Translations under genes and position numbers: made by a program | DNA from: Desulfoglaeba alkanexedens ALDC | GTDB taxonomy: Bacteria; Desulfobacterota; Syntrophobacteria; Syntrophobacterales; DSM-9756 | Assembly (NCBI RefSeq): GCF_005377625.1 | Contig: NZ_CP040098.1 | Coordinates: 1,667,501 to 1,731,500, forward strand | DNA: 64,000 nucleotides | Direction: 5' to 3' | Shown here: positions 1-64,000 of the stretch, one piece after another | Layout: every line of letters begins with the position of its first letter | Position numbering within the stretch: position 1 is the stretch's first letter | Notes under the pieces: model-generated | Databases searched by the model: none | What the model saw: only the letters and a program-made list of their open reading frames with translations | Told to the model about the DNA's origin: nothing

Positions 1-165
1 ACGGATCCGGGCGATTATGGGAGACTGCTGGAGGAAATGCAGCGCTTGGAGGGGCGGATATCGGCGGAAACGAGCCTGGAGCTGGCACGCAAGGCGTTCT
101 GCCTCACCCAGAGCTACGATGAAGCCATCTGCCGCTACCTGGGGCGCTACTGCGAGGGCCGGTAG
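1..165 (+). CDS. purH: IMP cyclohydrolase, C-terminal end (partial)
   Basis: The window opens inside a gene in frame 1 that ends at a TAG at 163-165. The 54 visible residues include LARKAFCLTQSYDEAICRYL, which matches the end of the IMP cyclohydrolase domain of PurH (the 'AxKAFxxTxxYDxAIxxYL' segment). That enzyme closes FAICAR to IMP, the last step of purine synthesis. In ordinary bifunctional PurH this segment is followed by roughly 300 residues of AICAR transformylase. Here the protein stops a few residues later, so it appears to be a single-domain cyclohydrolase and the transformylase must be encoded elsewhere. purD and purE follow on the same strand, which supports the call. The start lies outside the window. 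Confidence 0.72.
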   Translation, partial: TDPGDYGRLLEEMQRLEGRISAETSLELARKAFCLTQSYDEAICRYLGRYCEGR

Positions 166-185
166 CCGAGAAGCTGTCTGAGAAT

Positions 186-228
186 ACCCTTCACCCTTTT
201 TGGGATTGAGTGTCCGTTTTTTCGCGTA
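186..228. repeat. Dispersed 43-bp repeat, copy 1
   Basis: This stretch (accct...ttcgcgta) is matched with about eight mismatches at 26168-26210, in the same orientation, 26 kb away. Both copies lie between genes and next to other palindromic repeats, so it looks like a fixed part of a small non-coding repeat family. No function is visible. Confidence 0.55.
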
Positions 229-260
229 GGGGAGCAGCATGCCGGCGACCCGGCATCGCT

Positions 261-479
261 GTAGGAGGCTCGCCCTCGGGCCGATGGGGCGGAGCATTGG
301 GGTTGGTTCGTCGCGGCGAGGGCGCCGCTCCTACAACGATTTATGCCCTGTAGGAGCCGGCTTGCCGGCGACCAGGGTCAACGCGGCGTTTCCGGTTTTG
401 CGGGTCGCGGGCAAGCCCGCTCCTACCGATAACGGAACACCGGGCCGATTCCCTGTAGGAGCCCGACGACGGGGGCCGA
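261..479. repeat. Cluster of five REP-like palindromic units
   Basis: Five related units of about 22-27 bp, each built on GTAGGAGC...GCGA, sit between the IMP cyclohydrolase gene and purD. They alternate in orientation: + near 261, - near 311, + near 350, - near 405, + near 453. The best pair reads GTAGGAGCCGGCTTGCCGGC at 350 and GCGGGCAAGCCCGCTCCTAC at 407. This is the layout of REP/BIME elements, as in Pseudomonas. No RAYT transposase that could mobilise them is visible in the window. The cluster fills most of the 359-bp gap and could form strong RNA hairpins before purD. Confidence 0.75.
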
Positions 480-524
480 GGAGGGACGGAAGGGAACTTC
501 GAGCGGAGTCGAGAGAGATCATCG

Positions 525-1820
525 ATGAAGGTGCTTGTGGTGGGAAGCGGGGGAAGAGATCACGCCATTGCGTGGAAATTCGTTCAAAGCGGTAGGGTTA
601 CGAAGGTTTACGCGGCGCATGGGAACGCCGGCATTTCCCAGGTGGCGGAATGCGTCGATGCGCGAACCCCCGAAGCGATGGCCGACTTCGCCGAGAAGGA
701 AAAGATCGATCTGACCTTCGTCGGTCCGGAGAAACCGCTTTCGGCGGGGATCGTGGATCTGTTTGAAAGCCGCGGCCTCCCCATCATCGGTCCCACGCAG
801 CGCGCGAGCCGCCTCGAGTCGAGCAAGTGCGACACCAAGATCCTCCTGCGGGAACTGGGGATTCCCGTTCCGGAGTTTGCGGTTTTCTCGGATCCGGACA
901 AGGCCCGTGAATATGTCCGCTCGGTGGGATACCCCGTGGTGGTGAAGGCGGACGGGCTGGCGGCGGGGAAAGGTTCGCTGGTCTGTGACGGGGTGGAGGA
1001 CGCCGAGGAGGCCGTTCAAGCCATCATGGAAGATAGGATCTTCGGTGAATCGGGAAACCGGGTGGACATCGAAAAGCGCCTATACGGCCGCGAGCTTTCC
1101 TTCTTCTGCTTCACCGACGGGTATACGGTGCTCCCCATGGTGGCGGCCCAGGACTACAAGCGGGCCCGCGACAACGACGAAGGCAAGAACACTGGCGGCA
1201 TGGGATCCTATTCTCCGCACCCCTGGCTCGACGAGGACCTGGTGGCGACCATCATGAACCGGGTGGCGTTGCCGCTCATCCATGGCATCCGGGATCGTTG
1301 CGACATTCTGTACCGGGGGATCCTCTACCTGGGGCTCATGCTGGTGGAAGAGCCCCGGGGCGTCATGCCCTATGTTCTGGAAATCAACATTCGGCTGGGA
1401 GATCCCGAGGCCCAGGTGATCCTCCCGCGACTGCGGACCGATCTGGTGGACGTCTCGGAAGCGATCCTCACCGGCCGGCTCAAAGACCTTGACCTCGAGT
1501 GGGACCCGCGCTACAGGCTATGCCTCGTCGCCGTGAGCGGCCGGAGCCGAGGGAAAAAGGGCTGGTACAAGGGCTACCCGGATCGTTACAAGATCGGTGT
1601 TCCGGTCCAGGGGCTGGAGGCGGTGGATCCATCCTGCGTTGTGTTTCATTCCGGGACCGGTTGGGGGGAAAACGGAGAGCTCATCACGACCGGCGGCCGG
1701 GTCCTGGGGATCGTGAGTACCGGGGAGACGCTCCAGGAAGCGAGGGATGTCGCCTACCGGGAAATGAAGAAGGTTTCGTTTGAAGGCATGTACTACCGGA
1801 GCGATATCGGGGCCGCATGA
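525..1820 (+). CDS. purD: Phosphoribosylamine--glycine ligase
   Basis: PurD is an ATP-grasp enzyme that joins 5-phosphoribosylamine and glycine to give GAR, the second step of purine synthesis, in the cytoplasm. The 431-residue product has the usual length. It begins MKVLVVGSGGRDHAIAWK, the N-terminal nucleotide-binding motif of the family. It also carries VVKADGLAAGKG (ATP-grasp loop, about residues 140-151), NTGGMGSYSP, and EINIRLGDPEAQ, where the family more often has EFN.RFGDPE(T/A)Q. The ATG at 525 follows a purine-rich GAGAGAG at 511-517. purE starts only 32 bp after purD ends (or overlaps it), so the two are almost certainly co-transcribed. The REP cluster lies just upstream. Confidence 0.96.
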   Translation: MKVLVVGSGGRDHAIAWKFVQSGRVTKVYAAHGNAGISQVAECVDARTPEAMADFAEKEKIDLTFVGPEKPLSAGIVDLFESRGLPIIGPTQRASRLESSKCDTKILLRELGIPVPEFAVFSDPDKAREYVRSVGYPVVVKADGLAAGKGSLVCDGVEDAEEAVQAIMEDRIFGESGNRVDIEKRLYGRELSFFCFTDGYTVLPMVAAQDYKRARDNDEGKNTGGMGSYSPHPWLDEDLVATIMNRVALPLIHGIRDRCDILYRGILYLGLMLVEEPRGVMPYVLEINIRLGDPEAQVILPRLRTDLVDVSEAILTGRLKDLDLEWDPRYRLCLVAVSGRSRGKKGWYKGYPDRYKIGVPVQGLEAVDPSCVVFHSGTGWGENGELITTGGRVLGIVSTGETLQEARDVAYREMKKVSFEGMYYRSDIGAA

Positions 1821-1852
1821 GCCCCTTCACGGGCGATCGAGGAGCGACTGAG

Positions 1853-2389
1853 ATGGGCGTTTCCGGCCGACCGGCGGCGGTGGGCATCCTCATGGGAAGC
1901 GATTCCGATCTTCCCGTCATGGAAGCGGCTTTCGGTGTGTTGAGGGAATTCGGAGTGCCGTTCGAAGCGGCCGTTCTTTCGGCGCATCGGACGCCGGAGC
2001 GGGCATCCGCTTATGCGGCTTCCGCCCGCGGCCGGGGCGTTCGGGTGATCATCGCGGGTGCGGGATGGGCGGCGCATCTGGCGGGCGTTCTGGCGGCGAA
2101 AACCACCCTTCCGGTTATCGGGGTTCCCATCGATTCTTCCCCGCTCCAGGGAATGGATGCCCTGCTTTCAACGGTCCAGATGCCGCCGGGAATCCCCGTG
2201 GCGACCATGGCAGTGGGAAAAGGGGGCGCCCGCAATGCGGCGCTGTTTGCCGTTCAGATTCTGGCCCTGAGCGATCCGGAGCTGGCCGGTAAGCTTTCCG
2301 AATACAAGGCGGCCATGGCCGAAGAGGTCCTTCGGAAGAACCAGAACCTGGACGCTGCCATCCGGACTTCGTTTCTCGATGAATCCTGA
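1853..2389 (+). CDS. purE: 5-(carboxyamino)imidazole ribonucleotide mutase / AIR carboxylase
   Basis: PurE makes CAIR in purine synthesis. The product carries the family marks [19 protein letters not shown] (which includes the active-site histidine) and [12 protein letters not shown] chose ATG 1853, giving 178 residues. It is preceded by GAGGAGCG at 1838-1845, and the conserved core begins ten residues later. An earlier in-frame ATG at 1817 overlaps the purD stop and would add 12 residues with no family match. purK is not in the window. Whether this enzyme uses N5-CAIR (class I) or AIR plus CO2 (class II) cannot be decided from the context. Confidence 0.93.
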
Positions 2390-2418
2390 AACACGTCGGC
2401 CGGGCCGATAAAGACGTC

Positions 2419-3129
2419 ATGACGACAGGACTCCGCATCTCCGGTCCGAGCGTGTGGCGCGTGGACCCGCGCAGGCCGGCACCCGAAGTGATTACAGTGG
2501 TTTCCGAACTTCTTCTGAACGGTGGGGTGGTGATCTATCCCACCGAAACGGTTTACGGCCTGGGAGTGTTCCCTGGAGACGCAGGGGCCGTGAAACGCGT
2601 TTACGCAATCAAGGGACGCCCCGTGAACAAGCCGCTTCCCATCGTAGCGTCGGATCTCCAGGCGGCCCGCCGAGCGGTCAGCCGATGGCCGAAGGCGGCG
2701 GAAAGGCTCTCTGACATGTTCTGGCCGGGCCCATTGACGCTCTTGGTGCCGGCGAGTCCGGGCCTTTCGCCGTTGATTCATGGAAGCACGGGAAAGATCG
2801 CACTGAGAGTGACGTCCCACCCGGTGGCTGCGAAACTTGCGGCCGCGTGCGGCGGCCTTCTTGTTGCGACCAGCGCCAACCTGTCGGGCGATCCGCCCTG
2901 CACGGATCCGTCCCTTCTTTCAGAAGCCCTCCTTTCGCGCGTGGACGGCGTGGTGGATGCCGGGCTGGCGACGGAAAGGCCTTCGACCGTGGTGGAAGTT
3001 CTGGATGAAGTGCCCTGGATCCGCCTCCTCCGACAAGGCGCTGTGCCATGGTCGGTCGTCCGGCGGCGGGTGGAGCAGGAGTTCGGGCCGGTGACGGTCG
3101 GCTCCGGGCCGGGTGACGTTTCAATATGA
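2419..3129 (+). CDS. tsaC: L-threonylcarbamoyladenylate synthase (TsaC/YrdC/Sua5 family)
   Basis: This 236-residue protein carries the YrdC-fold signatures VVIYPTETVYGLGV near residue 37, YAIKGRP and KPLP in the ligand-binding region, FWPGPLTLL, and ATSANLSG near residue 155. The family makes threonylcarbamoyl-AMP from threonine, bicarbonate and ATP. That intermediate is used for the t6A37 modification of ANN-reading tRNAs. It lacks the C-terminal Sua5 domain, so it is a short TsaC-type enzyme with about 40 extra C-terminal residues. Its TGA at 3127-3129 overlaps the ATG at 3126 of the next gene (ATGA), suggesting translational coupling with the MurG-like gene. Confidence 0.9.
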   Translation: MTTGLRISGPSVWRVDPRRPAPEVITVVSELLLNGGVVIYPTETVYGLGVFPGDAGAVKRVYAIKGRPVNKPLPIVASDLQAARRAVSRWPKAAERLSDMFWPGPLTLLVPASPGLSPLIHGSTGKIALRVTSHPVAAKLAAACGGLLVATSANLSGDPPCTDPSLLSEALLSRVDGVVDAGLATERPSTVVEVLDEVPWIRLLRQGAVPWSVVRRRVEQEFGPVTVGSGPGDVSI

Positions 3130-5270
3130 GTGTCGTATTCGCTTTGACGTTGCTGCTCGCGGCCGTAGGCGTACTGCTGGCGGGACTTGCCCTGCGGTGG
3201 CGGAACATTGTCCGGCGCGAACCGAGGATTCTCCTGACAGGCGGCGGCACGGGGGGACATGTGAACCCTGCGCTGGCCATCGCCGAGGGCATCAAGGGCC
3301 GCGAACCCGACGCGCGGTTCCTCTATGTGGGCGTGCCTGGAAGGGCGGAGGAGGTCATCGTCCGGAAGGCCGGATATCCGCTGAAGCTGGTGAGCAGTCA
3401 GGGATTCCCCGGTTTCCGCCCTTCGTTGCTTCTGGCGGGCTTCGTGGTTCGACTTTCGTGGGGCGTGGTCCGCTCGCTGGGGATCCTTATGGGCTTCGCG
3501 CCCCGCTGGGTGATCGCAACCGGCGGCTACGTGAGCGCTCCCATTGTTCTGGCGGCGGTGATGCTTCGGGGCCTCCGGCTGGCGCCGGTCTGCATCTTCA
3601 TTCATGAACAAAACAGCGTTCCCGGGCAGCTGAACGCCGTTCTGGGCCGCTGGGCTGATCGGGTGTTTCTCACCTTTCCCCAGAGCCTGGCCCACTTTCC
3701 GGAAAACGGGGTGGTGGTGGGGTATCCCGTCCGCCATGCCATCACTGTGAAATCCCGTGAAGAAGCGCTGGCCGCCCTTCCGTTTGCCGTTCCGGAAGGC
3801 CGGCGGGTGATTTTCGTTTTCGGCGGCTCCCAGGGAGCTCGAACCATCAACCGGGCGCTGGTGGATGCCCTGAAGGATTTCATAGTGCATCGTGAGCGGC
3901 TGTTCATCATTCATGGCATGGGGCTCGGCGGTTCGGAAGATTACCAGCCGCGCCGGGATACGGAAGAACGCCTGAACGCGCTCTTTTCCGAAGGTGACAA
4001 GCGCCTGCTCGACACCTTCTATTACCGCCAGGATTACTTTCACAACATCGGCGACGTCTATGCGGTGAGTGACCTCATCGTGTGCCGGAGCGGTGCGGGG
4101 AGCCTGAACGAGATTTCCAGGTTGGGAAAGCCGGCCCTTCTCGTCCCCAAGGCGAATCTCCCGGGGGACCACCAGGTGATGAATGCCCGGGCCATGAAGC
4201 AGGCTGGAGCGGCCGAGGTGTTGTTCGAAGATACGGTGGTCGAAGGCGGGAAGGTTCTGGAGAAGCTCGAGGGCCCGCTGCTCGCGCGCCGCGTGCTGGA
4301 ACTGCTCGACGATCCCGGGCGCCTTACCGAAATGAGAAACAAGAGTCGTGGTTTCTTCCGGCGCCAGGCCGACGCGCGGATTTTGAGCGAGCTTTACCAG
4401 GATCACAGCTACGACAACGGGCTGGGGCCCGAGCCGGTGAATCTCAGTCCACTTCTCAGCAATCAACGGCTGCTTCGTCTTCTGGAACAGGAGTACCAAA
4501 AGAACCCCGGGGCCTACGATCCCCTGGCGGCGGTCGGAGACGCCGACGACCTGGTCTATTACCGGCACCGGGCGGCGGCGCTTCTCACCCGCGGCAGCTG
4601 GCAGGAACGCAACCTGGGCGTCAAGCTCGTCGGCCTCACCCACGACCGGCAGAAGGTCCCGGCGCTCTGCCACATGCTTCGAGACCGGACCCCGGTTTCA
4701 CCTCTGAAGCGCCTTTTGGGTGGCGACTTCGAACAGGTCGGCTTCATCCGGCGAAACATCGTCACCGCCTTCCGGGTCATGGGGGAATTCGGGCCGGCCG
4801 TAGAAGAAGCGGTGTTGCAGGCGCTGGAGGATCCCTATTACGAAGTGCGCGCCGAAGCGTGCCGCACCGCCGCCCATTTCGGAACGCGGCTTGCCGGCAA
4901 GGAACAGTGGCTGGAGGCGCTGCTGCAGCGGTTTCGGGACGATTGTTTCGAGGTGGCCATGGAAGCGGTGAAAGCGGTGGGTGAGATCGGTACCGACGGC
5001 CGAGCCCTGGAAGCGCTTCTGGAGTTGCACGAAAACTTCTTCTGGCAGATTCGGGACGCCGCCCTCATCGCCATCCGGAGGCTTCTGGAGCGGCGGGTGA
5101 TCCCGCCCTCGCAGGAAATCCTCGACCGGGTGGATCGGTTCAATCTGACGGCACCCGACTTCCGCCCGACCTTTTCGATCCGGGAGCATTATGGAGCCAT
5201 CCGGCAGGTTTGCGACGGGGCGAACAGAGGGCGACGGGCGCCGCGCGAAATGTCTCTGGGCTCTTTTTGA
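3126..5270 (+). CDS. MurG-like UDP-GlcNAc glycosyltransferase fused to C-terminal HEAT repeats
   Basis: The 714-residue protein has one N-terminal hydrophobic segment (about residues 3-23) and then a GT28 glycosyltransferase of the MurG type. It shows ILLTGGGTGGHVNPALAIA at 35-53, including the MurG catalytic-loop histidine. It also has FVFGGSQGA, CRSGAGSLNEI, and GDHQVMNA, matching the MurG acceptor/UDP-GlcNAc site. MurG normally ends near residue 355-360. Here a further 270 or so residues follow (about 440-700) as alpha-helical repeats, for example EEAVLQALEDPYYEVRAEA and RFRDDCFEVAMEAVKAVGEI, which look like HEAT repeats. It lies outside a dcw cluster, between tsaC and a MraY-like gene. 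It probably acts on a lipid-linked sugar at the inner membrane face. Whether it is the cell's only MurG or a paralogue cannot be seen here. Confidence 0.85.
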   Translation: MSVVFALTLLLAAVGVLLAGLALRWRNIVRREPRILLTGGGTGGHVNPALAIAEGIKGREPDARFLYVGVPGRAEEVIVRKAGYPLKLVSSQGFPGFRPSLLLAGFVVRLSWGVVRSLGILMGFAPRWVIATGGYVSAPIVLAAVMLRGLRLAPVCIFIHEQNSVPGQLNAVLGRWADRVFLTFPQSLAHFPENGVVVGYPVRHAITVKSREEALAALPFAVPEGRRVIFVFGGSQGARTINRALVDALKDFIVHRERLFIIHGMGLGGSEDYQPRRDTEERLNALFSEGDKRLLDTFYYRQDYFHNIGDVYAVSDLIVCRSGAGSLNEISRLGKPALLVPKANLPGDHQVMNARAMKQAGAAEVLFEDTVVEGGKVLEKLEGPLLARRVLELLDDPGRLTEMRNKSRGFFRRQADARILSELYQDHSYDNGLGPEPVNLSPLLSNQRLLRLLEQEYQKNPGAYDPLAAVGDADDLVYYRHRAAALLTRGSWQERNLGVKLVGLTHDRQKVPALCHMLRDRTPVSPLKRLLGGDFEQVGFIRRNIVTAFRVMGEFGPAVEEAVLQALEDPYYEVRAEACRTAAHFGTRLAGKEQWLEALLQRFRDDCFEVAMEAVKAVGEIGTDGRALEALLELHENFFWQIRDAALIAIRRLLERRVIPPSQEILDRVDRFNLTAPDFRPTFSIREHYGAIRQVCDGANRGRRAPREMSLGSF

Positions 5271-5291
5271 GATCGAGGTGGTCGCGCATCC

Positions 5292-6401
5292 ATGCTTTAT
5301 GAACTAGGAAATTTTCTCCTCAGACTTTCCGACGTTTTCTCATTCTGCCGACTCGTCAATTACCTGACCTTCCGGGCCATTCTGGCGGCGCTGACGGCGG
5401 TGGTGTTCGTTTTCATGTTCAGCCGCCCGTTCATTCGAACCATGCACCGCTTGCGTTTTCTGGACCAGTTCCGGGAGACCGGCATCCGGACGGCTCACGA
5501 CAAGAGCGGGACGCCCACCCTGGGCGGGATCCTCATCGTCGGCGGCGTGCTGAGTTCCATGCTGCTTTGGGGTAATTGGCGAAACCCCTTCCTCCTTTAC
5601 GCCCTAGCCGGCATGCTCTGGTACGGCGGCATGGGTTTCTGGGATGATTTTTCAAAGATCCGTCGGGGAAGCGGCAACCGGGGAATGTCGGAGCGGACGA
5701 AGCTGCTGCTGCAGGCGGTGTTCGGGTGCGCCTTCGCCTGGGGTTGGGTCGGTCCGTGGGCGCCGCTGAGCCGCGACCTGGCCGCCGGTCTCTACGTGCC
5801 CTTTTACAAGTACCCTGTCCTAACCCTTCACCCCTTGCTTTACGCCGCCTTCATCGTGGTTTTCGTCCTTTTCGTCTCCAATGCGGTGAACCTCACCGAC
5901 GGCCTGGACGGGCTGGCCATCACCCCTTCTCTTTTTGTGATGGGCGTACTGGGCATTTTCGCCTACGTGGAAGGAAACACCATCTATTCCGGATATCTAT
6001 TTTATCCGTATCTGAAGGGTGCCGGGGAACTCACCGTTTTCGGAGCCGCCTTCGTGGGAGCGGGACTGGGATTTCTCTGGTACAATGCCTACCCGGCCCA
6101 AATTTTCATGGGCGACACCGGTTCCTTGGCCATCGGGGGGGCCATGGCGGTGGTTTCGGTGCTGCTCAAGCAGGAGATGCTTTTCCCGATTCTGGGCGGG
6201 CTTTTCGTGGCGGAAGCGCTCTCCAGCCAGATCCAGGACAAAATCGGCGTCCGCTGGCTTGGGAGACGGATCTTCTATCGGGCGCCCCTCCATCACAGCC
6301 TGCAGCACCGCGGCATAGCCGAAACCAAGGTGGTGATCCGCCTCTGGATCATCTCGGGCATCCTGGCCCTGGTGGCCCTGGCCACCCTGAAGCTCAGGTA
6401 G
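5292..6401 (+). CDS. MraY-like polyprenyl-phosphate sugar-phosphate transferase
   Basis: This is a 369-residue integral membrane protein with about ten hydrophobic segments, the usual MraY size. MraY motifs are present: GTPTLGG (73-79), Asp118-Asp119 in GFWDDFSKI, NLTDGLDGLA with Asp203 and Asp206, and AQIFMGDTGSLA with Asp275. The C-terminal loop reads APLHHSLQ (331-338), so the third histidine of the usual HHH triplet is serine. The C-terminus (KVVIRLWIIS) is very MraY-like. The family transfers phospho-MurNAc-pentapeptide to undecaprenyl phosphate. Its partner here is the MurG-HEAT gene 21 bp upstream, not a dcw cluster. It is either the house-keeping enzyme in an unusual place or a paralogue for another glycan. 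Confidence 0.85.
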   Translation: MLYELGNFLLRLSDVFSFCRLVNYLTFRAILAALTAVVFVFMFSRPFIRTMHRLRFLDQFRETGIRTAHDKSGTPTLGGILIVGGVLSSMLLWGNWRNPFLLYALAGMLWYGGMGFWDDFSKIRRGSGNRGMSERTKLLLQAVFGCAFAWGWVGPWAPLSRDLAAGLYVPFYKYPVLTLHPLLYAAFIVVFVLFVSNAVNLTDGLDGLAITPSLFVMGVLGIFAYVEGNTIYSGYLFYPYLKGAGELTVFGAAFVGAGLGFLWYNAYPAQIFMGDTGSLAIGGAMAVVSVLLKQEMLFPILGGLFVAEALSSQIQDKIGVRWLGRRIFYRAPLHHSLQHRGIAETKVVIRLWIISGILALVALATLKLR

Positions 6402-6452
6402 GCGCGTACAAAGGTTGCGCCGTCCCGGGTCCTGCGCGAGAAACGCCCGTCG

Positions 6453-7769
<1,317 letters not shown>

Positions 7770-7986
7770 TGTCCGATGCTCCCCCTGTGCTGTAAGTTCT
7801 GTGCGTCCGGGCCCGAACGCCGGCGCGGAATGCGGTGGAGCCGCTGGTACCCGTCTGCAGGCCGCCTTATGGCGGCAATGTAGCAGACGGCGGGATTTTT
7901 ACAAGCCAAGGGCGGATTGGGTTGCGATGCCGAGAAGGATGCCGCCGATTTTCTGAGTGTGGACGAACCGACGAGGAACGTGTGGA

Positions 7987-8517
7987 GTGGTGCCGGTGAC
8001 GATTTTTACCTTTTCAAAAAAAGGCGACGGCGGGGAGACGAGCCTGCTGAGCGGCGAAAGAGTGTCCAAGGGGAGCCTCCGGCCGGAAACTTACGGAACC
8101 TTGGACGAAGCCGGGGCGGCCCTGGGGCTTGCAAAGGCTCTCTGTACGCACCGACGGATTCGCGAAATGATCGAGACCGTGCAGTCGGATCTCCTGGTGC
8201 TGGGGGCCGAACTCGCCTGTGAATCCGAGGCTCGAAAGGAATGGCTCTTGGAGCGGGAGCGGATTGTGCGCCTGGAGTCCTGGATCGAGGAATTGCAACA
8301 GGAGGTGCCGCTTCCGAGGAAATTCGTGTTGGCGGGGGAAAATCCGGTGAGCGCGGCATTGGATCTGGCGAGGACCATAGTTCGGCGGGCGGAACGCCGA
8401 GCGGCGGCACTGAAGGAGGAGGGGTTTCGAGTCCGTGCGGAGGCGTCGTCGTACCTGAACCGGCTGGCCGATTTCCTGTTCACGCTGGCGCGTTACGCGG
8501 CGGAGAAGGCGAAATAG
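7987..8517 (+). CDS. Cob(I)alamin adenosyltransferase, PduO type
   Basis: PduO/MMAB-type enzymes transfer the adenosyl group of ATP to cob(I)alamin to make coenzyme B12. Family marks are a TIFTFSKKGDGGETSL start, ERVSKGSLRPETYGTLDEAG, VQSDLLVLGAEL, and AALDLARTIVRRAERR near the C-terminus. No ATG fits. GTG codons lie at 7957, 7987, 7990 and 7996. GAGGA at 7973-7977 favours 7987 or 7990, giving about 176 residues, close to the family's usual length. The gene stands alone between the divergent ugd and the groESL regulatory region. Confidence 0.88.
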   Translation: MVPVTIFTFSKKGDGGETSLLSGERVSKGSLRPETYGTLDEAGAALGLAKALCTHRRIREMIETVQSDLLVLGAELACESEARKEWLLERERIVRLESWIEELQQEVPLPRKFVLAGENPVSAALDLARTIVRRAERRAAALKEEGFRVRAEASSYLNRLADFLFTLARYAAEKAK

Positions 8518-8652
8518 AGCGTGCTGGAAAGAAAGAGCGCCGGGGTGAGTGACCGATTTCGAGAGCCGGCCTTCTTTTGCCATTTTCTTTGAATCGGGCC
8601 GTTTTCCGCCTCAATTTGAACTTGCCTTTTACCGAGAGCCCGGCTACGAGTA

Positions 8653-8679
8653 TTAGCACTCGATGCGATGGAGTGCTAA
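8653..8679 (+). promoter_or_regulatory. CIRCE operator (HrcA-binding inverted repeat)
   Basis: The sequence is a perfect TTAGCACTC-N9-GAGTGCTAA inverted repeat, 100 bp before groES. CIRCE is the operator for the heat-shock repressor HrcA, so groES-groEL should be derepressed by heat or misfolded protein. A possible -35 (TTGCCT, 8622-8627) lies upstream, but its -10 is poor, so I do not call the promoter. hrcA itself is not in the window. Confidence 0.97.
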
Positions 8680-8778
8680 TAGCGGTAGTCGGGTTTTTGC
8701 GTTTTCCAAAGAGCCGGTTTCGCCGCATGGTTGGGCGGCCGGTCCGGTTATGGGTGATCTTGGAAAGGAGAAGAAGGC

Positions 8779-9066
8779 ATGAAGCTGCGTCCGTTGCACG
8801 ACCGAGTGATTGTGAGGCGCTTGGAAGAGGAAGAAAAGACGGCGGGGGGGATCATCATTCCCGATACCGCCAAGGAGAAACCTCAGCAGGGGAAGGTGAT
8901 CGCCGTCGGCAAGGGCCGGATCCTGGAAAACGGCGACGTGGTGCCCTTGGTGGTGAAGGAAAACGACCGGGTTCTCTTTTCCAAGTACGCCGGCACCGAG
9001 GTCAAGGTGGGAGGCGAAGAGCTTCTCATCATGCGTGAAGACGACATCCTGGCGATCTTTGAATAG
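8779..9066 (+). CDS. groES: Co-chaperonin GroES
   Basis: The 95-residue product is the normal GroES length. It begins [19 protein letters not shown], with [20 protein letters not shown] as the mobile loop and the downstream strand. GroES forms the heptameric lid of the GroEL cage. AAAGGAGAAG just before the ATG is a strong ribosome-binding site. groEL follows after 23 bp, and the CIRCE element upstream places the pair under HrcA control. Confidence 0.98.
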
Positions 9067-9089
9067 GATTCCATCGGGAGGGACAGAAC

Positions 9090-10715
<1,626 letters not shown>

Positions 10716-10737
10716 TCGGTTTGTGCTGCGGATTGGG

Positions 10738-10768
10738 GAACCCGGACGGTGTCCGGGTTCTTTTTTTT
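10738..10768 (+). terminator. Rho-independent terminator of groESL
   Basis: A perfect 10-bp stem, GAACCCGGAC / GTCCGGGTTC, with a 3-nt loop is followed by eight T residues. It lies directly downstream of groEL, so the heat-shock operon probably ends here and rpoZ is transcribed separately. Confidence 0.95.
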
Positions 10769-10892
10769 CTTGCAAACTGAAACCCGAATTGATAGCCAAA
10801 AGGGTCTTGGCCGAGGAACGGGCCTCGGGCCGTGGAAAGCGCACCGGGTTTGTACCGGTTCGATCATCGTTTTCAGCAGGGAGAAGCCGAAG

Positions 10893-11252
10893 ATGGCTCG
10901 AGTCACCATAGAAGACTGCTTGCAGCGCGTGGAAAACCGATTCGCCCTGGTTCACCTGGCGGTTCGGCGGGTGTTGCAGCTGCGCCGGGGAGCCACGCCG
11001 CTCGTGGACGCTCCGAAAAACAAAGAAATCGTTCTGGCGCTCCGGGAGATCGCAGCCGGCCTGGTGTCCGTCGACAACATCAGGGAACTTGAGGTGGTTG
11101 AACCTCGGCCCCAGTTGATTCCGCCGGGAATGAGCGATGCCGACCAGAAGGAACTTCAGGAGATGTTGGAGGCGGCGACGCGGTTGGGGGCGGAGCCCGC
11201 GGAGGGGTTGGACATCTCCGAAGCGGGGGCTGAGGAAGGCGAGGAATCCTGA
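10893..11252 (+). CDS. rpoZ: RNA polymerase omega subunit
   Basis: The product begins [20 protein letters not shown], and LALREIAAG follows, the diagnostic parts of omega. Omega binds the beta-prime subunit and assists RNA polymerase assembly. I use ATG 10893 (119 residues), preceded by AGGGAGAAG. Longer in-frame extensions run back through the groEL terminator and are unlikely. The protein is longer than E. coli omega (91 residues) because of an acidic, low-complexity tail ([15 protein letters not shown]). A small unknown gene and dnaJ follow on the same strand. Confidence 0.93.
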
Positions 11253-11293
11253 AGGGACGCACCGATGAGCGTTCTGGAAAGGAACGGCAACCC

Positions 11294-11671
11294 ATGGGGA
11301 AAAACCTGCTGTCGTGCCTCGAAAAGCGGGATCTGCTGAACCGGCCGGCCGTCTCCGTCGATGAACTGCTGGAGTGGGGGCGGTCCTACGAAGAAGCGGG
11401 GCTGGTCTACGATGCGGTGGACTTTTACGAAAAGGCCGGGGCTTCCGAACGGCTCGAAAAGTTGGCGACGGTGGCCGTGCAGGATGGAGATGCTTTTCTC
11501 CTGCGGCGGATTGCGGGAGCCGCCGACTTGAAACCGGATCCCGCCGACTGGGCGTCCCTGGCGAAACGGGCGGAGGTCCTGGGAAAGACGGTCTACGCCG
11601 AAGTCGCTCGCCGCGAGGCCGGGCTCAGCGTGGATGAGGATGCGGTGGGGAGTGCGGGCGAGTCCCGTTGA
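11294..11671 (+). CDS. Conserved hypothetical protein between rpoZ and dnaJ
   Basis: I do not recognise the family. The 125-residue, soluble, largely helical product starts MGKNLLSCLEKRDLLNRP. It contains a segment reminiscent of a tetratricopeptide helix pair (SYEEAGLVYDAVDFYEKAGA, followed by SERLEKLATVAVQDGD). No signal peptide or membrane segment is seen. It lies 41 bp after rpoZ and ends on top of the -35 box of the likely dnaJ promoter. Codon use resembles its neighbours, so it is probably a real gene. A TPR-like scaffold or chaperone-linked role is only a guess. Confidence 0.72.
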   Translation: MGKNLLSCLEKRDLLNRPAVSVDELLEWGRSYEEAGLVYDAVDFYEKAGASERLEKLATVAVQDGDAFLLRRIAGAADLKPDPADWASLAKRAEVLGKTVYAEVARREAGLSVDEDAVGSAGESR

Positions 11672-11696
11672 CAAAGTTGCGGAGCATGCTTATTCA
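11668..11696 (+). promoter_or_regulatory. Sigma-70-type promoter upstream of dnaJ
   Basis: TTGACA (11668-11673), a 17-bp spacer and TATTCA (11691-11696) form a near-consensus promoter ending about 70 bp before the dnaJ start. It overlaps the stop codon of the preceding gene. No CIRCE is present here, so dnaJ seems to be controlled separately from groESL. Confidence 0.7.
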
Positions 11697-11767
11697 CTAA
11701 CTGTCCGTAATCTTCCTATGACCAAACTATATTCATTCCAGCACACGTAGGTGGGGTTCGAGTTCCC

Positions 11768-12919
11768 ATGAACGAGAAGCGAGATTACTACCAGGTACTC
11801 GGCGTTTCGCGAAACGCCGGTGACGAAGAAATCAAGAAGGCCTACCGTAAGCTGGCGCTTCAGTTTCATCCGGACCGCAATCCCGGGGACAAGGAAGCGG
11901 AGGAGAAGTTCAAGGAGGCGGCGGAAGCCTACGAGGTTCTGCGGGATCCTCAGAAACGGCGTCTCTACGACCAATACGGGCACGAGGGGCTCCAGGGCGC
12001 CGGTTTTTCCGGCTTCCAGGGTTTCGAGGACATCTTTTCGTCCTTCGGCGATATCTTTCAGGAATTCTTTTCATTCAATCTTGGAGGTTCGCAAAGACCC
12101 CGGAGCGCAAGTCGACCGGGCAGCGACCTTCTCTACGATCTTCATCTGACCTTTGAGGAAGCCGTTTTCGGTACCGAAAAGGAACTGGAAGTGGAGGTCT
12201 TGCAGACCTGCGAGCGGTGCGACGGGCTGGGTTCCGAACCAGGGACCGAGGAAAGCGTGTGCCCGCTGTGTCGAGGCCGGGGCCAAGTCATTCAGAGCCA
12301 GGGATTCTTCCGCATCAGCACCACGTGTTCGCGTTGCCGAGGTTCGGGCCGAGTGATCACTTCGCCTTGTCGTACCTGCGGGGGACAGGGCCGAGTGCGG
12401 CGAATGAAGCGCGTGCACGTGAAGGTTCCTCCGGGCGTGGACACCGGGACGCGCCTGCGGCTTCGAGGCGAGGGTGAAAGCGGCTTCCGGGGCGGGGTCG
12501 CGGGCGACCTTTACGTCCGCCTGCATGTCGAACCCCACGAAGCGTTCGAGCGGGACGGCAACGATCTTTACACGAAGGTTTCCGTTTCCTTCGTCCAGGC
12601 CATCCTGGGCGACGATATCCTGCTTTCCACCGTTGACGGAACGAAGAAGAAGATCACCATCGAGCCGGGCACCCAGCCGGGTACGGTTATTCGGTTTGCC
12701 GGCGAAGGCGTGCCGTCGCTTCGAGGCTACGGACGCGGGGATCTTTTCGTGGAAGTGGAGGTCACCGTCCCTGCGGACGTTACGGACCGCCAGAGGGAGC
12801 TTCTCCTGGAATTCATGGCCATTGAAGAAGAAAAGTCGAACCGTAGGATGAGGCGATGGCCTTGGAGCAAGGGACGGGGCAAGAAGCCGGGCGCGGCGGT
12901 GGGAGAGGCGGCCCGCTGA
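11768..12919 (+). CDS. dnaJ: Chaperone DnaJ
   Basis: This is a complete type I DnaJ (Hsp40) of 383 residues that delivers substrates to DnaK. It has a J domain (residues 5-70) with the HPD motif in [11 protein letters not shown] Gly/Phe-rich stretch follows ([14 protein letters not shown]). Four zinc-binding CxxCxGxG-type repeats are visible: [24 protein letters not shown] and CRTCGGQG. The C-terminal substrate-binding domains contain GDLYVRLHV and [11 protein letters not shown]. The last 35 residues are basic and unlike typical DnaJ ends. dnaK and grpE are not in the window. Confidence 0.96.
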
Positions 12920-13008
12920 ATCGGGCCGGCGGGATTCGCTGAAGTTCTCCTCAAGTAGGGGGTCCGGCCGGATATTTCAGAGTGGTGACGGATCGGGAGG
13001 ATAAGGCG

Positions 13009-13221
13009 GTGAAATACGGGCAGCCTTCGGGACAATACGAAGACTTCAATGCAACAGCATTGTATTGCCCTCGATGCCGGCAGGCCATGCCGGTGAGGAG
13101 CCGGCTCCTGCTCATTCTTCCCGACGGGGAACTCCACGAGTACCTGTGCCAGGCGTGCTCCTTTTCCGTCGGGACGAAAACGGTCAAGCAGCGATCGGAG
13201 TCGCGGCTGTATCGCGCGTGA
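13009..13221 (+). CDS. Small zinc-ribbon protein, function unknown
   Basis: The GTG at 13009 is preceded by GGGAGG at 12995-13000, a much better start than the upstream GTGs at 12982 and 12985. The 70-residue product has two cysteine pairs, CPRC and CQAC, spaced about 32 residues apart, as in a zinc ribbon. The segment between them looks like beta strands (SRLLLILPDGELHEYLC). Such one-domain ribbons often bind nucleic acid or proteins, but no partner is suggested. The neighbours are dnaJ upstream and, after 238 bp, an ABC transporter cassette. Nothing coding is supported in that gap. Confidence 0.62.
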   Translation: MKYGQPSGQYEDFNATALYCPRCRQAMPVRSRLLLILPDGELHEYLCQACSFSVGTKTVKQRSESRLYRA

Positions 13222-13459
13222 GCTTCCCGGCGAATGCTTTGCTGTACGTCAAGACCGTGGTTTTCATGGACGCGCGGATGCATGTCGGGGATCACCTTCC
13301 CGGCCCGACGCTTACTGAACGTGGATATCCATCAACGTGTCTCAAGCCCACCCTCCGCGGAGTTCCTCCGGAGTATCCGCCGAAGGCGATCGGGCGGTCT
13401 TCTCCTTTTCGATCAAACGATCCGTGAGCCGAATGCCGAAGCCATAACGAGGTGATCCC

Positions 13460-14416
13460 ATGATTCAAGCGGAAGGACTCACCAAATTCTACGGGTCCGT
13501 GCCGGCCATCCAGAATGTCACCTTCGAGGTAGAAAAGGGTGAGATTGTGGGTTTTTTGGGGCCGAACGGCGCGGGAAAGACCACGACGATCCGGATCCTT
13601 ACGTGTTATATGCCGCCCACCGTGGGGACGGCGCGGGTGGGCGGCCGCGACTGCTTCCAGGATTCCCTCGAAGTCCGCCGCATGATCGGCTATCTTCCTG
13701 AAAATGTTCCTTTATATGGTGAAATGACCGTCAGGGGATTCCTTGCCTTCGCGGCCCGGGCCAGGGGAGTGGAGGCGCGGCAGCGTTCCGCCGAAGTGAA
13801 GCGGGTGATGGGAGTCTGCGGCCTGGAGAATGTGGAGCGGCGTATCATCGCTCACCTTTCCAAGGGCTATCGGCAGCGGGTGGGCCTGGCCCAGGCTCTT
13901 CTCAACAACCCCCCGGTCCTGATCCTGGATGAACCCACCATCGGCCTGGATCCGGCGCAGATTGTCGACATCCGCAGACTCATCAGCGACCTGCGAGACG
14001 ATCACACCATTTTGCTGAGCAGCCACATCCTCCCCGAAGTGGCACAGATCTGCCGGCGGGTGATGATCATCAACCGGGGGCAGATCGTGGCCACCGACAC
14101 CCCAGCCAACCTCACGGCCCAGTTGCAGAAGTCCGCCCAGGTGTTTCTCCGGGTCGCCAGGGATGGAGCTTCGATGGTGGAAGTTCTTTCCAGGCTTCCG
14201 GGGGTGCAGCAGGTGACCCTCCAGCCCGGAAACGACGGCGCCCTGATGATCGAAACCGACCGAACCCAGGACATGCGGGGCGTCATCGCCCGCACCGTGG
14301 TGGAACACGGAGTGGACCTGCTGGAGCTGAGGTCGGTGGATTTGAGCCTGGAAGACATCTTTATGCAGCTGGTTACCGAGGAAACCGCCGAAGCTGAACA
14401 GGAGGCTGTATCATGA
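13460..14416 (+). CDS. ABC-2 type transporter ATP-binding protein (GldA-like)
   Basis: The 318-residue ATPase has Walker A GPNGAGKTTT (about residue 35), the signature LSKGYRQRVGLAQAL, Walker B VLILDEPTIGLDP and the switch histidine in LLSSHIL. The last 80 residues form the small C-terminal domain seen in GldA/CcmA/DrrA-type exporters. It overlaps the permease gene by 4 bp (ATGA at 14413). With the permease, GldG-like and DUF4340 genes it forms one cassette, widespread in Deltaproteobacteria that do not glide. The substrate is unknown. Confidence 0.92.
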   Translation: MIQAEGLTKFYGSVPAIQNVTFEVEKGEIVGFLGPNGAGKTTTIRILTCYMPPTVGTARVGGRDCFQDSLEVRRMIGYLPENVPLYGEMTVRGFLAFAARARGVEARQRSAEVKRVMGVCGLENVERRIIAHLSKGYRQRVGLAQALLNNPPVLILDEPTIGLDPAQIVDIRRLISDLRDDHTILLSSHILPEVAQICRRVMIINRGQIVATDTPANLTAQLQKSAQVFLRVARDGASMVEVLSRLPGVQQVTLQPGNDGALMIETDRTQDMRGVIARTVVEHGVDLLELRSVDLSLEDIFMQLVTEETAEAEQEAVS

Positions 14417-15189
14417 GGGGTTTCTGGTCCGTCTACCTGAAGGAACTCTACCTGCTTTTCGCATCGCCCATCTTTTATGTGGTGGCGTTCATTTTCCTCC
14501 TTCTGAACGGCTACTTTTTCTACAGCGCCATGGCCTTTTACAACAGCTACAGCTTCCATGCCGCACAGAATCCTTTCATGGCAAGCCAGCTCAACCTGAC
14601 CGACATGGTGTTGCGGCCCGTTTTTATGGACCTGAGCATCGTTTTGCTCCTCGTAGCTCCTCTCCTCACCATGCGCACCTATGCCGAAGAGCGCCGTTCC
14701 GGAACCCTCGAACTTCTGTTTACGTTGCCCGTGACGGACCGGGCGGCCCTCGCCGCAAAATACGGTGCGGTGGTAACCACGTTTCTTCTGATCCTTGCGG
14801 GGACCCTTCCCTGCATGGCCATCCTGGAACTGCTGGCGCAACCGAACTGGAAGACCATCTTTTCCGGTTATCTGGGCCTGGTCCTGCTCGGCTGCGCCTT
14901 CCTGTCGCTTGGGGTTTTCGCCTCATCGCTGACCCAAAACCAAATCGTCGCCGCCGTGCTCTCGTTCGGCTCGCTGCTCATGTTCTGGATCATCGGGTGG
15001 ATGAAGATGATCCTGGGCCCGGAGGGCCGACTGGCCGACACCCTGGAATACCTGGCCATAACCGGCCACTTCGACACCTTTTCCAAGGGGATCCTGGATT
15101 CGAGGGATGTGGTCTACTACGCGGCTTTCATTTTGTTTTTCCTCTTTCTCAGCCTGAGACAGGTGGAGTCCTGCCGCTGGCGGGGATGA
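14413..15189 (+). CDS. ABC-2 type transporter permease (GldF-like)
   Basis: The 258-residue membrane protein has about six hydrophobic segments, starting LYLLFASPIFYVVAFIFLLL. It contains the family's cytoplasmic loop LLTMRTYAEERRSGTLELLF, which couples to the ATPase. It overlaps the ATPase gene and is followed after 54 bp by the GldG-like gene. It probably forms the transmembrane channel of the exporter, as a dimer. Confidence 0.9.
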   Translation: MRGFWSVYLKELYLLFASPIFYVVAFIFLLLNGYFFYSAMAFYNSYSFHAAQNPFMASQLNLTDMVLRPVFMDLSIVLLLVAPLLTMRTYAEERRSGTLELLFTLPVTDRAALAAKYGAVVTTFLLILAGTLPCMAILELLAQPNWKTIFSGYLGLVLLGCAFLSLGVFASSLTQNQIVAAVLSFGSLLMFWIIGWMKMILGPEGRLADTLEYLAITGHFDTFSKGILDSRDVVYYAAFILFFLFLSLRQVESCRWRG

Positions 15190-15243
15190 GCCGGCGGCGG
15201 CTTCGGAGCGTTTTTTTAAGATCAGCGATGGAGGCCGATCACC

Positions 15244-16728
15244 ATGCCACGCATCATGAGATCGCGGCGCGTGTGGACCCACGGGTCCAATACCTTCCTA
15301 TCCACGTTGCTTTTCCTGGGAATCCTCGTCTTTGTGGTGCTCATCGCGGAGCGCCACCCGTGGCGCGTGGACCTGACCGAGGCGGGCTTGTACACGCTTT
15401 CGGAACAGAGCCGCAAGATCGCGAAGGCCGTCGACCAGCCGGTGACCATCAAGGGGTTTTTCCAGAGCGCGGAACCCGCGCGCCTGGAAGTGGAAGACCT
15501 GCTGGAAAGCTATCGTCTTGCCAACAAGAAGATCCGCTACACCTTCATCGATCCGGACCGAAATCCCGAAGAGGCGGGGCGCTACGACATCCGCCAGTAC
15601 GGCACCCTGGTGCTCGAGGGCTACGACCGCAGGCAGACGATTCAGCAGGCCGATGAGCAATCCATTACCAACGCCCTGTTCAAGCTCATGCGGGAAGAGC
15701 AGAAGAAGATCTACTTTGTGGCGGGCCACGGTGAACATTCCATCTCGGACTTCAACCAGGCAGGATATTCAAGCGTTCGGTCGGCCCTTGAAAGAGAAAA
15801 CTACGCGGTACAGAGCCTGAGCCTGCTGCAGCAGAAGGGGGTGCCCGAGGACGCGGCGGCCGTGGTGATCGCGGGGCCTGAAAAGCCCTACTTTCAAGAG
15901 GAAGTGGAGAGTCTGGAACGATACGTGGAAGACGGAGGGCGGCTTTTGGTTCTCCTGGATCCCGGTCACGCAGGTCCCCTGGTCGACTGGCTCAGGAAAT
16001 ATGGGATCGAGCTTCAGGACGATATGGTGATCGACAAACTGAGTCGGATCTTCGGCGGAAGTTACCTCATGCCGGTGGTCACTCAGTACGGACTTCACGA
16101 CATCACCCAGGGCTTCAATGTCGCCACCTTCTATTCGGAAGCCCGCTCGGTGCAGGTGGCGGACCCCTCCCCGGAAGGCGTCCACCTGGTGACCCTGGCT
16201 TCCACCTCTCCCAACGCGTGGGCGGAAACGGACCTGGAGCGACTTCGCCAGGGCGAGGCGAGTTTCGACGAGAGTGAGGATTTTCCGGGGCCGGTGCCCC
16301 TCGGGGTCCTGGTTCAGCTGGATCCGGCGAAATTCCCGGGTCGAGCATCGAGCGAAGGCACCTCGGAATCCTCGGACGAAACGCCGGAACCTTCCACGGG
16401 AGAGGGAGAAGGCGGCGCCGGAGCGGCAGAGGGCCATCCCGCCAAGGGATATCTGGTGGTGCTGGGCGACTCGGATTTCATCGGTAACACCCATTTCGGT
16501 CTTTCCGGAAACGGGGATTTTTTCCTGAACATAGTGAACTTCCTGGCGGAAGAGGAAACGCTCATCACCGTTGAACCCAGGGGCGACGGTGGAAAGAAGA
16601 CCGGTCAGCCCATCGTGCTCACTCAGGACCAGGCCCGCACTATTCTCGTCTTATCGCTGGGATTGATCCCCGGGTCGGTGATCCTGCTGGGTCTTGGAGT
16701 CTACCGCGTACGGAGGTCGCACCGATGA
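15244..16728 (+). CDS. GldG-like ABC-transporter auxiliary protein
   Basis: The 494-residue protein has an N-terminal membrane anchor (about residues 15-36), a large extracytoplasmic region and a C-terminal membrane helix (ILVLSLGLIPGSVILLGLGV). The periplasmic part begins with the GldG pattern WRVDLTEAGLYTLSEQSRKI and contains YFVAGHGEHSI and GRLLVLLDPGH, typical of the GldG/IFT52-like (DUF4350-like) domain. Residues 370-405 are a Ser/Glu/Gly-rich linker. The ATG at 15244 follows GGAGG. It overlaps the DUF4340 gene by 4 bp. The cassette lacks other gliding genes, so the role is probably export or envelope related rather than motility. Confidence 0.88.
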   Translation: MPRIMRSRRVWTHGSNTFLSTLLFLGILVFVVLIAERHPWRVDLTEAGLYTLSEQSRKIAKAVDQPVTIKGFFQSAEPARLEVEDLLESYRLANKKIRYTFIDPDRNPEEAGRYDIRQYGTLVLEGYDRRQTIQQADEQSITNALFKLMREEQKKIYFVAGHGEHSISDFNQAGYSSVRSALERENYAVQSLSLLQQKGVPEDAAAVVIAGPEKPYFQEEVESLERYVEDGGRLLVLLDPGHAGPLVDWLRKYGIELQDDMVIDKLSRIFGGSYLMPVVTQYGLHDITQGFNVATFYSEARSVQVADPSPEGVHLVTLASTSPNAWAETDLERLRQGEASFDESEDFPGPVPLGVLVQLDPAKFPGRASSEGTSESSDETPEPSTGEGEGGAGAAEGHPAKGYLVVLGDSDFIGNTHFGLSGNGDFFLNIVNFLAEEETLITVEPRGDGGKKTGQPIVLTQDQARTILVLSLGLIPGSVILLGLGVYRVRRSHR

Positions 16729-18083
16729 AGTGGCGCCAGACACTGGGCTATCTGCTGATCCTGCTGGCGGTCGGCGGATACTATTACTACTTCGAGGTGG
16801 TGGTCAAAGAGCGGGAGGAAGCGGCGGCGAGGTCCGCGAGACAGGTGTTCGACCTTGAAGTGGACCGTGTGGCGGCCCTCGAAATCGTCCCCAAAGATGG
16901 AGAAACCGTGGTCCTTGAAAAGGAGGCGGGGACGTGGCGGCTGGCGGCACCCGTGGCGACGGAAGCCGACGGCGCCGCCGTGCAGGGGCTCCTCAACAGC
17001 CTGGCATCTCTGGAAGCGGAACGGGAAGTGGCGTCTTCCGCGGAAGACCTCGAACCCTTCGGTCTATCCACGCCGGCTCTCCAACTCCGCTTCAAGGACG
17101 GTGAAACCTGGCGGACCCTTTCCCTGGGAAACAGGAATCCCACCGGCGACAGCTATTACGCCAGGGTCGACGCCGAACGCCGCGTCTTTCTGGTGGCGTC
17201 GGGCCAATGGGGTGTCCTCCACAAGGGCGTTTCCGAGCTGAGACGCCGGGATCTTTTCTCTTTCGAAAACAGTGACGTGAAGGAACTCAGGGTTTCCTGG
17301 TCCGACGGGCGTGAAGTCGCCGTGGTGCGTTCTTCCGGGGGGGCGTGGGAAGTTTCCGGCCGCTCCGAGCCGGCGATCAAGGCGGCCAAGGTCGAGCGCG
17401 TTCTCGACGAGATCCGCTGGCTCCGAGCTCGGGATTTCCTGGAAGACGGTCCGGTCAACCTGCCGGCGCACGGGCTTGATCCTCCCTTGGTTAAGGTGGA
17501 GCTGCACCTGAGCGACGGCGGCAGAGCCTCGCTCGCCCTGGGCCGGAAAGGGGACGAGGGTGACCTGGCCGCCCTTGGTTCCGAACTTCCCTTCGTGGTT
17601 ACCGTTTCCGGCGACCTGTTGGATCGGCTCCCCGATTCCCTGGCCGATCTCGAGGACCGTTCCCTCATCGCCCTGGATGCAGAACGCGTGAACGAAGTGG
17701 CGTGGACGGTGGCGGGAGAGACGGGGCGGGCGGTATCGCGCGGTGAAACCGGATGGGCCTTGGAGAAGGCGGGCGGTGAGTTCAAGGAGTTGAACGATTC
17801 CTGGCGGATTCGTTCCCTGTTCTGGGAACTTCAGGATCTGGAGTTCGACGAGAAGCCGGCGTCGCCTCCCCCGGTACCCGATCCGGTCCACGGCCGGCTG
17901 GCGCTCTTCGAAGGGGCCGAACCCCTGGGCGAACTGCTCTGGGAGGATCCCGAACGACAAGGGGCGGATCAGGTGACCGTCTGGGTCCGGGAAGGTTCCG
18001 AGCTGAAGGCCGTCGGTCTCGAACCGGAGAAACTGCGGCGGCTGGAAGAAAAGATTCGGGCGGTCACGGCGGCAGAAAGCTGA
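16725..18083 (+). CDS. DUF4340 domain-containing membrane-anchored protein
   Basis: This 452-residue protein has a single N-terminal membrane segment (LGYLLILLAVGGYYYYFEVV) and an extracytoplasmic region of repeated beta-rich units, e.g. VAALEIVPKDGETVVLEKEAG and VKVELHLSDGGRASLALGRK. These match DUF4340, a family found next to GldG-like genes. It is the last gene of the ABC cassette. Its stop codon lies inside a 45-bp sequence that is repeated 233 bp downstream (see the repeat at 18075-18352). The biochemical role is unknown. Confidence 0.88.
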   Translation: MKWRQTLGYLLILLAVGGYYYYFEVVVKEREEAAARSARQVFDLEVDRVAALEIVPKDGETVVLEKEAGTWRLAAPVATEADGAAVQGLLNSLASLEAEREVASSAEDLEPFGLSTPALQLRFKDGETWRTLSLGNRNPTGDSYYARVDAERRVFLVASGQWGVLHKGVSELRRRDLFSFENSDVKELRVSWSDGREVAVVRSSGGAWEVSGRSEPAIKAAKVERVLDEIRWLRARDFLEDGPVNLPAHGLDPPLVKVELHLSDGGRASLALGRKGDEGDLAALGSELPFVVTVSGDLLDRLPDSLADLEDRSLIALDAERVNEVAWTVAGETGRAVSRGETGWALEKAGGEFKELNDSWRIRSLFWELQDLEFDEKPASPPPVPDPVHGRLALFEGAEPLGELLWEDPERQGADQVTVWVREGSELKAVGLEPEKLRRLEEKIRAVTAAES

Positions 18084-18352
18084 ACCCGGCGTGGACGCCG
18101 ACCGTGCCGCTGCTCGCGGCTGTCTAAGTACAGGTCCACAGAATAAAGTGTTCATTGTGGGATGTTAAAATTCTCTGGAAATTCTACCTTGTTCCCAAGC
18201 TGTACCTTCCAGCTTGTTCCCAAGCTCCAGCTTGGGAACACAACTGTGCAGAAGCTCCAGCTTCGATTCCCATGAGGTCGTTCCCAAGCCGGAGCTTGGG
18301 AACGAGGGAAAGCTGAATCCGCCGTCGACGCCGACCGTGCCGCTGCTCCCGG
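18075..18352. repeat. 45-bp direct repeat flanking a cluster of GTTCCCAAGC palindromes
   Basis: Positions 18075-18119 (the end of the DUF4340 gene) and 18308-18352 are direct repeats matching at about 41 of 45 positions. Between them are copies of a palindromic unit, GTTCCCAAGC..GCTTGGGAAC, around 18190-18240 and 18282-18305. About 100 bp of this insert reappears in inverted orientation at 26068-26160. This fills the 290-bp gap between the DUF4340 gene and queF. It looks like insertion of a small non-coding mobile repeat with duplication of its flank. Confidence 0.78.
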
Positions 18353-18373
18353 TCCTTCGATGTGGGCCGGGGC

Positions 18374-18841
18374 CTATTCCCGCCCGCCGCGGTAGGTCGT
18401 TTTGCCCAGGGGAAGCGGGGTGCAGTTGGGGGGGCAGGCACCCGTTTCCACCACCACGTCGATGGGGATGCCGCCCCGGGCGTACCATAATCCCACCACG
18501 CGGAGGTACTTGGGTTCCAGGGCCGCCTCCAGTCGCTTGTGGACGGTCACCGTGCAGGCCTCGTGAAAACTCCCGTAGTTGCGGAAGCTTCCAAGGAACA
18601 GCTTGAAGGATTTGCTTTCCACAAGCTTGGTACCCGGGACGTAATCGACGATCATCACCGCAAAGTCCGGCTGACCCGTGATGGGACACAGCGTGGTGAA
18701 TTCCGGGGCGGTGAGCCGGACCACGTAATCCCGGTCCGGGTGCGGATTTTCGATGGTTTCGAGCACCGCCGCTTGCGGGTTTTCGGGAAGCGGGCTGGGG
18801 CGGCCCAACTGGGTCAGGTTCTGAGGACCTCGCTCGGTCAT
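18374..18841 (-). CDS. queF: NADPH-dependent 7-cyano-7-deazaguanine reductase
   Basis: QueF reduces preQ0 to preQ1 in queuosine biosynthesis. The 155-residue product is a short single-domain QueF. It has the active-site cysteine in [12 protein letters not shown], the NADPH motif [15 protein letters not shown], and the FHE of GSFHEACTV. Its ATG overlaps the end of rmuC by 4 bp, so it is translated from the same minus-strand message. No other queuosine genes are in the window. Confidence 0.94.
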
Positions 18842-20361
18842 GGCTCGCTCTCTTCGGCTTCGCCTTCGGTCGCCTCCGGAAAGTTCACATGGCGAACGAT
18901 CCCTTCCAGCGGCTCCGGCTGTGCAATGTCACCCTTGGCTGAAACCCCCAATTCCTTGAACTTCCGTGCACTTACCAAGACCCGGCTTTCCATGGCGCCC
19001 AGTAGCCGGTTGTAGTGCTGAACGCTTCGGCCGAGACTCCTTCCCAGGTCCTGGAAATGAGACGCCAGAAGGACGATCCGGTCGTGAAGTTCCTTTCCGA
19101 GCCGGCTGACGGCCCGCGCGTTTTCGGTCATGGCCTGCTGTTGCCATCCATAGGCGATGGCTCGCAGCAGCGCGATCAGCGTGGTCGGCGTCGCCAGGAT
19201 GACCCGCTGGTGGACGCCGGTTTCGATGAGCCGGGGGTCTTTTTCCAGGGCGGCGCTGAAGAAGGATTCGCCGGGAAGGAACAGCACCACGAATTCCGGG
19301 GTCTGTTCGAATTGGCTCCAGTAATGCTTGGAGGCCAGCTGCTGCATGTGGGAACGGATCTGGCGGGCATGAGCGGCCAGGTGGCCGTCCCGGTCGCCGT
19401 CGGTGGAAGCTTCGAGGGCGTCCAGGTACGCTTGGAGCGGGGCCTTGGCGTCGATCACCACCACGCGATTTCCAGGGAGTGAGACGATCATGTCGGGGCG
19501 CAGCCGGTCGGAACCGGTGTCGGTGACGGGTTGTTCGGTGAAATCGCAGTGGGTGGAAAGGCCGGCGAGTTCGACCACACGCCGGAGCGTCATTTCACCC
19601 CAGCGGCCTCGGACTTGCGGCCGGCGGAGCGCCTTCACCAGGTTGGCCGTTTCCCCGATGAGTTGCCCCTGGGCGGCACTGAGGCTTTGGACTTGCTGAG
19701 ACAGCCGGGCGTAGGCGTGTTGGCGTTCCTTTTCGATGCCCTTGAGTTCTTCTTCGTAGCGGGAAAGGGCTTCCTGGAGGGGCCGGACGAGTTCGGCCAC
19801 GGCCTGACGGCGGGATTCCAGGTCGTTTTCGGCCTTCTGGTGATAGCGGGCCAGGGTGTTCTGGGCCAGCTGCAGAAAGGCCTGGTTGTTGGCCTGCAGG
19901 GCGTTGGAAGCCATGGCCTGGAAGGCGTTCCGCATGGTATCGCCGGCTTCCTTCAGCGCAGCCAGCCTCTCTTCGGCGTTTTCTCTTTCTTTGGCGCGCA
20001 GGGTTTCCAGCGCCGCATGGTCCGCTTGCAACTGCGCCAGTTCCTGCTGCAGGCGATCGCTCGAAACCCGCGCCTCCGCCAGTTCCCGTTCCAGTTCGGG
20101 AACCCGTTGCGCCAGTTGGGAACAGGCGGCGCGGCGTTCCGTTTCGTGAAGGAGCGCTTCCTGCGTGTGCTGGAGTTCCCGCTGAAGGCGTTGCCGTTCC
20201 TCGGTGGAAACGGCGGTTTCCAGGGAAAGGCGCCGTTTCCAGAGCGCGGCGGTGATCAGAACGCCCGCCAGCAGACCCGCGAAGAACGCGGCGGAGGCAA
20301 GAAGCAGTCCGCCGCTGTTTTCGACCAGGAGGCTGAATAGGGTGTCCAAACGAGGCATCAT
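18838..20361 (-). CDS. rmuC: DNA recombination protein RmuC
   Basis: The 507-residue protein has an N-terminal membrane segment ([18 protein letters not shown]), a long coiled coil (about residues 45-220, rich in Gln/Glu/Leu heptads), and then the RmuC domain with [18 protein letters not shown] and the nuclease-like core [19 protein letters not shown]. RmuC limits inversions at short repeats. Its exact activity is unproven, but the fold is restriction-nuclease-like. It sits in a minus-strand operon with queF downstream and two unknown genes upstream. Confidence 0.93.
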
Positions 20362-20404
20362 GCTGGAGCCGGTGCCCGGCGGGTTTTCGGGCGGTGAACG
20401 GAGT

Positions 20405-21118
20405 TCAGCGAACGATGCGCTTCACCTGGCTCTGGTAGCGCCGGTAAACGTCCCGGGCCAGTGCGCTCAGCGACTCTTCCACGGCCGCAGGTCGGGGAAG
20501 GCTCAAGGGTTCCGGCAGCCCGAAGCGGGTGAGGGTCTGCTTCTGGAAGTGGAGTTTCTGTTCCACGGAAGCCATTTCTTCCGGCGTGAAATTCTCGCCC
20601 AGGAAGTGCTTCTGTTCCACCGCGCAAACGTCCAGGTTTTTCAGAAAGTTGAGGATCGTCAAGAGGTCGAAGTTCTGGTGAAAGCTCTTGATGTTGTGAT
20701 TGACCGCCCGGCATTCGATTTCCAGATCTTCGTAGGCCTTTCGGTAGTCGTTCATCCAGGCGAAGAGCCGGCGGTAGGATTCCAGCACCAGCTTTCGGAA
20801 TTTGCCCTTGTCGGTGAGGGCCGACACCCGGATGAACCGGACCCCTCGGAAGGCCTGCTTTTCCAGGCAGTCGCGCCAAAAGGACGGCGAAGGAATCCGC
20901 AGCAGCTCGGCGCATCTCCCCAGCATGTCCGGGTGAAGCATGAGGAAACCCAGCCGCGCCATCCGCTGCCCGGTTTCGTCGGCCAACCGGCGCACCTCCG
21001 CCGCCTTCGCCTCCAGATCCTCCGTCTGGATCTCGATGATGCGGCGTTCCGTCAGGTAGTTTTCCAGAACCTCTTCTTTGACCTGCCGGGTGAGGCAACT
21101 GATGAGGTCGTCTTCCAT
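20405..21118 (-). CDS. Conserved hypothetical protein, helical
   Basis: I do not recognise the family. The 237-residue product is soluble and almost wholly helical, with coiled-coil character near the start (EDLEAKAAEVRRLADETGQR). There are no clear catalytic motifs and no signal peptide. It lies between a RecA-fold ATPase gene upstream (108-bp gap) and rmuC downstream (43-bp gap) on the same strand. It may therefore be a partner of the ATPase. GGAAAGGAG just before the ATG is a good ribosome-binding site, which supports the start. Confidence 0.7.
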   Translation of the reverse strand: MEDDLISCLTRQVKEEVLENYLTERRIIEIQTEDLEAKAAEVRRLADETGQRMARLGFLMLHPDMLGRCAELLRIPSPSFWRDCLEKQAFRGVRFIRVSALTDKGKFRKLVLESYRRLFAWMNDYRKAYEDLEIECRAVNHNIKSFHQNFDLLTILNFLKNLDVCAVEQKHFLGENFTPEEMASVEQKLHFQKQTLTRFGLPEPLSLPRPAAVEESLSALARDVYRRYQSQVKRIVR

Positions 21119-21226
21119 GGCGCTCCTTTCCGGACGATCCTCGAAGGAGCCGACCCATCGATCCCGCCCCGTTCAAGGCCTGTCGAAATCTCCTCGGCGG
21201 CCTTTCCGGGCGGGCGGCCTGGACTT

Positions 21227-21958
21227 TCAAGCCGTCAGCCTTCCGCGTTTTTGCTCCTTCAGCAGAAAGGTATGAGGATCCAGCGACACCGGGGCGGCTT
21301 CGGGCCTATAGCGATCATAGTGCTTGAGGACCGTGATCCGGATGTTTTCGGGTTCAGGTTCCAGCAGAAGAATCGCCTGAAACAGGTTGTCGATCTGGTC
21401 ACACGGATAGGGTATGCCGTTGTGGTTGGCCCTGTCAATGTGCCGGTGAGTCCGGCAGGACAACCAGATGGCGGCCCGGCGGTCCTCCGCGATCCGCTGC
21501 AACGCTTCCACGTGATCCCGGGACGCCCGTTCGAAGTCGATCCCGTCCACAACAATCAGATCGGGCCGGAACTGCACCTGGGCCTCAAGGTTTGCGAGTC
21601 CTTCGTCGAGTTTCTGCGGGCTGAAGGTCTGACGCATGAACGACATGATGAAGCGGGACGTTCCGATGGACCGGCGAAGCTCCAGGACCCGTTCACGGTC
21701 GCCGGGTCGTTCGGCCATGTGGTTCATCAGTTCCTCGTACCAGATTTTGATCTTTTCCGGCAGTTCGCCGATACACGCGTGCAGCACCTTCCGGCCCTGA
21801 AAGAGGTGTTCGATGGCGATGTGCGTCAGGCACGCCGTTTTGCCCACCCCGGTCCTGGCCATCAAGACGCCCATTTCACCGCTCTGGAGCGGGCTGCCGA
21901 GGGATTTGCGGATCATGACGGCAAGCGCCTCGGGGCTTGTCGGTCCTTCCGTGTTCAT
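21227..21958 (-). CDS. P-loop ATPase of the RecA/KaiC/DnaB-like fold, function unknown
   Basis: The 243-residue protein contains a Walker A loop (MARTGVGKTACLTHIA, about residue 33) and a Walker B-like strand (RPDLIVVDGIDF). It also has a sensor-like AAIWLSCRTHRH, resembling the RecA/DnaB/KaiC core without a helicase N-domain. It begins near residue 1 with an EALAVMIRKSLGSPL helix. It is the first gene of the minus-strand group that continues with the helical protein, rmuC and queF, after a region with GGAGAG ahead of the ATG. The substrate is unknown. Confidence 0.75.
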   Translation of the reverse strand: MNTEGPTSPEALAVMIRKSLGSPLQSGEMGVLMARTGVGKTACLTHIAIEHLFQGRKVLHACIGELPEKIKIWYEELMNHMAERPGDRERVLELRRSIGTSRFIMSFMRQTFSPQKLDEGLANLEAQVQFRPDLIVVDGIDFERASRDHVEALQRIAEDRRAAIWLSCRTHRHIDRANHNGIPYPCDQIDNLFQAILLLEPEPENIRITVLKHYDRYRPEAAPVSLDPHTFLLKEQKRGRLTA

Positions 21959-22098
21959 GGCGGTCTCTCCTTGAGTCTCCTGTAATCATTATAAAGGGCC
22001 CCTGCGTCAGTCCCCGGGTGTTCCCGCTCTTATAAACTAAATCATACACCAACAGTCGCCGGCGCGCACAGCCCCGTTTGTCCATCGTTCCCGGCGGG

Positions 22099-24177
<2,079 letters not shown>

Positions 24178-24223
24178 GATTTTCCTTCCTGTGTCCTCGA
24201 TCAATTTCCTCTTAGCGTTCCGA

Positions 24224-24255
24224 CAAAAAGAAACGGGCACACTGTCCGTGCCCGT
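24224..24255 (-). terminator. Rho-independent terminator after the LysM endopeptidase gene
   Basis: On the minus strand an 8-bp stem ACGGGCAC / GTGCCCGT with a 7-nt loop is followed by TTTCTTTTT. It separates the endopeptidase gene (ending 24345) from the EF-G gene, so EF-G must have its own promoter in the short remaining gap. Confidence 0.85.
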
Positions 24256-24344
24256 CGCGAACGTCGGCTATTAACAGAATCGTTTCAAAAAGAAAAGAGA
24301 AATGACGTTACAATTAAGTGGCAAAAAGGAAAAGGCGGTTCAAG

Positions 24345-25742
24345 TCACCTCAAGCGCAGGCGCATGCCCGGTTTCAAAGTGGCGGAGCGGTCGATTCCGT
24401 TCAGCCGGCAGATCCGTTCCACGGTCGTCCCGTGGCGCCTTGCGAGGGACCAAAGGTTGTCTCCCGGGCGGAGGGTGACGGAGCTCGCAACGGTCTTTGA
24501 CGGCTCCGACCGGGATTGAGAAGAGGGGATCTTCAGGGTGCTGCCGGCCTTGAGCGTCTCCCGTGACTGGATGCCGTTGGCGGCGCACAGAGCCTTCAAA
24601 GACACCCGGTGCTTCCTGGCGATCGCCCAGAGCGAATCACCCGGTGCCACCTTGTGAACCGTGAAAGGGCGCGCTTTGTTCGTTGCGCGTTGGGGCTTAC
24701 CCGGCGATGCACCGCTGTTTGGATGTGAAGCCACCAGTTGCCTCAGGTTAACGGATGCCACCTGGACGGGGCGTTCAGCGGGATTCAGCGGCGGTTGAAG
24801 CGTCTGCGCCAGATGGACCGGTTCCAGCTCGAATCCTCGCTTATAGAAGGCGAGACAGGTTCCGGGAGTGATCACGTCGTTTTCCTTCAGCCCGTTCCAC
24901 CGGCAAAGGTCTTTCAGACTGACCCCGAAGCTTCGCGCCAGGGACGGCAGCCCGGTTTCTGAACCGTTCGCGTAATAATGGACTCGTTTCGGCAGGTAAG
25001 CCTGCTGGGCAAGTTCGATCACGGCCTGCTGCCGAGAATCGTGCTTGTCCACGGATGCGGCCAGAGTGGACCAGGGGGTGTAGAATCGAACGTGGAAATG
25101 ATTCCGATGGTTGCGCGCGTGCCGGATGACCGCCTTGTCGAAACGGCTGCCCACGTCGAGAAAAATGCGGTCCAGGTAACCCTTGTCCCAGCCGCTTCTG
25201 AGGGCGTGGTCGTGGAAAAGCTTCTGAAGCTCGCGGTCCATGAAAATGTATTGCACCCGCCCGCTCTTCAGAAGATTTTCCATGAGTACCCAGGTTTTGG
25301 CCACGTCCAGGTTGGATGCGTCCATGAGGGCGAACCGCCCCAGGGGACGGTTGCCTCGGGCGTACATGCCGATGTCCGCGTCCCGGCCGTTCTGGTGGGA
25401 CTTGTGGCCGCAAAGCCGGCCGCCCCCGGACGCTGAAAGATCACCGATGAAGAGTTCACATGTGTTCGGGTATTCCCGCTGGACGGCTTCAACGGCATCC
25501 AGAAGGGTCCCGATCACCTCCGGCGTGGTGTAACTCCTGTCCGGGCTACCGATTCGGAAGCCGCGGAACTGATCCGGAAAGGGAATGCCGTTCACAAGCC
25601 GTCCGTGGTAGGGTTTCCCTGCGGCGATGGTCATGGCTTCCGAAGATGCGGGGAGTTGAATCCAAAGAAGGGCGATGGCGAAAGTGAGGATGGCGTGCGG
25701 TTTGAAACGAAAAAACCCGGCTTTGGGCCGTAAGGGTTCCAT
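24345..25742 (-). CDS. MepA-like (M74) murein endopeptidase with C-terminal LysM repeats
   Basis: The 465-residue protein starts with a basic segment and a hydrophobic signal peptide (ILTFAIALLWIQLPASSEA), so it is exported. Residues 40-225 match penicillin-insensitive murein endopeptidase, with the zinc-site motifs KSHQNGRDADIGMY and NHRNHFHVRF. This family cuts D-alanyl-meso-DAP crosslinks. A LysM-like unit near 255-305 and two clear LysM repeats (VAPGDSLWAIARKHRVSLKA near 365, and RPGDNLWSLARRHGTTVERI near 420) would hold it on peptidoglycan. E. coli MepA lacks LysM domains. The gene is followed by a terminator. Confidence 0.9.
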   Translation of the reverse strand: MEPLRPKAGFFRFKPHAILTFAIALLWIQLPASSEAMTIAAGKPYHGRLVNGIPFPDQFRGFRIGSPDRSYTTPEVIGTLLDAVEAVQREYPNTCELFIGDLSASGGGRLCGHKSHQNGRDADIGMYARGNRPLGRFALMDASNLDVAKTWVLMENLLKSGRVQYIFMDRELQKLFHDHALRSGWDKGYLDRIFLDVGSRFDKAVIRHARNHRNHFHVRFYTPWSTLAASVDKHDSRQQAVIELAQQAYLPKRVHYYANGSETGLPSLARSFGVSLKDLCRWNGLKENDVITPGTCLAFYKRGFELEPVHLAQTLQPPLNPAERPVQVASVNLRQLVASHPNSGASPGKPQRATNKARPFTVHKVAPGDSLWAIARKHRVSLKALCAANGIQSRETLKAGSTLKIPSSQSRSEPSKTVASSVTLRPGDNLWSLARRHGTTVERICRLNGIDRSATLKPGMRLRLR

Positions 25743-26314
25743 GTCCTCGTTCCCTCCGTGTGGGTTTCGACATGTATCCTGGCTCCGAGCGCAAAACGCC
25801 TCTTTCTTCCAAAGCTTGTTTCACAGGATCGATCGGGGTTTAGAGTGAAACTTTTCCCTCACTAGAAGAAAATCGGCAGGCTGTCAAACAACAAATTGGC
25901 TTTCCCATACGTGTTTCACGGGATCGATCGGGGTTTCGAGTGAAACTTTTCCCTAAGACCGTATCCTAGAACGCAGCATCAACCCTTTGTGGCAACGCAA
26001 TTTCGCATACTTAGCGTACCCAAAACCGCCAAAATAGGCATTCTCGGATACGCTCCAGCAATTCCCGTCGTTCCCAAAGTCCGGCTTGGGAACGCCCTCA
26101 TGGGAATTGAAGCTGGAGCTTCTGCACAGTTGTGTTCCTAAGCTGGAGCTTGGGAACAAGGTGGAAAACCCTCTGCCCTTCTGGGGATTGTGTGTCTGTT
26201 TTCTCGCGTAAAGGCGGAAAAGAAGGGGGTTCTCTGCGCGAAGATTCTGTGGTATGAGGCGGGCGCCCGGCGGGGGTATGGATGAGTTGACGGCGATTTC
26301 AGGCCGGCGGTGCC
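25743..26314. repeat. 572-bp intergenic region with three repeat families
   Basis: No gene is supported here. A 43-bp unit with inverted ends (GTTTCAC...GTGAAAC, core GGATCGATCGGGGTTT) occurs at about 25817-25859 and again at 25912-25954. Positions 26068-26160 hold GTTCCCAAGC palindromes and are an inverted copy of part of 18190-18305. Positions 26168-26210 are copy 2 of the 43-bp repeat seen at 186-228. The region lies between the divergent LysM endopeptidase and tadA genes, so their promoters should also be here, but I cannot place them. Confidence 0.75.
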
Positions 26315-26791
26315 GTGATGGATGATCGGTTGCAACACGAAGGCTACATGGACCTGGCCTTGGCGCAGGCGCGCAAGGCGTTAGAGGGAGGCGAGGTGCC
26401 CGTGGGGGCCGTTTTGGTGGACGAGGCCGGGACGGTCCTGGCCGAGGCTCACAACCGTTGCGTGGCGCTTTGCGATCCCACGGCCCATGCGGAAGTGCTG
26501 ACGCTGCGGAAAGCCGGAAACGTCCTGAAAAATTACAGGCTTACGGGTACGGTCCTTTACGTGACGCTGGAACCCTGTGCCATGTGCGTGGGGGCGCTGA
26601 TCCATGCCCGGGTGGCCCGGGTGGTTTATGGAACGGCGGATCCCCGTTCAGGAGCGGCCGGCAGCGTTGTGGCCTTGACAAATGTGCCGGCCTTCAATCA
26701 TCATATTGAGGTTGTCGGCGGCGTGAAGGCTCGGGAGTGTTCGGAACTTCTGCGGGCCTTCTTCCAGGCGCGGCGCGGCAATCGAAGTTGA
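26315..26791 (+). CDS. tadA: tRNA-specific adenosine deaminase
   Basis: TadA converts A34 to inosine in the wobble position of tRNA-Arg(ACG). The 158-residue product (starting at GTG 26315 or the adjacent ATG 26318) carries the cytidine-deaminase-fold zinc site, HAE in DPTAHAEVLTLRKA and PCAMC in LEPCAMCVGALIHARV. It also has the tRNA-contacting ARVARVVYGTADPRSGAAG segment typical of TadA rather than free-base deaminases. It ends just upstream of two serine tRNA genes. Confidence 0.95.
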   Translation: MMDDRLQHEGYMDLALAQARKALEGGEVPVGAVLVDEAGTVLAEAHNRCVALCDPTAHAEVLTLRKAGNVLKNYRLTGTVLYVTLEPCAMCVGALIHARVARVVYGTADPRSGAAGSVVALTNVPAFNHHIEVVGGVKARECSELLRAFFQARRGNRS

Positions 26792-26796
26792 GCTGC

Positions 26797-26892
26797 GGAG
26801 AGGTACCGAAGTGGCCGTAACGGGGTCGACTCGAAATCGACTTGTCCTGTGAAGAGCAGGGCACGTGGGTTCGAATCCCACCCTCTCCGCCA
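26797..26892 (+). tRNA. tRNA-Ser (anticodon CGA)
   Basis: A 96-nt class II tRNA with a GGAGAGG/CCTCTCC acceptor stem, a long variable arm, and GGTTCGAATCC in the T arm. The anticodon loop is CTCGAAA inside the stem GTCGA/TCGAC, giving CGA, which reads UCG. CCA is encoded at 26890-26892. It sits 5 bp after tadA and may share its transcript. Confidence 0.96.
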
Positions 26893-26930
26893 CATTCGAT
26901 GCAGGAATACGGCGGACCGCCGGCCTTTAC

Positions 26931-27024
26931 GGAGAGATGCCCGAGCTGGCTGAAGGGGCACGACTGGAAATCGTGTGTCCCGCCAAAAGCGGGACCGAGG
27001 GTTCGAATCCCTCTCTCTCCGCCA
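26931..27024 (+). tRNA. tRNA-Ser (anticodon GGA)
   Basis: A 94-nt class II tRNA with acceptor stem GGAGAGA/TCTCTCC, a long variable arm and an anticodon loop CTGGAAA in the stem CACGA/TCGTG. The anticodon GGA reads UCC and UCU. CCA is encoded. dnaX begins 48 bp downstream, so tRNA and dnaX may be transcribed together. Confidence 0.96.
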
Positions 27025-27072
27025 TTTCCTTACTATGGCCCGAAGACAGCGCCATGGAATTCCGATACCCGC

Positions 27073-28854
27073 ATGTCCTACCTGGTCTTAGCCCGCAAAT
27101 GGCGCCCCCAGACGTTGGATGAGGTGGTGGGTCAGCCCCACGTGACCCGGACCCTCGAAAACGCCATTCTGTCGCAGCGCATCGCTCACGCCTACCTGTT
27201 CACCGGAGCCCGGGGGGTGGGTAAGACGTCCGTCGCGCGGATCCTTGCGAAGGCCCTCAATTGCGAAGAGGGTCCGTCGCCTCGGCCGTGTAACCGGTGC
27301 AGCAACTGCCGGGAAATCACCCGCGGAAACGCGGTGGATGTGCTGGAAATCGACGGCGCGTCGAACCGGGGTATAGACAGTATCCGGGAACTCCGCGAGA
27401 CGGTCCGATACCGGCCGGCCAAGAGCGCCTACAAGGTCTACATCATCGACGAAGTGCACATGCTGACGGCCGAAGCCTTCAACGCGCTTCTCAAAACCCT
27501 CGAGGAACCGCCGCGTCATGTGCTGTTCGTCTTGGCCACCACCGAACCGCACAAGATTCCGGCGACCATTCTCAGCCGCTGCCAGCGCTTCGATTTCCGG
27601 AGAATTCCGGCGAAGCTCGTGACGGACCAGCTGAAACGGATCGTGGATGCCGAGGGGGCGTCCTTTTCCGATTCGATCCTTTACGCCATCGCCCGGGAAG
27701 CGGAAGGCAGCATGCGGGATGCCCAAAGCCTGCTGGAGCAGCTTTTGGCGTTCCGCGGCGAGGGGATGAACGATGAAGAAATCCTGGACATTCTGGGCGT
27801 AGTTGACCGTCGCAGTGTTTACCGTGTCGGGAAGGCCGTCCTGGACGGCGACACCGCAGCCTGTCTGCAGGTGGTGGAAGACCTTTACCGGCGGGGCGTC
27901 GACAGCAAGCGGTTCTGCCAGCAACTGGCCGAATACTTCCGGGGGCTTCTGTTTCTCTCCTTGGACGAAGGCGGCGGCCGGGGCTGGTTGGATGTTCCGG
28001 AAGAGGAACGGGCGGTGCTCAAGGAAGAGTCGCAGCGCACGACTTCCGAGCAGCTTTACCTTTACTTCCAGGTGATGCTCCAGGGGGAGGAGGACATCCG
28101 GCGTTCGACGCTGCCGCGGATCGCCCTCGAGATGCTGCTGCTGCGGATGACGCAACTCCCGCGGCTGGAATCCTTGGAAAAGCTGCTCGAAAAACTGGAA
28201 CGGCTCGAAGGGGCGCCGCCCGGTTCAGACCGGTGCCGGGAGGATACGGCTCGGGCGGAAGCCTCCCCGCCGGCACGCCCCCGGCCGTCGGCGCCCGCTC
28301 CGGCTTCCCCGTCCTTTGAGCCGGAAGAGGAGGCACCGTGGGGACTTCAGCCGCCTCTTCCTGAAGGCGTTGCCGGTTCCGCGCCGCCTGGCGAATCCTT
28401 GGAGGAAGCAGCCCCCCCGCCGTTTCCGGCGTCGCCTTCCGGAAAAGCAGGGCCCGTTCGGGATCCGGTGGAGGACTGGGCCGGCTTCTTGAAGTGGCTC
28501 GCAGAGCGCCACGCCGTCCTGGCGGCCAAGCTGGACGAAAGCAAGGTGCGACGCGCCGGCGGCGATGCGCAGCGCCTGGTGATCGATGTTTTGGAAGTCT
28601 ACGAGGACAGTCTGAAAGGCCCTGAAACCCGGAACCTTCTTTCCCGGCTGGCCGGGGAATACTTCGGGCGGGACGTTTCGTGGGACGTTCGATCCCAGCC
28701 GGCGGTTATGAAGAACGGGGCCGTCTCCAAGGGCCGGGAAGCGCGCGACCATCCCAGGCGCCTGGTGCTCGAAAACCCGGGGGTTCAGCAGGCGCTGGAA
28801 ATCCTCGGCGGCGAACTGGTGGAAATCCGTCCCCGCCGGCCCGAGGGGAAATAA
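27073..28854 (+). CDS. dnaX: DNA polymerase III subunits gamma/tau
   Basis: DnaX is the clamp-loader ATPase and organiser of the replisome. The product from ATG 27073 (593 residues) starts MSYLVLARKWRPQTLDEVVG. It has Walker A FTGARGVGKTS, a zinc module (CEEG.., CNRCSNC), Walker B VYIIDEVHML and the SRC motif. Residues 395-470 are Pro/Ala-rich and link to a tau-like C-terminal domain. No A-rich frameshift site like that of E. coli is visible, so a separate gamma form is not predicted. Frames extending upstream run through the tRNA genes and are rejected. dnaX-ybaB-recR is a conserved order. Confidence 0.95.
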   Translation: MSYLVLARKWRPQTLDEVVGQPHVTRTLENAILSQRIAHAYLFTGARGVGKTSVARILAKALNCEEGPSPRPCNRCSNCREITRGNAVDVLEIDGASNRGIDSIRELRETVRYRPAKSAYKVYIIDEVHMLTAEAFNALLKTLEEPPRHVLFVLATTEPHKIPATILSRCQRFDFRRIPAKLVTDQLKRIVDAEGASFSDSILYAIAREAEGSMRDAQSLLEQLLAFRGEGMNDEEILDILGVVDRRSVYRVGKAVLDGDTAACLQVVEDLYRRGVDSKRFCQQLAEYFRGLLFLSLDEGGGRGWLDVPEEERAVLKEESQRTTSEQLYLYFQVMLQGEEDIRRSTLPRIALEMLLLRMTQLPRLESLEKLLEKLERLEGAPPGSDRCREDTARAEASPPARPRPSAPAPASPSFEPEEEAPWGLQPPLPEGVAGSAPPGESLEEAAPPPFPASPSGKAGPVRDPVEDWAGFLKWLAERHAVLAAKLDESKVRRAGGDAQRLVIDVLEVYEDSLKGPETRNLLSRLAGEYFGRDVSWDVRSQPAVMKNGAVSKGREARDHPRRLVLENPGVQQALEILGGELVEIRPRRPEGK

Positions 28855-28913
28855 GGCCGGGCGGAGCGGCCCGAGCGTCTCCCTTCGGCGGCATGTGAGG
28901 AGGTCGAACGAAG

Positions 28914-29240
28914 ATGATGAAAGGCATAAATCCCATGCAGCAGGTGAAGACGCTGCAGAAGAAATTGGCCCAGGTGCAGGAAGAACTGGCTCAGAAGACC
29001 GTGGAGACTTCCGCGGGCGGCGGTATGGTGACGGTGGTGGCCAATGGGCGGCAGGAAGTGGTGAAAATCACCATCGACCGCCAGGTGGTGGACCCCGAAG
29101 ACGTGGAAATGCTCGAGGATCTCGTCCTGGCCGCCGTAAACGATGCGCTCAAGAAAGCCCAGGAGATGGCGGCGGCGGAGATGGGAAAGCTCATGGGCGG
29201 CCTCAACCTTCCCGGCCTGAACCTCCCGGGTCTATTCTGA
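28914..29240 (+). CDS. ybaB: YbaB/EbfC nucleoid-associated protein
   Basis: The 108-residue DNA-binding protein is the normal YbaB size. It begins [20 protein letters not shown], continues with the VEGEAGGGMV-like stretch ([20 protein letters not shown]), and ends with a Gly/Leu/Pro tail ([14 protein letters not shown]). YbaB/EbfC dimers form tweezer-like DNA-binding proteins. The ATG at 28914 (or 28917) follows GAGGAGG. The position between dnaX and recR is the family's usual place. Confidence 0.95.
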
Positions 29241-29265
29241 CCGCGGCGGACGGAGAACGGCTTCC

Positions 29266-29874
29266 ATGGCGAAAGACGCCTACCCACCGACGCTTCAGGA
29301 GCTGATCCGCCGCTTGAGCCGACTGCCGGGGCTCGGGGAAAAGAGCGCCGGCCGGATCGCCATGCACCTGCTGCGCGCTTCCGATGAGGAAGCCTTCGCG
29401 CTGGCCGATGCGGTCCGCCGGGTGAAAGAGCGGATCCACACCTGCCCGAAATGCTTTCACTTCACCGACGGCGACGTGTGTTCCATCTGCCGGGATCCGG
29501 CAAGGGCGACGGGGGAACTCTGCGTGGTGGAAACCACCGCCGATCTGCTGGCGATTGAAGACTCAGGGGCCTACCGGGGGCGTTATCACGTGCTCCAGGG
29601 GGCGCTCGCCCCCATCGACGGCGTGGGCCCCAGGGATCTGCGGATCGAGGAACTCCTGAAGCGCATCGAAGCGGAAGGCATCCGGGAAGTCATCATCGCC
29701 ACCAATCCCAGTTCGGAAGGTGAGGCCACGGCCCACTACCTCATGAAGCTCCTGGAGAAACGACCCGTCAAGCTGAGCCGGATCGCCTTCGGGATTCCCA
29801 TGGGCGGGGACCTCAAGTATACGGACAAGGTGACGCTGGAAAAAGCCCTTTCGGGGCGGCGGCAAGTGAATTGA
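29266..29874 (+). CDS. recR: Recombination protein RecR
   Basis: RecR forms ring-shaped complexes with RecO and/or RecF that load RecA at gaps. The 202-residue product has an N-terminal helix-hairpin-helix (LSRLPGLGEKSAGRIAMHLL), a CPKC...CSIC zinc finger, and a Toprim domain starting LCVVETTADLLAIE. A C-terminal Walker B-like segment ends at RIAFGIPMGGDLKYTDKVTL. It is the third gene of dnaX-ybaB-recR, 25 bp after ybaB. Confidence 0.97.
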   Translation: MAKDAYPPTLQELIRRLSRLPGLGEKSAGRIAMHLLRASDEEAFALADAVRRVKERIHTCPKCFHFTDGDVCSICRDPARATGELCVVETTADLLAIEDSGAYRGRYHVLQGALAPIDGVGPRDLRIEELLKRIEAEGIREVIIATNPSSEGEATAHYLMKLLEKRPVKLSRIAFGIPMGGDLKYTDKVTLEKALSGRRQVN

Positions 29875-30058
29875 AGCGCAAATTCGCTTGATTCGTACCT
29901 GGGTTGGTGGCTATAAGTGCATCACTCGGCAGTGCGGTTCAGTGTTGCGGCGATAGGTTCGTTGGTGCGCCGAGAGGTGCGGTCTTGAACGGGCCATCCG
30001 GGTATTCCTTCCATCAGCGGACAGATTCCTGCTTGATTTTCCAGACGGAGATATGTCG

Positions 30059-30607
30059 ATGATCGAAATTCGTTTTCATGGCCGTGGGGGACAGGGCGCG
30101 GTGACGTCGGCGGAATTGACGGCCCTGGCCGCCATCGAACAGGGAAAGTTCGCGCAGGCGTTTCCGAGTTTCGGGCCGGAACGGCGGGGGGCGCCGGTGA
30201 TGGCCTTCGTCCGGGTGAGCGACACGCAGATCCGAACGCGGGAAAAGGTGTACAGCCCCCATATCGTGGTGGTCCTGGATTCCACGCTGCTTCAGATTGT
30301 GGATGTGGAAGCCGGGACGGGAGACGACGGCCTGGTGGTGCTCAACACCCGGATGTCCGCTCCGGAAGTTCGTGAACAAATGGGCCTGAAACGCCGGCTG
30401 GCGCTTGTGGATGCGAGCACCATCGCCATGGAGACCATGCGGGTGCCCATCACCAACACCACCATGCTGGGAGCGCTGGTGAAAGCCTCCGGGCTGATGC
30501 CCATCGAGGCGCTGCGCGAGCCTATCCGCAACCGCTTCGGCCCCATCGCCGAAAAGAACATGGCGGCCTGCCTGCGCGCCTTTGAAGAAACGATCGTGGA
30601 GGATTGA
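30059..30607 (+). CDS. porC: Pyruvate:ferredoxin oxidoreductase, gamma subunit
   Basis: The enzyme interconverts pyruvate + CoA and acetyl-CoA + CO2 with ferredoxin, a central reaction in anaerobes. The gamma subunit begins [20 protein letters not shown], the standard start. ATG 30059 is chosen over 30053 because GGAG at 30047-30050 lies 8 bp before it. [16 protein letters not shown] is another family motif. The product has 182 residues. The gene order gamma-delta-alpha-beta is that of four-subunit archaeal/deltaproteobacterial enzymes. A related 2-oxoacid substrate cannot be excluded. Confidence 0.92.
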
Positions 30608-30610
30608 CCC

Positions 30611-30904
30611 GTGGCCAAAGAAACTGGAGCGGTAAGCTGGAAGGAACTGGAGCTGGGCTGCACGTTGGTGGAAGCCGGAAGCGCTTCTAAGCTCAAAACG
30701 GGCGACTGGCGGTCCATGAGGCCGGTCACCGATTTTGACCTGTGCATCAAGTGCGGCCAGTGTTACATCTTCTGTCCGGACATGGTCTATTCCCGCAACG
30801 AGGAAGGCTACTATATCGCCAACTACTACTACTGCAAGGGCTGCGGGATCTGCGCCCGGGAGTGCCCGAAGGACGCCATCAAGATGGTGCAGGAGGGGGA
30901 CTGA
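30611..30904 (+). CDS. porD: Pyruvate:ferredoxin oxidoreductase, delta subunit (2x[4Fe-4S])
   Basis: This 97-residue ferredoxin-like subunit passes electrons from the TPP site to external ferredoxin. It has two cluster motifs, CIKCGQCYIFCPD and CKGCGICARECPKD, each CxxCxxCxxxCP. Translation begins at a GTG (30611), 3 bp after the porC stop codon. The alpha subunit begins immediately after it. Confidence 0.94.
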   Translation: MAKETGAVSWKELELGCTLVEAGSASKLKTGDWRSMRPVTDFDLCIKCGQCYIFCPDMVYSRNEEGYYIANYYYCKGCGICARECPKDAIKMVQEGD

Positions 30905-30905
30905 T

Positions 30906-32081
30906 ATGGGCAAGCGCGTGGGAATGGAAGTCTCCATCGCCGCCGCCGAAATGGTGGGGCTGTGCGATGTGGACGTGATCGCGGCCTATCCCATCACGCC
31001 GCAGACGCATATCGTGGAACATCTTTCGGAACTGGTGGCCGACGGGCATCTGGATGCGGAATTCATTCCGGTGGAGTCGGAACACAGCGCCATGAGCACC
31101 TGCGTGGGCGCGGCGGCGGCCGGCGCCCGGACCTTTACGTCCACCAGCTCTCAGGGCTATGCGCTGATGGCTGAAATCTGCTACATCGCCTCCAGCCTGC
31201 GGCTTCCCATTGTGATGGCGGTGGTGAACCGGGCGTTGAGCGCTCCCATCAGCATCTGGAACGACCACGCGGACCTGATGATGAGCCGCGACACCGGCTG
31301 GATCCAGACGGTGGCCGAAAACGGCCAGGAAGTGGTGGACCTCTTGCTGCATGCCTTTCGGGTGGCGGAAGACCACCGTGTGCTGCTTCCGGCGATCGTG
31401 AACCTCGACGGATTCACGCTGAGCCACATGATCGAACCGGTGCTGCTGCCCGATGAAGACGAAGTGAAGCGCTACCTGCCGCCCTACCGGCCGAGGCTTC
31501 GCCTGGATCCCGAAAAACCCATGACCTTCGGTCCCGTGGGGATGCCGGAGGTTTACACCGAGGTGAAAAAGGCCCAGGATGAGGCGTTCAAGGCATCGTA
31601 TCCCGTGATCGTCGAAACCTGGGACGAGTTCGCAAAGGTCTTCGGCCGGCGGTACCGGCCGGTGGAAACTTACAAGTCCGAAGACGCCGATGTCATCATC
31701 CTCACCATGGGAAGCACTTCGGAAACGGCCATGACGGCCGTGGACAAGATGCGGGCCGAGGGGAAAAAGGTGGGGCTGGTGCGGCTCCGGCTCTGGCGCC
31801 CTTTCCCCTTTGACGAGCTTTACCAGGCGCTCAAGGGGGCCGGAGCCGTTGCGGTGATGGACCGCGCCATGGGCTTCAGCGGCGGCGCCGGGCCGGTCTG
31901 TACGGAAGTGAAGGCGTGCTTGTATGATCGGGCCTTCTACCCCTACATCCAGAACTACGTGGCGGGGCTCGGCGGAAGAGACATAACGGTCGAAAACTTC
32001 GAAGAAATACATGACAAGCTGGTCGCGTCCATGAAGCGCGGTGATCCCATGGGATATGAAATCATCAATGTGAGGGAATGA
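30906..32081 (+). CDS. porA: Pyruvate:ferredoxin oxidoreductase, alpha subunit
   Basis: The 391-residue product from ATG 30906 begins [20 protein letters not shown] and has [29 protein letters not shown], and [16 protein letters not shown], the substrate-side motifs of PorA. The frame is open further upstream, but that extension overlaps porD and lacks homology. The TGA overlaps the porB ATG (ATGA at 32078). It forms the catalytic core with PorB. Confidence 0.94.
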
Positions 32082-33064
32082 TGGGCATAGCAGCGGAAGC
32101 ACTGAAGGATTTCAATGGGTTTAACCCGAAGAAGCTGCCCGAGGGCGAGCCCCTTTCGCCGGGGCACCGGGCGTGCCAGGGTTGCGGCGAGATCCTGGCC
32201 CTGCGCCAGGTGATGAAGGCGTTGGGAAGCAACGTCATCGTGGCCAGCGCCACGGGGTGCATGGAAATCGTGACGTCGCCCTTTCCTCAAACGGCCTGGC
32301 GGGTACCTTGGATTCACGTGGCCTTTGAAAATGCGGCCGCAGTCATCAGCGGCGTCGAATCGGCCTACAAGGTGCTCAACCGCAAGGGCCGAATCCATCA
32401 GCCGGATGTGGTGTTTCTGGCCTATGCGGGCGACGGCGGAACGGCCGATATCGGGCTTCAAGCGTTGAGCGGCGCGCTGGAGCGCGGCCACAACTTCGTT
32501 TATGTCTGCCTGGACAACGAAGCCTACATGAATACCGGAATCCAACGGTCGTCGGCCACGCCCTACGGCGCCATGACCACCACGTCGCCTCCGGGTAAGA
32601 AGAGCATCGGCCAGCGGACCTGGAAGAAGAACGTTGCGGCCATTGCGGCGGCTCACGGCATCCCCTACGTGGCCACGGCGTCTCCGGCCTATGCGCTGGA
32701 CCTCATGAACAAGGTGAAAAAGGCGGCTATGGTGCCCGGACCGGCGTATCTTCACATCTATTCGCCGTGCCCGACCGGGTGGCGCTACCCAACCGACCTC
32801 ACCGTGGAAGTGGCGCGTCTTGCAGTCCAAAGCAAGGTCTTCCCGCTCTACGAAGTGATCGACGGCCAGTGGATCCTTTCGCGAAAGATCGCCAAGCCCA
32901 AGCCGGTGAGCGAATACCTGAAGCTGCAGCGCCGCTTCCGGCACCTTACGGAAACCGAGATCGAGCGGATCCAGGCCCGAGTGGACGCCGAATACGAGGA
33001 ACTCCTGAAGCGCTGCGTCACCCCCGAAAAGGAAGGCAAGGCGTCGAAGGAAACGGAAGAATAG
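32078..33064 (+). CDS. porB: Pyruvate:ferredoxin oxidoreductase, beta subunit (TPP-binding)
   Basis: The 328-residue beta subunit binds thiamine diphosphate. The TPP motif is [20 protein letters not shown], ending near [17 protein letters not shown]. The start has [18 protein letters not shown], the conserved cysteines that ligate a [4Fe-4S] cluster in PorB. Translation starts at ATG 32078 or 32081, both overlapping porA. It is the last gene of the porCDAB operon and of the core part of the window. No terminator is evident before tRNA-Asn. Confidence 0.94.
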
Positions 33065-33134
33065 CCCGGCGGACGGGGTTTCCACCCCGCCTGAAAAGCG
33101 GCGGAACGCCCATGAGCGGCTTGGGGCTTTCTCC

Positions 33135-33163
33135 TTGACATTGGGCAGGCCTTTTGCTACTCA
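33135..33163 (+). promoter_or_regulatory. Sigma-70 promoter for tRNA-Asn
   Basis: TTGACA (33135-33140), a 17-bp spacer and TACTCA (33158-33163) lie 19 bp before the first base of the tRNA. The G+C-rich bases just after the -10 could form the discriminator expected of a stringently controlled tRNA promoter. Confidence 0.75.
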
Positions 33164-33182
33164 GTCGCCGCGCTTGAAATGT

Positions 33183-33258
33183 TCCCCGGTAGCTCAATCG
33201 GCAGAGCGGGTGGCTGTTAACCACTAGGTTGGCGGTTCGAGTCCGTCCCGGGGAGCCA
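33183..33258 (+). tRNA. tRNA-Asn (anticodon GTT)
   Basis: A complete 76-nt tRNA including encoded CCA. The acceptor stem is TCCCCGG/CCGGGGA, the anticodon loop is CTGTTAA, and the T arm has GGTTCGAGTCC. It marks the change from core genes to accessory genes. I looked for a second copy of its 3' end further down the window, as expected for tRNA-targeted integration, and did not see one. Confidence 0.97.
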
Positions 33259-33267
33259 AAATTCAAT

Positions 33268-33292
33268 CCGCTGATTTCAGCGGTTCTTATTT
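33268..33292 (+). terminator. Terminator after tRNA-Asn
   Basis: CCGCTGA / TCAGCGG forms a short perfect hairpin followed by TTCTTATTT. A second, GC-rich nested hairpin (AGACCCCG...CGGGGTCT, about 33300-33330) follows without a T tract. Confidence 0.75.
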
Positions 33293-33766
33293 AACGCAAG
33301 ACCCCGTGGGGTGATCCCCTCGGGGTCTCGTCGTTTCCGGCGTGCCAACGCCGACTTACGCCCGCCTGCACATTAATCCTGATTTTCCGTTTCGAAACCC
33401 GCCGTTCGCGGTTCGGGTGCAACCCTGGGGGTTGCGCGCGCTCTCCGAAAATGTCCTTTCCGAATTCTCCCGTTCTCCGTTTTTCGAGTCGCCTTGTTTA
33501 ACAGCCCGGTTGCATCCGGGCACCCGCTTCGACATTTCGAACTCCCCTCCGGTAGGTATCTGTCGAAAGCCGGACCAGTGGGTCCGGCGCAAGCGGATTA
33601 CCAGACAGCGGAAACGGCCGTGAGAACGGAGACCGTTGTGGGTGCCGACGACATCGCCCTCAGGCGGTGTCGAACGGGCTCCAACGGCCTTCTCGATGAC
33701 CGGCCTATCCAGCCCCGCGGCATCCACGGCGGGCCCTTCCGCGGCCTCCCGCAAAAGGAGGACCGG
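33293..33766. other. Apparently non-coding 474-bp stretch at the start of the accessory region
   Basis: Open frames here (for example 33342-33623, and the 5' part of the frame starting at 33494) lack ribosome-binding sites and natural composition, so I do not call genes. Short inverted repeats occur (a GACCCCG hairpin near 33300-33330, GTGCAACC/GGTTGCGC near 33418-33438, and CCGGACC/GGTCCGG near 33572-33587). It may be the eroded left edge of an integrated element. Confidence 0.5.
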
Positions 33767-33988
33767 ATGCCGGCCAACGAACACGTCCCAGTCTCGGTCG
33801 ACGAGGTGATATCGGAGATCGCTACGATCCTTGCCCGGGGGTACATGCGCCATCGAAACGGACGCCGACTCGCCCCCGATTCCGACGGCGGGGCGGCGCA
33901 TGTGGCGCAAGTCGAAGAATCTGAGGCGTTTACGGAGAAACGCCTTGATGTTTCGGGCCACCGAAGCCTTCATTCATTCACGAGTTAA
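33767..33988 (+). CDS. Small hypothetical protein of a DUF2924-recombinase module
   Basis: ATG 33767 is preceded by AAGGAGG, a near-perfect ribosome-binding site, giving 73 residues. It starts MPANEHVPVSVDEVISEIAT and is followed by a polar tail. The frame is open upstream to 33494, but that part lacks a start signal. The gene lies 68 bp before the DUF2924 gene. I recall similar small ORFs next to DUF2924/recombinase pairs in integrated elements, but I do not know a function. The second half (SEAFTEKRLDVSGHRSLHS) may be altered. Confidence 0.5.
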   Translation: MPANEHVPVSVDEVISEIATILARGYMRHRNGRRLAPDSDGGAAHVAQVEESEAFTEKRLDVSGHRSLHSFTS

Positions 33989-34056
33989 CGCCCTGAGACT
34001 GCGGTGCGGACGGACCGCCCGCCGGGGCGAAGCCCATGAACCAAAGGAGGTTTCGG

Positions 34057-34589
34057 ATGGAAGCAACAACGTATCAAGAGGTCCAGGGGCTCTCCCGGAT
34101 GACCGTAGGAGAGCTCCGAGACAAGTACATCGAGGTCTTCGGAGAAGAGACCCGCTCTTACCACAAAGAGTTCCTTCGCAAGCGAATCGCTTGGCGTATC
34201 CAAGCCCTGGCCGAGGGTGACCTTTCGGAGCGGGCCCGGCGCAGAGCCGAGGAACTGGCCAACGACGCCGACCTGAGAACGCGGGCTCCGCGTGATCCGG
34301 TCGCCTCGGGTTCCTCCGAGGTCAAAGCGAGAACGGCTACCGGCCGAATATCCCCGTCGCGCGACCCGAGGCTGCCTCTGCCCGGAACTCTGCTCGCCCG
34401 CGAGTTCCAAGGCCGCGACATTGTGGTCAAGGTCCTCGACAACGGCTTCGAGTTCGACGGCCGACGCTACAAGTCCCTCTCCGCCATCGCCCAGGAGGTC
34501 ACCGGTAGCAAGTGGAACGGGTTCCTCTTCTTCGGCATCGCCGATGGAGCTGCCAGAGGCGGGAGCCGCAAACCCGAGAGGAGAAAGGA

Positions 34590-34593
<4 letters not shown>
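34057..34593 (+). CDS. DUF2924 domain-containing protein
   Basis: The 178-residue product from ATG 34057 has AAAGGAGG 7 bp before it. The ATG at 34036 would add seven residues without support. The DUF2924 pattern is visible as LRDKYIEVFGEETRSYHKEF, then KRIAWRIQALAEGDLSERAR, and a C-terminal segment (VLDNGFEFDGRRYKSLSAIA, followed by TGSKWNGFLFFG). That segment resembles a small DNA-binding or RAMA-like module. DUF2924 genes are usually found directly before a large serine recombinase in prophages and integrative elements, as here. The last bases overlap the recombinase start (ATGA at 34590). Confidence 0.85.
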
Positions 34594-35030
<437 letters not shown>

Positions 35031-35031
35031 A

Positions 35032-36900
35032 CTCAAGTTTTACAGTGACCACCTGGTCACATCCCGCAAATCCGCATGGATGCTAGGGCATGTCTGGAAA
35101 ATGCGTCATTCTGTAGTGCCATAGAATGATGGTTTTGCCCTTGCAATGTGTTCCTGCATGAGCTAATTTGCGAGTGTCCTAAGAGGAGGCTCGCATGTTC
35201 GCTCGCATCAAAAAGTCCGGTAAGTATGACTACCTGCAAATCGTTGAAAACCAGAGGGTTAACTCCAAGGTCACCCAGCGCGTGATTGCAACCGTTGGGC
35301 GTATGGACAAACTGAGTGCCAAAGGCGAGGTCGAGACCCTCATCCGCTCTCTTTCGCGTTTCAGCGAGAAAGCTTTGCTGGTCCTTTCCGGGAAGAGCGA
35401 GATCCAGTGTGAGGCAAAGACGATCGGCCCCGCCATCATCTTTGAACGGCTCTGGTGTGAGTTGGGAATTCAACAGGTGATCAGAGACCTGCTCCATAAC
35501 CGGGCTTTCCTGTTCGATGTGGAACGAGCCATCTTCCTCACCGTGTTGCACAGGATACTGATCAGCGGATCGGACCGCTTCTGCGACAAGTGGCGCCGCG
35601 ATCTCGTGGTCAAGGGAACCGAAGACCTCGCTCTGCATCAGTTCTACCGGGCGATGGCGTTTCTGGGCGAAGTGCTGGACGATCAGGAACATGCCACCCT
35701 GTCTTCTCCGCGATGTGTCAAGGATGTCATCGAGGAGAAAATGTTCGCGGGCCAGCGCCACCTGTTTGCCGAGCTGGACCTGGTGTTTTTCGACACCACT
35801 TCCGTTTACTTCCATGGCGAAGGAGGTGAAAGCCTTGGCAGGAGAGGGTTCAGCAAGGATCACCGCCCCGAGCTCAAGCAAATGGTGGTGGGAGCCGTCC
35901 TGGACCAGAACGGCAGGCCTCTTTGCTGTGAGATGTGGCCGGGCAACTCCACGGACGTCAAGACTCTGGTTCCCGTGACGGATCGCATTCGCAAGCGTTT
36001 TGGGGTGGGGAGGTTCTGCATCGTGGCCGACCGTGGCATGGTCAGCAGGGAGACGATCCGAGAACTTGAAGAAAGGAAGATAGCTTACATCCTTGGGACC
36101 CGGATGCGGAAGGTCAAGGAGATCACCGCCGAAGTACTTGCCCGAGCCGGCCGCTACAAGGAGGTCAAGTGTGAAGGGCGCTCTCCCCTCAAGGTCAAGG
36201 AGGTCATGGTGCGGGACAAGCGCTACATCGTTTGTCTGAATCCCAAGCAGGCCGAGAAGGACAAAGCCGACCGTGACAAGATCATCGACTCGCTCAGGGA
36301 ACAGATCCGCAAAGGCCCCAAGGCGCTTGTCGGCAACGAGGGGTATCGCAAGTTCCTCAAGGTGGACAAGGACAGCATCCATATCGATCTCGACAAGGTC
36401 AAGGAGGAGGAGAGGTTCGACGGGAAGTGGGTCCTCATCACCAACACCAACTGGTCTTCGGATCGGGTGGCCCTTAAGTACAAGGAACTCTGGCAGGTAG
36501 AGCACTCCTTCAGAGACCTCAAGTCGACCTTTGAGACGCGGCCCGTTTTCCATCAACGTGATGTCCGGGGACATGTGTTCTGCTCCTTCCTGGCGCTGGT
36601 ACTTCGAAAGGAGCTCTACCGGCGTCTGGACCGGGCGGCCCACGCCTTTGAGTGGTCCGATATCAAGCAAGATCTGAGTGCCCTCCAGGAAATCGTCATC
36701 GAGGAGAACGGCAAGCGCTTCGCTCTGCGGTCCCAATGTCTGGGCACGTGCAGCAGCGTCTTCAGGGCCGTGGGAGTTGCCATCCCTCCCACCATCCGGG
36801 TACTCTCCTAGACGGAACGGAGCGTAGTGCCAAAAACTTCCAATGGGGTCGTATGTCATTGACATTACTGATATACTTTTTTGCCACTGTCAAAGATGAG
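35032..36900 (+). mobile_element. IS1634-like insertion sequence
   Basis: A single transposase gene is bracketed by imperfect ends. CTCAagtTTTaCAGTG begins at 35032, and the complement of 36885-36900 reads CTCAtcTTTgACAGTG (13 of 16 positions). The boundaries fit the abrupt loss of recombinase homology on the left and of ISKra4 transposase homology on the right. The length is then about 1.87 kb. No clear target-site duplication is seen, and the two flanks belong to different genes. Confidence 0.75.
35195..36811 (+). CDS. IS1634 family transposase
   Basis: This intact 538-residue DDE transposase has an N-terminal MFARIKKSGKYDYLQIVEN, typical of the IS1634 group within the IS4 superfamily. Candidate catalytic residues are Asp in LVFFDTTSVYF, Asp in CIVADRGMVS, and Glu in LWQVEHSFRDLKSTFETRP (the Y-(2)-R-(3)-E-(6)-K-like region). 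AGAGGAGG lies just before the ATG. The long minus-strand frame covering the same bases (35057-36865) is a shadow. The enzyme looks functional. Confidence 0.92.
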   Translation: MFARIKKSGKYDYLQIVENQRVNSKVTQRVIATVGRMDKLSAKGEVETLIRSLSRFSEKALLVLSGKSEIQCEAKTIGPAIIFERLWCELGIQQVIRDLLHNRAFLFDVERAIFLTVLHRILISGSDRFCDKWRRDLVVKGTEDLALHQFYRAMAFLGEVLDDQEHATLSSPRCVKDVIEEKMFAGQRHLFAELDLVFFDTTSVYFHGEGGESLGRRGFSKDHRPELKQMVVGAVLDQNGRPLCCEMWPGNSTDVKTLVPVTDRIRKRFGVGRFCIVADRGMVSRETIRELEERKIAYILGTRMRKVKEITAEVLARAGRYKEVKCEGRSPLKVKEVMVRDKRYIVCLNPKQAEKDKADRDKIIDSLREQIRKGPKALVGNEGYRKFLKVDKDSIHIDLDKVKEEERFDGKWVLITNTNWSSDRVALKYKELWQVEHSFRDLKSTFETRPVFHQRDVRGHVFCSFLALVLRKELYRRLDRAAHAFEWSDIKQDLSALQEIVIEENGKRFALRSQCLGTCSSVFRAVGVAIPPTIRVLS

Positions 36901-37897
36901 CTTGGCCATACGGCGCAAGATACGAATCTGGTGCTTATTGCCGTCTACCAGGGCGACCCAGCTCTTTTGATGCAAAGGATCCCGGCAGCTGGCCTCTGCA
37001 AATACTTCTTCGATGACCTGCTGCGGAGTTTTTTTTAAGGCTCGCCCAAACCCGCTTTTTCTCAGGACGGGGGCGCATCGCTTCACAACGTTCGGCGTTG
37101 TTTTCGCAAATCAGGTCTTCGGGCTCACGGATAAACGGTGCAACCGTATAGACAGCTGCCACGGTAGCCATGCGCTTTGCGTTTTTCTTCTCTCCCTTGG
37201 AAAGCCGGGCACCCATTTTATGCTTGCGGGCCTGAGCTGCTTTGCGGGTTTGCTCCCGAAGATCCGAGGTTCGCATCACTACCCCTTTGCCATCGACGCT
37301 CATCACCAGTATGGAACCGGTGTCTTTACGTTCCACCACCTGCTCGTGCCGCATTTTGTAAAAAGCGTCAAAGTCCCGGGCCGCGTCCCTGACGAGTTCT
37401 TCGATCTGGCGTTTGGGAACATGACCGCCGGTGTTTTTACTGATGCTCTCAAACGTTTCGTCAAAGGAAGTCTTGGCTGCTTCCTCGGCCACCCGGCGGC
37501 AAAGTTCAAGCGAATATTTTTGTTCGGGCAGATTGAGGTCGGCATCCAGCGGATGCAGACTTGGGCTTTTCTCCTTGCTATAATACCCTGCACGCTCTAC
37601 CGCTACAGTGCCGAAAATCGTCTCAAGATCCCGCTCATGAAGCCGCATGCAAGGCCTTTCAACTGCATCTGCGCCCGTAACGGGTTTGCCGATTCGTCCA
37701 GGACCGCGCGACCGCAAATGTTCTTCAAACAGTTTGCGCATCAGCTCCCGGCCCATCTTTTCAAGTTCGCGTTCAATCTGACTATGGCTCATCGAGTGGA
37801 TCTCCTCGCAACAAAGGCGCTCGACAATTTGCTCAAACTGTTGCCGCGACTGTTCATAAAGCCGCTCTTGGGACGACAAAACAGCCAATGCCTTCAT
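36901..37897 (-). pseudogene. ISKra4-family transposase, frameshifted and truncated
   Basis: The first frame starts at 37897 (MKALAVLSSQERLYEQSRQQ) and includes the ISKra4 segments FGTVAVERAGY and SILVMSVDGKGVVMRTSDLR (the second with a probable catalytic Asp). Near 37027-37034 there is a run of eight A residues on the coding strand. Homology then continues in the +1 frame (PQQVIEEVFAEASCRDPLHQ and WVALVDGNKHQIRILRRMAK), and ends exactly at the IS1634 edge. The C-terminal domain is missing. A programmed frameshift at the A run is possible, but the truncation makes the protein dead anyway. Confidence 0.82.
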
Positions 37898-37903
37898 CGT
37901 CCC

Positions 37904-38794
37904 TTATCCCTTTGTGAGTCGAAGCCGCGCATTTTTGACCAGCGGATAGACCATCACGGTTTTTACCTGCGCCCCATGGCGCTGGTGGTTGCGATCCATG
38001 CGGCCCCGGCCGCTGGTTTGGCCAAACACGATAAAGTTGGCCGCTCGGTAACAGCCTCCGTAAAACCGCTGGCTGTCCACCAGCGTCTCCACCAGATAGG
38101 GGGTAACCCCATAAATCTTTTGCCAGTCGTCTCGCAGCCGTCTCAAGACACAGCCGAGCAGCATGCTGGAAAGATTGCGGATCTTGGCCAGTACCAAAAA
38201 CCGGCTGTTGTTGACCACGTACTGAAGCAAGCGCCCACGCGTTGCGTCGTCCCAACCGATCCATTGATCCCGAGGCCTCATCCGCCAAGCCGGAGAGCAA
38301 AACTGCAAGCAGCCGACCACTTGTCTGACGGGCCGGCTCACATAGCACAGATATTGGAGCCTTGCCCCAAAAGGCATGGCGTATCCCAGATAATGATACC
38401 GGCTGACCAACTCCCGGAAAAGCTGTCGCTGCACCCGGCTTTGAACCAATTCCACATCGATAGGGGTGAACTGCTCCACAGTGCCGGTAAGTTCGCTGTA
38501 AACCGCTGCTTTCCCCGATGGCGAAATGCTCTTTTCGGATCGGACCATGCGCGACATCTTTTTGGCCGGAAGCACCAAAATCCCCAGATTTTCCAACCGT
38601 TCCAGCAGCTGAAGGCCTTCTGTCCACTTCAGCCGGCCAGTTGGTCTTTTCCAGTTGAGCAGCTCGCAGATCGTGTGTGCCAACTCGTTGCGGCTGATTC
38701 CAGCACAACTGGTGACGACCTCTTGGATCAACGCTACCTCTTGCGTCGAAAACTGCCGCCCACAAATCCTTTGCTGTTTTTCTGCCGGATGCAT
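37904..38794 (-). CDS. DUF4338 (DruA-like) protein in a transposon context
   Basis: The 296-residue product shows DUF4338 marks: SRYHYLGYAMPFGARLQYLC, GWDDATRGRLLQYVVNN, and LVETLVDSQRFYGGCYRAAN, then GQTSGRGRM. DUF4338 is also the fold of DruA in the Druantia anti-phage system. None of the other Druantia genes is present here. Instead it sits 6 bp before an ISKra4-like transposase gene, so it is more likely a transposon accessory. The frame is intact, unlike its partner. Confidence 0.8.
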   Translation of the reverse strand: MHPAEKQQRICGRQFSTQEVALIQEVVTSCAGISRNELAHTICELLNWKRPTGRLKWTEGLQLLERLENLGILVLPAKKMSRMVRSEKSISPSGKAAVYSELTGTVEQFTPIDVELVQSRVQRQLFRELVSRYHYLGYAMPFGARLQYLCYVSRPVRQVVGCLQFCSPAWRMRPRDQWIGWDDATRGRLLQYVVNNSRFLVLAKIRNLSSMLLGCVLRRLRDDWQKIYGVTPYLVETLVDSQRFYGGCYRAANFIVFGQTSGRGRMDRNHQRHGAQVKTVMVYPLVKNARLRLTKG

Positions 38795-39071
38795 GCCATT
38801 GTCCTTTCGCTATTTTCACATAGCAAAGCAATGGCGTCTTGTCCAGCGAAAAATGATCACTGCCGAAAATTCTTTTCATCGGGGTTTCCAATAGCTGCCG
38901 GAGGCTTATCAAAAAAATCGGATATATGCTTTTTCGTAATTGTTATCTCGGCAATTGCAGCCGGTGCTCCGGCTCAAAATCAGCGTAAGTCCCAATTAAT
39001 ATTACTTTTTATGGTCGTTCTAAAAGAGCCGCACCCTTTTCAATTGTTCCGGAATTTGAGAGGAAAATACA

Positions 39072-40529
39072 TTGAAGAAGAGCACCCACATTATGCTTCT
39101 GTTTCTTGCGGCAATCGGATTGATGGCGCTACACGGCTGTGCTTCTGTGCGCCCTCCTGCACATCTACCGCACAGCTATTCCGGCGCAATTGCCGAGGCA
39201 TCACCGGAAATAGAAGGCAAGCGTCCCCATTCTTCCGATGAAGCGCTTCGCAAGCTCGAAAAGGATGGGAACATAAACCTGTCGTTAAGCGATTGCCTGA
39301 AAATAGCGCTGCAACACAATTACGATATCCGCCTTACCCGGGAAGCCCTGACTCAAGCCGACACAAGGATAACTCAGGCCAGATCGGCTATGCTCCCATT
39401 TTTGGGGGCGGAGGCTTCCTATACACGCCTGGACGAGGAGTTAAGTATTACAATGGGGCCGCAATCATTGACCTTCATGGATCGTGATCAATATAAAGCA
39501 GGGTTCGTCATCCGGCAGCCCATTTTCACGGGAGGGCGATTAAATGCGGCGCGCAAGGCATCCCAGTATTCACGAGACGCTCAAGCTCAAGGGAACAGGG
39601 CGCTCGAAGACGAAGTCGTTTTCCAGGTTACCCGCGCCTATCGGACCGCACAGTTGGCCGAAGCGTTTCAAGATGTTGCCGTGGAGGCCGTCGAGTTGCT
39701 CAAGGCGCATGAACATGACGTGGCAATCCTGGTGGAGAAAGGGGCGAATCCGGAAATCGACCTGCTTCGCACCCGAACGGAACTTGCCAATGCCCGCAAG
39801 GAGCTCAATGGCGCTGACAACGCAGTCGACCTGGCATATTCTGCACTCAAGAATTTGCTCATTATCCCCCTTGAAAAATCAGTCCATTTGACGGAAACCC
39901 TGGTGCGGTTGCCCGGGCCGGAAGCGGATCTTTCCTCGCTGACCGAGTTGGCCCTTTCACAACGTCCCGAACTTTCCGCAATAGATTTCCAGGCGGCGGC
40001 CGCTAAACAAGCGCTCAAGGCAGCCAGGGGAGAATACCTGCCTGTCATTGCCCTGGAAGGGCGCTACGAATATATGGAAGGCGATGTTCGTGACCTGGAA
40101 GGCGGCGACCACTGGACGGTGGGAATAGGGGCAGAGCTTCCCCTCTGGAATTGGGGGAAAACCGCTGCCAAGGTCAGGGAAGCGAGATCACAACTGGATC
40201 AAGTGAAAATCCAGCGAGATAAAACAGCGGACCTCATTCGTCTTGAGGTACGCCAGGCTTTCCTGGACCTTGGGAAAGCAGAAAAGAATATCGATGCGGC
40301 TGAGAGTGCGCTGAACACGGCCAAGGAGGCTTACCGCCAGGCAAAAGCCGGATACCGGGCAGGAGAAGGCACAAACACCGATGTGTTGGACGCCCGTACG
40401 GCCTTAAGTAGAGCCGAAGCGAATCATACACAGGCTCTTTTTGATCATAACGTCGCCCTTGCAGCCCTTCATCGCGCAGTGGGCAAGATGGTTGCAGAAC
40501 AATCCGGTATCAAGGAGCCTGTCGAATGA
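39072..40529 (+). CDS. TolC-family outer-membrane efflux lipoprotein
   Basis: The 485-residue protein begins at a TTG (39072) with GAGAGGAAA upstream. It has a signal peptide ending in a lipobox-like LMALHGC, so it is probably lipid-anchored. Two TolC repeats are visible, starting LSLSDCLKIALQHNYDIRLT and LSSLTELALSQRPELSAIDF, each with long amphipathic coiled coils and AGEGTNTDVLDARTALSRAE near the end. It would form the trimeric outer-membrane duct for the pump encoded downstream. Its TGA overlaps the next ATG. The operon's composition is more AT-rich than the core, suggesting transfer. Confidence 0.9.
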   Translation: MKKSTHIMLLFLAAIGLMALHGCASVRPPAHLPHSYSGAIAEASPEIEGKRPHSSDEALRKLEKDGNINLSLSDCLKIALQHNYDIRLTREALTQADTRITQARSAMLPFLGAEASYTRLDEELSITMGPQSLTFMDRDQYKAGFVIRQPIFTGGRLNAARKASQYSRDAQAQGNRALEDEVVFQVTRAYRTAQLAEAFQDVAVEAVELLKAHEHDVAILVEKGANPEIDLLRTRTELANARKELNGADNAVDLAYSALKNLLIIPLEKSVHLTETLVRLPGPEADLSSLTELALSQRPELSAIDFQAAAAKQALKAARGEYLPVIALEGRYEYMEGDVRDLEGGDHWTVGIGAELPLWNWGKTAAKVREARSQLDQVKIQRDKTADLIRLEVRQAFLDLGKAEKNIDAAESALNTAKEAYRQAKAGYRAGEGTNTDVLDARTALSRAEANHTQALFDHNVALAALHRAVGKMVAEQSGIKEPVE

Positions 40530-41728
40530 AACGGAGCAAGGCATATGTCTTGATCGCTGTTGTCGCTATCGTTCTTGCGCTCTTGGTTGTCCAGGTTTTA
40601 AGGAAGCAATGGCAAAAAGACGAGGAACTGAACGGGACTGCCAAAGCGTCGCGTGTCACAGTTGCATCTGTTGTCCAGAAGGAATTCGCTGATGTAATCA
40701 GCGCGGTCGGTACCCTGAAAGCCCGAGAAACGAGTCCGCTAAGCCCGAAGGTGGCAGGGACGGTGAGCCGGGTTCTGGTTGATATCGGTGAGCGCGTCAA
40801 GGCCGGCGAGGTCGTTATAAGACTGGACAGGACAAACTATGATCTCGGCGTCAAACAGGCGCAGGCGGCGCTTGCAGCTGCCCAAGCATCCGTTCCGCAG
40901 GCTGATGCCAAGTTTGAACATGCCGAGAAGGAATTCCGTCGGGCAAGCGAACTGCTGGAAGAAAAGGTGATTCCGCAAAGTCGCTTTGACGCGGCGGAAG
41001 CGGCCTTTAAGAGCGCCAGGGAAGCGGTGTCCTATGCCAAAGCCCAGAGGGACCGGGCAAAGGCCGCCTTGGAGACAGCGCTGGAACATCTCAAAGATAC
41101 GGAAATCCGATCCCCCATCAGTGGCGCGGTTGTTGAAAGAACCGTGGAAATTGGTCAGGCCGTTGAACCCGGAGTCCAACTCCTCAGAATCGTGGATCAA
41201 TCCTATGTGAAGGCGGATATCGATTTACCCGAGGGAGATATCGGGCGCGTTGCCATTGGGGCCACTGCCATGATCATGGTCGATGCCTATCCGGGGAAAG
41301 AGTTCCCCGGGAAGGTGGTTTCTATCAATCCAATGGTAGATCGTCAAACGCGAACCTTTAGGGTGAGGATTCAAGTGCCCAACCAGCAGGGCAAACTGAT
41401 GGACGGCATGTTCGCCAGGGTAAGGTTGTCCGTAAGCAAACACCGCGCGCTTGCCGTACCCCGTGACGCATTGTCACGTCTGCCCGGCAGCGGCACGTAC
41501 TACGTTTTTGTTGTGGAAGGAAATAAAGCCGTTAAGCGGGCGGTCGAGATTGGAGCCGTGAATGACCAGTGGGCCGAAGTGATGAAGGGATTGGTTGAGG
41601 GTGACAAGGTCGTTGCCAGCCAAACGGGGCGTTTGCGGTCGGGTATGGATGTAACCGTTCAGGATGTTTGGAACAAGAATGAGACGGACAGGTCCGGAGA
41701 AACAACTCTTCAAGAAGATCGGCGGTGA
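40526..41728 (+). CDS. RND efflux periplasmic adaptor (membrane fusion protein)
   Basis: The 400-residue protein has an N-terminal membrane segment (AYVLIAVVAIVLALLVVQVL). It has a split lipoyl domain (GTVSRVLVDIGERVKAGEVV and SPISGAVVERTVEIGQAVEP), a helical hairpin between them (about residues 105-185), and a beta-barrel ending ADIDLPEGDIGRVAIGATA. It bridges the inner-membrane RND pump and the TolC-like duct. It overlaps the genes on both sides by 4 bp, so it is tightly coupled to tolC and the patatin gene. Confidence 0.92.
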   Translation: MKRSKAYVLIAVVAIVLALLVVQVLRKQWQKDEELNGTAKASRVTVASVVQKEFADVISAVGTLKARETSPLSPKVAGTVSRVLVDIGERVKAGEVVIRLDRTNYDLGVKQAQAALAAAQASVPQADAKFEHAEKEFRRASELLEEKVIPQSRFDAAEAAFKSAREAVSYAKAQRDRAKAALETALEHLKDTEIRSPISGAVVERTVEIGQAVEPGVQLLRIVDQSYVKADIDLPEGDIGRVAIGATAMIMVDAYPGKEFPGKVVSINPMVDRQTRTFRVRIQVPNQQGKLMDGMFARVRLSVSKHRALAVPRDALSRLPGSGTYYVFVVEGNKAVKRAVEIGAVNDQWAEVMKGLVEGDKVVASQTGRLRSGMDVTVQDVWNKNETDRSGETTLQEDRR

Positions 41729-42738
41729 GCATGTCAAACAATGACTCGGACTTTCCAAAAAATATCGGCCTGGCGCTGGGCAGCGGCTCTGCGCGAGGGT
41801 GGGCACATATCGGTGTGATACGGGCATTGGCTGACGCAGGCATAGAAGTCAAGTGTATAGCCGGAACCAGCATTGGTTCATTGGTAGGGGCCGCTTATGC
41901 CCTGAACAAATTGGATGTACTGGAAGATTTTGCCCGGCAACTCGACTGGAAACAAATCGTTTCCTTCCTGGATTTAACTTTCCCGAGGTCCGGACTCATT
42001 GAGGGGAAAAAGATCACCGATTTTGTTCGTGGCCATGTTCGAGAAATAGACATTGAAGAATTACCCATCCGCTATTGCGCGGTTGCCACCGATTTAACCA
42101 CGGGCAGTGAGGTCGTGCTGAACGAAGGCGATCTTATTGACGCCATCCGCGCCAGTATTTCGGTTCCAGGAATCTTCACGGCGGTACAGAAAAACGGCAG
42201 TTTCCTGATCGACGGCGGCCTAGTCAATCCCGTTCCGGTAAGCGCGGTCAGGAATATGGGCGCGGATTACGTGATCGCCGTCGATTTGAACGCGGACATC
42301 GCCCATAAGAGGATCGCAAATGGCTTCGCTACAGCTAATCCATTATTGGAGAAGGAGGTTGATCAGTCTTCTCCTCCAAAATGGAGAATCATGCAGGAAC
42401 TGACCAACAGATCCAATGAATTTAGTTCGCGAACATTATCGCGAATACGCCAGTGGGTGCAAAGGGACCCTGTGCCGAGCATCTTTGATGTGTTGACAAC
42501 CTCAATCAACATCATGGAAGCACAGATCACAGCGACCAGACTGACAACAGATCCGCCCGACCTGCTGATTCAGCCTAAGTTGGGACATATCCGGTTTCTG
42601 GAATATCATCGGGCGCAGGAGGCCATTGAGGAGGGATACCGGGAAGCTACGGCGCAGCTTATGGAAAAATGGAAGGGCGCTGCCGCAATCAACTTGCAAC
42701 AAGATCCCGTATCGGGGAGGACGAAAAATGGGATTTAA
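41725..42738 (+). CDS. Patatin-like phospholipase embedded in the efflux operon
   Basis: The 337-residue protein (GTG 41725 or ATG 41731) has the patatin core: oxyanion loop LALGSGSARGWAHIGVI, nucleophile GTSIGSLVG, and catalytic Asp in LIDGGLVNPVPV. These are the marks of RssA/YchK-type cytoplasmic acyl hydrolases. No signal peptide is seen. The C-terminal 110 residues are helical and charged. It overlaps the adaptor gene (GTGA) and ends 11 bp into the next gene. It may act on membrane lipids or acylated substrates linked to the pump. This is inferred from its place in the operon only. Confidence 0.88.
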   Translation: MSMSNNDSDFPKNIGLALGSGSARGWAHIGVIRALADAGIEVKCIAGTSIGSLVGAAYALNKLDVLEDFARQLDWKQIVSFLDLTFPRSGLIEGKKITDFVRGHVREIDIEELPIRYCAVATDLTTGSEVVLNEGDLIDAIRASISVPGIFTAVQKNGSFLIDGGLVNPVPVSAVRNMGADYVIAVDLNADIAHKRIANGFATANPLLEKEVDQSSPPKWRIMQELTNRSNEFSSRTLSRIRQWVQRDPVPSIFDVLTTSINIMEAQITATRLTTDPPDLLIQPKLGHIRFLEYHRAQEAIEEGYREATAQLMEKWKGAAAINLQQDPVSGRTKNGI

Positions 42739-43219
42739 TATTTGCTCGATCCAAGAAAAACGGCTCGTTGATCGTTTTCATTCCCTAAAAGTCAAAGGCG
42801 AAATTATCGAGAAAAGGAGGCTGCAGCCTTCCGGAGGCCAGCCTGAGAGAAAAGTTGTGATGATCAGGTTCAAGGACCGAGAAATTGAAAAGCAATTAGA
42901 CGATGCGCAATTTGAGCGGACTCAGATCGGGGAACAGATTTGGTTTTCTCCTCCGCTACCTGACCGTGATCCGTGCAATTGTCATCTATTCGTATGTCTG
43001 ATTGGTGCGATTATAGCAGCCGCGCTGGCAATCTGGGCCATTACTAGCCATTTTCATGGAAGAACCGCTACCCTCCTTTCCCTTGCCGCAGCGGGTTGGG
43101 TCAGCGTTATAGTTTGGGCCAAGATCTGTTGTCACGAGCAAAACAGATGTCTCCGAGATCTGGAGCAGGACCTTCGTTTTTTCGAAACAAACGAATACAA
43201 AATGGGTAGTCAAGTATGA
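42728..43219 (+). CDS. Small membrane protein of the efflux operon, function unknown
   Basis: I use ATG 42728, preceded by GGGGAGGA, giving 163 residues (MGFNICSIQEKRLVDRFHSL). The frame is open further upstream but overlaps the patatin gene. A soluble N-terminal part of about 85 residues is followed by two hydrophobic segments (LFVCLIGAIIAAALAIWAIT and LLSLAAAGWVSVIVWAKICC) and a charged tail. Three cysteines lie near the first membrane segment and two in the second. I do not recognise the family. It overlaps the RND gene by 4 bp, so it is part of the operon. Confidence 0.75.
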   Translation: MGFNICSIQEKRLVDRFHSLKVKGEIIEKRRLQPSGGQPERKVVMIRFKDREIEKQLDDAQFERTQIGEQIWFSPPLPDRDPCNCHLFVCLIGAIIAAALAIWAITSHFHGRTATLLSLAAAGWVSVIVWAKICCHEQNRCLRDLEQDLRFFETNEYKMGSQV

Positions 43220-46200
43220 AACTTCCCGAAATAGCTGTCCGCCGGCCGGTCACGACCGTTATGTTTTTTGCTGCCATCACATTGCTGGGTTGCGTCGCCT
43301 TTTTCAAACTCAACCTGGATATGTTGCCTGATATTGAACCACCGGCCGTGAGTGTAATTACACCCTATCCGGGAGCTTCCGCCGCGGATGTCGAGTCGGA
43401 GGTGACCAAGTACCTGGAAGACCAGCTTTCCACCACACCTGATCTCGATCGGCTGGAGTCAAAATCAAAGGACAACATCGCCATCGTCAATTGCGTATTC
43501 AACTGGGGCACTGACCTGGATGTGGCGGTTAACGATATCCGGGAGAAGATCGATCTTGCCAAGCCGGACATTGCCGACGGAGCAGAAGAACCCTTTATCT
43601 TCAAGTTCAGCAGTTCCATGGTGCCGGTGCTGGTCATGACGGTGACGGCGGAAGAAAGCTCGCCGGACCTCTATAGAATTGTGGACAAGCAAATCGCCGA
43701 CCCTTTGAAGAGCGTACCGGGTGTGGGCGCCATTGTCTATGTCGGCGGCCAAGAACGACAGATCAATGTCCATTTTGATCGTGAGGCACTCGAAGCATAC
43801 CACCTATCCGTCCAGCAGATCAGGCACGTTCTGGCCGCCGAAAACCTGAACCTTCCGGCCGGCACCGCTAAAATCGGGAGGAACGAACTACAGATCCGGG
43901 TGGCAGGGCGCTACCGGGATGCGGCTGAAATCGCCAATACGGTGATAGGCAGCGACGGCGATGCGCTTGTGCGACTCAGGGATGTGGCCACTGTCACCGA
44001 TGCCTTTGAGGAGCCCGAGGAGTGGGCACGGTCGGGCAAGCTTCCCGCGATTGCTTTACTGATCCAGAAGCAGTCCGGCGCCAATACCGTTACTGTCATC
44101 GAAACCATCAAAGAACGTCTGAAGACCCTGAAGGAAGAGGTGCCGGCGGACATCGAGATCCACACGATTCTGGACAACTCGGATCATATCTATGCGATGA
44201 TCAATAGCCTGGCTGAAGCCGCTATCGTCGGCGGCCTCCTGGTTATTGTCGTCTGTTTCCTGTTTCTCCGGCGGTTTCGTACCAGCCTGGTCGTCATGCT
44301 GGCAATTCCGTTCTCCATCGTTGCAGCCTTTATCGCCCTTTTTGCCATGGGATACACCATCAATGTCATTTCCCTGATGAGTCTTGCCATTGCCGCGGGA
44401 ATGGTCGTGGACAATGCCATCGTCGTGCTTGAAAACATCGTACGGCATGTGGACGACGGCAAGTCTCCGAAGCCGGCCGCGGTTGAGGCCACATCGGAAG
44501 TGGGCATGGCGGTGGCCGCCTCAACGTTGACCAGTGTGGCCGTCTTTGCGCCTCTTCTCTTAGTGAAAGGGATCGCCGGCATCCTCTTTGGTCAGTTGGC
44601 GTTCATGATCCTGATCACGATTGTGGCCTCGCTCTTCATTTCACTGACCTTGACCCCCATGGCTGCTTCCCGTTTGCTCCGTTCACGGGATGAAAGAAAG
44701 CCAAATCCGGTATTTGTCTGGAGCGAGCGTTTGCTGAATAAAATCGAGACCGATTATTCCCATGTCCTGGGGTGGGGGCTGGGCCACCGTAAAATAGTGC
44801 TTTCACTGATAATCATTGTCTTCACCGGCAGCCTGGCGCTTATTCCATTGATCGGCACAGAATTTTTCCCGGAAGTGGATTCGGGAGAAGTGGAAGTTGT
44901 CCTGGAAATGCCGGAGGGCACTCGCGGAGAGGTTACAGCCCGGACAACGAAGGAGATGCTTGAAGCGGTCAACAGCATCCCGGAGATGCAAGCGTCCTAT
45001 GCCTTGGCGGGTCAGACCAAAAAAGGGTTTTTGACGGCCCTCGGGTTTGAAGAGGGGACAAACATCGGTCGCATCGGGGGCCGCCTGACAGATAAGGGAG
45101 AGCGAATTCGCAGCGCCAAGGAGATCGCCTCGGAGCTTCGTGAGCAGGTCATGAAACTGCCGGGTGTTGAAAAGTTTTCGGCCAGCGCTGTCAGTGCCAT
45201 CCAAAAGGCCTTTTTGGGAGGAGGGCGCCCCATAAGCATCGAGATTTTAGGCCATGACATCGAAGTGACAAATGAAGTTGCCGATAAAATCAAGCGCATC
45301 GTGGAAGCGACACCAGGCGCGGTGGATGTCTCTGTCAGCAGAAAGAGACCACGGCCGGAAGTGCAGGTTCGTCTTGACCGGGACAAGGCGGCATCTTTAG
45401 GGGTGAATGTGGCGTTTGTCGCCGACGCATTGAGAACCCATTATTATGGATTCGATGATACCAAGTTCCGGGAGGCCGGGGATGACTTCGACATTGAACT
45501 GCGGCTAAAAAAGGATCAGCGGGAAACGATTCGTGAAATCGGGGAAACCCCCATCACCACCTTGACCGGTCAGACCATTAAGCTGCGAAATGTCGCCTCT
45601 GTCAGCGAGGGCTTCGGACCAGTGGAGATCGAACGAAAAAACAGGGTCAGGGTCACAAAGGTTCAGGCCGGGGTCCAGGGCAAGGTTTTAGGGGACGTGG
45701 TACGAGATATTCGAGAACAGATGGCCTCGCTTGACCTGCCTCCCGGCGTTTCCATTGAATGGGGCGGAGAGGTGGAGGAACAACGAAAAGCGTTCCGTGA
45801 TCTGACCCTTCTTCTCATCCTTGGAATTGCCCTTGTCTACATGGTCATGGCAGGGGAATTCGAAGATTTCGTCGATCCATTCATCATCATGTTTTCGGTT
45901 CCCTTCGCCTTCGTCGGAGTGATCTGGGCCTTCGCTGTCACGGCCACTCCGCTCAACCTGATGAGCTTTATCGGGGCGATCATGCTCATGGGCATTGTTG
46001 TAAACAACGCCATTGTGCTTGTGGACTATACCAAGCAATTGAGAGCGCGCGGGATGAGCCTAACCGAAGCGGTTGTTACGGGCGGCAAAACACGCCTGAG
46101 GCCGGTGCTTATGACGAGTCTCACAACAATATTCGGCATGGTCCCGTTGGCCCTTTCCAGAGGTGAAGGATCGGAAGTATGGAATGCATTGGGCATCACA

Positions 46201-46290
46201 GTCATCGGGGGGCTGCTGGTCAGTGGCCTTGTGACATTGATTCTGGTACCTCTGGTGTATTCGCTGGTTCATCAAAGAAAGGCAAAATAA
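43216..46290 (+). CDS. RND-family efflux pump inner-membrane transporter
   Basis: The 1024-residue protein is the usual RND length with the 1+5 / 1+5 membrane layout and two large periplasmic loops. It begins MKLPEIAVRRPVTTVMFFAA and has PYPGASAADVESEVTKYLED. The TM4 proton-relay motif is GMVVDNAIVVLENIV (one Asp, then Asn, as in many AcrB relatives outside the E. coli type). Near the end it has IMLMGIVVNNAIVLVDYTKQ. With the adaptor and TolC-like protein it would form a tripartite drug or lipid exporter. No regulator gene is adjacent, so control is unclear. Confidence 0.93.
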   Translation: MKLPEIAVRRPVTTVMFFAAITLLGCVAFFKLNLDMLPDIEPPAVSVITPYPGASAADVESEVTKYLEDQLSTTPDLDRLESKSKDNIAIVNCVFNWGTDLDVAVNDIREKIDLAKPDIADGAEEPFIFKFSSSMVPVLVMTVTAEESSPDLYRIVDKQIADPLKSVPGVGAIVYVGGQERQINVHFDREALEAYHLSVQQIRHVLAAENLNLPAGTAKIGRNELQIRVAGRYRDAAEIANTVIGSDGDALVRLRDVATVTDAFEEPEEWARSGKLPAIALLIQKQSGANTVTVIETIKERLKTLKEEVPADIEIHTILDNSDHIYAMINSLAEAAIVGGLLVIVVCFLFLRRFRTSLVVMLAIPFSIVAAFIALFAMGYTINVISLMSLAIAAGMVVDNAIVVLENIVRHVDDGKSPKPAAVEATSEVGMAVAASTLTSVAVFAPLLLVKGIAGILFGQLAFMILITIVASLFISLTLTPMAASRLLRSRDERKPNPVFVWSERLLNKIETDYSHVLGWGLGHRKIVLSLIIIVFTGSLALIPLIGTEFFPEVDSGEVEVVLEMPEGTRGEVTARTTKEMLEAVNSIPEMQASYALAGQTKKGFLTALGFEEGTNIGRIGGRLTDKGERIRSAKEIASELREQVMKLPGVEKFSASAVSAIQKAFLGGGRPISIEILGHDIEVTNEVADKIKRIVEATPGAVDVSVSRKRPRPEVQVRLDRDKAASLGVNVAFVADALRTHYYGFDDTKFREAGDDFDIELRLKKDQRETIREIGETPITTLTGQTIKLRNVASVSEGFGPVEIERKNRVRVTKVQAGVQGKVLGDVVRDIREQMASLDLPPGVSIEWGGEVEEQRKAFRDLTLLLILGIALVYMVMAGEFEDFVDPFIIMFSVPFAFVGVIWAFAVTATPLNLMSFIGAIMLMGIVVNNAIVLVDYTKQLRARGMSLTEAVVTGGKTRLRPVLMTSLTTIFGMVPLALSRGEGSEVWNALGITVIGGLLVSGLVTLILVPLVYSLVHQRKAK

Positions 46291-46339
46291 ATCCCGAAGC
46301 CTATGCCATAAGAGGGAGAATGATTACGGGAGGTGCATC

Positions 46340-47477
46340 ATGGCGACGTACAATCTCAGGCGCTTTGCCCATGCCGAAGCTCTCAAGGCCATCGCGCGTG
46401 AGCATCTACTGGCTTTGCTGAACCCTCACAAGCCCTACTTCGACGGCCGAGGATTGACGTTGCCGCCTCCATCCGCCTCCGACGGCATCGATTACGACCA
46501 ACTCGTCAACGTGCTCATGAACCCGGACACGGACACGCCGAAGGGACTGCTCGACGCCCTCTACTTTGTGCATGAGATGGCCACGCCGGAAGCCATGGAC
46601 GTCCTCTTACAGGAGGCGGAAAACAACGGCATATCCCTCAACGGGAACCCGGACCCCACCGCAGCCGACGTGGCTGTCCAAGTCTATCTTCAGGACAAGG
46701 AACTCCTGGAGCGCAAACACGCAGAGCAGTACCTCATAAAGCCCCGGTCCTTCGAGTATTTTCAGACCGCATCGAAAAAAATCCCCGAGTTCAAGCAGCC
46801 CACCGCGAAAACGCTGGCAGCCCTCGAGAAGGACCTCGACGACTGGTTCGAGAAGAAGAAGCGCGGACGGGAATCACGGGTTTTCGTCTACCCCAAAACG
46901 GACGCCGTGTGGTTTCTAGTGCGTCACGGCGATCCATTGAGGCGCGAGGGCAGTCTCGACGGCGGTCAGACATCGAGCGTCTTCTATCGTCCAGAAAAGT
47001 ACGACGTCTTGGTGTATGAACCGACCATCGGCGAGATTCGGATGCACGCCTGCGGTAAAGGGGAAAAGGACCTCTTCCGCCGCCAGTTCGGCCGCCACGT
47101 GTCCAATAACGAAGATTTCTTTCCTGAGACGGGCAAGTACACGCTCGAGCCTCTTCGAAACGGTGGAGACACATCCATCGTCTGCACCGACGTGGACGGC
47201 ATGGAATGGGGGCGGCTCCGAAAAGGAGATCGAGATACGCAAGACCAACGACGTGTTCGCCGCCTACGCCGGACGCGGCCGCGCCATGCCCCAGAAGGCT
47301 CGGATCATCCGGGCGAGCTTTCAAGTGAGGTTCACGGATTCGAAAACGGCCCGGACCGTGACCATCCGACCCTCGAATATCGCGCAGTATACCAGGGACA
47401 GTGACGCCTCCGTGGTCGAAGACTGGCTGACGAAACGCGGGTTCATCCTTGCCGAGCAGGAAGAAGATGAAGAGTAG
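46340..47477 (+). pseudogene. Conserved hypothetical protein, frameshifted
   Basis: ATG 46340 has GGGAGG upstream. The frame starts MATYNLRRFAHAEALKAIAR and reads about 290 residues to CTDVDGMEW. There a run of five G (47208-47212) marks a switch to the +1 frame. That frame continues naturally (EIEIRKTNDVFAAYAGRGRA, then MPQKARIIRASFQVRF) to the TAG at 47477. The combined protein would be about 379 residues, soluble, with no motif I recognise. It overlaps the start of the next ORF by 11 bp, so the two were probably a coupled pair. It could be a sequencing error at the G run rather than a true pseudogene. Confidence 0.7.
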
Positions 47478-49812
47478 ACCGACGGGTTTCTGGCCTGCGA
47501 TCGAGGCCGTTCCCGGTGCGGCGGCGGTGGATGCCGAGTGGAAAGCCCGGTTCGGGAACGATTACGGGACAGCGAAGGCCCTCCTTCGTCCGAACGGCAA
47601 ACTGGCGTCGTCCTACCCCTGCAAAATCCACCGTGGATGCGGATGCCAGCATGATGTAATACACCACGGCGTGGACGAGATCGTGGGCGGAAATCCGCCC
47701 GCATCCAACACGAGCGGCCTGACCATGTCCCCCGCGCAGATCGAACCGGGCAACCTTTCCATCATCAACTTCGGCCGCACCGACATCGGCGACGAGCCGG
47801 TGGGCGGTTCCAACTGCAGCATCGACTATGACTACTACATCGGACGCAAGGACATCATCTACGCCACCACCCGCGAGATCAAACGGCTGGAAGGCGCTCC
47901 GGCGGACTGGCCGAAGCTGCCCATCGTCCCGGAAGGCACGCTCGGACTGTGCAGCGTCGATTGTCCGCCGAACTCGGTTGACTTGACGGTCTTCAATTTC
48001 GGGGTGACCCGCATCACCATGGACCAGATCCACGAGATCATCAAGGACGTCGAGGACTTGAAGTACAACGACGCCCAGTTCCAGATGAACAACGAGCTCC
48101 AGAACCGGGACGCCCAGACCAAGAAGGGCGTCTATTCCGATGACTTCTCGAACGACGCCCAGTCCGACATTTACCACAGCGAGTGGAGCGCCCGCATCGA
48201 TGAGGTACGGCAATTCGCCGCCCCGAACCGAGCGGCCACGCCGCAGGTGCTCGATGTTGACTCCGCCGGGAGTGACGCCCTTTTCAAGGACAGCCTCGTT
48301 CTCCTGCCGGGCACGGAGCGCGTACTCATCGAGCAGACCGACTGGTCCGAAGACAAGAACATCAACCCCTACGCCGTGTTCGAGAAACCAGACGCCGCCG
48401 TGGAGGTGACGCCGAATATCGGCCGGCGCGGTCAGACAGGCGTGGCTGTGGTCGGTTCCAACTTCACCCCCGGCGCGACCGGTGTGACGGTGCGCTGCGA
48501 CGGGAAGGTGGTGGCTTCGGATCTCAGCGGCGACGCAGTGGGCAGAGTCATCGCCTCCTTCGTCATTCCCGACGATGTCCGCAACGGCAACCGCGTGGTC
48601 GAAATGACCGACGGCACCTACTCGGCGCAAGCCAACCTTCAGGTCAACGATCCCCTGGTCATCACGCGCATCGAAAGGGTCGTGGTCAACCGCACCATCG
48701 TGCAGCGTCAGACCATCGTCCAGCAGGTGCCGCCGCGCATCATCCGCGTCCCAGTGGTGCGAACCGTATGGCGCTGGCGTTGGGTGACCCGCCGCCGGGA
48801 CCCGCTCGCGCAGACTTTCAGCTTCGGGGAGAACCGGGTCATCTCCGCCGTGGGGCTTCACTTCACGCAGAAAGACGCTTCCATCCCCGTAACCATTCAG
48901 ATCCGCGGCGTCACGACCGGGCTTCCCAACGAGGTCATCCTGGCCGAGAAGGTCATCGCCCCGAGCGAGATCGCCTTAGGTTCCGAGACCAAAATCGTTT
49001 TCGACGATCCCTTCTACGCGGAGGCGAACACCAGTTACGCAGTCGTGCTGCTGACCAACAGCACCAATTACCGGGTGCGCATCGCCACGCTGGGCCGCCT
49101 GGGACAAAACGGGGTCATCACGCGTCAGACTTACACCGCCGGCGTGTTGCTGGAAAGCTCGAACGCCGAAACCTGGACGCCGCTCAACAGCTCCGATCTC
49201 ACCATGAGAATCTACGGCTACGACTTCCAGTCCGAAGGCGAGGTCCGCTTCCAGCCCATCACCGGAGTGCAGTTCAGCGATCTGAACCTGGACGAGTATT
49301 CGTCCATTCCGGAAGGCTGCGGCATCGTGTGGGAGTATTCCACCGACGGCGGCGTCCTCTGGGACGCCATCGTTCCGGCGGAGGAGGAGCGGCTGCCCAA
49401 CCTCGCGGCGCAGGTGCTTGTGAGGGCGATCCTCTTCTCCAACGTTCCCAACGACTCTCCTGTGTTGAACTACAAGGACGTCAACCTCATCGGGTATCTC
49501 AACGACCCGACGGGCGCGTATTTGAACCGTGAGAACGAACTCACCCAGGGTGTCTCCTCCACCAAGGTCTACACGCAGATGAACATCCCCAGCGGGACCA
49601 CCATCGATTGGTTCGCCTCCAACGACGGCGGGTCAACCTGGGAACCGATGTCCATCCAGACGACGCGGGAGATCGACCAGGAATGGACCGAATACACGCT
49701 CACCAGGACGTTCACCGATCCGAACGGAAACAAGGTCCGCTACAAGGCGGAGATGACCGGCAACAACCTGGTGTATCCGAGGATTCACACCCTCGGTGCG
49801 ACGTTGAGCTGA
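47467..49812 (+). CDS. Chimeric ORF: cellular-gene fragment joined to a DUF4815-like phage tail protein
   Basis: From ATG 47467 the first 70 or so residues (RPTGFWPAIEAVPGAAAVDA, then PCKIHRGCGCQHDVIHHGVD) look like the start of a separate cysteine-containing protein that pairs with the gene upstream. At about 47680-47700 the character changes. The rest resembles phage structural proteins with DUF4815: SIDYDYYIGRKDIIYATTRE and MDQIHEIIKDVEDLKYNDAQ. An IPT/TIG-like domain follows (VEVTPNIGRRGQTGVAVVGS), then beta-rich receptor-binding or baseplate-like segments. The joint is in frame, giving 781 residues. It is either a fusion created by a deletion or a phage protein with an acquired start. 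Confidence 0.68.
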   Translation: MKSRPTGFWPAIEAVPGAAAVDAEWKARFGNDYGTAKALLRPNGKLASSYPCKIHRGCGCQHDVIHHGVDEIVGGNPPASNTSGLTMSPAQIEPGNLSIINFGRTDIGDEPVGGSNCSIDYDYYIGRKDIIYATTREIKRLEGAPADWPKLPIVPEGTLGLCSVDCPPNSVDLTVFNFGVTRITMDQIHEIIKDVEDLKYNDAQFQMNNELQNRDAQTKKGVYSDDFSNDAQSDIYHSEWSARIDEVRQFAAPNRAATPQVLDVDSAGSDALFKDSLVLLPGTERVLIEQTDWSEDKNINPYAVFEKPDAAVEVTPNIGRRGQTGVAVVGSNFTPGATGVTVRCDGKVVASDLSGDAVGRVIASFVIPDDVRNGNRVVEMTDGTYSAQANLQVNDPLVITRIERVVVNRTIVQRQTIVQQVPPRIIRVPVVRTVWRWRWVTRRRDPLAQTFSFGENRVISAVGLHFTQKDASIPVTIQIRGVTTGLPNEVILAEKVIAPSEIALGSETKIVFDDPFYAEANTSYAVVLLTNSTNYRVRIATLGRLGQNGVITRQTYTAGVLLESSNAETWTPLNSSDLTMRIYGYDFQSEGEVRFQPITGVQFSDLNLDEYSSIPEGCGIVWEYSTDGGVLWDAIVPAEEERLPNLAAQVLVRAILFSNVPNDSPVLNYKDVNLIGYLNDPTGAYLNRENELTQGVSSTKVYTQMNIPSGTTIDWFASNDGGSTWEPMSIQTTREIDQEWTEYTLTRTFTDPNGNKVRYKAEMTGNNLVYPRIHTLGATLS

Positions 49813-49825
49813 TCGGAGGAATGCC

Positions 49826-50131
49826 ATGATCGTTCGCAGACAAGGCGGATTGACCGAGTTCATTCCGTCACCACAGGAAAAACGCGAGGGCGTCCTGCGG
49901 GATCACACGCTCGATTTGCTTGCCAACCTCGACGCCCGCATGCGGCGCATCGAGGAGCGACACGGCATCTCCACGGACGCCGCCGAGGCGTTCGCCGGAC
50001 TCATGGCCCGCATCCGGCGGGAGGAACTCGAAGCCGGGCGGATCAACCAGGAACTGATGGACGCCGGATACCTACATGAAGACCTGTCCGCCGCGGCGCT
50101 TGCGGCGCAGGCCGGGAGGAACCAACTATGA
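49826..50131 (+). CDS. Small phage-tail-associated protein
   Basis: This 101-residue protein is charged and helical, with RDHTLDLLANLDARMRRIEE suggesting a coiled coil. No database family comes to mind. GGAGGAATGCC precedes the ATG. It lies 13 bp after the tail protein and overlaps the tail-spike gene by 4 bp (ATGA at 50128), so it belongs to the phage-derived group. It could be a chaperone or connector for the spike. Confidence 0.65.
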   Translation: MIVRRQGGLTEFIPSPQEKREGVLRDHTLDLLANLDARMRRIEERHGISTDAAEAFAGLMARIRREELEAGRINQELMDAGYLHEDLSAAALAAQAGRNQL

Positions 50132-51441
50132 GCATCAACATCAAGAGCAACACCGATACGATTCTGGAACTACCGGGGTTCACCGGAACCCTCGGACCGG
50201 GTAAGAGCGCGGTCGTTCCGGCGATGACCCCGGACCTGCTCCGCGCCGTGGACCTCGGCCTGCTGCTGGTCCCCTCCGGAGCGGAACCGCCCGAAGGTCT
50301 GCCGCCGGTCGTCTTCGACCACCGCTACCCGCACGTCCTGCCTCTTACGGCCGGGCGCGCTTACTATGTCCGCATTCTCCGGTCCCCGGGCGCTTTCCAC
50401 GACGGAACCCGGCCCCGGAACTTCATCGCCTATTACGGCGACGGTGCGGGTACGACTTGCGCCTTCTCCGACGACGGGCTCATCTGGGACACGGAGAAAA
50501 AGGTCACCGGCATCGCAGCCAACGGCTATCACGTAGTCTGCGCGCTGGAGACCGCAAACCGGCTGCGCATCCTCTACTGGAATCCGGATGTTCCGAACCA
50601 GCCTTACGCCATGGCCGGGCTGCGAACCGCAGTCTGCGATCCGTCGGTCGACCCCGCCGCGTTCACGGGCGACACCCCGTGCGCGGGCGACTTGGTCACC
50701 GAGGGAAGCGTCCAGGTCTGGAACCGCGGCCATTACGGGCCGTCGTTCCTCTGGTACAACCCGCTGCCCACCTCGGTCGAAGGGAGACCTTTCACCTGGC
50801 GCTACGCCATGTATTTCATTGCCTCGACCGGCGGCAACGACAGCCTCGGCTTGGCATGTTCCGACGATGCCGTCGAGTGGAAACTGATCGGAAACGGTCC
50901 GATCCTCTCCGGTTTGATCGACCCGCAGCCTTGGGAAGGCGCGAACGGCTACGTATCCGCCGCCCATGTGGAACGGCTTCCGGACGGGAGATGGTGGATG
51001 CTCTACTCCGGGGGCTCCGCGGGAAACGCCGGAATCGGCTACGCATGGTCGTGGGATCGCGTCCACTGGCGCAAGGCCGAGATCAACCCGGTATTCAAAA
51101 ACGGCAGCGGGCCGTTCCTCGAACGCTGCTACACGCCGAGTCTGGTCCGGGACGCCGACGGCTCACTGCTCCTTTACCGCGCGGCCAAGGATGCGACCGC
51201 CTACCGGACCTTCGTTTCCCGTCTGCGGGCACCGGCCCTCGGCTGGGGGGACCTGCTCGGACCGGACCGGCTCGGCCAAGGGCTCACCTCGCGGGAGGCC
51301 ATCCATCGAGGCGTCGGCACCGAGACCGAACGCGACGCGGCCATCCCCAATCCCTCCATGGGCGACGAGTGGTTCAACACCGACCTCGCGGGCGGCGGAA
51401 AGTGGGAGAAACACACCGGGACCGACTGGAAGTGGAGCTGA
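50128..51441 (+). CDS. Phage tail-spike-like protein with a beta-propeller glycosidase-type domain
   Basis: The 437-residue product starts with a short beta segment (TILELPGFTGTLGPGKSAVV). It then has a repeated pattern of blades such as GDGAGTTCAFSDDGLIWDTE, LGLACSDDAVEWKLIGNGPI and GIGYAWSWDRVHWRKAEINP, which resembles five-bladed beta-propellers of the GH43/GH32 type. It ends in a tail-fibre-like sequence (NPSMGDEWFNTDLAGGGKWE). That combination suggests a receptor-binding or polysaccharide-cleaving spike. No chaperone, tape-measure or sheath genes are in the window, so the tail module is incomplete. Confidence 0.7.
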   Translation: MSINIKSNTDTILELPGFTGTLGPGKSAVVPAMTPDLLRAVDLGLLLVPSGAEPPEGLPPVVFDHRYPHVLPLTAGRAYYVRILRSPGAFHDGTRPRNFIAYYGDGAGTTCAFSDDGLIWDTEKKVTGIAANGYHVVCALETANRLRILYWNPDVPNQPYAMAGLRTAVCDPSVDPAAFTGDTPCAGDLVTEGSVQVWNRGHYGPSFLWYNPLPTSVEGRPFTWRYAMYFIASTGGNDSLGLACSDDAVEWKLIGNGPILSGLIDPQPWEGANGYVSAAHVERLPDGRWWMLYSGGSAGNAGIGYAWSWDRVHWRKAEINPVFKNGSGPFLERCYTPSLVRDADGSLLLYRAAKDATAYRTFVSRLRAPALGWGDLLGPDRLGQGLTSREAIHRGVGTETERDAAIPNPSMGDEWFNTDLAGGGKWEKHTGTDWKWS

Positions 51442-51654
51442 TCCCCGGAACACTTCTCTTTTCTTCGGACGTCAGGGAATCCCGTAACCCCGCGTGTTTC
51501 CGCGGGTTGTGGTCTCATATATATAACTCATTGGAATAAAAGGAGTTATGCGTCGGAATCGCCTTGCTTTCTGTTCGGGAAGAAGCCTGTATGTGTGTGA
51601 ACACAAGAGCCAACCCCTTGCCGGGAAAGGGCTTACAGAACGCAAGGAGAGACT

Positions 51655-52216
51655 ATGGACCTACGCCGGATCAACTTCGGAATCGAGATCGAGACGGTCA
51701 AACGGACGCGCGAGCGGGTCGCCCAGGCGATCCAGTCGGTGGTGGGCGGCGAGGTCCGCCATGTCGGGAGCCCGGCCAGTTTCGACCCCTGGGAGATCAC
51801 CGACAACCATGGACGGGTCTGGAAGGTCGTCGCCGACGGCTCGCTCATCAATGTGCCGGTCCATCTGCGGGCCGAGGTGGTGAGCCCCGTCCTGTCTTAC
51901 GAGGACATCCCCGTCCTCCAGGAAGTCGTCCGGGCACTGCGGGCATGCGGGGCCAAGGTGGACGACCGCTGCGGCATCCATATTCATGTGGACGCCACCG
52001 CATTCGACGGCCGCACCCTCGGCAACCTGGCCAAGATCATCTACAAGCAGGAACCGCTCATCCTCAACGCCCTGGGCGTTCAAACGCGGCAGACCGAAAC
52101 CAAAGACACAAACCGCCGTCGAGGCGGATGTCCCCACGGAGGCCGGGCCGCAAACCCGGCCTCCGGCGTTTTCAGGGAACGGCACCGCGGAAACGGATGA
52201 AGAAGGTGCGCCGTGA
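51655..52216 (+). pseudogene. Amidoligase (COOH-NH2 ligase family), damaged 3' half
   Basis: ATG 51655 has AAGGAGA upstream. The N-terminal 140 residues carry the amidoligase marks INFGIEIETVKRTRERV, RAEVVSPVLSYEDIPVLQEV and CGIHIHVDATAFDGRTL, then IIYKQEPLI. These ATP-dependent enzymes of the glutamine-synthetase-like fold form amide bonds. After LNALGV (about 52080) family similarity is lost in the original frame. The +1 frame gives a natural acidic tail (TAVEADVPTEAGPQ...TDEEGAP) ending at 52216, overlapping the next gene's GTG. About 100 or more expected residues seem missing, so an internal deletion plus frame change is likely. Confidence 0.75.
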
Positions 52217-52716
52217 GAGTGCTGATCAAGAACACCGACCTCGCCGGAAACCCCCTCGAGGGCGAAGGCGAGGTGTTCACCGGGAAGACCTCCCTTGAAA
52301 TCGTCCGGGCCATGAAAGGGGCGGCCCTGTTTTCCGACCAGGGGAGTTTCGAGGACTACATCGACATGCTCCTGCGCAACACCAAGATGCTCGCGGGCAT
52401 CGACCTGATGGTCAAAGGCGACAACCCAGAGGAGAAGGCCGACTCCCTCCTTGCCGCCTTGATCGAACATGGCCTGGCTGAAGTCCTCGAAGATGACGCG
52501 CCCGTGCGGATACCCGTCCCCGCCCTCGTCTGGCAGGGCGTCGACGCGGTGCGGCTCTCGGGACTCACCAATATGCTCGACCGGCCCGAGGTCGTCCGGA
52601 TCGCCCGGAAGCTCGACTTTACCGAAGCCGCGGGATGGATCGATGCCCACCCCAAGGAATACGCCGAGGGCGTCTTCCGGGGCTTCGTGGTGGAACCGGA
52701 CGGAGGGAAGTCCTGA
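52213..52716 (+). CDS. Hypothetical protein of the amidoligase operon
   Basis: The 167-residue protein starts at GTG 52213, overlapping the amidoligase tail by 4 bp. It begins MRVLIKNTDLAGNPLEGEGE and is mostly helical (KTSLEIVRAMKGAALFSDQG, then KADSLLAALIEHGLAEVLED). There are no catalytic motifs, signal peptide or membrane segments. Its stop overlaps the amidotransferase start by one base (TGATG). Tight coupling suggests a subunit or substrate-linked role in the amidoligase pathway. I do not recognise the family. Confidence 0.7.
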   Translation: MRVLIKNTDLAGNPLEGEGEVFTGKTSLEIVRAMKGAALFSDQGSFEDYIDMLLRNTKMLAGIDLMVKGDNPEEKADSLLAALIEHGLAEVLEDDAPVRIPVPALVWQGVDAVRLSGLTNMLDRPEVVRIARKLDFTEAAGWIDAHPKEYAEGVFRGFVVEPDGGKS

Positions 52717-53498
52717 TGTGCGGGCTGGCTGGCGTCATATTGGGCAAGAAACGGCGACGAGCCGAGGAACGGGAACATCTCGCCTGGCTGTTCACCCGGC
52801 TGCTGGTCTTGAGCGAAAGCCGGGGCCCCCACGCAACCGGGATGGCCTGGCTCAATCGGGACGGCGAGCATCGCCTCTTCAAGAGACCGGTTTCCGCCGG
52901 TCAGTTCGTCACCGACAAGGCGTTCCACGAGGTCTTGGCCGGTATCGACAACCGTACAACAGTTCTGCTCGGCCACACGCGTTGGCGGACCCGCGGGGAT
53001 GAACGGGTCAATCGCAACAACCACCCGATCCGGGCCGGGGACGTCATCGGCACCCACAACGGCACCATCTACAACGCCGACTATCTGTTCCGCCGTTTCA
53101 AACTGAGGCGCTTCGCCCAGGTGGACAGCGAGCTGCTCTTCCGCCTGGCGGCCAGGGCCGCACGGAGCGGTCGGATGGATGTCGAGTGGTTCAAAGAACG
53201 GCTCCGGCGCTGCCGGGGCCAGATGACAGCGGTGCTCGCATCCCGGCTCGATCCTGAAACCATCCTCGTGCTCAAGGGGAACAAACCGCTCGAGCTTCGC
53301 ATCCACCGAAAGCATCGGGCGGTGCTCTACGCCTCCGATCCGGCCTTTCTGGATGCGGTCCTGGCCGATGAGCGCGGCTGGCGGGAGCTGTCTGTTCCCG
53401 CCATGAGCATGATTGTGTTCAGGCACGAGGTTCTTACGGAGTTCTCGAGGGGGTCTCTCGAGTTCATCGTCCAGGAAAAGAGGGGGAAGGCACCATGA
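52716..53498 (+). CDS. Class II glutamine amidotransferase
   Basis: The 260-residue product starts MCGLAGVILG, so the N-terminal methionine would be removed to expose the nucleophile Cys2. LLGHTRWRTRGDERVNRNNH, GTHNGTIYNADYLFRRF and VDSELLF are the other Ntn-type GATase motifs (Arg, Asn-Gly, Asp). It supplies ammonia from glutamine. It has no synthetase domain of its own, so it probably feeds the neighbouring amidoligase. It overlaps both neighbouring genes. The longer upstream frame (52635) is not used. Confidence 0.9.
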   Translation: MCGLAGVILGKKRRRAEEREHLAWLFTRLLVLSESRGPHATGMAWLNRDGEHRLFKRPVSAGQFVTDKAFHEVLAGIDNRTTVLLGHTRWRTRGDERVNRNNHPIRAGDVIGTHNGTIYNADYLFRRFKLRRFAQVDSELLFRLAARAARSGRMDVEWFKERLRRCRGQMTAVLASRLDPETILVLKGNKPLELRIHRKHRAVLYASDPAFLDAVLADERGWRELSVPAMSMIVFRHEVLTEFSRGSLEFIVQEKRGKAP

Positions 53499-54044
53499 CA
53501 GAGCATGCAATGAACCCCAATGAATCCTTGAAGGAGAACACACAGGGAATGCTGAGACTCTTCGTCTACGGAACCCTGAAGCGCGGTTTCTGGAATCATG
53601 ACCGTTTCTGCCGGGGCGTTTTGGACGTCCGGGAAGCCGTGGTCCGTGGCCGCCTTTACGAAATGCACTCAGGCATTCCCGTCCTGCAGGTCCCGGACGG
53701 GGATGTCCTCGCCCACGGCAGCCCGGACCCTTTGGCCGACGTGGCCGCACAGGCGCAATTTTCCGAACAGCCGGCCTCATACTCCGAACCGATCCTGAAA
53801 AGCGCCACAGCGGGCGACTGGGGCCCCAGTGTACGGGGAACTTCTCACCTTCGACGACCCCAAGACACGCCTGCCCGCCATCGACCGCCTGGAGGGTTTC
53901 CGTCCGGGCGGCCCCAGCCTCTACAGACGGGTCCTTGTGTCGGTATGTAACGAGCACGGCATGGCGCTGCCTGTCTGGCTGTATATTGGCCCAAGTTGTT
54001 TGATTGACGGGAGATTCCTATCTTCAGGTAGATGGCCTTCCTGA
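53495..54044 (+). pseudogene. Gamma-glutamylcyclotransferase-like protein, frameshifted
   Basis: The first frame (from ATG 53495, or ATG 53549) gives the GGCT start LRLFVYGTLKRGFWNHDRFC and RGRLYEMHSGIPVLQVPDGD. Near 53810-53830, in a run of G and C, homology moves to the +1 frame: VYGELLTFDDPKTRLPAIDR, LEGFRPGGPSLYRRVLVSV, and the family's usual end WLYIG...SGRWPS at 54044. Both halves are complete, so a single base shift separates them. GGCT enzymes release 5-oxoproline from gamma-glutamyl compounds. It is the last gene of the amidoligase operon. Confidence 0.82.
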
Positions 54045-54077
54045 CTCTCTCCAGGATGTTCGCAGAAGCGATTTCCC

Positions 54078-54105
54078 TTGCTTTTTATTCCGCGAATGAT
54101 ATAAT
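54078..54105 (+). promoter_or_regulatory. Sigma-70 promoter of the restriction-modification operon
   Basis: TTGCTT (54078-54083), a 16-bp spacer and a perfect TATAAT (54100-54105) lie 63 bp before the XRE regulator gene, in an AT-rich patch unlike its surroundings. All following genes overlap or nearly touch, so this may drive the whole defence block. The adjacent XRE protein may bind near it. Confidence 0.8.
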
Positions 54106-54168
54106 ATACGCTATTAAATTCGAGCAGAAGCCAGAGATCTGCCGCCCTGACGACGAGAGGTTCACCGA

Positions 54169-54420
54169 ATGGATAATGAAGATCGAAGTTTATCGACCTT
54201 GGTAAAGGAAATCCGGCAGCAGCTCGCCTTGAGCCAGGAGGACTTGGCGAGGCGGTTGAATGTCAGCTACGCAACCGTAAATCGTTGGGAAAACGGACAA
54301 TCCTTGCCGTCCAAACTTGCCAAGGCTCAGTTGAGTGCATTCTGCAAAAAAATGATCAAGCAGGGTAAGTTGGCACTACCGGACGACCTTATCGACTCAG
54401 CGGGACTTAGCCAGGACTAG
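54169..54420 (+). CDS. XRE-family helix-turn-helix regulator
   Basis: The 83-residue protein has a Cro/CI-type HTH (VKEIRQQLALSQEDLARRLN, then VSYATVNRWENGQSLPS). It lies immediately upstream of hsdM, with a 9-bp gap, in the place of the control (C) proteins of restriction systems. It may time expression of methylation and restriction, binding near the 54078-54105 promoter. No operator repeat is obvious. Confidence 0.88.
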   Translation: MDNEDRSLSTLVKEIRQQLALSQEDLARRLNVSYATVNRWENGQSLPSKLAKAQLSAFCKKMIKQGKLALPDDLIDSAGLSQD

Positions 54421-54429
54421 GGAGCGAAT

Positions 54430-56442
54430 ATGAATAGCTTCAGTGGAAAAGTGAATTTCATCTGGTCAGTGGCAGACCTGCTGCGGGGTCCTTATTGCCC
54501 GAATCAATATAAGGACGTAATGCTCCCCATGACGGTGCTGCGTCGGCTCGACTGCGTTCTGGAGCCGACCAAGGACAAGGTGCTCGCCAAACAGAAAACG
54601 CTCTCCGGCGGGAAAGTGAAAAAGATCGATCCTCTTCTGTGCCGGGTTACGGGAGTGCCCTTTTACAACACAAGCCGTTATTCATTCGAGAAACTCAAAG
54701 GCGATCCCAACAACATCGCCGCCAACCTCACCAACTACATCAAGGGCTTTTCAACCCGCGCCCGGGAGATCATCGAGAGCTTCGGCTTCGAAGAACACAT
54801 CGGGAAACTCGACAAGGCGGACCGTCTCTACCTTCTGGTATCCCGATTTTGCGATATTAACCTGCACCCGCAGGAAGTCTCGAACCTTGAGATGGGCTAC
54901 ATTTTCGAGGAACTGATCAGGCGGTTCAACGAGGCGTCGAATGAAGAGGCCGGCGACCACTTCACACCCCGCGAGGTGATCCGCCTGATGGTCAACCTGA
55001 TTTTTATGCCCGATAGCGATGTGCTCACGGCCAGGGGCATCGTCAAGACGCTCTATGACCCGGCCTGTGGTACCGGGGGCATGCTGTCCGTTGCCGAGGA
55101 TTATGTCCGGGAACTGAATCCCGACGCCCGCCTGGAGGTCTTCGGTCAGGACTACAACGCCCAGGCCTACGCCATCTGCGGCTCTGACATGATGATCAAG
55201 GGTCAGGACATCGAGCATATCGCCTATGGCGACAGCTTTACCGACGACCGTTTTCCCCGCCACAGGTTCGATTACATGCTGGCCAATCCGCCCTTCGGCG
55301 TGGAGTGGAAGCCGGAAGCCGACTTTATCACGCGCGAGCATGAAGAACAGGGCTTCGGAGGACGTTTCGGCGCGGGACTACCCCGCATCAACGATGGCTC
55401 CCTTCTCTTTATTATGCACATGATCAGCAAGATGAAGGACCCAAAGGAAGGCGGCACCCGCCTTGGAATCGTCTTTAACGGCTCGCCGTTATTCACTGGC
55501 GCGGCCGGGTCGGGAGAGAGCGAGATCCGCCGCTGGATTATCGAAAACGATTGGCTGGAGGCCATTGTCGCCCTGCCGGATCAGCTCTTCTACAACACGG
55601 GCATCTACACCTACCTCTGGATCGTCACCAACCGGAAGAAGCCGGGCCGCAGGGGCAAGATTCAACTGATAGACGGAACGAAGTTCTTCAAGAAGATGCG
55701 CAAATCCCTCGGTAATAAGCGAAACGAGGTCTGTGACGATCAGCGCGACGAGATCACCCGGCTCTATGGAGATTTTAAAGATGCGGATCATGTCCGCATT
55801 TTCGATAACCAGGACTTCGGCTACCGGCGCATCACTGTAGAACGTCCCCTGCGGCTCAACTTCGCGGTGGACGAGGCTCGAATCGCCCGTCTCAAGGAGA
55901 CCACGGCCTTCGCCAACCTGGCCGCCGGCAAGAAGCGCAAGGATACAAAAGCCGCTCAGGCCGAGATCGAAGAAGGCCGCAGGCTGCAGGAAGGCATACT
56001 GGCCGCCTTGCGGCCGCTTGCCGGTAAAGGCGTGGTCAAGAACCGAGAACAGTTCGCAGAGATGATGAAGGAGGCGTTCAAGAAGGCGGGTCTCAAGATT
56101 TCCGCCGTCCTGTTGAAGGCCTTCCTCATGGCCCTGGCGGAACGGGACGAAACAGCGGACGTTTGCACCGACGCCAAGGGCAATCCCGAACCCGACCCCG
56201 ACCTGCGCGACTACGAGAACGTGCCGCTCAAGGAAGACGTGGACGAATACATGAAGCGGGAAGTCCTCCCGCACGTACCGGATGCCTGGATTGACGAGTC
56301 TAAAACCAAGGTTGGCTATGAGATCAACTTCAATCGCTATTTTTACAAGTACACGCCTCCCAGACCGCTGGAGGAGATTGAAACCGATCTTAAGCAGATC
56401 GAGAAGGAAATTGCGGATATGCTCGCGGAGGTAACGGAATGA
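54430..56442 (+). CDS. hsdM: Type I restriction-modification system, methyltransferase subunit
   Basis: The 670-residue protein begins with an HsdM N-terminal helical domain (FIWSVADLLRGPYCPNQYKD). It has SAM motif I in LYDPACGTGGMLSVAEDYV (about residue 214) and catalytic motif IV NPPF in YMLANPPFGVEWK (about residue 284), marking an N6-adenine methyltransferase. At 670 residues it is longer than most HsdM proteins (about 500), because of a C-terminal extension with coiled-coil character. AGGGAG precedes the ATG. It overlaps the RhuM gene (ATGA at 56439). Confidence 0.94.
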   Translation: MNSFSGKVNFIWSVADLLRGPYCPNQYKDVMLPMTVLRRLDCVLEPTKDKVLAKQKTLSGGKVKKIDPLLCRVTGVPFYNTSRYSFEKLKGDPNNIAANLTNYIKGFSTRAREIIESFGFEEHIGKLDKADRLYLLVSRFCDINLHPQEVSNLEMGYIFEELIRRFNEASNEEAGDHFTPREVIRLMVNLIFMPDSDVLTARGIVKTLYDPACGTGGMLSVAEDYVRELNPDARLEVFGQDYNAQAYAICGSDMMIKGQDIEHIAYGDSFTDDRFPRHRFDYMLANPPFGVEWKPEADFITREHEEQGFGGRFGAGLPRINDGSLLFIMHMISKMKDPKEGGTRLGIVFNGSPLFTGAAGSGESEIRRWIIENDWLEAIVALPDQLFYNTGIYTYLWIVTNRKKPGRRGKIQLIDGTKFFKKMRKSLGNKRNEVCDDQRDEITRLYGDFKDADHVRIFDNQDFGYRRITVERPLRLNFAVDEARIARLKETTAFANLAAGKKRKDTKAAQAEIEEGRRLQEGILAALRPLAGKGVVKNREQFAEMMKEAFKKAGLKISAVLLKAFLMALAERDETADVCTDAKGNPEPDPDLRDYENVPLKEDVDEYMKREVLPHVPDAWIDESKTKVGYEINFNRYFYKYTPPRPLEEIETDLKQIEKEIADMLAEVTE

Positions 56443-57554
56443 GCGAGAATCTGCCCGCCCCCGGTGACTCCCAGATCGTCATCTACCAGGCCGACTCCGG
56501 CGCGACCCGCCTTGAGGTGCGGCTGCAGGATGAGACCGTCTGGTTGACACAGAACCTAATGGCGGAGCTGTATCAAACCACTAAGCAGAACATAAGCCTG
56601 CACATACAAAATATCTATGAAGAGGGCGAGCTCGACCCCGAGGCAACTGTCAAGAAATACTTGACAGTTCGCTCGGAGGGCTCGCGGACGGTCAAGCGAC
56701 CGCTCGATTATTACAACCTGGACATGATCATTGCGGTGGGCTATCGGGTCAAGTCCGGCGTCGCCACACGGTTCCGCCAGTGGGCCACGGCCCGCCTGCG
56801 TGAGTACATCGTCAAAGGGTTCACGCTCGACGACGAACGGCTCAAGGGCGGCAGCGGGCTGGTGGACTACTTCGACGAACTGCTTGCCCGCATCCGAGAG
56901 ATTCGCGCCAGTGAAGCGCGCGTCTACCAACGCATTCGGGAGATCTTCGCGCTGGCCTGCGACTACCGCGAGGGCGAGGAGGAAACGCAACAATTTTTCG
57001 CCACCATGCAGAACAAGATGCACCACGCCGCCACCGGCATGACGGCGGCGGAGATCGTCCGCAGGCGCGCGGACGCAGGGAAGGTCAACATGGGGCTGAC
57101 CGCGTGGAAAGGCGGCCGGGTGATCAAACGCGACGTGGGCACGGCCAAGAACTACCTCGACGCCAAGGAGATCGACACACTCAACCGGATTACCGTGATG
57201 TTTCTCGACCAGGCCGAGTTCCGCGCCCAGCGGCGGCAGGATATCCACATGCGCGACTGGGAGGTATTCCTCGACAAGTTCCTGCGCGACACCGAATTGC
57301 CCGTGCTCATCGGGCCCGGAACGGTCAGCCGCAAAGACGCTCTCTCCTGGGCGCAAGAACAGTACGACGCCTTCGCCGAGCGGCGGCGGCTGGCGGCGGA
57401 AGCCGAGGCCGAAAGCCGGTATGTCGAGGACCTGCGGAACTCCGCCAGGATGCTGGAGGCGCGGCGCAAGAAGCAGCCCACGAAGAACAAGAAACCCGCG
57501 AAGAGCCGCAATAAAGGCGAGGAAAAAGGGCCTGGCAAAGGTGATAAGTCATGA
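56439..57554 (+). CDS. rhuM: RhuM-family protein within the type I R-M operon
   Basis: The 371-residue protein matches the RhuM family: RLEVRLQDETVWLTQNLMAE, LYQTTKQNISLHIQNIYEEG and LDYYNLDMIIAVGYRVKSGV. The N-terminal part resembles a DNA-binding Bro/KilA-N-like domain. The middle has a charged helical segment, and the last 60 residues are very Lys/Arg/Glu-rich (KKQPTKNKKPAKSRNKGEEK). RhuM was first named as a Salmonella pathogenicity island protein of unknown function. It often sits inside hsd operons. Overlaps with hsdM and hsdS (ATGA at 57551) show it is made with them. Confidence 0.9.
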   Translation: MSENLPAPGDSQIVIYQADSGATRLEVRLQDETVWLTQNLMAELYQTTKQNISLHIQNIYEEGELDPEATVKKYLTVRSEGSRTVKRPLDYYNLDMIIAVGYRVKSGVATRFRQWATARLREYIVKGFTLDDERLKGGSGLVDYFDELLARIREIRASEARVYQRIREIFALACDYREGEEETQQFFATMQNKMHHAATGMTAAEIVRRRADAGKVNMGLTAWKGGRVIKRDVGTAKNYLDAKEIDTLNRITVMFLDQAEFRAQRRQDIHMRDWEVFLDKFLRDTELPVLIGPGTVSRKDALSWAQEQYDAFAERRRLAAEAEAESRYVEDLRNSARMLEARRKKQPTKNKKPAKSRNKGEEKGPGKGDKS

Positions 57555-58861
57555 ACCGCCCAGTAACACAACACAAGCGGGCGGCCTACCCGGCGTACAA
57601 GCCGTCTGGCATTGAATGGCTGGGGGAGATACCGGAGTATTGGGAGGTTAAGCGATTGAAATTTGTCGCCAATACAGTCATGGGCCAGTCTCCCAATTCT
57701 GACGATTACACATTCGAAGAGTCAGACAGGCCGTTCTTGCAGGGGAACGCTGAATTTGGGGCCGAGAACCCAACGGCGAAATACTATTGCGAAACGGCGA
57801 CGAAAACCGCGCCAGCAGGTTCACTACTTGTTTCCGTTAGAGCACCGGTAGGCGCTCTGAATATGGCGGATCGTTGCTATGGGATCGGACGTGGTCTATG
57901 CGCTGTGATTCCGGATCAAGGCTCATTGATAAGCCGCTTTGCTTGGCACACTCTTACGGTCACAAGGCATGAACTGTGGTGCATTGCCACTGGGTCCACC
58001 TATGAAGCGGTGTCTGCAGACGAAGTCGCAGATATGACGGTCCCTATCCCTCCGCTCACCGAGCAGCAGGCCATCGCCGCCTTCCTTGACCGCGAGACAG
58101 CGCGAATCGACACGCTCATTGAAAAGAAGCGGCGCCAGATCGAGTTACTTCAGGAGAAACGATCTGCCCTCATCAGCCACGCCGTTACCAAGGGGCTCGA
58201 CCCTAATGCTAAAATGAAGGACTCCGGCATTGAATGGCTGGGGGAGATACCGGAGTATTGGGCGATCCGCCGCCTCAAGTACGTTGCGTCTATTAACGAT
58301 GAAGTGCTCCCGGAAACGACCGATCCCGACTACGAGTTCGTTTACGTCGATATTGGCAGCGTTGATGCGGCCAAAGGAATCGTGGCCACGGAGACCTACC
58401 GCTTCGAAGATGCACCATCGCGGGCAAGGCGTATCGTGCGTGACGGCGACACGATTGTATCCACAGTTCGCACCTATTTGCGAGCCATCGCCCCGATTCG
58501 CGACGCGGACGACAACCTGATCGTCTCCACCGGTTTCGCAGTGGTTCGGCCTCGCAAACTCGATCCCGGCTATCTGTCCTACGCGCTGCGATCCCCGTTC
58601 TTCGTCGAGACGGTTGTGTCACGTTCCACCGGTGTCAGCTACCCAGCGATCAATGCGCCGGAGGTCGGCGACATCGGGGTTACCCTTCCCCCGCTCGACG
58701 AGCAGAAGGCCATCGCGGCGTTTCTAGACCGCGAGACGGCGCGGAACGATGCGCTGATCGAGAAGGTGGAAAAATCCATTGAATTGCTCCGCGAATACCG
58801 CACCGCCCTGATCTCTGCGGCAGTGACAGGAAAGATAGATGTTCGCAAGGAGGTTGTCTGA
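57551..58861 (+). CDS. hsdS: Type I restriction-modification system, specificity subunit
   Basis: The 436-residue protein has the two-TRD layout of HsdS. Each half starts GIEWLGEIPEYW and ends with a conserved helix (TEQQAIAAFLDRETARIDTL and DEQKAIAAFLDRETARNDAL). The two target-recognition domains would read the two halves of a split DNA site. The DNA encoding the half-starts is itself repeated (37 identical bases at 57608 and 58226). Its stop overlaps the hsdR start by one base. The recognition sequence cannot be predicted. Confidence 0.93.
   Translation: MNRPVTQHKRAAYPAYKPSGIEWLGEIPEYWEVKRLKFVANTVMGQSPNSDDYTFEESDRPFLQGNAEFGAENPTAKYYCETATKTAPAGSLLVSVRAPVGALNMADRCYGIGRGLCAVIPDQGSLISRFAWHTLTVTRHELWCIATGSTYEAVSADEVADMTVPIPPLTEQQAIAAFLDRETARIDTLIEKKRRQIELLQEKRSALISHAVTKGLDPNAKMKDSGIEWLGEIPEYWAIRRLKYVASINDEVLPETTDPDYEFVYVDIGSVDAAKGIVATETYRFEDAPSRARRIVRDGDTIVSTVRTYLRAIAPIRDADDNLIVSTGFAVVRPRKLDPGYLSYALRSPFFVETVVSRSTGVSYPAINAPEVGDIGVTLPPLDEQKAIAAFLDRETARNDALIEKVEKSIELLREYRTALISAAVTGKIDVRKEVV
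57608..58262 (+). repeat. 37-bp perfect direct repeat within hsdS
   Basis: Positions 57608-57644 and 58226-58262 are identical (GGCATTGAATGGCTGGGGGA... to ATTGGG), 618 bp apart. They code for the same protein motif at the start of each TRD. A second, less perfect pair encodes the AIAAFLDRETAR helices near 58070 and 58705. Such repeats allow recombination that swaps or deletes a target-recognition domain. Confidence 0.92.
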
Positions 58862-61800
58862 TGCCGGGCCAGCACACGGAATACGCATTTGAAACCGCCA
58901 TCGAACAACACCTGACTTCGGCAGGCGGCTATGAGAAGGGCGACCGGGAGGCGTTCGACCCTGAGCGCGGCCTCTTCCCTCGGGATGTGATCTCTTTCGT
59001 CCAGGCAACCCAGCCCAAGGAATGGGAGTACCTTTCAAACCTCCAAAAGGAGAAAGCTGAAGAAACTCTGCTGGACTACCTCTGCCGGGCGCTTAATTCC
59101 GGCCATGAGGGGTGTCTCTCTGTCCTGCGGCACGGATTCAAGTGCTTTGGAAAGCTGTTCCGGGTAGCCTATTTCGCCCCGGCGAGCGGGATGAACCCGG
59201 ATACTCAGAAGCTCTATGCGGCCAATCGACTCACGGTGACCCGTCAGCTTCGCTACTCCGCCAAGCATGGCAATACCATCGATGTGACCTTGGCATTGAA
59301 TGGCATCCCCGTCTCCACGCTGGAGCTCAAGAACCCCATGACCGCCCAGACCTGGCGGCATGCGATCACCCAATATAAGAATGACCGCAATCCTTCAGAC
59401 CTGATTTTCCAGTTCAAGAAGCGCACGCTGGTCCATTTTGCGGTGGACACCGACGAGGTCTACATGACCACGCGTCTTTCGGGAAAGGGCACACGCTTTC
59501 TGCCCTTCAACCGGGGCTGCGGAGGCGGCGCAGGCAATCCGGAAAACCCCGGCGGCTACAAAACCGCCTACCTCTGGGAAGAGGTCCTAGAGCGGCACAG
59601 CTTTCTCGACATCCTGGCGCGGTTCATTCATCTCCAGGTCGAGGAGAAGCAGCTCGGCGGCAAGAAGGTGAAACGGGAGGCGATGATTTTCCCGCGCTAT
59701 CAGCAGCTTGATTGTGTGCGGAAGCTCGTGGCCGACGCTCGCGTGCGGGGGGCCGGGACCAATTACCTCGTCCAGCACTCCGCCGGCAGCGGCAAATCCA
59801 ACTCCATCGCCTGGCTCGCCCATCGGCTCGCCAGTCTCTACACCGCAAAGGACGAGAAGGTCTTCGATTCGATCATCGTGGTTACCGACCGGGTAGTCCT
59901 CGACCAGCAGCTCCAGAACACCATCTACCAGTTCGAGCACAAGCAGGGCGTGGTCCAGAAGATCGACATCAACTCGACCCAGTTGGCCGAGGCCCTCGGG
60001 TCTGGTGTGCCGGTCGTGATCACCACGCTCCAGAAATTCCCCTTTGTCACCGAGAAGATGGGCGATTTGCCCATGCGCCGATACGCGGTGATCGTGGACG
60101 AGGCGCACAGCTCACAAGGCGGCGAGACGGCGACCGAACTCAAGGGAGTGCTCGCCGGTGCAGCCATCAAGGAAGAGGCCAGGGCAAAGGCCGAGGAGGA
60201 AGGGCTGCCCGACTACGAAGAGGAAATTCTCAAGACCATGGCCAAGCGCGGCCACCAACCCAACATCAGCTTCTTCGCCTTCACCGCAACACCCAAGTAC
60301 AAGACGCTGGAGGTTTTCGGCACTCCCGGCGCGGATGGCAAGCCGACTCCCTTCCATCTCTACAGCATGCGCCAGGCCATCGATGAGGGCTTCATCCTCG
60401 ACGTGCTCCGGAATTACACGACCTACAAGACGTATTACCGGCTGATCAAGTCCATCGAGGATGACCCGCAGGTGGACAAGCGCAAGGCCGCGAGGGCGCT
60501 GGCGCGATTCATGAGCCTGCACCCGCACAATATCGCGCAGAAGACCGAGGTCATGGTCGAGCATTTCCGGCACTTCACCATGCACAAGATCGGCGGCAAG
60601 GCCAAGGCAATGGTGGTCACTTCCAGCCGATTGCACGCGGTGAAGTACAAGCAGGCATTCGATAAGTACATCGCTCTGAAGGGGTACACGGGAATCAAAA
60701 CGCTGGTTGCCTTCTCCGGCACGGTGATCGATCCGGATGCGCCCGGCGTGGAGTATACGGAAGTCGGTATGAACAAAGGCATCCGCGAGAAGGAACTGCC
60801 CGAACGCTTCGGGACGGAAGAGTACCAGGTTTTGCTCGTGGCGGAGAAATACCAGACCGGATTCGACCAGCCGCTTCTTCACACCATGTATGTGGACAAA
60901 AGGCTCGCAGGAATCCAGGCGGTCCAAACCCTCTCACGGCTTAACCGCACCCATCCCGGCAAGGAGGATACCTTTGTTCTCGACTTCGTCAACGAATCCG
61001 AAGAGATACTGAAGGCCTTCCAACCCTACTACGAGCAAACGATCATCGGCGAAAGGGCGCAGCCGAAGCAGCTTTACGAGCTTCAGGCCAAATTGGACGG
61101 ACACCAGGTCTACTACAAGGCCGAAGTCGAGGAGTTCTGCAAGGTATTCTACAAACCAAGTCAGAAGCAGACGCCCGCCGACCACGCCAGGATGAACGCA
61201 TGCATCGATCCGGCCGTAAATCGTTACAACGGACTTGAGGAGGAGGTCAGAGAGGAGTTCCGGAAGACGCTGGTCGCTTTCAGAAACCTTTATTCTTTTA
61301 TGTCGCAGGTGATTCCCTTCCAGGACTCCGATTTGGAGAAGCTGTACTCATACGTCCGGTTTCTGCTTACCAAACTGCCGAGAGAAACCCTTGGCCCGAT
61401 CTACAACTTTGATGATGACGTGGCGCTCAAGTTTTACCGTTTGCAGAAGATCGGTGAGGGCTCCATCGTCATGGAGGCGGGAGCCCGATACGAGGTATCG
61501 GGGCCGACGTCTGTGGGCACCGGCGTCGCTCGAGGCGATGAGATCGAGCTGTCCAAGCTCATCGACCTTCTCAACGAGCGGTTCGGGACGGAGTTTAAGC
61601 CGGGTGACCAACTATTTTTCGAATCGATACGCGAGGACGCGGTAGCCGACAGCAGTCTCCGTCAGGCCGCGCTCGCCAACACGATGGAGAACTTCGGCTA
61701 CGTCTTCCGAAAAGCCTTGGAGGGGCTTTTTATCGACCGCATGGAACAGAACGAGGAAATCACGGCCAAGTTCATGAATGAGGATCAATTCCGCGATGCT

Positions 61801-61872
61801 GTCAGCCAGCACCTCCTCAAGGAGGTTTACGAAAAAATCCGGGAGGAGGCCGAAGCCGCAAATGACAAATGA
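58861..61872 (+). CDS. hsdR: Type I restriction-modification system, restriction subunit
   Basis: The 1003-residue motor-nuclease has an N-terminal PD-(D/E)xK nuclease (IDVTLALNGIPVSTLELKNP, about residues 140-160). Walker A is HSAGSGKSNSIAWL (about residue 308), the DEAH box is in VIVDEAHSSQGGETAT, and the motor also shows FAFTATPKYKTLEVFG. The later helicase lobe contains VAEKYQTGFDQPLLHTMYVD and VQTLSRLNRTHPGK. It translocates DNA and cuts at a distance from unmethylated sites together with HsdM and HsdS. The start codon overlaps the hsdS stop. The last codons overlap a small broken gene. Confidence 0.95.
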   Translation: MPGQHTEYAFETAIEQHLTSAGGYEKGDREAFDPERGLFPRDVISFVQATQPKEWEYLSNLQKEKAEETLLDYLCRALNSGHEGCLSVLRHGFKCFGKLFRVAYFAPASGMNPDTQKLYAANRLTVTRQLRYSAKHGNTIDVTLALNGIPVSTLELKNPMTAQTWRHAITQYKNDRNPSDLIFQFKKRTLVHFAVDTDEVYMTTRLSGKGTRFLPFNRGCGGGAGNPENPGGYKTAYLWEEVLERHSFLDILARFIHLQVEEKQLGGKKVKREAMIFPRYQQLDCVRKLVADARVRGAGTNYLVQHSAGSGKSNSIAWLAHRLASLYTAKDEKVFDSIIVVTDRVVLDQQLQNTIYQFEHKQGVVQKIDINSTQLAEALGSGVPVVITTLQKFPFVTEKMGDLPMRRYAVIVDEAHSSQGGETATELKGVLAGAAIKEEARAKAEEEGLPDYEEEILKTMAKRGHQPNISFFAFTATPKYKTLEVFGTPGADGKPTPFHLYSMRQAIDEGFILDVLRNYTTYKTYYRLIKSIEDDPQVDKRKAARALARFMSLHPHNIAQKTEVMVEHFRHFTMHKIGGKAKAMVVTSSRLHAVKYKQAFDKYIALKGYTGIKTLVAFSGTVIDPDAPGVEYTEVGMNKGIREKELPERFGTEEYQVLLVAEKYQTGFDQPLLHTMYVDKRLAGIQAVQTLSRLNRTHPGKEDTFVLDFVNESEEILKAFQPYYEQTIIGERAQPKQLYELQAKLDGHQVYYKAEVEEFCKVFYKPSQKQTPADHARMNACIDPAVNRYNGLEEEVREEFRKTLVAFRNLYSFMSQVIPFQDSDLEKLYSYVRFLLTKLPRETLGPIYNFDDDVALKFYRLQKIGEGSIVMEAGARYEVSGPTSVGTGVARGDEIELSKLIDLLNERFGTEFKPGDQLFFESIREDAVADSSLRQAALANTMENFGYVFRKALEGLFIDRMEQNEEITAKFMNEDQFRDAVSQHLLKEVYEKIREEAEAANDK

Positions 61873-62153
61873 AGAGATAGCACGGTATTTCAACGACACC
61901 CGAGCGATCATTCAGGGCAACCCCGGCCTGCGCGATCTCCAAGTTGAGGGCTGGTTTCACACGCGCCAGCACTTCCGGACCAGCACGCAGGTCAGAAGAA
62001 TAGAAATAGCTCTCGGAACTTTGCCGCGTGGTCAAGACAGCCCGTTTGCTCCAAGCCTCAGCGGCCAACGAGTTCAAGAACATCTTGCACACCCTCATCG
62101 ACCGAGATCGGAGTATTCATGAGAGGCAGCGGAGATATGAGCCAACCCGATGA
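61862..62153 (+). pseudogene. Small conserved gene after hsdR, frameshifted
   Basis: ATG 61862 overlaps the hsdR end. The frame reads MTNEEIARYFNDTRAIIQGN and LQVEGWFHTRQHFRTSTQ to about 62015. Continuing in the +1 frame gives LSELCRVVKTARLLQASAAN and EFKNILHTLIDRDRSI, then ERQRRYEPTR, ending at a TGA at 62151-62153. The two halves join naturally into about 97 residues. The family is unknown. It ends inside the start of the Mrr-type gene. It may be a sequencing error or a true loss. Confidence 0.6.
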
Positions 62154-63165
62154 CCAAGCCCGCAAGCGCCCGAAACAGCGCAAGTCGGTTTCATCCTTGT
62201 CGAGCAAGAAGCTCTGGCAAACGACCGGCAAGACACCAGCCGCCACCGTGAGCGCCCAGCTCTACTCGGACATAAAAAAAAGCGGCAACAAGTCGCCCTT
62301 TGTCCTCGTCGCCTCGCAGACCTTTGGACTGCGCGAACTGGGCGCGAAGCCGTCTGCCGTGGAGAAGTCCTCTTCCGGAACGCCATTGGTGGAGCCGAAA
62401 GTAAAGGCCTCCGCCAAGGTTTATTCCTTCGCGGTGGCAGCGGAGAAGGTTTTGGAGCAGTTCAGCAACAAGCGCCCCATGCATTTTCGCGACATCACCA
62501 AGAAAGCTCTTGAACAGGGCTGGCTCGACACCGAGGGCAAGACCCCGGACGCGACCATGGGCGCTCAAATATACACCGCGATCAAGCGGGCCCAGCGGCG
62601 AGGCGAACAGCCGCGTTTCGTCCAGGACGGGCGAGGCGTCTTCGGCCTCAGGAAATGGATGGGACATGGCCTGTCCTACGAGATCGAACAGCACAACCGG
62701 CAAGTGCGACAGGCTCTCCGCAAACACCTCTTGGGATTGAAACCAAAGGAGTTTGAGGAACTCATCGGCCTTCTCCTGGTTGAAATGGGCTTTGAAGACA
62801 TTGAAGTCGTCGGGCGAACCGGCGACGGCGGCGTGGATGTGAGGGCCACGCTTGTTGTCGGCGACGTCATCCGCATCCGCATGGCCGTCCAAGCCAAGAG
62901 GTGGAAGATCGGCAACAACGTTCAGGCCCCGGACGTTCAGCGCGTGCGTGGAAGCCTCGGTACCCACGACCAGGGCCTCATCATCACCACCAGCGACTTC
63001 AGCCCCGGCGCGTGCAGAGAAGCCGAACGCGCCGATGCCGTCCCTGTGGGCCTGATGAACGGCGAACAACTCGTTACGCTTCTTGCGGCCCACGATATCG
63101 GGGTGATGCGCCGATCGCAGAGCATCATCGAGCTGGACGAGGGGCAACACGGGGAGAAGGCATGA
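62119..63165 (+). CDS. Mrr-type restriction endonuclease with HARE-HTH domains
   Basis: The 348-residue protein (ATG 62119, or 62137) ends in an Mrr-like PD-(D/E)xK nuclease: FEELIGLLLVEMGFEDIEVV, GRTGDGGVDVRATL, and AVQAKRWKIGNNVQAPDVQR, with the Asp and Gln-Ala-Lys catalytic pattern. Upstream are two winged-helix HARE-HTH-like units. The second is complete (about residues 100-185, MHFRDITKKALEQGWLD and GRGVFGLRKW). The first seems to lack its opening helices. HARE-HTH domains are predicted to recognise modified DNA, so the target may be methylated or otherwise modified DNA. Its stop overlaps the next gene's ATG. Confidence 0.85.
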   Translation: MRGSGDMSQPDDQARKRPKQRKSVSSLSSKKLWQTTGKTPAATVSAQLYSDIKKSGNKSPFVLVASQTFGLRELGAKPSAVEKSSSGTPLVEPKVKASAKVYSFAVAAEKVLEQFSNKRPMHFRDITKKALEQGWLDTEGKTPDATMGAQIYTAIKRAQRRGEQPRFVQDGRGVFGLRKWMGHGLSYEIEQHNRQVRQALRKHLLGLKPKEFEELIGLLLVEMGFEDIEVVGRTGDGGVDVRATLVVGDVIRIRMAVQAKRWKIGNNVQAPDVQRVRGSLGTHDQGLIITTSDFSPGACREAERADAVPVGLMNGEQLVTLLAAHDIGVMRRSQSIIELDEGQHGEKA

Positions 63166-64000
63166 CCACGCATCTATCGGTACGGTTGGCATGGCATGAC
63201 CGGTCTTGGGATGGTCACGTTTGTGACCTGCCACACCTCAACGCTCACTGCATAGTCCATCAACATATACGTGACTCGCGGAATGATGAAAAGGAGCGCG
63301 AAACTGCCGGCAAACCGCTCGCCGAGTTGGACGGGTGGTTGCCGCCATGCTCCCGCGATCCGGCCGCCTATGCCGCCCGCGGATTTACCATCGTCCATCA
63401 AGACCCGCTTGAGTTTCGCAAACTACCGGCGGTCTCGGAGAGCATCCCTCCGTATTCATCGTGCCCGGCTCCATACCGCTGGATGCGCGAGGAGTTTTTC
63501 CAAGAAGTCTGCGAAGCGGAAGATCTGTCCATTCGAGGGCCGGACAATCCCCGGAGTAACGGCTGGGTTTTTGAGCCGGACCGTCAACGGGAACTTCTCA
63601 AGCGGTTCTGGGGGAAGTTGGAGCCAAAGAATTCCCTGGTCTTCTACTACTGCAATCATGGCAACCCTCTCGACGAGAACGCACCCCGCATTGTTGTCGG
63701 CGTAGGAAGGATCGCCGAGGTGGGGCCACAGTTCTACTTCGGCACAACGTCCAAGTATCAAGATCAGTATCCGGTGTGGTCGCGTCGCACTACCCAAGCC
63801 TACCCTGACCAGGGAGTGCGCATACCGTACCAGGAGTACCTTCGGGACGGCCATCGGGCGGACGACATCATCTGTCGAGTCCCCCGGAACGCGCTTCTTC
63901 CCTTCTCCTACGGCGGGGAGCATGTTTCTGACGATGTTGCGGTTGCCATTATAGAACGCATCATCCAGTGTGTGGAGCGTGTTAAGGTCGAGGGGCACGT
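63162..64000 (+). CDS. Unrecognised defence-block gene, 5' part (partial at window end)
   Basis: ATG 63162 overlaps the Mrr-type stop (ATGA) and the frame stays open for 279 residues to the window end. It starts MTTHLSVRLAWHDRSWDGHV and contains CSRDPAAYAARGFTIVHQDP and FWGKLEPKNSLVFYYCNHGN, then IVVGVGRIAEVGPQ. The amount of Trp, Tyr and His, and the length, suggest a large enzyme whose catalytic domains lie beyond the window. I believe related openings belong to large helicase-like proteins, but I cannot confirm this. Coupling to the Mrr-type gene suggests they act together. Confidence 0.75.
   Translation, partial: MTTHLSVRLAWHDRSWDGHVCDLPHLNAHCIVHQHIRDSRNDEKERETAGKPLAELDGWLPPCSRDPAAYAARGFTIVHQDPLEFRKLPAVSESIPPYSSCPAPYRWMREEFFQEVCEAEDLSIRGPDNPRSNGWVFEPDRQRELLKRFWGKLEPKNSLVFYYCNHGNPLDENAPRIVVGVGRIAEVGPQFYFGTTSKYQDQYPVWSRRTTQAYPDQGVRIPYQEYLRDGHRADDIICRVPRNALLPFSYGGEHVSDDVAVAIIERIIQCVERVKVEGH

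Follow-up and report, generated by a model that had tools for sequence, protein, structure and literature searches.

A HEAT-bearing MurG paired with MraY outside the dcw cluster of Desulfoglaeba alkanexedens and its coupling to MurJ in relatives

The locus and its proteins

The window is a stretch of 64,000 nt from Desulfoglaeba alkanexedens ALDC (NZ_CP040098.1, positions 1,667,501–1,731,500 of the forward strand; GCF_005377625.1). Three genes follow each other on its plus strand: a tsaC-like gene for L-threonylcarbamoyladenylate synthase (2419..3129), included for context only; murG-HEAT (3126..5270) for a membrane-anchored MurG of 714 aa with a C-terminal HEAT domain; and mraY (5292..6401) for a phospho-N-acetylmuramoyl-pentapeptide-transferase of 369 aa. 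The stop of tsaC overlaps the start of murG-HEAT (ATGA, 3126–3129). Between the murG-HEAT stop and the mraY start lie 21 bp (5271–5291), the spacing given in an earlier note on this DNA. The same note described the tsaC-like gene as coupled to murG, which the stop/start overlap and the TIGR00057 score (157.7 bits, cut-off 123) bear out. It also called the gene an odd neighbour, which it is not, because it is kept upstream of murG-HEAT in 38 of 43 Syntrophobacteria loci. The convergent neighbour of the three genes is a ugd-like nucleotide-sugar dehydrogenase, as noted before, and is confined to a few relatives.

MurG-HEAT starts with a transmembrane (TM) helix (residues 2–31; 3129..3218), visible in the AlphaFold2 model and in the hydropathy and followed by RWR..RR. 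The MurG domain (residues 34–423; 3225..4394) matches both GT28 domains (PF03033 at residues 35–181, PF04101 at 228–376). Its motifs GGGTGGH, HEQN, GYPVR, GGSQGA, NEIS and DHQ..NA are intact and align to the MurG structures. The HEAT-repeat domain (residues 446–702; 4461..5231) contains a HEAT_2 match (PF13646, residues 561–650, E 7e-13, above the cut-off) and the signature GGDFxQVGFIRRN (residues 532–544; 4719..4757), which is conserved in two alignments. All these features lie on the plus strand.

The AlphaFold2 model (mean pLDDT 91.6, pTM 0.86) consists of the helix at residues 2–31, a MurG fold at 34–423 and an all-helical array at 446–702. The MurG crystal structures 3s2u and 1f0k ranked best in Foldseek, and a profile search of the PDB with the HEAT part matched alphaRep and PP2A-A HEAT chains. 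Tandem two-helix HEAT repeats were found by PF13646, in the model and in the PDB profile search. The Pfam matches and the model agree on a MurG with a C-terminal HEAT domain, and the structure prediction proposed in the earlier note as a check of this fusion upheld it.

The protein shares its fold and all signature motifs with MurG (GT28; TIGR01133, 1f0k, 3s2u). It differs from MurG in its N-terminal TM anchor, in the ~260-residue C-terminal HEAT domain and in its score, which stays below the equivalog cut-off of TIGR01133 (214 bits, cut-off 250).

The window MraY passed the equivalog cut-off of TIGR00445 (300 bits, cut-off 192) and aligned near full length with the MraY structures 8g01 and 4j72 in phmmer. 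It keeps NAVNLTDGLDGL, MGDTGS and the first two histidines of the HHH loop. In place of the canonical loop PxHHHxExxG it has PLHHSLQHRG (residues 332–341; 6285..6314, plus strand), meaning that HHH is replaced by HHS (H334, H335, S336), as first noted. Apart from this HHS/Q loop, the catalytic motifs of MurG-HEAT and MraY are intact.

The changed loop is typical of the MraYs linked to MurG-HEAT. Counted from motif strings, the third histidine was missing in all 73 readable module-linked MraYs (N, S, D, A, Q, G and others), and glutamate was replaced by glutamine in 65 of the 73, whereas canonical Desulfobacterota MraYs kept HHH and the glutamate in 27 of 27. The TIGR00445 scores of the MraYs formed two groups (284–300 and 372–456 bits). 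The motif PxHHHxExxG has been defined previously, with a proposed contribution of the HHH loop to the specificity for UDP-MurNAc-pentapeptide (PMC5039524). The loop change is therefore a testable enzyme difference. As it is clade-wide, the HHS loop is, judged by sequence, no sign of another substrate for the window MraY. That it is also a docking change is speculation.

Three MraYs from MurG-HEAT loci titled Deltaproteobacteria/Myxococcales (L133:2505–3872, L141:2663–4030 and L142:3877–5244) are 455 aa long and carry ~90 additional residues between their halves (model breaks at 159/252).

Copy number, relocation and distribution

MraY and MurG make lipid I and lipid II, and their genes usually lie within the division/cell-wall (dcw) cluster. 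The genome (3,365,583 bp, one contig) was searched for further copies by protein family. PF00953 gave two matches, the window mraY and a WecA-like protein. PF04101 gave three matches, of which the window gene was the only MurG. These family searches gave no further mraY or murG anywhere on the single 3.37-Mb contig. Being the sole copy, MurG-HEAT would be the lipid II synthase.

As a separate observation, L013:1827–3641 (G000:C1, ~776.3–778.1 kb) encodes 604 aa and combines a WecA-type polyprenyl-phosphate sugar transferase with a further region, which resembles the N-terminal part of EPS sugar transferases.

The dcw cluster is located at ~2.184–2.200 Mb, the window at 1.668–1.732 Mb; the location outside the cluster was thus correctly recognized from the start. 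The order of the cluster is mraZ-rsmH-(small ORF)-ftsI-murE-murF-murD-ftsW-murC-murB-ftsQ-ftsA-ftsZ. Absent from this otherwise complete cluster are mraY (slot between murF and murD) and murG (slot between ftsW and murC). At both junctions the reading frames overlap, murF into murD and ftsW into murC. Hence, the two genes are gone from their slots and not hidden in a gap. An assembly artefact was considered and ruled out by the single-contig genome, the overlapping dcw junctions and the repetition of the architecture in dozens of genomes.

The architecture is widespread. Of 60 relatives, 56 gave a match, and in almost every case one frame held both MurG and HEAT. When contigs were scanned with the HEAT alignment, 80 loci were obtained, which came from Syntrophobacteria (among them isolates of Desulfacinum, Desulfoferrobacter and Desulforhabdus), Acidobacteriota, Aminicenantes, Latescibacterota, Zixibacteria, Myxococcota and Planctomycetota. 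MraY was directly downstream of MurG-HEAT in 79 of the 80 loci, and the one exception lay at a contig end. The HEAT domain is kept across several phyla with invariant residues, including GGDFxQVGFIRRN. In phylum samples, strong-scoring matches to it in frames longer than 650 aa were counted in about 15 genomes out of 296 for Desulfobacterota and 23 out of 149 for Acidobacteriota. Metagenome-assembled genomes make up most of the relatives, and the presence calls depend on family cut-offs. A MurG-HEAT in the Desulfobacterota genome G080 (L251:5694–7868) has no MraY within ~5 kb, which is the one clear exception to the pairing.

None of the 22 genomes tested from several phyla had a full-length MurG other than MurG-HEAT, which failed the TIGR01133 cut-off in all 22. 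A MurG above this cut-off was present in 263 of the 296 Desulfobacterota genomes. In flanks of up to 8 kb, as far as the contigs reached, none of the 80 MurG-HEAT loci had dcw genes. As a positive control, 31 of 31 canonical Desulfobacterota MurGs were flanked by murC, mostly also by ftsW/murD.

The earlier note had suggested a phylogeny of both proteins, and each formed a clade of its own. MurG-HEAT was split from canonical MurG at 100/100 (43 vs 31 and 38 vs 16 rows), and module MraYs were split from canonical MraYs at 100/100 (39 vs 28 rows). As the root of the trees was not fixed and the canonical rows came from Desulfobacterota only, a single origin of the MurG-HEAT lineage is compatible with these sequence trees rather than proven.

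Coupling to the flippase MurJ

The murJ of the window genome stands alone at 2.14 Mb, 0.47 Mb from murG-HEAT, and belongs to a different MurJ clade. In relatives, MurJ is fused to MurG-HEAT in two orders. Proteins of the order MurJ-MurG-HEAT (~1200–1230 aa) were found at 12 loci in two Syntrophobacteria families, some of them on complete chromosomes. As purD-purE-tsaC is still upstream in most, the locus corresponds to that of the window. The order also occurs beyond Syntrophobacteria (L241 and L244). The order MurG-MurJ-HEAT was found at L148, L238, L239, L240, L242 and L243. The distant fusions (L148 and L238–L244) come from Acidobacteriota and one Planctomycetota genome and have MraY directly downstream. 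The HEAT domain is always C-terminal, independent of the order. At other loci, a separate murJ adjoins MurG-HEAT.

The fused domain has the features of MurJ (TIGR01695; 7waw, 6cc4). It passed the cut-off of 235.6 bits for TIGR01695 (L111, 277.6 bits; L148, 283.2 bits) and matched MurJ structures (7waw in Foldseek; 6cc4 was also matched). Aligned to a solved MurJ, it keeps the conserved arginines both in the first helices and in the central motif, which are the functionally important ones. G042 and G046, each assembled as a single contig, have no PF03023 protein besides the fused MurJ. The AlphaFold2 model of the MurJ fusion had moderate overall confidence (pTM 0.58), and the placement of its domains is therefore unsure. 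No published description of MurJ-MurG or MurG-HEAT fusions was found in the open-access literature searched.

In the MurJ tree, the fused MurJs of both orders and a Latescibacterota neighbour gene formed one clade (100/99). The downstream neighbour in Acidobacteriota and the upstream neighbour in Myxococcota fell into other MurJ clades. MurJ was therefore tied to the module more than once.

The TM helix before MurG, which the earlier note had missed in the window, was present in 42 of 42 Syntrophobacteria MurG-HEAT proteins. In 12 of the 42, it is the end of the fused MurJ. It was absent in 17 of 17 Acidobacteriota/Aminicenantota MurG-HEAT proteins. When the window helix was compared with the last TM helix of MurJ, 7 of 440 control windows scored equal or higher. 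The window helix may be a relic of the last TM helix of MurJ, an idea only.

Some loci and genomes departed from this picture. MurJ gave no match in the MurG-HEAT genomes G355 and G361 and weak matches only in G352, G356 and G357. This apparent lack of a convincing MurJ may reflect another flippase or incomplete assemblies. In G055, the MurJ-MurG-HEAT gene appears to be split into two pieces 1.3 Mb apart (L060 and L061), one of which ends in a run of unknown residues. The split is probably an assembly or masking artefact.

Interpretation and significance

The locus is probably a lipid II module that has left the dcw cluster and represents a distinct type with a scaffold; it belongs to a divergent lineage spanning several phyla. 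The sequences establish the identity of the proteins, their sole copies, relocation, conservation and fusions; from these we infer scaffolding, a physical complex and the hand-over or channelling of lipids. As MurG-HEAT is fused to the lipid II flippase in other phyla, the last precursor steps are suggested to work as one machine. MraY would make lipid I, and the MurG domain, tethered by its TM helix, would add GlcNAc at the membrane. The HEAT domain with GGDFxQVGFIRRN would be a docking scaffold that holds MurG beside MraY (in relatives, beside MurJ too), so that lipid I and lipid II would be handed on locally. In relatives with MurJ in the same chain or gene group, this would give a combined synthesis-and-flipping module. 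We see about even chances that MraY, MurG and MurJ form a complex, organised by HEAT, in which one physical unit makes lipid I, converts it to lipid II and flips the latter. In the fuller form of the same reading, held with equal confidence, the complex would be encoded outside the dcw cluster in lineages of several phyla that have no other such machinery, and the change in the HHH loop would be part of docking or hand-over.

The earlier note had left the choice between a parallel lipid-linked sugar pathway and the sole lipid II machinery with a HEAT scaffold, and had asked whether a second mraY-murG pair exists. Some features would fit a pathway not serving peptidoglycan: MurG-HEAT is below the TIGR01133 cut-off, and MraY has lost the third histidine and the glutamate of PxHHHxE, a motif tied to UDP-MurNAc-pentapeptide specificity (PMC5039524). 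However, family searches found no other MraY or MurG in the genome, which has two empty dcw slots but contains murB-F, ftsW, ftsI and ftsZ; MurG-HEAT is likewise the sole MurG in 22 relatives, and its recurrent fusion partner is the lipid II flippase. The parallel pathway was rejected on the sole copies and is very improbable. The other option was supported, with the HEAT domain as a putative scaffold. Simple relocation of housekeeping genes, with HEAT as a passenger or for stability only, would agree with the intact MurG catalytic motifs and the one copy per genome. By the refuting condition set in the earlier note, the locus would be housekeeping synthesis that has moved, but the divergent multi-phylum clade and the recurrent MurJ coupling go beyond this account. 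It is unlikely as a full explanation, since HEAT residues are invariant across phyla (GGDFxQVGFIRRN among them), HEAT stays at the C-terminus in both of the domain orders in which MurJ joins, and the HHH loop of the linked MraYs is non-canonical throughout.

HEAT arrays are general protein-docking scaffolds, and the HEAT role could be other than MraY/MurJ binding, with MreB or divisome proteins, MurF or oligomerisation as candidates. It is possible, if doubtful, that the domain links the module to a partner in the cytoskeleton or the divisome and so replaces the co-localisation normally given by the dcw operon. E. coli MurG is reported to form complexes with proteins of elongation and division (PMC2170320), which fits such a role. 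The genomic partners are, however, MraY and MurJ and not genes of the division cluster. This reading overlaps with the scaffolded lipid II module, and the confidences given here therefore do not add up to one.

The module resembles known systems only in part. It shares its MurG fold and sole genomic copy with MurG, and the MGDTGS motif and first two histidines with MraY (TIGR00445; 4j72, 8g01), but differs from both in its separate clades and, for MurG, in lying outside dcw. In Bordetella pertussis, MurE and MurF are fused and MurG was proposed as a scaffold of precursor synthesis (PMC6420597). Fused Mur enzymes and MurG as a proposed scaffold are common to both cases, but the Bordetella fusion joins cytoplasmic ligases, whereas here MurG is joined to HEAT and, in relatives, to a flippase. 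MglA of Kitasatospora/Streptomyces is an alternative MurG outside dcw which can make lipid II (PMC8092295). It is likewise a distant MurG homologue outside the cluster, but an additional copy beside the dcw murG, while MurG-HEAT is the only MurG.

An affinity gradient MraY-MurG-MurJ was proposed for the passage of lipid I and II (PMC9046198), and a shared chain would add proximity to it. The finding bears on how lipid II gets from MurG to MurJ, by hand-over in a complex or along the affinity gradient. Here, flippase and synthase are joined in one natural chain, in two domain orders and in several phyla. The MurJ/MurG-HEAT chains offer cryo-EM and flipping assays a target made of one polypeptide, and the HEAT domain can be removed as a defined piece. 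A standard annotation cut-off (TIGR01133) misses a whole MurG clade, and mraY and murG can leave the dcw cluster together.
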